DNA of 20,919 bases, taken from the IMG/VR virus record IMGVR_UViG_3300044612_002263, positions 1-20,919 of that record. One strand, written 5' to 3'. A program made the translations under genes and the position numbers. Under the pieces are notes generated by a model that was not told the origin of the DNA, searched no databases, and worked only from the letters and a program-made list of their open reading frames with translations. Numbering within the stretch: position 1 is the stretch's first letter; every line of letters begins with the position of its first letter. Source of the stretch: a virus. Below, one piece after another: positions 1 to 20,919 of the stretch.

Positions 1-1
1 G

Positions 2-208
2 CAGTTCCGGCTCTACGTGTCCGAGTGGTCGCCAGCGGGTGACTTCACGGCCCTGCAGTTGCTCACGCAGCGGATCATTGCCCTGCTCCCCGGCTGCCGT
101 GCGGTGCCGATCGGTGGCGATCCCCCGGGCCGTGGTATCGGGGTGCTTGATCAGTACGCCCTGAGCTGGACCAACCCCACCGAGTACGTCGTCACCCCAG
201 GAAGCTGA
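2..208 (+). CDS. Small tail protein, 3' end only (partial)
   Basis: The reading frame is open from the left edge (reads QFRLYVSEWSP...) and ends with TGA one base before the tape measure gene. A GTG at 17 is in frame, but nothing shows it is the start, and the frame continues upstream, so the gene is treated as truncated by the window. The visible 68 residues are soluble, without membrane segment or recognised motif; an LLDQ/VLDQYALSWTNP-like ending is characteristic. Its position directly before the tape measure gene suggests a tail terminator, tail-assembly or minor tail protein. The family was not recognised, so the role is inferred from context only. Confidence 0.65.
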   Translation, partial: QFRLYVSEWSPAGDFTALQLLTQRIIALLPGCRAVPIGGDPPGRGIGVLDQYALSWTNPTEYVVTPGS

Positions 209-209
209 C

Positions 210-2999
210 ATGGCAAACGAGTGGGTTGTCAAGGTAACGGCCGATGTTAAGGGGGTACTCGATGCGTCGCGGCTGATTGGCCAGCAAGGCAAGCAGGCGG
301 GGGAGCAGTTCAAGCAAGGTTTTGCCGGCAGTGACCAGACGATCACCGGGTTGCGTGGCCGGCTGAATGAGCTGAACCAGACCCTGGAGAAAGCAAAGAT
401 CGGATCCAAGGAGTTTGCGGCTGCACAGCGGGAAATTGCGCAAACACAGCGGCAAGTAGACAGCGCCTTAGCAGGTGGCACTACGGCGATGAACACCTTT
501 GGCGCGGCGGTGAAAGGTGTCGCGCTGCAGGCAACCGCTTTTCTGGGACTTTATGAAGCGATTACATTTGTCGGCAAAGCTGTTGTTGAGCTTGACAATG
601 CAGGTGCAGCGGTTCGCACGCTGGGGTCAAATTCTAAAGAATTAAGCTCGGCATTACTTGATCTTTCAAGCGAGCTGGGCAACAACGTAAGCCAAGGTGA
701 ACTCCTAAAATCATCTTACGATATTGTTTCAAGTGGATTTAGTGATACAACGGAAGTCGTTGATATTCTCAAGGCATCTGTGCTAGGTGCAACGGGGGGA
801 TTTGCCGAGCTTGGCGATGTTACGAAAACGGTTTCAGGCATTATCAACGCCTATGGCTTGACCTCAAAAGACGCTCAGGGAATTGTTGATACCCTTGTGC
901 AAACTCAAAACGATGGTGTCATTACTGTTAGGCAATTAAGTGACAACATAGGGAATGTTGCATCTATTGCAGCAGCCGCTGGGATACCTTTTAAGGAGCT
1001 AAGCGCTGCAATCTCAACAGCAACCCTAAAGGGCGTCCCGGTTGAGCAGACATTTACCGGTTTACTCCAGGCGATTACCTCAATCCTCAAGCCAAGCGAA
1101 GAGGCTAAGACCCTGGCAAAAAGCCTAGGCCTTAGCTTTGACCTGGCATCCCTGCAGGTCAAAGGCTTTGGCGGTTTCCTTGCAGATGTTCAGGCTAAGA
1201 CCGGAGGGGCGGCCGACAAAATCGCCATCTTACTAGGTTCAGTTGAAGCACAAACTGCGATACAACCACTGCTTAACGACCAACTCAAGACATATAATGA
1301 GCAGCTTGATAATCAAAACAAGAAAAGCGGCCAAGCTGCGGAAGCTAGCAAGATTGCGACCGAAACGATAGCCGGTGGATTTAACCAACTTGTCAATGCC
1401 ACCAAAAACCTTGCAGGAACTGTCAATACAGCACTTCCTGGCGCATCACAGCGATTTTCAGACCTTGCTAAAGCTATATCTATTACAGCAAAATTAGCAG
1501 AAAAAGCAGGCTCAAACATCAGCAAAGCATTAGCAACACCCATCGGCAACGATTTGCAAAAGTTGCTAGACCCGTCCCGGGGGTTGTCCGAGCTTTCAAA
1601 AATACCTGGCGTTGATAAGCTGCTCAGCGGCAACAAGGAATTAACCACTGAACTTGGCAAACAAGGCGAAACGCAAGCGCAGATAAACGCAAGAGTTAGG
1701 GAGCAGGAGGCGATTGCAGGGCAGATCCTTGGCAACAAGCGAAGCCAAAACTTAGAAGATATAGTCGCCAATGAAAACGCGAAAAATCTAACAGCAGCCT
1801 ACAGTCAGCTTTCTCAGGCTCAACTCCAAGGCCAAGTACAGGTTGGTCAAGCTGGTATCAACCTAGGTCAGGCGCTGATCGGACTAGAGGAGTCACGCTA
1901 TGGCATTATCCGCAGTCGCCAAGATTACGAACTGCAACAAATGCGAAACATGGGCGCAAGTGAACAGCAAATTGCGGAACAAAGGCGGCAAAACTTTGAA
2001 ATAGAAATAGCAGCTATAAATTTTAAGTATCAAGCATTGCTTCAGCAGCAAGAGCTAATGGGAAATCTGCTTACCCTGCAGCAGGAGATGGCCAGATTGG
2101 AGGCTGAGCAAGCGGTTAGTGCTGCACAAATAAACGTAGAAAAAGCAAAATTAAATGAAGAGAAAGCTAGACTAGCAGGCGATGAAACAAATACGGAAAT
2201 CGCAGAAAAGGATTTAGAGATTGCCAGGCTTGATTTGGATACGGCTAAAGCCAAGCTGGATACATTATCCCAAATTCAGCCAATAGTGACGGAAACGGCT
2301 GCCGCCAACGACGAAGCGGCACGCAATGCAATCAAGGCGCAAGCTGCTGGAGTTGGTTTACAACAAGCCCTTGATGGCACGTTCCAAAAGGTCAAGGACA
2401 TTGGTGATCAGTTTTCTAACGTTCAAGACAAAACTAAGCGTGCTGCTCGATTAAGCGGATTCCTTGAGGAAGCCATGAGAGAAACGTCCTCTGCCGCCAA
2501 CGCAACCAGGACTCAGACCGCAGGCATGGCCGCCAACATGTCGAAAGCCGCTGGCTCGGCCCAGGCGTTCTACGATTCACTGAAAGGGGCTTCCGGTCTG
2601 CCCTCAGCCAGGTTTACCGGTGGCCCGGTGGACGCCGGCCAGACCTACCGCATCAATGACGGCCCGAGCGGGATGAGCCTGGGGCAGGAATCGTTCCTGT
2701 CGGCATCCGGGGCGCTCAGCTTGATCAACCGACCCGCAAACAGCCTCTGGATGGCGCCATCAAAGGGGACCGTGATCCCCGCTGCCGTGACCAGCCGACT
2801 GAAGGAATCCGGGGCCCTTGGCGGTGCTGGCGTGATGCGGGTGGGATCTGACCCGGCAATGGCCCATCTTGCGGCGGCGGTTGGAAACCTGAGCCAGGAG
2901 GTAGCTGAGCTGAGGCGTAAAGCGTGGAACGTTGGTGTCAATGTGCGAGGCGATGGATCCGGCCTGAAGCTGCAGCAGACCATGGCGCGGATGCGTTGA
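210..2999 (+). CDS. Phage tail tape measure protein
   Basis: This 929-residue protein sets tail length and sits in the tail lumen before DNA ejection. Residues about 1-95 are helical and polar. About 96-128 is a hydrophobic stretch (FLGLYEAITFVGKAVVEL). About 135-350 matches the PhageMin_Tail / TIGR01760 tape-measure domain, recognisable from the segments with SSGFSDTTEVVDILKAS and the NAYGL...VQTQNDG...NIGNVASIAA pattern. About 527-693 is a long coiled coil rich in Q, E, K and A. The C-terminus is Gly/Pro/Ser-rich and then helical. The start ATG has AGGA about 10 bases upstream and follows the preceding stop by one base. The gene is a composition mosaic: both ends are GC-rich while about 570-2480 is clearly AT-richer. 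The call is secure from domain, length and place. Confidence 0.93.
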   Translation: MANEWVVKVTADVKGVLDASRLIGQQGKQAGEQFKQGFAGSDQTITGLRGRLNELNQTLEKAKIGSKEFAAAQREIAQTQRQVDSALAGGTTAMNTFGAAVKGVALQATAFLGLYEAITFVGKAVVELDNAGAAVRTLGSNSKELSSALLDLSSELGNNVSQGELLKSSYDIVSSGFSDTTEVVDILKASVLGATGGFAELGDVTKTVSGIINAYGLTSKDAQGIVDTLVQTQNDGVITVRQLSDNIGNVASIAAAAGIPFKELSAAISTATLKGVPVEQTFTGLLQAITSILKPSEEAKTLAKSLGLSFDLASLQVKGFGGFLADVQAKTGGAADKIAILLGSVEAQTAIQPLLNDQLKTYNEQLDNQNKKSGQAAEASKIATETIAGGFNQLVNATKNLAGTVNTALPGASQRFSDLAKAISITAKLAEKAGSNISKALATPIGNDLQKLLDPSRGLSELSKIPGVDKLLSGNKELTTELGKQGETQAQINARVREQEAIAGQILGNKRSQNLEDIVANENAKNLTAAYSQLSQAQLQGQVQVGQAGINLGQALIGLEESRYGIIRSRQDYELQQMRNMGASEQQIAEQRRQNFEIEIAAINFKYQALLQQQELMGNLLTLQQEMARLEAEQAVSAAQINVEKAKLNEEKARLAGDETNTEIAEKDLEIARLDLDTAKAKLDTLSQIQPIVTETAAANDEAARNAIKAQAAGVGLQQALDGTFQKVKDIGDQFSNVQDKTKRAARLSGFLEEAMRETSSAANATRTQTAGMAANMSKAAGSAQAFYDSLKGASGLPSARFTGGPVDAGQTYRINDGPSGMSLGQESFLSASGALSLINRPANSLWMAPSKGTVIPAAVTSRLKESGALGGAGVMRVGSDPAMAHLAAAVGNLSQEVAELRRKAWNVGVNVRGDGSGLKLQQTMARMR

Positions 3000-3009
3000 G
3001 GGTGGCCCC

Positions 3010-3774
3010 ATGAGCCTGCAGCTCAGCTATGGCGGCAGCACACTGACCCTGCGCTATTTGCAGGCGCAGCCGATCGGTTATGCCGAAGCTGAAACTGAGC
3101 AGGGCCTGACGGCGCGGCGCTTCACTGTGGCGGGGCTCTGCACGCCAGCGCAGTGGGTGACGTGCTGCTCGATCTTCGATGCCTGGCAGGCGGCCAAGAT
3201 CCTGGAATCGCCCACCATCACCAGCCGAGCCGTAGGGGCCACCGTGGCGCTAACCTGCTCCGCCCATGGCCGCAGTGTCACCGGCCTGGGCTGCTGGTTC
3301 ACCGGGGCGCCAGCGGGCGAAACTACCGGGGCATGGGTCAAGGTCAATTTCACTTTGATCGACGCGGCGCAGCAGTTGGCGGTAGTGCTACGCCAGAACG
3401 AGAAAGCTCGCCTGGGGGGTGATGCGTTCCTGCCCGCCTACGGCTCCATCACACTTGGCACCACCACCCTGGCGCTACTCGATCAACCCGAGGGCTTCGA
3501 GGATGGCCCGTCACTAGAGCCCACTAGTACCGGGGGGTTCGTGGCGCGGGGCCCCCTGGTGGCCTCTGAGGTGCGGACCGTTCGGGGGGTCACCAATTCC
3601 GCCGGCTGGACTGCGCTCAAGGCCTGGTTTGCGTCCACCATCGCCGTACGTCCTGGAGCTACCGACTTCTGGCCCGTGGGTGAGATGGGACTGGAGCGCG
3701 ACCAGATTATCAGCGGTGGCGCGGTGGTTGAGCGCTACATCGTGACCGTGAAGCTCAAGCGGAGGGCTGCCTGA
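3010..3774 (+). CDS. Distal tail (Dit)-like protein candidate
   Basis: A 254-residue, beta-rich protein immediately after the tape measure gene, where siphophages place the distal tail protein. It seems to contain two related halves. Residues about 5-140 begin SYGGSTLTL and include a TEQGLTARRFTVAGL strand pair. About 145-254 begin AYGSITLGTTTL and include LEPTSTGGFVARGPL. This fits the two-domain build of tail-ring proteins, but the internal duplication is an eye alignment. The start has GAGGGTGG about 8 bases upstream. The stop overlaps the next start (TGATG), and GGAGGG inside its last codons is the ribosome-binding site of the hub gene. I recognise no named family; the function rests on position. 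Confidence 0.6.
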   Translation: MSLQLSYGGSTLTLRYLQAQPIGYAEAETEQGLTARRFTVAGLCTPAQWVTCCSIFDAWQAAKILESPTITSRAVGATVALTCSAHGRSVTGLGCWFTGAPAGETTGAWVKVNFTLIDAAQQLAVVLRQNEKARLGGDAFLPAYGSITLGTTTLALLDQPEGFEDGPSLEPTSTGGFVARGPLVASEVRTVRGVTNSAGWTALKAWFASTIAVRPGATDFWPVGEMGLERDQIISGGAVVERYIVTVKLKRRAA

Positions 3775-6626
3775 TGCCTGCAGCACCGATTGATGTTCGC
3801 GCTCAGGTATTCAGCAACCTGGGGCCTGTTGTTGGGGGGCAGTTATCCACCGATCCATTGCAGCCCGGAGTAGGACTCCTGCGCACGCAAGGGGAGGTGG
3901 TGATCAGCGGCCTAATCCAGCCGGCCAAGGGCACCGAAATCACCCTAGGGGTGCGGCTGCCAGGGGGCGCCCTGACGCGGTTCCCCAGGCGTTTGCGGGT
4001 GATCAAGGCGGCGAGCGACCCGATCGAAAACCAGACCACCCTGACGGTTGGCTGCCTGCTGGCCCTGAAGTGGGACCTGGTGAAAGCTGAGATTTACTAC
4101 GCCGATGAGGACCCCCAGTGGACACCGGTTGAGCCAACAGCAGCAGGATCAACGCCGCATATCTGCCATTTGAGCAGTGTGGTTGCCACCTGCCTAGATC
4201 GCTGCGGGATCACCCAGGCAGGTAGCAACCCTGCCATCACGGGCGCCAGGGCGGTTGACAGCATTGACCTGTCAGATGGCTACCTGGACATTGCCAGCAG
4301 GATCCTGGGGGAGGCGGGTCTGTACGGGTTCATTGATGCCGGCGAGAACCTGCGACTGCGGCAAGTATCGGACTCTGCCGGCAACGGTCCGGTACTGACG
4401 GTGCAAGACTTAATCACGTTGGAGCCGATCGGCGATCCTGCGGCACCGGATGAGATCCTGGTCAACTACACGGCAGTTGTGGCGCCGCCGAATTACAAGC
4501 CCAAGAACCCGAGCGGCTTGCACATCTATGACGAAGAACTAAATGGACCAATGTACGCAAGGAACTGGACATATCAAAAGACCATCAGCCCCGCGCAAAG
4601 ATATGAGATTGAATATCAACGCACAGTTGGCAACGCCAAGGTAACTTTTCAGGATTCTGTTAGTTTTGTTTCTGAGTCGGTAAACCAGAGCTTTTACAGG
4701 ACAATCAGATACAGGGATAAGGACGACAAGCTCCAAAAACAAGACGTACTTTATAAGTCAACATCAGACACAACTACTTGCAGCGCTGCTGTAAATCCAA
4801 CTGAATGGAAATCAAAACGAGAGGGCGGCAGTGGTTACACCCCCCTTGCACTGCAGGTTAAAGCAATCAAAGTTTCTAAATCTTACAAGATCACAGAAGA
4901 TGGCCCGGTAGAAACTCAGCAAGTAACGGAAGAATACGAGCCACTTGTTGCCTTTGCAGGCGGGCTTGCTATTGAAAACTACAACGGTGTCAACTTCGCC
5001 CAAGACAACTTCCTGATAAGAAAAACCGTAGTTGATAAAACAGAAAACAAAGCAGCAGATACAACACTACAAACAACCACCGTATATCAAGCCTGGGGAG
5101 CAACATCATCAGGTAAGACGATTGCTTCCGCAACAATGAAAATAGCTAGCAAATTCAATGATACCGCCAGGATTGCAAGCACCTTAGCGCTGTTCGATCG
5201 AATGGCCGCATTGGTTTGCAGTGGCAGTGAAACGGTAATCAATATAGGGCGCGGGCAAATTCCCGTACCACCAAAGGAGGTTGACGAGCAAAACAACAAA
5301 CTAGACAACATCCAAAACGACGTAACTACTAACAGTAGTCTAGAGAAAACAAATCCAAGAGGTGAGTCAACGCCTCAGCTAGTGACCTTGCAGTTTGGCC
5401 AGAGCAGCGCAAGTAGCATCGGCAAATACGACATGCAGTTCGCCCCAGACAGCTACCTGCGACCCGCTGATGGTGCTGGCGACAATGGTACTGGCATGAC
5501 ATTTGTCAATGGTGAAGCTGATGCCGCTGCATACAAATACGGTAAAGCGGTTTATACCATCCTGTCAGGAATGGCCAATGGCAAAACGATCACCACCGAG
5601 TTTCGCAACATCCCCAGCGAGCCACTGGCCGGCATCTACATCGAAGCAGCCGGCACCGTGGGTCGATTCAGGGCTAACGGCATCACCTACGCCTTTGATG
5701 CCGAGGGGCTGATCGCCGGCTGTGATGCCATGCTTGACGGCGGGGCGGGCTTGACGGCCGGAGCCAGCGGCGCTGATTGGTTCCCGATGATGGTTCCCGC
5801 CACTAACCTGCAGACCGTCACCCCAGTGGTCAGCGGCGCCCCTGCCCTAGCAAACACCATTGCGGCGCCAGTTGGCTTTGACCCAAGATCGCCTGGCAGC
5901 GTGTTTACCAGCTTTGGGACGGCTGGTGTCGAGGGGGACGTGTACGCAGCAGACCTGACCGTGCTGGCCACGGTAGGGGCGGTGCCGGAGGTGGTGCGGC
6001 GCGAGAGTGTGAGTCGATCGCTGACCTGGCTGTTGGAGTCGGACTACAACCTGACGCCGGTAGTGGAGAACCTGGTGAGCGTGGCAACGTCATACGGCAC
6101 CCTCAACAAGTCGGTGGATTGTTTCGCAGGCAGTGGATCGGGGGCCATTGTCACCCTTGGCTCAGCCGTATCTGCGTCGCTGCTGCTGGCCGGCAGCGGA
6201 TCGGGGGCCATCATCACCTATGGCACGGTTGTAGCGATGGGATCCCGCACTACAAAAACTCATACAACATCAGAACTGGCGCAATTTGGTGTAGAAGATT
6301 TTGCTATAAGCATTGGCAAGTTAGCAAAGCTATTGGCCGTAAAGGTATCTGAGCCTTCATGGGTCAGGATCTATCGTACCAGCGATCAACGGGCGGCAGA
6401 CTCCAGAAGCGCTTCTGGTGGCAACCTGCAAGCAGTCATCGACCTAGGCGAAAATAGGCCGTATTCTGAGACTGTAACAACACAAGCAGATCAGACGATT
6501 GTCCGCAATTCAGTTCCAGTGATGCAAGGTGATAGCGATGGTCTTGTTTATGTTAGATTGATCAAACAAAATGGCGGCACATCGCCTGTCACCCTTACTC
6601 TCACCATTTTCCTTGAGGAAATTTAG
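3774..6626 (+). CDS. Tail hub / host-contact fibre protein, 950 residues
   Basis: A large tail-tip protein, coupled to the previous gene by TGATG with GGAGG 8 bases before the start. Residues about 1-240 look like a gp27/Tal-type hub: LRVIKAASDP...TTLTVGCLLALKWD, then an ILGEAGLYGFIDAGENLRLRQ segment like the barrel domains of phage hubs. About 255-540 is coded by AT-richer DNA and is probably a variable insertion domain. About 785-825 contains two 21-residue repeats starting GSGSGAI[VI]T. About 860-950 (SWVRIYRTSDQR...ADSRS...VYVRLIKQNG) is a beta-sandwich-like ending that I associate with marine phage tail proteins. It probably closes the tube and carries receptor-binding parts. Hub plus fibre in one polypeptide is inferred; a pure fibre role is the alternative. 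Confidence 0.72.
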   Translation: MPAAPIDVRAQVFSNLGPVVGGQLSTDPLQPGVGLLRTQGEVVISGLIQPAKGTEITLGVRLPGGALTRFPRRLRVIKAASDPIENQTTLTVGCLLALKWDLVKAEIYYADEDPQWTPVEPTAAGSTPHICHLSSVVATCLDRCGITQAGSNPAITGARAVDSIDLSDGYLDIASRILGEAGLYGFIDAGENLRLRQVSDSAGNGPVLTVQDLITLEPIGDPAAPDEILVNYTAVVAPPNYKPKNPSGLHIYDEELNGPMYARNWTYQKTISPAQRYEIEYQRTVGNAKVTFQDSVSFVSESVNQSFYRTIRYRDKDDKLQKQDVLYKSTSDTTTCSAAVNPTEWKSKREGGSGYTPLALQVKAIKVSKSYKITEDGPVETQQVTEEYEPLVAFAGGLAIENYNGVNFAQDNFLIRKTVVDKTENKAADTTLQTTTVYQAWGATSSGKTIASATMKIASKFNDTARIASTLALFDRMAALVCSGSETVINIGRGQIPVPPKEVDEQNNKLDNIQNDVTTNSSLEKTNPRGESTPQLVTLQFGQSSASSIGKYDMQFAPDSYLRPADGAGDNGTGMTFVNGEADAAAYKYGKAVYTILSGMANGKTITTEFRNIPSEPLAGIYIEAAGTVGRFRANGITYAFDAEGLIAGCDAMLDGGAGLTAGASGADWFPMMVPATNLQTVTPVVSGAPALANTIAAPVGFDPRSPGSVFTSFGTAGVEGDVYAADLTVLATVGAVPEVVRRESVSRSLTWLLESDYNLTPVVENLVSVATSYGTLNKSVDCFAGSGSGAIVTLGSAVSASLLLAGSGSGAIITYGTVVAMGSRTTKTHTTSELAQFGVEDFAISIGKLAKLLAVKVSEPSWVRIYRTSDQRAADSRSASGGNLQAVIDLGENRPYSETVTTQADQTIVRNSVPVMQGDSDGLVYVRLIKQNGGTSPVTLTLTIFLEEI
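6129..6218 (+). repeat. Two direct 63-bp (21-residue) repeats inside the hub gene
   Basis: A block beginning GGCAGTGGATCGGGGGCCAT at 6129 recurs at 6192 with three substitutions over the first 27 bases. The spacing of 63 bases keeps the frame, so the protein has two GSGSGAI[VI]T[LY]G units of 21 residues. The substitutions seen in this part are mostly silent or conservative, suggesting a short beta-repeat shaft kept under selection. Confidence 0.7.
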
Positions 6627-6628
6627 CC

Positions 6629-7600
6629 ATGGCTGTCACCAAACAGGTTTATGCATCTGCTACCGCCCCCTGGGCTGCTACTGCCGTTTGTGACGACCTA
6701 AGGGATGCCTTCATCGGCGCGGGGCTGATGAGTGCATGGTTCGATTCGTTTTCTTCTGGTGGCCGCGAGCATCGAGTACTGGAGATTGTTTATGACAACT
6801 CCAAGACTTACGGCAAGACTTACTACTGGTTTACTGTTAGCACCGTAGGCATTTGGCTTAGAATTGTAAGCGGCTGGAACGCTGGGACCGATGTCCCAAC
6901 AGGTACGGCATTCCTAGATTTTTACGACAACGTAACAACGGCTGTCAATGGTGCCGCGCAGCTTTTAACACTGAATAGTTCGGTTTCTTTTTCATGCACT
7001 CGCTACACATCTTCGGGCCGTACCTTTTTTCTTATCAGAACCGGTACAGACTACTTAACGTTTACGATTGATCCCGCTAATACAACTTTTATAAGCCTTT
7101 ATGACTTGGATATCGGCTACCATGAAGGATTTTTTCGAGTAGCTATCGCTAGCTACGTGGCTGGTTTTTCGTGCTTATGCAGAACCAGAAGGGCTTTGCT
7201 GCTGGGATCCTGCCTTAATAACAGCACGTCAGCGACTGGTTACATCTCGGCTGAGCGAGTCAGTTCGTATTCCATGCCCAGAAACGCTGGCACCCATGGT
7301 AGCGCAACTTTCAGCGATGAAGGATTTGTGATGCCAGGATGGACGACTGCAGCCAACCCAGCCGCTGCGAATAACCTTAACCCTGTATTCACTGGCCTTA
7401 GGCTTTCAAGCGTTCACTCAGCCAACTTGCCTGTTGATTTTGGTTTTTCAGCAATCAAGACAAGTAACACGTTTGCGATTCAGGATAACGCAACAGTTAC
7501 CACTGGAACCGAAGAGTATGAAATCCTGGAACTAGTGAAGTTAGGTTTTGTGAATAGTATCGCCACCAATCCAGTCTTTCTCGCAAGGACCGTCGGATGA
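6629..7600 (+). CDS. Cyanophage-type virion structural protein
   Basis: A 323-residue protein starting MAVTKQVYASATAPWAATAV, with DAFIGAGLMSAWFDSFSSGG and KTYGKTYYWFTVST shortly after. From memory this N-terminal pattern recurs in virion proteins of cyanobacterial siphophages and prophages; the biochemical role is not known to me. It has no signal peptide or catalytic motif and looks beta-rich and Ser/Thr/aromatic-rich, as expected for a fibre or tail-tip component. The start has GAGGA 9 bases upstream, two bases after the previous stop. The end overlaps the next gene as ATGA. Its DNA is AT-richer than that of neighbouring genes. Virion role is likely; exact location is inferred. Confidence 0.72.
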   Translation: MAVTKQVYASATAPWAATAVCDDLRDAFIGAGLMSAWFDSFSSGGREHRVLEIVYDNSKTYGKTYYWFTVSTVGIWLRIVSGWNAGTDVPTGTAFLDFYDNVTTAVNGAAQLLTLNSSVSFSCTRYTSSGRTFFLIRTGTDYLTFTIDPANTTFISLYDLDIGYHEGFFRVAIASYVAGFSCLCRTRRALLLGSCLNNSTSATGYISAERVSSYSMPRNAGTHGSATFSDEGFVMPGWTTAANPAAANNLNPVFTGLRLSSVHSANLPVDFGFSAIKTSNTFAIQDNATVTTGTEEYEILELVKLGFVNSIATNPVFLARTVG

Positions 7601-7872
7601 CTCTAACCACTGCACAACTCGTCAATGGTGGCCCCTGGAGTTCCGCGTCATCGGCTGGATCTCTAACGGTCAACAGAGGGCTAGCGCCTCCGCAAACGGT
7701 TTCTCCTACCGGATCTGCAGGCATTGGCGCTGGGCTTAATTTAGCCTTTGCAAACCCAACAAATACTGGCGGAGTTCCTAATATCACAGCCGGTTTTGAT
7801 CCTTCTGTTATTTATGCGCTTGCGGTAAAGCTGCAATCCGTTGGGGATATATGGCCAATCGGGCTAGGTTGA
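7597..7872 (+). CDS. Small structural protein, unknown function
   Basis: A 91-residue protein whose ATG overlaps the previous stop as ATGA, so it is probably translationally coupled. It is rich in Gly, Ser, Thr, Ala and Pro, lacks charged clusters, cysteines and membrane segments, and ends IYALAVKLQSVGDIWPIGLG. I do not recognise a family. Low complexity and the flanking tail genes suggest a small fibre or chaperone-like tail component. The AT-richer composition continues from the gene before it, so the two may have been acquired together. Confidence 0.6.
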   Translation: MTLTTAQLVNGGPWSSASSAGSLTVNRGLAPPQTVSPTGSAGIGAGLNLAFANPTNTGGVPNITAGFDPSVIYALAVKLQSVGDIWPIGLG

Positions 7873-7890
7873 TCCGTTGTCCGGTTTACT

Positions 7891-7899
7891 GGAAAGCTG
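7891..7899 (+). promoter_or_regulatory. GGAAAGCT element, copy 1
   Basis: GGAAAGCTG lies in the 49-base gap between 7872 and 7922, 31 bases before the next ATG. It is one of six copies of GGAAAGCT, all on the + strand and all in front of genes. Function is unknown; a phage promoter part, antitermination or RNA-processing site are possible. Confidence 0.45.
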
Positions 7900-7921
7900 C
7901 AGCAGCTATCCCTAAAAAGCT

Positions 7922-8365
7922 ATGCCTGCAATGATTCAAACCCCTTACGAAGCGGGGCGGATTTTTGCGGGCAACTATGCAGGCAAGAAGGCCAGGCTGT
8001 GTCTCGCGACGGCGACAACGCAGGATCTTGAATCAACTACGGCGCAATGGGATGCCGTTGAAAAAAGTGGTAATGGCTATGCGCGTTGCGAGTGGACAAT
8101 TCCGAATGGAGCTTACAATGCTACTACGGAGCGATTTGAGGCAGCCTCCCAATCCTGCCAGTTTGTCGCCTCATCTGGTGGCGCAGGGTTGTCCTGGGAC
8201 TCGGCCTATCTGGTGATTGGCACTATCGGGGGTGGTGGTGCCGTGACGTGGAATACGGGTGTTTCGTTTGTGCTAACCGAAGATCCCGTCGTTACGCTGG
8301 GAGCAGGGACAAGCCGCAATTACACGGTGCTGCTATTTGCCGATGGGTTCACGGTGACGGCATGA
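7922..8365 (+). CDS. Virion protein, paralogue of the next gene
   Basis: A 147-residue beta-rich protein. The core, AQWDAVEKSGNGYARCEW followed by NGAYNATTERFE, then LSWDSAYLVIG and a final TVLLFADG, aligns with the following gene (SAWNAVKLTAGNGYAEVTG, GSFNSGNARYE, FTYDALVLQVD, VLLLAQG). This NGY...YN...RYE pattern is familiar from cyanophage structural proteins, probably small tail or decoration proteins. An ATG at 7931 is an alternative start; neither has a clear Shine-Dalgarno sequence. The gene is preceded by a GGAAAGCT element. Virion role is inferred from family pattern and context. Confidence 0.7.
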   Translation: MPAMIQTPYEAGRIFAGNYAGKKARLCLATATTQDLESTTAQWDAVEKSGNGYARCEWTIPNGAYNATTERFEAASQSCQFVASSGGAGLSWDSAYLVIGTIGGGGAVTWNTGVSFVLTEDPVVTLGAGTSRNYTVLLFADGFTVTA

Positions 8366-8367
8366 TC

Positions 8368-8375
8368 GGAAAGCT
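8368..8375 (+). promoter_or_regulatory. GGAAAGCT element, copy 2
   Basis: The octamer sits three bases after the stop of one paralogue and 27 bases before the ATG of the second, filling most of the 29-base gap. Both paralogues therefore carry the element at a similar distance. Confidence 0.45.
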
Positions 8376-8394
8376 CAGGTAGGCGGGGATACTC

Positions 8395-8793
8395 ATGGAT
8401 GTTCTGATCTCACCGGATGCGCTGGGCAAGCAGGCTCAGTTGACCTATGAGGGCAAGCCCTACAAGATGCTGCTGGCCTATCGCGGTGGCACGGTGCTTA
8501 CCCAGGCCAGCCTGATGAGCGCGTGGAATGCGGTGAAGCTGACGGCGGGCAATGGCTACGCGGAGGTAACGGGCACCATCGGGACCGGGAGCTTCAATAG
8601 CGGCAACGCACGCTACGAACTGCCAGAATTTACGATGGCCTTGACTGCCACTGGTAGCGGGTTCACTTATGACGCGCTGGTGCTGCAGGTTGACAACCGG
8701 ACGTATCCCGACCGGGTGGTACTACTGCCGACACCCGAGACGCTGCAATCAGGGCAAAGCAAGAGCTACGTGCTGCTACTGGCCCAAGGATGA
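8395..8793 (+). CDS. Virion protein, second paralogue
   Basis: A 132-residue protein related along most of its length to the gene before it: SAWNAVKLTAGNGYAEVTG, GSFNSGNARYELPEF, FTYDALVLQVDNRTYPDRVV, then ESGQ-like LQSGQSKSYVLLLAQG. It belongs to the same cyanophage-type small structural family, with no catalytic motif or membrane segment. GGGGA lies about 10 bases before the ATG. Its stop overlaps the next start as ATGA. Its DNA is GC-rich, unlike the AT-richer genes 5' of it, so the two paralogues are not a recent duplication. Confidence 0.7.
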   Translation: MDVLISPDALGKQAQLTYEGKPYKMLLAYRGGTVLTQASLMSAWNAVKLTAGNGYAEVTGTIGTGSFNSGNARYELPEFTMALTATGSGFTYDALVLQVDNRTYPDRVVLLPTPETLQSGQSKSYVLLLAQG

Positions 8794-9716
8794 GCCTGAT
8801 TGTTGACATCAATCCGGTGCCATGGGAGATCCTGGATCTGGTGAAGGCCAGGATCCTGAAGAACCGGGCAAACAGGCAGAAGCGGCAACCGGAGAAGCCG
8901 GGTGAATTGCGGCGGGTCATGCAGGTAGATAATGGGTTGCTGGCAAAGCAGCGATGGGAAGAGCCTAGTTTTATTTTTGGCGGAGATTTTCCATTCTTGT
9001 ACATATTAAAAAACACCCGTGCAGTTGCCGGTGGTGTCAATTCAACGTTTGCATTTACCTTAAAAATAAACGATGTTTTTGTTGCAGAAATTGACTTTAA
9101 GGAAATGGGTAAGCCTAAAGGATATATACTGATATGGTCTAACAATGAAACCGACGTAAAAAGTGTAAAATCTTATTTGGGACAAAGTGCAAGGTTCCGT
9201 ATTTACGAAGGCTATTTAGGTAGGTTTTATGACCAATACGAAGACAGGGCAAACCCTTACCAGCAATTAGAGGCAGGCCCGGTTCCTTCCTATTTTACAG
9301 CCTACCGGGGTGTTGGCACCGTATACGTTACCCTATTGCAGGAGTATACAGCAATCATTTTGAATCAAAGCGAACCACGACCCGGCGATATAATAGATAT
9401 TGAGATCAAAGTGACTTACACGGCGCAGTTTCTTAGGGAAATAAGCTTACCCATTGGGTACCCTAACTATGCTTATATTTCTGGCGGCTTCATGGAAAGC
9501 GGAGCGGACCCGCTTCCTGGCGACGCGAGCAATATCAAAAAGGGTAAATTAGCTTTTGTAAGCACCGCTGGTCCGCTCGGAAATACTTATAATTCCGGCG
9601 GGCAAAATAGTTTTGGCTTTGCAAGCTTTGGAGTAGGCCAAACAACCAAATACACATTCAAATTCCCCACCGATCCCGCCCCTGGCGATGGCGAGGGGGA
9701 GGGCGAAAATGACTAA
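8790..9716 (+). CDS. Tail-region structural protein, unknown family
   Basis: A 308-residue protein joined to the previous gene by ATGA. Residues 1-50 are basic and charged (VKARILKNRANRQKRQPEKP) and coded by GC-rich DNA. From about residue 52 the DNA turns AT-rich and the protein becomes beta-rich and aromatic-rich, ending in an acidic Gly/Glu tail (GDGEGEGEND). The N-terminal part may anchor to the particle and the rest act as an exposed domain, but this is inference from composition. I recognise no family. The last 8 bases overlap the next small gene in another frame. Confidence 0.65.
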   Translation: MSLIVDINPVPWEILDLVKARILKNRANRQKRQPEKPGELRRVMQVDNGLLAKQRWEEPSFIFGGDFPFLYILKNTRAVAGGVNSTFAFTLKINDVFVAEIDFKEMGKPKGYILIWSNNETDVKSVKSYLGQSARFRIYEGYLGRFYDQYEDRANPYQQLEAGPVPSYFTAYRGVGTVYVTLLQEYTAIILNQSEPRPGDIIDIEIKVTYTAQFLREISLPIGYPNYAYISGGFMESGADPLPGDASNIKKGKLAFVSTAGPLGNTYNSGGQNSFGFASFGVGQTTKYTFKFPTDPAPGDGEGEGEND

Positions 9717-9849
9717 CGCCCAACCCCAGCCCGACTCCTTCGAGACCCTCCTGGAAACCGTCCAGACCCGCCAGCTTGCCAACCGCATCGCCGCCGCCGA
9801 ACGGGAGCAGGAGCGCCGCCAGCGGCCTAAGCCATCGCGCAACCGCTAA
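9709..9849 (+). CDS. 46-residue charged protein before the scaffold gene
   Basis: A short frame starting MTNAQPQPDSFETLLETVQT and ending in a basic tail (ERRQRPKPSRNR). Its ATG lies inside the end of the preceding gene (8-base overlap), with a purine-rich GAGGGGGAGGG just upstream that is a good ribosome-binding site. The protein is probably one helix followed by a basic disordered tail. It is directly before the scaffold and capsid genes, suggesting a small head or assembly role. Codon use is strongly GC3, like the other GC-rich genes here. The function is unknown. Confidence 0.65.
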   Translation: MTNAQPQPDSFETLLETVQTRQLANRIAAAEREQERRQRPKPSRNR

Positions 9850-9852
9850 GCC

Positions 9853-9862
9853 GGAAAGCTGG
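9853..9862 (+). promoter_or_regulatory. GGAAAGCT element, copy 3
   Basis: GGAAAGCTGG begins four bases after the stop of the 46-residue protein and 46 bases before the scaffold start. It shares this gap with the first GGCGTGATGCC copy. Confidence 0.45.
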
Positions 9863-9879
9863 AGACGTAGTTGCTCGCG

Positions 9880-9890
9880 GGCGTGATGCC
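9880..9890 (+). repeat. GGCGTGATGCC repeat, copy 1
   Basis: An 11-base imperfect palindrome ending 8 bases before the scaffold ATG, in the place where a Shine-Dalgarno sequence would be. Three more exact copies lie in the capsid leader. Confidence 0.55.
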
Positions 9891-9898
9891 CCGATCAC

Positions 9899-10696
9899 AT
9901 GAAGAAACGTTGGATTGATCAGTTCACCCTCCAGGGCCCTGAAGGTGGCAGCGAGGGTGGTGGTGGTGGTGCCAGTGGGGGTGCTGGCGGTGCTGCAGGG
10001 ACCCTTGATCCTGCCCCCAGTGGTGGCGAAGGCGACGGCGAGGGCGGTGATGTGGCCAAGTTGCTCCACACCCTGGATCGTGAGCGAAGCAGGGGTAACG
10101 ACCTGGAACGACGGGTCAAAGCTCAGGAAGCTCAACTGCGGGAGCTGAGCACCACCAACCCCGAGGCAGTCCGGGCGGCTGAAGCCAAGGCACTGGAAGA
10201 GCAGACTCGGCGGGAGCTGATCGAGCAACAGGCCCGGATTGCGCAAGAGCAGATTGAAGCTAAGTACAGCGCCCAGCTACAGCAGACAAACAAAGAGCTG
10301 ATCGAAGAACGCGAGGCACGCGAACGGCAGCTTGTGAAGCAGCAAGCCGAGAAGGCTTTCCTTAATGCCAAGGGCCGGGTGGAGATCAGCCCTCTCGATG
10401 GATCCACACCGTTTGATGGTGTCTGGGGTCGGTTTGGCCCCAACTTCCGCATTGAAGACGGCGCACTGGTTGTCGTTGATGCCAAGGGCAACCCTGAAAT
10501 CGACTCCGAAACCGGCATGCGGTACGAGCCCACCAAATGGCTCAAGCGGCTGCAGACGGATCCGTACTGGGGCCTTCACTTTGAGCCTTCTATGGGTAGC
10601 GGTGGCGGGGCACGTACCGGGCGTGATGGCCGTGTTACCAACGGCAAGGACCTGATGTCCATGCCTGTTAGCGCGGCGATTGCGGAGGCTTTTTAG
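9899..10696 (+). CDS. Capsid scaffolding protein candidate
   Basis: A 265-residue protein directly before the major capsid gene, the usual place of a scaffold. Residues about 15-45 are Gly/Ala-rich and disordered (EGGGGGASGGAGGAAG). About 50-155 is a long charged coiled coil with heptad-like E/R/Q/L content (RRELIEQQARIAQEQ, EEREARERQLVKQQ). About 160-235 is a compact domain (FLNAKGRVEISPLDG, WGRFGPNFRIEDGALVVVDA), and the end is Gly/Arg-rich, then helical. It would guide capsid assembly and then leave the procapsid. There is no protease motif. The start has no Shine-Dalgarno sequence and is preceded by a GGCGTGATGCC copy. The assignment rests on coiled coil plus place. Confidence 0.75.
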   Translation: MKKRWIDQFTLQGPEGGSEGGGGGASGGAGGAAGTLDPAPSGGEGDGEGGDVAKLLHTLDRERSRGNDLERRVKAQEAQLRELSTTNPEAVRAAEAKALEEQTRRELIEQQARIAQEQIEAKYSAQLQQTNKELIEEREARERQLVKQQAEKAFLNAKGRVEISPLDGSTPFDGVWGRFGPNFRIEDGALVVVDAKGNPEIDSETGMRYEPTKWLKRLQTDPYWGLHFEPSMGSGGGARTGRDGRVTNGKDLMSMPVSAAIAEAF

Positions 10697-10754
10697 TTAA
10701 TCCCGCTGACGGCTTAGGGGCCTGGGAAACATCAAACAACAGGGATCGACTGAT

Positions 10755-10828
10755 GGCGTGATGCCTGAGGTGGTCCCAATCCAAACAGCTCGGCGTGATG
10801 CCCTGCAATGTCTTCCCGGCGTGATGCC
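10755..10828 (+). repeat. Three GGCGTGATGCC repeats in the capsid gene leader
   Basis: Exact copies lie at 10755-10765, 10792-10802 and 10818-10828, start-to-start spacing 37 and 26. They occupy the 164-base gap 10697-10860 between scaffold and capsid genes. Each copy is an imperfect palindrome (GGCGT-G-ATGCC). Two neighbouring copies in RNA could pair over 10 positions around a central G-G mismatch, so the middle copy could pair with either side. No clear sigma-70 promoter was seen in the gap. Confidence 0.6.
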
Positions 10829-10860
10829 ACCCCTTTGACCTTCACCCGAACCTCCCCCCA

Positions 10861-11775
10861 ATGGGACTAACACTTCTGGAGGCCGCCAAAGTTGATACTA
10901 ATCAACAACGGGTGGCCGTTATTCGCGCTATTGCTGAATCCGAGGTAATCCGCCTCGTACCCTTTCTCAACGTGCAAGGTGGCATTGACTACCTCACCGA
11001 AGCCGAACTGCCTGGCGTTGGGTTTCGTGGTATCAACGAAACCTTTGAGGCTACCTACGGCGTGCTCAATCCTGAGTACGAACGCCTCAAGCCGTTTGGC
11101 GGCGACATTGATGTGGACATGCACCTCATCAAAAACAATGGCCCTCAGGTAAGGGCTCAGCAAATCGAGGCGAAGCTGCGATCCATGCGGCTAACGCTTG
11201 AGGATTACATGTTCAACGGCGATGAGTCGGTTGACCCTCGCAGCTTTGATGGCCTCAGGAAACGGATTGGCACCGACAGCTCTCAAGCATTTAATGCCAG
11301 CGGTGCATTTTCGCTTGGCTTGCTGGATGAGCTGATTGACGCCGTGGATGGCGACAACAAGGTTGTCCACATGGGCAAGGCGATGCGTCGGCGACTCACT
11401 GCTGCTAGCCGTAATTCCACCATCGGTGGATTCCTGACTACCACGCGAGACGAGTTTGGCAAGCTCGTCACCACTTATGGCGACACTCGCATTGTCGTCA
11501 CTGACACCAATGCCCAAAACGTGACCATCCAAGGTTTTACCGAGGCTGGCAACACCACCAGTGTTTATTGCGTCGCCTACGGCGATCAGCAAGTCACTGG
11601 CATTCAAGGCCCTGATTCGGCTGGTGGGTATGGGGTTGACGTAAAGGCATTCGGAGAAGTATCCGATGCCCCAGTGGATCGCACCCGGATCGAATGGTCT
11701 GTCGGACTTGCGATTATGAATGGTCGCAGCGCTGCCCGCGTTTACGGCATCACTAATGCCGCAATGACCGCCTGA
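10861..11775 (+). CDS. Major capsid protein
   Basis: A 304-residue coat protein of HK97-fold type, forming the icosahedral shell. The pattern is that of a well-known phage capsid family: N-terminal MGLTLLEAAK, then FLNVQGG, LKPFGGDIDVDMHL, the Q-K helix leading to EDYMFNGDESVDPRSFDGLRK, then LLDELIDAVDG, MGKAMRRRLTA, RDEFGKLVTTYGD, and a C-terminal TRIEWSVGLAIMNGRSAARVYGI strand region. Length is normal for the family and no protease is fused. The ATG matches the family's usual N-terminus, yet the bases before it are CCTCCCCCCA, with no Shine-Dalgarno sequence. This is the most secure head gene in the window. Confidence 0.9.
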   Translation: MGLTLLEAAKVDTNQQRVAVIRAIAESEVIRLVPFLNVQGGIDYLTEAELPGVGFRGINETFEATYGVLNPEYERLKPFGGDIDVDMHLIKNNGPQVRAQQIEAKLRSMRLTLEDYMFNGDESVDPRSFDGLRKRIGTDSSQAFNASGAFSLGLLDELIDAVDGDNKVVHMGKAMRRRLTAASRNSTIGGFLTTTRDEFGKLVTTYGDTRIVVTDTNAQNVTIQGFTEAGNTTSVYCVAYGDQQVTGIQGPDSAGGYGVDVKAFGEVSDAPVDRTRIEWSVGLAIMNGRSAARVYGITNAAMTA

Positions 11776-11825
11776 TCATTGCCCTATTTATTCATCTATC
11801 CATTGATTCCTTGAGGTATTGATTC

Positions 11826-12509
11826 ATGCCACGCGCAACTGGACTGGCCCCCCGAAGGGGCTATCTACTGGATGCAATGACCGTCATGGTCGGCGAGGTC
11901 AAGGCCGGCGCCCGTGGCCGCCCTGCTGAAACCCGCACCGGGGCCGCTCGGCTGCTCACTACCAACCTGGCAGCCCAGAATACCTGGAAGCTTATCGCCT
12001 CCGGTGGCTCCAGTAACTCCGCTGGCGGCTACATCCTGCAGGCTGCTCACGTTGCCGAAGGCGCCGCCCTGAGCACTGCCTCCGCCTACGCCAACATCGG
12101 TGTGGTCACCGCTACCGCTGGCGCAATCAATGAGGTCGTTGTCGGCGGCAAACAAATCCGTGATGCCGTCAAGGCTGCCGGTTCGGTGACTGGTGACATT
12201 CGGGTGGCTGCGGTCCGGGTGCGCCCCGGCACCGGCAACCTGGCGATCAGCAACGTGGCGCTGACTTCCAACGTGGTCACGATCACGTTATCGGCTGCGC
12301 ATACCATGCTGGTTGGTGAGGTCGTCACCGTGGGATGCTCCAACCCGCTGGTGAATGGCACCTTTGCTATTACGGGCGTGGGCGCGAGCACCTTTACCTA
12401 CGCATTGGTGGCCAGTAACATCACCAGCGCATCGGCAACCGGGACCGTAACAAACGGCGCTGCTGTGCCGGTTGGAACCAACACCGTAGCCCTGGTTCCC
12501 GCTGAGTGA
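11826..12509 (+). CDS. Head decoration / head fibre protein candidate
   Basis: A 227-residue protein, 50 bases after the capsid gene, with GAGGT about 9 bases before the start. Residues about 1-130 are Ala/Gly/Thr-rich with few charges. About 145-215 form a small beta domain that I recognise from many phage structural proteins: SNVVTITLSAAHTMLVGEVV, then NGTFAITGV, TFTYALVASNI and ASATGTVTN. This Ig-like/adhesion-type module often decorates heads or tails. Its place next to the capsid gene favours head decoration, perhaps binding host surface sugars. A terminator-like hairpin follows. Decoration is inferred; a structural role is likely. Confidence 0.7.
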   Translation: MPRATGLAPRRGYLLDAMTVMVGEVKAGARGRPAETRTGAARLLTTNLAAQNTWKLIASGGSSNSAGGYILQAAHVAEGAALSTASAYANIGVVTATAGAINEVVVGGKQIRDAVKAAGSVTGDIRVAAVRVRPGTGNLAISNVALTSNVVTITLSAAHTMLVGEVVTVGCSNPLVNGTFAITGVGASTFTYALVASNITSASATGTVTNGAAVPVGTNTVALVPAE

Positions 12510-12534
12510 CCCATTAGGCAGCTTGTGATCACTT

Positions 12535-12554
12535 AGGGCCCTCCAGGGCCCTTT
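12535..12554 (+). terminator. Rho-independent-type hairpin after the capsid genes
   Basis: AGGGCCC - TCCA - GGGCCCT forms a 7-bp, nearly all G-C stem with a 4-base loop, followed by a short TTCT tract (TTT counting the last stem base). It lies between the decoration gene and the next small gene. The U-tract is short, so partial termination or attenuation downstream of the abundant capsid message is more likely than a full stop. Confidence 0.5.
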
Positions 12555-12569
12555 CTGCTATCTATCACC

Positions 12570-12779
12570 ATGAATTTCCCTATCGGCTACGGCCACGAAG
12601 TCAAGCCACAACAGCCAGCAGCCGAGCCCGAGGCCCAGGAACCCGCTGCGGAGCCCTTGACGGCATCGCAGTCGGGACTGACCGGCTCCACCAAACGTAA
12701 ACGAGCACGGGTGACGGGTGGGCGGTTTGCTGCTGACGATCCGGCCACCGTGGTCGATGAGGCGTGGGTGGAAAGCTAG
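12570..12779 (+). CDS. Small disordered head-associated protein
   Basis: A 69-residue protein with three parts. Residues about 10-35 are Pro/Ala/Glu-rich (PAAEPEAQEPAAEP) and disordered. About 40-50 are basic (STKRKRARVTGG). The end is RFAADDPATVVDEAWVES. A final GRF-ADDP...NEAW-type motif is familiar to me from small phage proteins coded next to capsid genes. The basic patch could contact DNA or the capsid. No Shine-Dalgarno sequence is visible. The GGAAAGCT element copy 4 overlaps the last codons, so the motif can lie within coding DNA. Confidence 0.65.
   Translation: MNFPIGYGHEVKPQQPAAEPEAQEPAAEPLTASQSGLTGSTKRKRARVTGGRFAADDPATVVDEAWVES
12770..12777 (+). promoter_or_regulatory. GGAAAGCT element, copy 4
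   Basis: The copy overlaps the last coding bases of the small head protein and lies 46 bases before the next ATG, the same distance as copy 3 before the scaffold gene. Confidence 0.4.
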
Positions 12780-12815
12780 GGCAGCGATCTTTGCCGCTGA
12801 ACAAAGGAGACTCCA

Positions 12816-13217
12816 ATGGCTTTTCAGTTTTCGGTAGCAGCGCGTAACGGTGCGCTGGACGCAATCGAAACGGCAGCAGGTACGGCCCCGACACTGACGA
12901 TTCGCACGGGATCTGTCCCTGCCAACTGCGCGGCGGCAAGGGCGGGTACGGTGCTGGCAACACTGGTCCTCCCGTCCGACTGGCTGACAACTGCATCAAG
13001 CGGGTCAAAGGCGCTATCCGGTACGTGGCAGGACGTAGCAGCGGACGCAGCTGGTACAGCGGCTCACTTCAGCATTGATCAGGGCGCTACCTGTCATATC
13101 CAAGGGACCGTAACTGCCACTGGCGGCGGTGGTGACATGACCCTCGACAACACCTCGATTGGCGTAGGTCAACAAGTGACCATCACAGCATTTACCTTGA
13201 CCGCTGGCGGTGCCTGA
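12816..13217 (+). CDS. Conserved phage virion protein, small beta-rich
   Basis: A 133-residue protein with the clear pattern of a widespread phage/prophage family: MAFQFSVAARNGALDAIET, then LTIRTGSVPANCAAA, GTVLATLVLPSDW, KALSGTWQD, HFSIDQGATCHIQGT and a final GGGGDMTLDNTSIGVGQQVT followed by ITAFTLT. The function is not established to my knowledge; the beta-rich fold and its position among head and tail genes point to a virion or decoration role. The start has a canonical AAAGGAG 6 bases upstream, the best ribosome-binding site in this part of the window, suggesting high expression. Confidence 0.8.
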   Translation: MAFQFSVAARNGALDAIETAAGTAPTLTIRTGSVPANCAAARAGTVLATLVLPSDWLTTASSGSKALSGTWQDVAADAAGTAAHFSIDQGATCHIQGTVTATGGGGDMTLDNTSIGVGQQVTITAFTLTAGGA

Positions 13218-13257
13218 CCCCAAGATCCAACCAAAAAACAGCTAAAAGAGCAGATCT

Positions 13258-13467
13258 ATGCAGATTATTGTAACCCCCGGTAAAATCACTTACATTGCCA
13301 GCACCGGGGATTGGCGGCTTGTAATTGGTGAAGGAGCTTTTGCGATTCAGCCGCAAGTAGGCGAATGGGAATATCTATCCGGCGTCAACCTTGACAATCT
13401 TGCTACACTTATTGTTGACGCGAAAGCCGATGCGGTGGAGCGTGGTATTGAATGGAGTAGTAATTGA
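13258..13467 (+). CDS. Small virion-operon protein, unknown function
   Basis: A 69-residue protein starting MQIIVTPGKITYIASTGDW. It is beta-rich at first (VIGEGAFAIQPQVGEWEYL) and ends with a helix (NLATLIVDAKADAVERGIEW). No membrane segment or cysteine is present. Its stop overlaps the next start (TGATG), so the two are probably co-translated. No family recognised. Small size and coupling to a fibre-like gene suggest a chaperone or connector, but this is inference only. Confidence 0.6.
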   Translation: MQIIVTPGKITYIASTGDWRLVIGEGAFAIQPQVGEWEYLSGVNLDNLATLIVDAKADAVERGIEWSSN

Positions 13468-14315
13468 TGGCTGCGCTTACCGACCTTTCGGACCTGATTA
13501 ACCGGCAATCTGGTGGCAACAACGGAACGCCGAACAACATGTTCTTCCACAAGGTAGCCCGTGTTGCAGGCGCGGCTGCGCCAGCTCCAGTCGCCGGTCG
13601 TTCCAATTCCGTGTGGACTTTTGACGGTATGCCAGCAGGGGGTGCAGTGCCGACATCTGCCGCCATCACTGACCGCATGACGCAAGGTGCGCTGCCTATC
13701 ATCGCGCCTGGTGAAGGTCGCGATTTGCACTTGATCGGTGCCAGCGTTCTGCCGCAAATCGCTGGCGTTTATCTGCTCTATGACCGGCTATTTCACGTCG
13801 GCGGACTGAGCGGAACCTCAACTTCCGCGCAGACCGTACAGGGGTCGCCTGCCTCGCCTGCGCTCACGCGCTACACGGACGGCGTGGGCAACATGGCGTG
13901 GTATGAGATTTATAGCCTTCTTGGCACGACCGCGACCACTCTGACCATGAACTACACCAATCAGGCCGGGACTAGCGGACAAACTGCAACCGTCAACATT
14001 GGCTCAACCAATAACCGCGAAGTCACGCGAGCACAGCGCATTCCGCTTGCTGCAGGCGATACTGGCATCCGTGCGATTAGCACTGTAACCTTGGCGGCAT
14101 CGACCACCACGGCGGGCAACTTCGGAATCACCATCGCGCAGCCGCTGGCATGGATACCCGTCGGCTCGACGGGAATGGCGGGCTGGCGCGATTACACGAC
14201 CGGCATGCCGGGTATCCCCACAATCCACCCTGACGCATGTCTTGCGTGGCTGTACACCCCCTTGTCTGGAAGTGCTCCCGAAATATGGGGCTGTCTCAGC
14301 ACGGTGGAAAAGTGA
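13467..14315 (+). CDS. Virion protein, first of two tandem paralogues
   Basis: A 282-residue protein starting MAALTDLSDLINRQSGGNNG. The ATG at 13467 is preferred to a TTG three bases upstream because it makes a TGATG overlap with the previous stop. Residues about 150-225 (RYTDGVGNMAWYEIYSLLG, NYTNQAGTSGQTATVNIG, NREVTRAQRIPLAAGDTGIR, TTTAGNFGITIAQPL) match the next gene closely. The protein is beta-rich with no catalytic motif. From memory this family recurs in phage structural modules, probably as a tail- or head-attached protein. Virion role is likely; location is unknown. Confidence 0.75.
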   Translation: MAALTDLSDLINRQSGGNNGTPNNMFFHKVARVAGAAAPAPVAGRSNSVWTFDGMPAGGAVPTSAAITDRMTQGALPIIAPGEGRDLHLIGASVLPQIAGVYLLYDRLFHVGGLSGTSTSAQTVQGSPASPALTRYTDGVGNMAWYEIYSLLGTTATTLTMNYTNQAGTSGQTATVNIGSTNNREVTRAQRIPLAAGDTGIRAISTVTLAASTTTAGNFGITIAQPLAWIPVGSTGMAGWRDYTTGMPGIPTIHPDACLAWLYTPLSGSAPEIWGCLSTVEK

Positions 14316-14316
14316 A

Positions 14317-15126
14317 ATGGCTTTCGCTAATTATGGAGCATATCTTGAGGCGTTTAAACTAAACCGCGCTTCGGATTTTCAGACAAGCACAATAAACCCC
14401 GCGCAAGGTAGACCAATCGGGTTGTGGCAACTATTCACGCCGAATCCCGCTACCCCGACCACGAGTGTTGCGCTTGACAAAAACTCTTTGCAAAGCATTG
14501 GCTCTGTACCTAATACAACCAGCGGCAAGCTGCAAATCATCGGCGGGCATTTTGCTAACACCGGTGTGGTAAGCGGCGCTTTGATGGCCGTTGACGTGCT
14601 GAATATCTCAGGCGGGATGAGCGCCACCGTTACAACGGAACAGACCACAAACCTGCCGACTGCTGCGCTAACCCGACACACTACGGGCGAAGGCGTAATG
14701 CTCGGCTTATTTATTCTTGGAATTATCGGAACAACGGCGACCACTGTTACCGTGCGCTATACCAATCAAGCCGGGACACCGAACTGCGTAAGCCCTGCAA
14801 CTGTTTTTGGCGGCAGCAGTTTTCGTGAACTAAACCGGTTTATTATTATTCCGTTGCAGGCAGGTGATACTGGCGTGCGCTCAGTCGAGGGCGTGACGCT
14901 GGCCGGAACGACTAGTACGGCGGGAAACTTTGGAGTGTGCTTGCTCAAGCCTTTGACAATTTTCGATCCTGCCTCGACAAGCAACACAAATGTCATTGAT
15001 GCGGTCAGTAGCGGCGGAATGATTGGCGCAATGGCCGAGTTCGATGACGATGCTTGTGTCAGCATTGTGTGCTTTACAACTGTCCAGCAGAATTTTGCGG
15101 GCACACTCCTACTAGCAGAGGCGTAA
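14317..15126 (+). CDS. Virion protein, second of two tandem paralogues
   Basis: A 269-residue paralogue of the preceding gene, beginning MAFANYGAYLEAFKLNRASD one base after its stop. A longer frame begins at 14242, but the overlap with the upstream gene and the paralogue's length favour 14317. Shared core: HTTGEGVMLGLFILGIIG, RYTNQAGTPNC, FRELNRFIIIPLQAGDTGVR, TSTAGNFGVCLLKPL. The N-terminal third differs from the first copy, so the two may attach differently while sharing a C-terminal fold. The role is inferred as particle surface or tail-fibre subunit. Confidence 0.75.
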   Translation: MAFANYGAYLEAFKLNRASDFQTSTINPAQGRPIGLWQLFTPNPATPTTSVALDKNSLQSIGSVPNTTSGKLQIIGGHFANTGVVSGALMAVDVLNISGGMSATVTTEQTTNLPTAALTRHTTGEGVMLGLFILGIIGTTATTVTVRYTNQAGTPNCVSPATVFGGSSFRELNRFIIIPLQAGDTGVRSVEGVTLAGTTSTAGNFGVCLLKPLTIFDPASTSNTNVIDAVSSGGMIGAMAEFDDDACVSIVCFTTVQQNFAGTLLLAEA

Positions 15127-15129
15127 GGT

Positions 15130-16053
15130 ATGGCGTCCCGTCGCCTATTCGACGGCGCGCAGGTCGAACTAGGTCTGTTGCCGATTGTCGGTGCTGTTGC
15201 GCCGCTAAGTGGCATTACCGGCACGGCCTCTGGCACGATCAGCTTCACCGGGACTGCGACTGGCACTGTTACTAACTCCGGAGCAGCTAGCGGCACGCTG
15301 CTACTCACGGGATCTGCTACGGCAACCGCCCTAGTCACCGGGATTGCCAGTGGCACGCTGGAACTAACTGGTGACGCAACAGGCGTCATCGGCAGCGCTC
15401 CGATCACCGCCACCACTTCGGGGACACTGCCCCTTGGTGGGTCGGCAGCGGGTCAGGTAGTTGTATCCGGATCTGCCGCTGGCATCTTGCCCCTTGAGGG
15501 GGGCGCCACTGGTGCCGTCGCAGTATCTGCGGTGGGCAGTGGCACGCTGCCCCTGTCTGGCGCCGCTACGGGCGTCGTCGGCACCGTTCCGATCACTGCC
15601 ACGGCAGCAGGGACACTGCCGCTCGCTAGTACCGCTACGGGCAAGGTCAACGTCGATGGCGCCGCCAGCGGGACGCTGCCGCTCGATGGTGAGGCGACCG
15701 CTTCTGTCCGCGTGTCCGGCGTTGCCACTGGCATCTTGCCACTTGGCGGGACTGGCGTAGCAACGGCTTTGATCAGCGCGATTGCCAGCGGCACCTTACC
15801 GCTCACTGGTAACGCGACCGGCACGGTAGCTACGGCAATCATATCCGGGGTAGCGGCGGGAGATTTGCCCCTTGACGGGTCGGCAACAGGCGCAGTCCGC
15901 GTTATCGGATTGGCGGCTGGTGTCTTTGTGGTCACCGGCACGGCAACGGCGATCGGGCCAGTTCAGTTTGCCACTCGCTTTGCCTTCCCTGGCGATCCAG
16001 CCAATGGCGGCAAACTGAGTATATCACGCCGTGGCGGGCACATCGTTAGGTGA
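15130..16053 (+). CDS. Twelve-repeat beta-solenoid-like virion protein
   Basis: A 307-residue protein almost wholly built of a repeat. Residues 31 to about 280 contain about twelve units of 20 or 23 residues, consensus GxASGTLPLTGxATGxVxVS, each made of two 10-residue halves with alternating small and hydrophobic residues. Such periodicity predicts a beta-solenoid or stacked beta-hairpin shaft. Residues 1-30 are a non-repeat start (SRRLFDGAQVELGLLP). The basic end includes FPGDPANGGKLSISRRG. There are almost no charges in the repeats and no cysteine. A short TAAGGT separates it from the previous gene and AAGGT serves as ribosome-binding site. A spike or fibre shaft is the most likely role; the structure is inferred, not known. 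Confidence 0.72.
   Translation: MASRRLFDGAQVELGLLPIVGAVAPLSGITGTASGTISFTGTATGTVTNSGAASGTLLLTGSATATALVTGIASGTLELTGDATGVIGSAPITATTSGTLPLGGSAAGQVVVSGSAAGILPLEGGATGAVAVSAVGSGTLPLSGAATGVVGTVPITATAAGTLPLASTATGKVNVDGAASGTLPLDGEATASVRVSGVATGILPLGGTGVATALISAIASGTLPLTGNATGTVATAIISGVAAGDLPLDGSATGAVRVIGLAAGVFVVTGTATAIGPVQFATRFAFPGDPANGGKLSISRRGGHIVR
15220..15969 (+). repeat. Tandem 60/69-bp coding repeats, about 12 copies
   Basis: Repeat lengths in residues, in order, are 20, 20, 23, 20, 20, 23, 20, 20, 20, 23, 20 and about 20. The 23-residue units carry a three-residue insert (GVIGSAPIT, GVVGTVPIT, GTVATAIIS). The first two long units are exactly 189 bases apart and nearly identical, so a 63-residue block was probably duplicated. 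DNA copies are otherwise diverged. Confidence 0.8.
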
Positions 16054-16060
16054 GGATTTG

Positions 16061-16387
16061 ATGAGCACTTTTTACATCAAAACTGGCGATACATCACCCG
16101 CCATCCGATACGCACTAGATCCGGCATCGGTGGTGCTGATCGGTGCGACGGTGCGGTTTCACATGCGGCAGCGACGGTCAAGGGGCGGGGCCACCGTGAA
16201 AGATGCTACGGCTGTGGTTGTGACAGCAACGGGCACGCCAACGGTCGAATATCAGTGGGATACAGCCGACACTGCCAACGCTGGCACGTTTGAGGCAGAG
16301 TTTGAAATCACGTATTCCAATGGCAAGATCGAGACATTCCCAAATGACGGATTTATTTCTGTAAAAGTTTCGGAAGACATTAGATAG
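16061..16387 (+). CDS. BppU-like N-terminal domain protein (baseplate/tail adaptor)
   Basis: A 108-residue protein starting MSTFYIKTGDTSPAIRYAL. The pattern of GATVRFHMRQ, then a VVVTATGTPTVEYQWD strand, DTANAGTFEAEFEITYSNG and ETFPNDGFISVKV matches the N-terminal domain of BppU / DUF2479 baseplate proteins, which attaches receptor-binding proteins to the tail tip. Here the domain stands alone, without the usual long C-terminal part. The ATG at 16061 is chosen over upstream in-frame codons because it removes the overlap and has AGGA 6 bases upstream. It is probably a small adaptor for one of the nearby fibre-like proteins. Confidence 0.72.
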   Translation: MSTFYIKTGDTSPAIRYALDPASVVLIGATVRFHMRQRRSRGGATVKDATAVVVTATGTPTVEYQWDTADTANAGTFEAEFEITYSNGKIETFPNDGFISVKVSEDIR

Positions 16388-16406
16388 ATGAGCACTTGTA
16401 TGATCT

Positions 16407-16416
16407 GGAAAGCTGG
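16407..16416 (+). promoter_or_regulatory. GGAAAGCT element, copy 5
   Basis: GGAAAGCTGG lies 44 bases before the preferred start of the first lysis-cassette gene. A longer frame from 16388 would place the element inside coding DNA, but the other copies argue that this stretch is a leader. Confidence 0.4.
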
Positions 16417-16450
16417 AACAAATCGACACAGCTTCCACAGGCTGTTGATC

Positions 16451-16585
16451 ATGGATCTGAAAGATTTTATCGGCGTGGCAGTGCCGATGACGGTGCTGCA
16501 CCTAGTCTTATTCCTGCCGGCGTGGTGGGTGTTGACTGAGGTCCCCGCGCTTAGAGGCTGGATGGCAGGGAGGCTGAAGCCGTGA
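16451..16585 (+). CDS. 44-residue membrane protein, lysis cassette
   Basis: A short protein with one clear membrane segment, IGVAVPMTVLHLVLFLPAWW, and a short basic end (LRGWMAGRLKP). The ATG at 16451 is preferred. A longer form from 16388, directly after the previous stop, would add 21 residues of unlikely sequence containing the GGAAAGCT element. The stop overlaps the next start as GTGA. Position before two further membrane proteins and a wall enzyme suggests a holin, antiholin or small spanin-like role. No family recognised. Confidence 0.6.
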   Translation: MDLKDFIGVAVPMTVLHLVLFLPAWWVLTEVPALRGWMAGRLKP

Positions 16586-17118
16586 GTGAGGATCTAAGCC
16601 AAGGCGGTCAGCACGTCCCTTTGAGCGATATGGCCGGCTTGTTTAACATGCTAAATCGAGCATGTGGCGAATTATCAGACGTAAAAAAAGAACTTAAGGA
16701 TGTTACCTCTATGCAAGGTGACCTAAGGCTTTTATGCAGCGGACAAGACCGTATGGAGCGAACAATATCAGAAATTCAAAGAGATCATAAAGATGCGATT
16801 AAAAATATGAACGAACACGATAAAGATATTATCAAGCTTTCGGGTAGCGTTGAATTACAGGCAAAAGATATTCAACAATTACAGGACACTGTTAAAGAAA
16901 AGGGATGGGCCAAAGATACCAAGGAACTACAGGAGACTGTTAAAGGTTTACAGAATGATACGAAAGGTATTTTAATTAAAATGGCCGCAGTTGCGGGCGG
17001 CGTAAGCGTGGTGATCTGGGTAGTAACGCAGGGCATTGCGATGTACGACAAGCTGCCCCATGGTTCAGGCAAGGTGGGATCTTTTGTGCCCCCACCACTG
17101 GTGAGGTGGAGGGGGTGA
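16582..17118 (+). CDS. Coiled-coil protein with C-terminal membrane anchor
   Basis: A 178-residue protein starting at GTG with GGGAGG about 9 bases upstream and a GTGA overlap with the previous stop. Residues about 30-130 are a charged coiled coil (KKELKDVTSMQGDLRLL, ISEIQRDHKDAIKNMNEHDK, QQLQDTVKEK). About 132-155 form one membrane helix (MAAVAGGVSVVIWVVTQGIA), followed by a short Pro/Gly-rich tail. The build resembles XhlA-type or other coiled-coil lysis accessory proteins, though longer than XhlA. The coiled-coil DNA is AT-rich while both ends are GC-rich. It probably works with the neighbouring holin candidates; the exact role is inferred. Confidence 0.65.
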   Translation: MSEDLSQGGQHVPLSDMAGLFNMLNRACGELSDVKKELKDVTSMQGDLRLLCSGQDRMERTISEIQRDHKDAIKNMNEHDKDIIKLSGSVELQAKDIQQLQDTVKEKGWAKDTKELQETVKGLQNDTKGILIKMAAVAGGVSVVIWVVTQGIAMYDKLPHGSGKVGSFVPPPLVRWRG

Positions 17119-17327
17119 CCCGCTACATAAGCTGGTGTCTTGGGTTTGCCGGTTTCTGCCTACTGGCTGGCGCAGGAGTTGGGGTTCTTGACTGGTGGAA
17201 TTGCACGAAACATGCTGGCGGCAAAGCCTGTGCTGAAAGCCGCACCGTTGCAATCGTTGCCCTTACCGGTGCAGCCACCACAGCGCTAGGCATTGCCGTG
17301 CCAAACCGCACCCACGGCCCGAAATGA
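17115..17327 (+). CDS. Two-helix membrane protein, holin candidate
   Basis: A 70-residue protein with two hydrophobic segments, YISWCLGFAGFCLLAGAGVG and VAIVALTGAATTALGIAVP, separated by a short loop with two cysteines (WNCTKHAGGKACAE). A basic end follows. The size and topology fit a class II holin. The GTG at 17115 gives a GTGA overlap with the previous gene; a GTG at 17106 is possible but nearer its own GGAGG. Third in a row of coupled lysis-type genes. The call rests on topology and place, not on family similarity. Confidence 0.6.
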   Translation: MTRYISWCLGFAGFCLLAGAGVGVLDWWNCTKHAGGKACAESRTVAIVALTGAATTALGIAVPNRTHGPK

Positions 17328-17332
17328 TGATC

Positions 17333-17623
17333 CTAGGCGGGCTGAAGCTGAAACGACCGTAGTAACACTTCCTGCCATGGCACAAGGTCTCTGGGTGACG
17401 TGTCTTCCCTAGTCATAATCACCGGCTCAGAATTGATAATTTGCGCCTTGGTGTCGCTGAGTATCTTTACCGTCACCCCAACGACCCCTCGATGGATGCA
17501 CGGGGCGTTGAGCATCGTGCCACCAGGCAGAAGGTCAAAGGCACGGCCCATGATGCCAACATCAGACCTCCCTGGCACGGGAAACACCCGCTGAAGATCC
17601 CAGGAGAAAGCGGCGGTGGGCAC
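17333..17623 (-). CDS. Possible antisense small gene in the lysis cassette
   Basis: The 353-base gap 17328-17680 has no convincing + strand gene, but the - strand holds a 96-residue frame starting at GTG. Its sequence looks protein-like: FSWDLQRVFPVPGRSDVGI, then RAFDLLPGGTMLNAPCI, VVGVTVKILSDTKAQIINS and a final PWQEVLLRSFQLQPA. An in-frame stop lies shortly upstream, so it does not continue into the - strand operon. No ribosome-binding site is visible. I do not recognise it. It may be an independently transcribed cargo gene, or chance. A + strand alternative (17400-17594) looks less protein-like. Confidence 0.42.
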   Translation of the reverse strand: MPTAAFSWDLQRVFPVPGRSDVGIMGRAFDLLPGGTMLNAPCIHRGVVGVTVKILSDTKAQIINSEPVIMTREDTSPRDLVPWQEVLLRSFQLQPA

Positions 17624-17655
17624 TATTGCCGTCTGGCGTCTGGGTTAGTTTACCG

Positions 17656-17665
17656 GGAAAGCTGG
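17656..17665 (+). promoter_or_regulatory. GGAAAGCT element, copy 6
   Basis: GGAAAGCTGG lies 25-28 bases before the start of the 51-residue gene that leads into the wall enzyme. It is the last + strand copy. Confidence 0.42.
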
Positions 17666-17680
17666 CTCAGGTGCCAGGTA

Positions 17681-17836
17681 ATGATGACGTGCGGGTTGAT
17701 CCGCCTAATCTGCGAAGAGCCGCAGGATCCCCCGACGCGGGCGCGGTTTGTTGACGTGCCGCCATGGCGTGCCGGCATTGCGACGTTGCTGCTGCGAATC
17801 CGGGGCTGGCGTGTTGTGTCTCGGTGGCCGCTGTGA
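17681..17836 (+). CDS. 51-residue protein coupled to the wall enzyme
   Basis: A short frame with two start codons in a row (ATGATG at 17681) and AGGT just upstream. It ends in a GTGA overlap with the enzyme gene, so it may act mainly as a leader that couples translation. The protein has two cysteines (TCGLIRLICEE) and a basic end (LLLRIRGWRVVSRWPL) with mild amphipathic character. A longer open frame reaches back to 17441, but the GGAAAGCT element and the ATGATG start favour the short form. No family is recognised. Confidence 0.55.
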   Translation: MMTCGLIRLICEEPQDPPTRARFVDVPPWRAGIATLLLRIRGWRVVSRWPL

Positions 17837-18372
17837 AGACACCGGTCTGGCCGCCAGGGATGGTGGGCCCTAGGATCCGGCCTAGCCTGCGACCTGGTGA
17901 TCACCATCTGATCGCCAATGACATTGCCGAAACCATGACAGGGTGGACGCATGACGGGCGTCGGTTGTGGCAAATTCTATGCCTTTGTCGTGGCCAGGGG
18001 ATGGAGACTGAATGGCGTCGGACCGGTGAGGACACCCCGCCGGGGCTTTACCTGATCGGCAAGATTTACCGAGACTACGAAGAGGATCCACGCCCAAGGC
18101 TTACCGCCGATCGTCGCGCCTACGGCTGGTACAGCTTTGATATGGAAGGACAGGAGGGCCAGGAGGGCCCAACAAGCAAGCCGTATCGAGACGGCATCAT
18201 GGTGCATGGTGGTGGCAGTGCCTGCGGCTGGCCTGGAGCGTGGGCGCCAAGGCAGGACCTGTACCCAACCCTTGGCTGCATCCGGCTGCATAACATTGAC
18301 CTGCGCGACCGCATCCTTCCGTTAACGCAACTGGGTCGGATCTGGGTATCAGTGCTGCAGGAGGCGGGCTAG
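17833..18372 (+). CDS. YkuD-fold L,D-transpeptidase-like wall enzyme
   Basis: A 179-residue protein with the active-site pattern of the YkuD (L,D-transpeptidase) family: His125 in MVHGGGSACGW and Cys149/Arg151 in YPTLGCIRLHN, with TPPGLYLIGKI at about 68-78 as the usual leading strand. Members join or cleave peptidoglycan stem peptides using the cysteine. The GTG start overlaps the previous stop as GTGA, giving a start just before the conserved RPGDHHLIANDIAETMTGW region; longer frames only add improbable sequence. No signal peptide is present, so export would need a holin, as for a classical endolysin. It sits after holin candidates, where the lysin is expected. I recall related proteins in picocyanobacterial genomes. 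Lysis versus wall remodelling is not decided. Confidence 0.82.
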   Translation: MKTPVWPPGMVGPRIRPSLRPGDHHLIANDIAETMTGWTHDGRRLWQILCLCRGQGMETEWRRTGEDTPPGLYLIGKIYRDYEEDPRPRLTADRRAYGWYSFDMEGQEGQEGPTSKPYRDGIMVHGGGSACGWPGAWAPRQDLYPTLGCIRLHNIDLRDRILPLTQLGRIWVSVLQEAG

Positions 18373-18586
18373 ACGCCAGGGTCTGGCAGCAGAGGGGTCC
18401 TACGGCTGGCCCGGCAACACCAGTGGTCGCCAGGGTGATCCCGTGCTCTCGGCATAGGCGCCTCATCTTGTGCCAAGCGTCGGCTCCAGAGTACGCCTCA
18501 ACGCAATGGACACCAGCGCAGATACGCCAGACCAATCGACCGCCTATTGTGATGACCTCCTGGACTGGAACCACTGGATCAATCAT
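18197..18586 (-). CDS. Early-region protein convergent with the wall enzyme gene
   Basis: A 129-residue frame. The first 70 residues look real: QEVITIGGRLVWRICAGV, HCVEAYSGADAWHKMRRLCR, EHGITLATTGVAG. The last about 58 residues lie antisense to the end of the L,D-transpeptidase gene and are Cys/Ala/Pro-rich without a natural pattern. Either the gene has a poorly constrained tail formed by the overlap, or a truncation has removed the original stop. Start uncertain: an in-frame CTG lies slightly upstream, and no clear ribosome-binding site precedes the ATG. It is the last gene of the - strand series. Confidence 0.45.
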   Translation of the reverse strand: MIDPVVPVQEVITIGGRLVWRICAGVHCVEAYSGADAWHKMRRLCREHGITLATTGVAGPAVGPLCCQTLASSPPPAALIPRSDPVALTEGCGRAGQCYAAGCSQGLGTGPALAPTLQASRRHCHHHAP

Positions 18587-18660
18587 CTGGGGCGCCGCTG
18601 CTGTGCTCCAGGTTTCCAGGATGGCGGGATGGGGTCGCTATGGCATCGCAGGGGCGCGGT

Positions 18661-18831
18661 TCACGGGTCCAGCTCGTCAGCGATGCGGAATAGCCGATCC
18701 GGCGTCAATGGTTCAGGCGACTTGAGCAGCGCCAGGGCCCTGAAGCCCTGGGCAACGGCCTCGTTCAGGGCTGGGCTATCCTTGAACGCAGCCAGGATTG
18801 CCAGGGTGTCGGGGCTCTTGGGGGTGCTCAA
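18661..18831 (-). CDS. 56-residue early protein with TTG start
   Basis: A short frame that begins TTG inside the previous stop (TTGA overlap), with AGGA about 5 bases upstream. The protein is helical (LAILAAFKDSPALNEAVAQG, then LALLKSPEPLTPDRLFRIAD) and ends ELDP. No ATG or GTG alternative lies in the N-terminal part. The same kind of overlap joins the genes before it, which supports the unusual start. No known family; a small DNA-binding or regulatory protein would fit, but nothing in the sequence demonstrates this. Confidence 0.5.
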   Translation of the reverse strand: MSTPKSPDTLAILAAFKDSPALNEAVAQGFRALALLKSPEPLTPDRLFRIADELDP

Positions 18832-19016
18832 GGTTTCCTGTATTCAGAGAGCGATCTGGTCAGCTCCATGGATGCACGTCGAACAGCGCCAGATGGGGCC
18901 GTGCCGGTCAAGTTTGGGCCGCCTGCTTCCCAATAGGCCAACAAAAGCTCGCTCCGGTTGATAAATTCACGGGCTGCTTTCATCGCGGTCCTGAGTTTTT
19001 GTTCCTTGGTTTTCAC
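18828..19016 (-). CDS. 62-residue early protein, seam-coupled
   Basis: Starts at GTG overlapping the upstream stop as GTGA, with GGGGAGGTGGAGG directly before it. A longer frame from 19061 would add the improbable MLPQSVSAGMGGGGG, which is the seam read in the wrong frame. The protein reads MKTKEQKLRTAMKAAREFIN and then NRSELLLAYWEAGGPNL and ELTRSLSEYRKP: helical and basic at first, no cysteine. It may be a small regulatory protein; family unknown. Codon use matches its neighbours. Confidence 0.6.
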   Translation of the reverse strand: MKTKEQKLRTAMKAAREFINRSELLLAYWEAGGPNLTGTAPSGAVRRASMELTRSLSEYRKP

Positions 19017-19030
19017 GCCTCCACCTCCCC
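19013..19030 (-). repeat. Gene-boundary repeat, copy A
   Basis: GGGGAGGTGGAGGCGTGA on the - strand. It codes the GEVEA ending of one gene, its stop, and the ribosome-binding site of the next. An exact copy lies at 19279-19296. Confidence 0.7.
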
Positions 19031-19279
19031 CCATGCCGGCGCTGACACTCTGTGGCAACACTTAGAGCACAGGTAATGTCCATCTGTTTCGCAATCGGCA
19101 AAGTCTTCCAGCTTGCGGGGGCGGGGCTCAAATGCCGGGCAGGGGCTGTCTGGGTCCCGGTTACCTGGCACGCCGACCGGCTTTCTACTGGTGGCCTCCA
19201 TCCCCCTCGCATAACGGCGATAGGCCCATTTTGCGATCGACAAATAAGCGTCTGCCAGTGTTGGAATTTGAACTAACAT
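19013..19279 (-). CDS. Zinc-ribbon early protein, 88 residues
   Basis: Starts at ATG 19279, overlapping the previous stop as TGATG; a GTG three bases earlier is an alternative. Residues about 1-25 are helical (LADAYLSIAKWAYRRYARG). The middle is a proline-rich linker. The second half holds cysteines spaced as a small zinc ribbon: CPAFEPRP, then DCETDGHYLCSKCCHR. This DCETDGHYLC...C ending is a pattern I have seen in phage early proteins; metal binding is likely, the target unknown. It ends GEVEA, identical to the ending of the gene before it. Confidence 0.65.
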   Translation of the reverse strand: MLVQIPTLADAYLSIAKWAYRRYARGMEATSRKPVGVPGNRDPDSPCPAFEPRPRKLEDFADCETDGHYLCSKCCHRVSAPAWGEVEA

Positions 19280-19296
19280 CACGCCTCCACCTCCCC
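19279..19296 (-). repeat. Gene-boundary repeat, copy B
   Basis: Exact second copy of GGGGAGGTGGAGGCGTGA, again coding GEVEA, stop and the next ribosome-binding site. A related GGGGAGGTGGCGGA at 19514-19527 lies inside the long gene, where no stop follows. Confidence 0.7.
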
Positions 19297-20370
19297 GGCC
19301 TGGGGCGCTGGCACTTGGGCGGATTGCGCGGCCCGATTCAGTCGCTGCAGGTGTTTTGAGGCACGGTTAAGCGTGGCGTACCAATCGTATTTTTCCATTT
19401 CATACAGAAAATCGGCAATTTCCTCTATGCCACCTGCTAACAGCACAATGTTTCCTGAAGTTTCATCATCTGTCGCTACATCCCCAGCCAGCCGCTCACT
19501 CACTGGCCCCAGCTCCGCCACCTCCCCAGCCCCGGCCTCCACTCCAACGCCATACACCGCTCTGGTCTGGCTGTCCCAGGGCCCAACCGCCGCCCGCTTG
19601 AGCACAGCCACGACCGTATCGATGGCGCTATGCCAGGCCTCACCCTCGGTCCCGCTATGGCCGCCTGAGTACGTGTGGCAGCCCTGGGCTAGGCGAATGG
19701 CGTCTAGGTATGTGGGGCCAGGCTCCGGCGCTGGCGGGGTGGCCAGGTTTTCCCCAGGCGCTGGAGCTGCGGCAGGGGGGTGCCCCCGGCGGGCAAGGAT
19801 GGCGCGGGCTTCACTCCATCCGTCTTCGACGCCCTCGCGCCATGCGCTGCGGTACTGCATCGCCATGGTCGTAGGGATGTTCGGCGGCTCAACTGGCAGC
19901 AGGTCCGCTGCACTCGGCGCTTCCCCCTTCTCCGGCGCCGGCGGGGTGGCGGGGGTGCCACAGCGAGTAAGGCGCTCGTTCATTCCCTGTTGGCACGCAG
20001 CCTTGGCATCGTCCACGGAATTGAACGCCGCGTACCAGTCCCCCCAGGGCGTCTCATCAACAGTTGGGCTATCGTATTCCTTCCAGCCTTTCCAAGTAAT
20101 AAGGAATCGACCGAACGGTGTTTCGGCAATGCAATGGTCGTATCTACACGCTTCGCTGGGTGGCATGTTATCGGTCCATTGAAGACGTGGCCCTTCCCTC
20201 TCCGGCTCAGCCTTCAGGGCGGCGCGCAATTCCTGAACAAGCTCCGGCGACAGGTAGACGGCGGTGCCGCGATTGGCTGCCTGCTGGAAGGTGTCCAGTG
20301 CGGCGCAAATGATGGGGGTGCTCATGGTTCTGGGTCGATGGGTAATTTGGATTTGATCGGGCATGGTCAT
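19279..20370 (-). CDS. Multi-domain early protein with Pro/Ala linkers
   Basis: A 363-residue protein whose ATG overlaps the previous stop as ATGA; ATGs at 20364 and 20325 are alternatives, and the last would give the plausible start MSTPIICAALDTF. Domains: about 16-50 helical (TFQQAANRGTAVYLSPELVQ); about 60-125 a small domain familiar from phage early regions (AETPFGRFLITWKGW ... WYAAFNSVDDAKAACQQG); linker ATPPAPEKG; about 165-200 helical (YRSAWREGVEDGWSEARAIL); linker PAAAPAPGENLATPPAPEPG; about 225-350 two further helical parts divided by VEAGAGEVAELG. It looks assembled from several formerly separate small proteins. Function unknown, probably host takeover or regulation. Confidence 0.68.
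   Translation of the reverse strand: MTMPDQIQITHRPRTMSTPIICAALDTFQQAANRGTAVYLSPELVQELRAALKAEPEREGPRLQWTDNMPPSEACRYDHCIAETPFGRFLITWKGWKEYDSPTVDETPWGDWYAAFNSVDDAKAACQQGMNERLTRCGTPATPPAPEKGEAPSAADLLPVEPPNIPTTMAMQYRSAWREGVEDGWSEARAILARRGHPPAAAPAPGENLATPPAPEPGPTYLDAIRLAQGCHTYSGGHSGTEGEAWHSAIDTVVAVLKRAAVGPWDSQTRAVYGVGVEAGAGEVAELGPVSERLAGDVATDDETSGNIVLLAGGIEEIADFLYEMEKYDWYATLNRASKHLQRLNRAAQSAQVPAPQAGEVEA
19723..19950 (-). repeat. Direct repeat coding the ATPPAPE linker
   Basis: A 21-base block at 19723-19743 recurs at 19930-19950 with one substitution. On the - strand both code ATPPAPE, followed by PG or KG, and mark the two domain borders of the multi-domain early protein. Near-exact DNA identity rather than just similar residues suggests recombination or recent copying. 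Confidence 0.65.
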
Positions 20371-20918
20371 CTACAAATCTCGCGGCGGATAATACTGGCG
20401 CTGTGTTGCTGGCCCTGCCCGCAGAGCCAGTCGGCTACTTCCCGGCTCGCGAAGAAGGCGCTGCCAATGGGCAGCTCTCCGGCGTCCATGGCTGCCTGGG
20501 TAGACGGGCCCATTGCGCTCGCCACCCTTTCCACCAACCCACCAACAGGGGCAGTAGGCGGGGGAGTTGGGGTTGCTGGCGCCGGTGCAGCAGCCGGCCA
20601 TTCCGATGTTCGGATCCCGTGCTGCCGCATCACCGGGCGGATGGCGGCGAGTACCGTCGCCGCTTCGTCAATGTCGTGCATATCAAATCCTTCGTCGCCA
20701 ACGCGCGTGAGCACAGCTTCAGCCTTGGTCAAGGCATCGGCCAGGATCAGGGCATTGGCAACCGGGCCGGCATCCACAGGGGCGGCTGGTAATTGGCGAT
20801 GAAAACGGCGCGGCTCGCCAACGCCATCACAATCTGGGCAGGTTGCGGCTGGGTTTGAGGTTGAAATGCCGCCGAGGCGTTCATCAATCGTGCCTTCGCC
20901 GTCGCATGTTTCGCATAC
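20367..20918 (-). CDS. Zinc-ribbon early protein, 5' end outside window (partial)
   Basis: The frame is open to the right edge. A GTG at 20777 is not the likely start because the upstream codons are protein-like and hold two zinc-binding knuckles, CETCDGEG and CPDCDGVG, in the CxxCxGxG form of DnaJ-type zinc ribbons. After these come a helical part (NALILADALTKAEAVLTRVG, DIDEAATVLAAIRPVMRQHG), a linker PAAAPAPATPTPPPTAP, and a second part (GLVERVASAMGP ... PIGSAFFASREVADWLCGQG). The PAAAPAP linker is shared with the next gene, to which it is joined by ATGA. Probably an early regulatory or nucleic-acid-binding protein; the function is not known. Confidence 0.62.
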   Translation of the reverse strand, partial: VCETCDGEGTIDERLGGISTSNPAATCPDCDGVGEPRRFHRQLPAAPVDAGPVANALILADALTKAEAVLTRVGDEGFDMHDIDEAATVLAAIRPVMRQHGIRTSEWPAAAPAPATPTPPPTAPVGGLVERVASAMGPSTQAAMDAGELPIGSAFFASREVADWLCGQGQQHSASIIRREICR

Positions 20919-20919
20919 T

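Follow-up and report, generated by a model that had tools for sequence, protein, structure and literature searches.

Organization of the repeat protein

The open reading frame at positions 15130-16053 (+ strand) of a viral record probably encodes a tail-associated fibre or stalk of 307 aa, which consists, as sequence comparisons show, of three modules and would be docked through its N-terminus and be exchangeable by recombination within its repeats. The record (IMG/VR IMGVR_UViG_3300044612_002263, positions 1-20,919) was analysed along its whole length of 20,919 bases and is referred to here as the window. The three modules, all on the + strand, are an N-terminal plug (residues 1-20, MASRRLFDGAQVELGLLPIV; 15130..15189), an array of twelve repeat units with the consensus TASGTLPLTGSATGxVxVSG (residues 32-280; 15223..15969) and a basic C-terminal tail (residues 281-307, ATRFAFPGDPANGGKLSISRRGGHIVR; 15970..16050). 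In the proposed mechanism, a plug of ~18 residues would dock the protein on the virion, most likely on what one or both of the adjacent upstream genes encode. The 20-residue units would build up a long, uncharged stalk rich in beta structure, probably oligomeric, and the basic tail would end this stalk and may pair with the product of a downstream BppU_N-like gene. Stretches swapped between arrays would bring the upstream genes and plug into new combinations with an array, tail and downstream gene, the cassette being re-fitted by homologous recombination. A sequence-only reading of the window had already described the repeats, which are real, but had missed both the arrangement of plug, array and tail and the exchange of whole arrays. 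Its proposal of a spike or fibre shaft of changeable length is well, though indirectly, supported as regards the fibre or stalk role, since the plug is common to recognised tail proteins, and as regards the variable length, while a beta-rich fold draws its support from the residue pattern described below.

The array of twelve repeats presented unit lengths of 20, 20, 23, 20, 20, 23, 20, 20, 20, 23, 20 and 20 residues, the 23-residue units being unit 3 (residues 72-94; 15343..15411), unit 6 (residues 135-157; 15532..15600) and unit 10 (residues 218-240; 15781..15849), all on the + strand. The self-identity of the protein was 0.435 at lag 63 and 0.343 at lag 20, with a maximum of 0.22 over all lags in 1000 shuffles, and the ten-residue half-units previously described were also seen (0.264 at lag 10). 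Likewise, the low charge noted before was confirmed, with 11 charged residues out of 252. The rhythm of the lengths had been taken as a sign of growth by duplication of a 63-residue block, which was not supported: units at equal positions of the block did not resemble one another more than other units did (P = 0.29 for DNA and 0.51 for protein by exact permutation), and one, two or three 20-residue units were found between the 23-residue units of relatives, which also contradicts such a block. Indeed, the peak at lag 63 is expected, because the 23-residue units interrupt the 20-residue register and all units re-align there. The only unusually close pair was that of the 23-residue units 3 and 6, with 77% DNA identity, while same-length units shared ~50%. 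Moreover, Tandem Repeats Finder detected nothing in the array at the DNA level, so no recent tandem duplication was found and the units appear to be old and diverged.

The comparison by position covered 85 distinct 20-residue units of the window protein and its relatives. Charged residues appeared 79 times at odd positions and never at even ones, a count for which no exact probability is stated, as the units are of common ancestry. Furthermore, glycine was nearly always present at positions 4 and 10, positions 6 and 8 were occupied by L, I, F or V, and positions 16 and 18 mainly by V or I. This odd/even pattern spans both half-units, so that the parity would be kept through the turns, and it fits beta-strands with one buried face. 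It is from this residue pattern, and not from structural models, that a beta-rich fold draws its support.

Predicted fold

The whole protein was modelled with AlphaFold2 as a single chain together with 11 relatives, giving a mean pLDDT of 42.8, and a five-unit segment modelled with 44 in-register segments reached 53.6, with short strands once per unit. Single-chain models of fibres often score low, and these values are therefore no refutation of a beta structure. Foldseek found no significant match for the five-unit model (best E of 1.0 in the PDB and 0.13 in BFVD, values that are meaningless at such model confidence), and searching the PDB by sequence for the repeat protein and several of its neighbours in the cassette yielded nothing useful. 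The beta-solenoid suggested from the sequence agrees with the odd/even pattern and the regular repeats, and it is neither shown nor refuted by the low-confidence monomer models.

A flexible and largely disordered low-complexity spacer, whose sequence would be of minor importance beyond length and solubility, would also account for the low confidence of the models, for a composition made up largely of A, G, T and S (58%) and for the occurrence of very different arrays in one slot. However, disorder requires neither the strict in/out alternation nor L, V or I at positions 6, 8, 16 and 18 nor the absence of charge at even positions. Moreover, the dN/dS of the protein is below 1 and the 23-residue units hold their place across most close relatives, and such a spacer is considered unlikely. 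In particular, dN/dS against relatives ranged from 0.33 to 0.53, which indicates a protein maintained under selection, with a constraint that appears only moderate (near 0.4).

Gene order around the repeat gene

The window carries genes for a tape measure protein, further proteins of likely tail function, a scaffold and a major capsid protein. The capsid genes are followed by a phrog_3758 gene, a paralogous pair, the repeat gene, a BppU_N-like gene and small lysis-side genes. The phrog_3758 'virion structural protein' gene (12816..13217, +; PHROG E 5e-26), which is 76% identical in Pseudanabaena phage Pan4, was identified by alignment as the upstream border of a variable cassette in the window and its relatives. 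The first gene of the paralogous pair (13464..14315, +) had no Pfam or PHROG match and was followed across the loci by tblastn. The second (14278..15126, +; a longer open reading frame from 14242 is also listed) stops 3 nt short of the repeat gene, and both are candidate docking partners of the plug. Downstream of the repeat gene, the product of 16061..16387 (+) matched phrog_1627 (E 1.9e-7) and, below the cut-off, Pfam BppU_N (E 0.034), the N-terminal domain of the baseplate upper protein. Its homologues in tailed viruses are annotated as having a BppU N-terminal domain, and the relatives favoured the ATG at 16061 over the GTG at 16031 as its start. The repeat protein itself matched nothing in Pfam and no PHROG significantly, and hence no tail family known to either; such proteins are left as hypothetical.

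The repeat gene lies just ahead of the lysis-side genes, which encode small membrane proteins and, at 17764-18372, a YkuD L,D-transpeptidase domain (E 1.3e-5), unusual for a phage lysis or envelope gene. This position would suit a secreted or host-surface protein, altering the cell envelope for example, rather than a virion component. Such a role is, nevertheless, very improbable, as the N-terminus shows no evident signal peptide and the plug is common to tail proteins.

The plug in other proteins

Plugs were searched for in IMG/VR using a degenerate DNA pattern for LFDGAxxELG (used as an exact pattern), which matched 62 stretches. The motif lay near the start of an open reading frame in 47 places, one of them being the separately fetched locus of podovirus ctCJ8213. 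Four of the 47 (L051, L058, L072 and L077) were evident chance matches and were left out. Among the 43 credible open reading frames, 42 had a homologue of the gene at 13464 or 14278 ending at most 77 nt upstream (tblastn), the exception (L026) starting at a contig end. This association may reflect mere linkage as well as docking, given that the array separates the plug and upstream genes from the tail and downstream gene.

The window plug was common to loci L019-L027 and further IMG/VR contigs whose remaining sequence differed, loci L019-L022, for instance, carrying other bodies. As many contigs were near copies, these were removed by the first 60 residues of the body, leaving 26 bodies, which fell into 12 groups (BLASTP, E 1e-4, no masking), although a missing BLASTP link is no proof of unrelatedness and one group may be chained. 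Repetitive bodies accounted for 24 of the 26 (autocorrelation z of 3.9 or more), with best lags from 20 to 68. Furthermore, the plug started two proteins with PF06605 Prophage_tail (L076, 9e-36; L078, 1e-38), and plug proteins belonged to PHROG tail families (minor tail for L076, L078 and L094, and tail for L086), the match falling outside the plug itself in these four. In ctCJ8213 the plug, as LLFDGASNELGKIPV, started a protein that carries an alginate lyase domain (PF05426, E 1e-18) and repeats of another kind, its gene lying directly 3′ of the homologues of both genes of the paralogous pair. The pair's homologues in Rctr197k came after a homologue of the baseplate wedge (phrog_6, E 2e-22), and in Caulobacter phage Seuss the phrog_3758 homologue was found between the central tail fibre J and holin genes. 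Taken together, the plug on tail proteins and these three contexts favour a location in the tail. The plug may also serve as a sequence handle for tail-fibre genes whose bodies vary too much for homology searches.

A location on the head has to be weighed against this, since the cassette of the window is 3′ of the major capsid gene and phrog_3758 is filed under head and packaging. Here the repeat protein would be a capsid-attached head fibre similar to that of the Rhodobacter gene transfer agent (RcGTA), in which the 325-residue fibre Rcc01080 binds its base, Rcc01079, through residues 2-10, the rest being flexible (PMC7296036). There, a short N-terminal peptide followed by a flexible, polysaccharide-binding fibre is held on a jelly-roll pentamer, as could be imagined for the window protein, but the nine-residue peptide of RcGTA (PMC7296036) is IALGLGLGL, while the plug of the window reads LFDGAQVELG. 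A short cassette standing alone among cellular genes in a Rhodobacter MAG with GTA-type genes would also agree with a head fibre. Against it, the plug also starts recognised tail proteins, and the phrog_3758 profile matched neither a head-spike base nor any other solved chain (best E 1.3, unrelated). Sequence and profile comparison of this neighbour with solved chains found no homologue of the RcGTA base. A head fibre is considered unlikely. A standard GTA component was rejected, as phrog_3758 was present in only 2 of 248 genomes of the family of the MAG, one of them being the MAG itself.

Relatives of the array and exchange within it

The same array was found in fourteen IMG/VR loci, with the plug (~18 residues, LFDGAxxELG), the array and the basic tail recurring as modules. 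The idea that length changes by repeat number holds, as 3 to 13 units were present across relatives, whole units having been gained or lost between them. Besides the window plug (MASRRLFDGAQVELG), these loci presented the N-termini M(A)LRIRVP, GAFNATLEPRAWFD and DVQKGYGGRL, while a fifth N-terminus, FDPAIFDGAIFD with a Gly_rich_2 domain, appeared in Pan4 and the Microcystis phages. Each of the four N-termini other than the window plug was also accompanied by its own upstream genes. At the other end, the C-terminal tail was present in all complete relatives except L017 and L018, which also had no downstream BppU_N-like gene.

Plasmids gave no match to the repeat protein, and prokaryote genomes gave a single relative, in the Rhodobacter MAG, where the C-terminal tail was present as well. 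This locus (L035:8267-10682) is a short cassette between cellular genes, in the order phrog_3758 gene, 139-aa gene, ~264-aa gene, three-unit repeat protein and BppU_N-like gene, while the GTA-type capsid and TIM-barrel genes of the MAG lie on another contig. It is possibly the remnant of a fibre locus or a domesticated one.

One relative, L010, combined the N-terminus of L008 with the C-terminus of L005, and the break fell inside the array. To its left, 91 of 100 informative sites matched L008, and to its right 91 of 105 matched L005, 205 sites in all, a contrast not equalled in any of 5000 shuffles (P<2e-4). By these site patterns, at least this relative is a recombinant within the array. In addition, the window itself was patchy relative to L012, being 98% identical near its end and ~50% near its start. 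The break in L010, this patchiness and the gain and loss of units point to the array as a zone of homologous exchange, dividing the plug and upstream genes from the tail and downstream gene. A more tentative proposal, with somewhat less than even odds, is that one plug of ~18 residues, next to a presumed receptor pair, accepts many unrelated arrays, and that the arrays provide the homology for trading whole stalks with their tips. Differing, recombining arrays may in this way let phages re-fit the parts that would contact the host, and, if the contact between plug and upstream protein is true, the old question of how phages change such parts without rebuilding the tail becomes directly testable.

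Exchange of the same kind was observed in another type of cassette, in Microcystis phage Mwe-JY26 (L044:10807-13311), where an N-terminus of the LRIR type is followed by a different 20-residue repeat (ASGIQDGDTFGSS...) and the preceding genes are homologous to those found upstream in the LRIRVP loci. Another repeat protein, gp39 of Seuss (L043:11177-11983), made of IAASLSKTM... units, lies in the region bounded by the phrog_3758 homologue and the lysis genes.

Comparison with known systems

The arrangement of plug, array and tail fits the known theme of modular phage fibres. A study on Alteromonas phages describes a host-recognition module common to distant phage backbones (PMC10579305). There, a fibre and its chaperone are shared, whereas here the common element is an 18-residue plug with ~12 dissimilar repeat bodies and exchange takes place within the array. 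As for the shaft, the triple-stranded beta-helix of the T4 gp5 type (central spike) resembles the array in its regular short repeat, its inward hydrophobic residues and a length set by the number of repeats (PMC4576200). However, gp5 has an eight-residue VxGxxxxx motif, which the array lacks, its period being of 10/20 residues with a ten-residue half-unit. Neither Pan4 nor 20-residue repeats of phage tails were the subject of any paper found, in a search where subscription journals were not widely covered.

The counterparts in Pan4 (Pan4_26) and in Microcystis phages Mae-JY02 and Mel-JY03 (L002-L004) belong to the same repeat class, being 51-52% identical over 84% of the query and also having 23- or 24-residue units, and their genes come after a phrog_3758 homologue and one further gene. 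They differ from the window protein in the N-terminus (FDPAIFDGAIFD plus the Gly_rich_2 domain), in the C-terminus and in an unrelated phage backbone. In Mae-JY02 and Mel-JY03, they are named glycerophosphodiester phosphodiesterase (L002:18828-20720; L004:18831-20720), a name taken from an enzyme domain of which no sign was found. The window protein had no Pfam match to the GDPD domain of this deposited name, and Pan4_26, of the same architecture, had only Gly_rich_2. Microbacterium phages ValentiniPuff and vB_MoxS-R1 encode proteins in which a GDPD domain is indeed present and precedes similar 10/20-residue repeats of small and hydrophobic residues, but their match to the window protein was not significant (E 0.2) and their catalytic domain is absent from both the window protein and Pan4_26. 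Since the Pan4 counterpart has only Gly_rich_2 while these phages with similar repeats do have GDPD, the name appears to be an annotation error that spread by way of the repeats. The annotation of an NAD-dependent DNA ligase in the tail region of Mae-JY02 and Mel-JY03 (L002:9735-11645; L004:9735-11645), at the place of the hypothetical Pan4_13, looks doubtful judged by its position.

Follow-up and report, generated by a model that had tools for sequence, protein, structure and literature searches.

A YkuD-fold protein in the lysin locus of a cyanophage lineage, probably the peptide-cutting module of an endolysin

YkuD domains in phages and bacteria

Domains of the YkuD family occasionally appear in the lytic proteins of phages. 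In PhaLP, 10 entries for phage lytic proteins have YkuD as a catalytic domain (PMC8310338). A virome study from Yellowstone reports three YkuD domains among endolysin domains (PMC5017753), and a study of gut phages describes one bicatalytic protein with YkuD (PMC13284279). One cyanophage lysin that has been studied, PaV-LD, is an M23 endopeptidase (PMC9096620). No paper on a cyanophage YkuD endolysin was found in a search of open-licence papers.

Other enzymes with this fold differ in what they do to the cell wall. Csd6 is described as a carboxypeptidase only; relative to L,D-transpeptidases it has 8 extra residues in loop I and 12 in loop III, and its loop II forms no lid (Kim 2015, PMC4599014). 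DpaA carries Met133 where carboxypeptidases have Trp (Wang 2023, PMC10653827). ElsL is a leaderless, cytoplasmic YkuD carboxypeptidase (PMC8649774). Finally, Tlde1a is a toxic effector of bacterial competition that has both cutting and exchange activity (PMC9638812).

The DNA analyzed here is a stretch of viral sequence of 20,919 nucleotides, called the window below. It encodes a YkuD protein, P0001. In the best explanation, given a probability of roughly 0.6 on the basis of sequence comparison and a predicted model, P0001 is the peptide-cutting module of a cyanophage endolysin: a cysteine L,D-peptidase that would cut stem peptides or cross-links and whose lysozyme half has been lost.

The YkuD gene and its neighbors

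The gene, its two catalytic codons and the frame just upstream of it are as follows.

17833..18372, plus strand: YkuD-fold enzyme P0001, 179 aa, proposed peptide-cutting lysin (from Pfam, alignment, predicted fold and dN/dS)
18205..18207, plus strand: codon for the catalytic histidine, His125, in HGGG; no variation across the 55 aligned rows
18277..18279, plus strand: codon for the catalytic cysteine, Cys149, in TLGCIR; no variation across the 55 aligned rows
17681..17836, plus strand: conserved 51-aa open reading frame (ORF) with no assigned function (from mismatch pattern, dN/dS and synteny)

The reading frame of P0001 begins with a GTG at 17833 and ends with its stop codon at 18372. Pfam finds one family in the protein, YkuD (PF03734, E 7.3e-6; the score of 27.1 bits exceeds the cut-off, 23.4), and a PHROGs search gave no family for it. 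The HG...[ST]xGC[IV]R context of the catalytic residues is present; besides His125 and Cys149, residues G126, T146, G148 and R151 are unchanged throughout the alignment of P0001 with 54 relatives. Hydropathy shows no segment of the signal-peptide or transmembrane type, whereas L,D-transpeptidases are secreted or membrane-anchored. An earlier note, made from the letters of the window, had described a YkuD-type ORF with an HG...TLGCIR pattern at this place and no signal peptide; Pfam and the alignment bear out the first point and hydropathy the second.

The frame is not a chance one, since mismatches against the relatives L005 and L007 fall mostly on third positions, dN/dS is low (0.148 and 0.119, respectively, indicating purifying selection), and relatives number in the hundreds in IMG/VR and genomes. 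A longer version starting with ATG at 17764 (202 aa) was considered and set aside: third-position mismatches in 17600-17839 track the frame of the 51-aa ORF, and L007 has ATG where the window has GTG 17833. By these sequence comparisons, ATG 17764 is the less likely start and GTG 17833 the more likely one. The TGA of the 51-aa ORF overlaps this GTG (GTGA), and this small frame is also under purifying selection, with dN/dS of 0.168 and 0.201 against L005 and L007.

Three short proteins further upstream are candidates for holins or lysis accessories, a status assigned by hydropathy only.

17106..17327, plus strand: 73 aa, two hydrophobic segments; candidate holin
16582..17118, plus strand: 178 aa, a single hydrophobic segment close to residue 130; may be a holin or a lysis accessory
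16388..16585, plus strand: 65 aa, a single hydrophobic segment; may be a holin

The first of these has a homologue upstream of a GH24-YkuD fusion in L037 (56% over 62 aa). Between 17400 and 17594 the sole PHROG hint is a holin/anti-holin at E 0.25, which was not used. A split muramidase upstream of P0001 was also considered and rejected; profiles for four glycosidase types matched nothing in the six frames of the window.

Several other features of the region were observed. Third-position mismatches in 17360-17599 agree equally well with a 96-aa minus-strand ORF (17333-17623) and with a plus-strand frame. Downstream of the lysin gene, the mismatch pattern of 18440-18559 fits a small minus-strand ORF (18386-18586), which is also present in G002, the contig of L006. 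The frame at 15130-16053 encodes a strongly repetitive protein (units like SGTLPL.G.ATG.V) without a Pfam match. The tape-measure ORF has 929 aa in the window (210-2999) against 1189 aa in G002, a close relative (46787-50356). In L086 (6517-6828) and L239, a small ORF lies directly downstream of YkuD and has hydrophobic stretches flanking a Cys-containing loop; by eye it resembles the holin candidate at 17106-17327.

Relatives and hosts

A search of 50,697 phage records for relatives of P0001 gave matches in three phages only (5 records), namely S-CBS4, S-CRM01 and B23, all of which are phages of Synechococcus. In IMG/VR, 353 places encode a relative in one scan, and 94 and 361 in two others, with overlap. 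Bacterial and archaeal genomes contain 47 matching loci, and all 47 belong to records titled as cyanobacteria, mostly Synechococcus and Cyanobium. The cyanobacterial phage lineage that had been proposed is supported. Host genomes also have YkuD proteins of their own with stronger YkuD matches (11 of 11 genomes searched).

Some of the genome copies look like prophages, because an ORF that by eye resembles the capsid ORF of the window lies near the YkuD gene in genome locus L086. Such an ORF, again by eye, also accompanies YkuD in the viral loci L229 and L247, and none was seen in the stretch of L090 that was examined. On one Vulcanococcus contig the same lysin gene occurs twice, about 56 kb apart (L092 and L093); this duplication perhaps represents two related prophages or an assembly effect.

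Pairing of YkuD with glycosidases

In most relatives, the YkuD domain is accompanied by an enzyme of another kind. Architectures were counted with family-specific profiles at 138 distinct viral places, taken from the 80 best matches in each of the three IMG/VR scans, with identical 500-base contexts counted once. Fusion required the same open frame, places cut at the 5' end formed their own class, and L004 and the loci from L290 on were left out. YkuD and a glycosidase share one open frame at 86 of these places (GH73 at 46, GH24 at 28, GH19 at 6 and Phage_lysozyme2 at 6). The glycosidase is encoded by an adjacent gene at 14, none of the four types is found in the available flank at 36, and 2 are cut off. 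The corresponding counts for 46 genome places are 16 fused (GH24), 8 adjacent (Phage_lysozyme2), 21 with none and 1 cut off.

Ten examples were compared with Pfam. YkuD was above the cut-off in all ten and stood alone in three. GH24 was above the cut-off in three and GH73 in one, GH19 was below it in one, and Phage_lysozyme2 was above it in L033 and below it in L048.

The three phages illustrate different arrangements. In S-CBS4, YkuD is the C-terminal half of gp063, a gene annotated as endolysin / N-acetylmuramidase, while the N-terminal half is a Glucosaminidase (GH73) according to Pfam. In B23, YkuD is N-terminal to a GH19-type domain that lies below the Pfam cut-off (E 0.0007). In S-CRM01 (L002), YkuD is g112, directly after the annotated endolysin g113; the label "fused GH24" given to this locus refers to a GH24 remnant in the same frame, and the record annotates g113 as a separate gene. 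Within L002 7210-8519, this remnant lies upstream of the g112 YkuD, and the end of g113 is the start of g112. The pair is perhaps a split or frameshifted GH24-YkuD lysin.

Since four types of glycosidase pair with one constant domain, and in both orders, the YkuD domain is best understood as a catalytic module of endolysins. P0001 itself can be regarded as such a module because its relatives are fused to or adjacent to glycosidases and because the S-CBS4 protein is annotated as an endolysin. Its gene occupies the same locus as the GH24-YkuD lysins of relatives, next to the holin candidates, so that the lysin position given in the earlier note holds. That note had also proposed a new lysin class. 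The presence of YkuD in the lysin locus stands; a class that simply replaces lysozymes does not, because most relatives pair YkuD with a glycosidase. Nor is the class new, as the S-CBS4 homologue has its endolysin annotation and YkuD is already listed among phage lytic domains in the entries of PhaLP (PMC8310338).

Two further observations concern the arrangement of these genes. A GH24 gene lies directly downstream of YkuD (about +500 to +680), the reverse of the fusion order, in L144, L150, L153, L156 and L163, and this order recurs in L165, L167, L173 and L175. In addition, some lysin ORFs begin with a mini-domain of about 50 residues (PHQLAAL..LD..LT.EQRQ.F...WRA.GSP), located before YkuD or before the lysozyme. 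Carriers include L033, L034, L036, L050, L071, L073, L079 and L082, and the protein of the window lacks it. A profile of the mini-domain finds 43 loci up to E 0.01, duplicates included, and Pfam names nothing there in the examples. It is possibly a wall-binding part.

Loss of the lysozyme half

The 51-aa ORF allows the lone and the fused genes to be compared. It lies directly upstream of the lone YkuD gene in the window and in L005-L007 (offset -152), and directly upstream of a GH24-YkuD fusion in 28 loci (offsets -689 to -776; first viral scan and genome scan taken together, duplicates of one phage included). Its stop codon overlaps the start of the lone YkuD gene in the window, L005 and L007, and the start of the fusion gene in L008, L018, L032 and L039. 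A junction script did not find this overlap in L013 and L062.

A maximum-likelihood tree of 142 rows groups the window with L005 and L007 (98/92), and this group nests within one of 27 rows that includes 18 GH24 fusions (96/90). Because the upstream gene is shared and the lone forms nest among GH24 fusions, the lone YkuD of the window's clade most likely arose by loss of the lysozyme half, as far as gene order and tree can tell. Across the tree, the lone label, which also covers rows whose lysozyme is encoded by a neighboring gene, requires at least 12 changes by starred branches. Most likely, there were several origins of lone forms, or several gains of lysozymes.

Search for another lysin

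Another lysin was sought in a close relative, the contig G002 (66,886 bases). Stretches of G002 align with the window at 74-97% identity, and among these the longer have 78-93%. Window positions 18661-18804 and 19515-19718 map to the two ends of G002; since both ends thus fall within the window, the contig would be near-complete.

Pfam was run on 98 chosen ORFs of G002, a set that excluded five ORFs (three crossing piece ends and two short ones). No glycosidase, amidase or peptidase was among the 25 families listed (down to E 5e-4), which comprised terminase, portal-type, capsid, tape measure, SSB, Rad52 and others. A second set of 121 further ORFs, excluding two crossing ones, gave YkuD, FGE-sulfatase and two HNH families. 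When open stretches of 40 or more codons from G002 and the window were searched with the four glycosidase-type profiles, no match appeared even at E 10. The expectation that no conventional lysin is encoded elsewhere therefore agrees with what was recognized in this near-complete 66.9-kb relative by Pfam on 219 ORFs and by the profiles.

The lysozyme family PF00959 was searched across 29 records and matched in two. In the contig of L246 the match is right beside the YkuD domain. In the contig of L069 it is a separate GH24 gene at 25.1 kb, about 24 kb from a lone YkuD near the contig start. A relocated or unrecognized lysin partner is thus possible in the window's phage. For G026, the contig of L239, 25 of 41 Pfam families were listed and host-like genes are also present; no claim on the absence of a lysin is made for it. 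As a side observation, G002 (L292-L295) encodes an FGE-sulfatase-type protein (E 5e-48), and a similar one was seen by eye at G014 28452-29168.

These searches bear on the alternative that survives best, in which P0001 is an accessory or a vestige and the main lysin is a protein that the libraries fail to recognize or that lies outside the available sequence. The related L069 phage provides a precedent, the window is a 20.9-kb fragment, and the five ORFs left out of the first G002 set could matter, three of them crossing boundaries and two being short. However, G002 is syntenic with the window (mostly 82-93% identity) and spans its ends, its 219 ORFs show no other lysin by Pfam, the four family-specific profiles are silent there and in the window, and the YkuD gene is under strong purifying selection. 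This alternative is a serious competitor but rather unlikely.

Fold, loops and likely chemistry

The structure of P0001 was predicted with AlphaFold2 from its alignment (pLDDT 89.1). The prediction has a YkuD fold, with Z 13.0 and rmsd 2.1 over 112 residues to 4a1i. In Foldseek, places 1 to 5 are chains of the L,D-carboxypeptidases Pgp2, Bd1075 and Csd6 (E 1.1e-5 to 3.5e-5); B. subtilis YkuD is next at 4.7e-5, and DpaA has rank 17. Among the families listed, VIA-align gives Z 13.6 for Csd6 (rmsd 3.4, 143 residues), 13.2 for Pgp2 (2.9, 136), 13.0 for YkuD (2.1, 112), 12.6 for Bd1075 (3.5, 135) and 11.3 for Tlde1a (3.0-3.1, 132-134); differences of up to 1 among the first four are treated as ties. 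Because the transpeptidase B. subtilis YkuD ties with Csd6 and Pgp2, a hydrolase cannot be told from a transferase by the fold alone. Sequence searches of solved structures gave no match up to E 10 for P0001 alone, and for profile A2 eight matches at E 0.63-0.90, none of them a YkuD protein.

In a profile alignment with ten host YkuD proteins (E 5.7e-6), loop I is 8 and loop III 12 residues longer in the phage family (12 by count). Loop II, measured from Gly to Trp, spans 28 residues in the phage family against 35 in eight of the ten host proteins, and is thus 7 shorter; the anchor is lacking or doubled in the other two. Loop III is likewise long in L318, one of the host proteins, and its length is thus no absolute criterion. 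The distance from His to Cys is 24 residues in P0001 against 16 to 20 in the ten host proteins, which also exceeds the stricter spacing HXX14-17-(S/T)HGC quoted in the Tlde1a paper (PMC9638812).

P0001 therefore lacks the short loops I and III that go with a two-entrance groove in L,D-transpeptidases, and has long ones of the Csd6/Pgp2 type, by the numbers given for Csd6 (PMC4599014). It differs from that type in two respects. The Trp two residues before the catalytic His is replaced by Met123 (Met in at least 90% of the 55 rows), and the C-terminal NTF2-like domain is absent, since the catalytic domain is followed directly by the end of P0001 at residue 179. From the model and the loops we infer that P0001 would be a hydrolytic L,D-peptidase. 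The earlier concern that YkuD enzymes normally make cross-links is weakened by these hydrolase-like loops. Since Met123 replaces the Trp of the Csd6 pocket, as in DpaA, the residue cleaved off may not be D-Ala.

The same data can be read in other ways. P0001 could be a transferase that exchanges D-Ala for other D-amino acids or glycine, or makes 3-3 links, and so weakens the wall or blocks cross-linking in the manner of Tlde1a, which has the same fold (Z 11.3) and both activities and is toxic (PMC9638812). The tie with B. subtilis YkuD would fit this as well. But consistent pairing with wall-degrading glycosidases speaks for cutting, and a shorter loop II with longer loops I and III is the pattern described for L,D-carboxypeptidases; transferase action is accordingly judged unlikely.

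Alternatively, Met123, at the position of Met133 in DpaA (PMC10653827), and the presence of DpaA among the Foldseek matches could indicate a DpaA-like amidase. Such an enzyme would detach wall-bound or outer-membrane-bound proteins or polymers, as a last step of lysis in place of spanins. This would leave the repeated pairing with glycosidases in one polypeptide unexplained. These cyanobacteria are not known to have a Braun-type lipoprotein in covalent linkage, and the amidase reading seems improbable. A cytoplasmic enzyme of wall recycling or remodeling during infection, leaderless like ElsL (PMC8649774), can hardly be expected in a lysin locus downstream of holin candidates, with relatives fused to lysozymes.

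Proposed mechanism

Under the preferred explanation of P0001 as a peptide-cutting endolysin module, the ancestral form in this lineage would have been a leaderless two-enzyme protein of GH24 lysozyme and YkuD, as architecture, synteny and tree suggest. The lysozyme half was then most likely lost in the window's clade, and the sequences show the YkuD half still in the lysin locus and under purifying selection. P0001 would accumulate in the cytoplasm until a holin, perhaps one of the candidates at 16388-17327, lets it through the inner membrane. Judging from the family, Cys149 and His125 would act on wall peptides at the bond that meso-diaminopimelate makes through its L-carboxyl group. The fold and loops suggest that water would be the main acceptor for the acyl-enzyme; stem peptides and cross-links, whether 4-3 or 3-3, would then be cut, not made. 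In most relatives the glycosidase would cut glycan strands simultaneously; in the window's phage the YkuD enzyme would act alone or with an unrecognized partner. A pure carboxypeptidase would trim stems without lysis, and endopeptidase action on cross-links is assumed here.

A bolder version is offered tentatively, with the odds somewhat against it. The lone YkuD-fold cysteine L,D-endopeptidase would be the only endolysin of the window's clade, and cutting peptide cross-links by L,D-transpeptidase chemistry, with water as the acceptor, would suffice to burst picocyanobacteria. The glycosidase would then be the exchangeable part of these lysins and YkuD the constant and decisive one.

Comparison with known systems

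A fold known mainly for building cross-links thus occurs in hundreds of lysin genes of freshwater cyanophages, with four glycosidase partners. If P0001 is hydrolytic, a cysteine L,D-peptidase would be added to the kinds of lysin, as a cross-linking fold turned to opening the wall. Genes with and without the lysozyme form a natural deletion series, with which one can test which of the two enzymes in such a lysin is the effective one. The family may also provide a tool against cyanobacterial walls.

YkuD as a rare phage lytic domain is already known from the literature cited above, and P0001 is a new variant, not a new class. New are the size of the family, the group of hosts, the four partner enzymes, a lone form that arose through loss of the lysozyme, and the hydrolase-like loops. 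The 10 YkuD entries of PhaLP (PMC8310338) compare with hundreds of loci here, lone forms among them.

P0001 shares with B. subtilis YkuD (1Y7M) and PF03734 the profile match, the predicted fold (Z about 13) and the His/Cys context. It differs in its longer His-Cys spacing, longer loops I and III and lack of a signal peptide, and in having relatives fused to phage lysozymes.

Csd6, Pgp2 and Bd1075 resemble P0001 in their best Foldseek ranks, their VIA-align Z of 12.6-13.6 and their long loops I and III. In contrast to them, P0001 is phage-encoded and leaderless, has no NTF2-like or N-terminal domain, and carries Met for Trp in the D-Ala pocket.

Tlde1a, a type VI secretion system (T6SS) effector, is similar in its fold and extended loops I and III, and is likewise turned against the cell wall (PMC9638812). 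Unlike P0001, it is delivered by secretion and is not part of an endolysin; it also has a capping subdomain.

The endolysin gp063 of S-CBS4 (GH73-YkuD) has a YkuD domain 56% identical to P0001 but keeps its N-terminal glucosaminidase.
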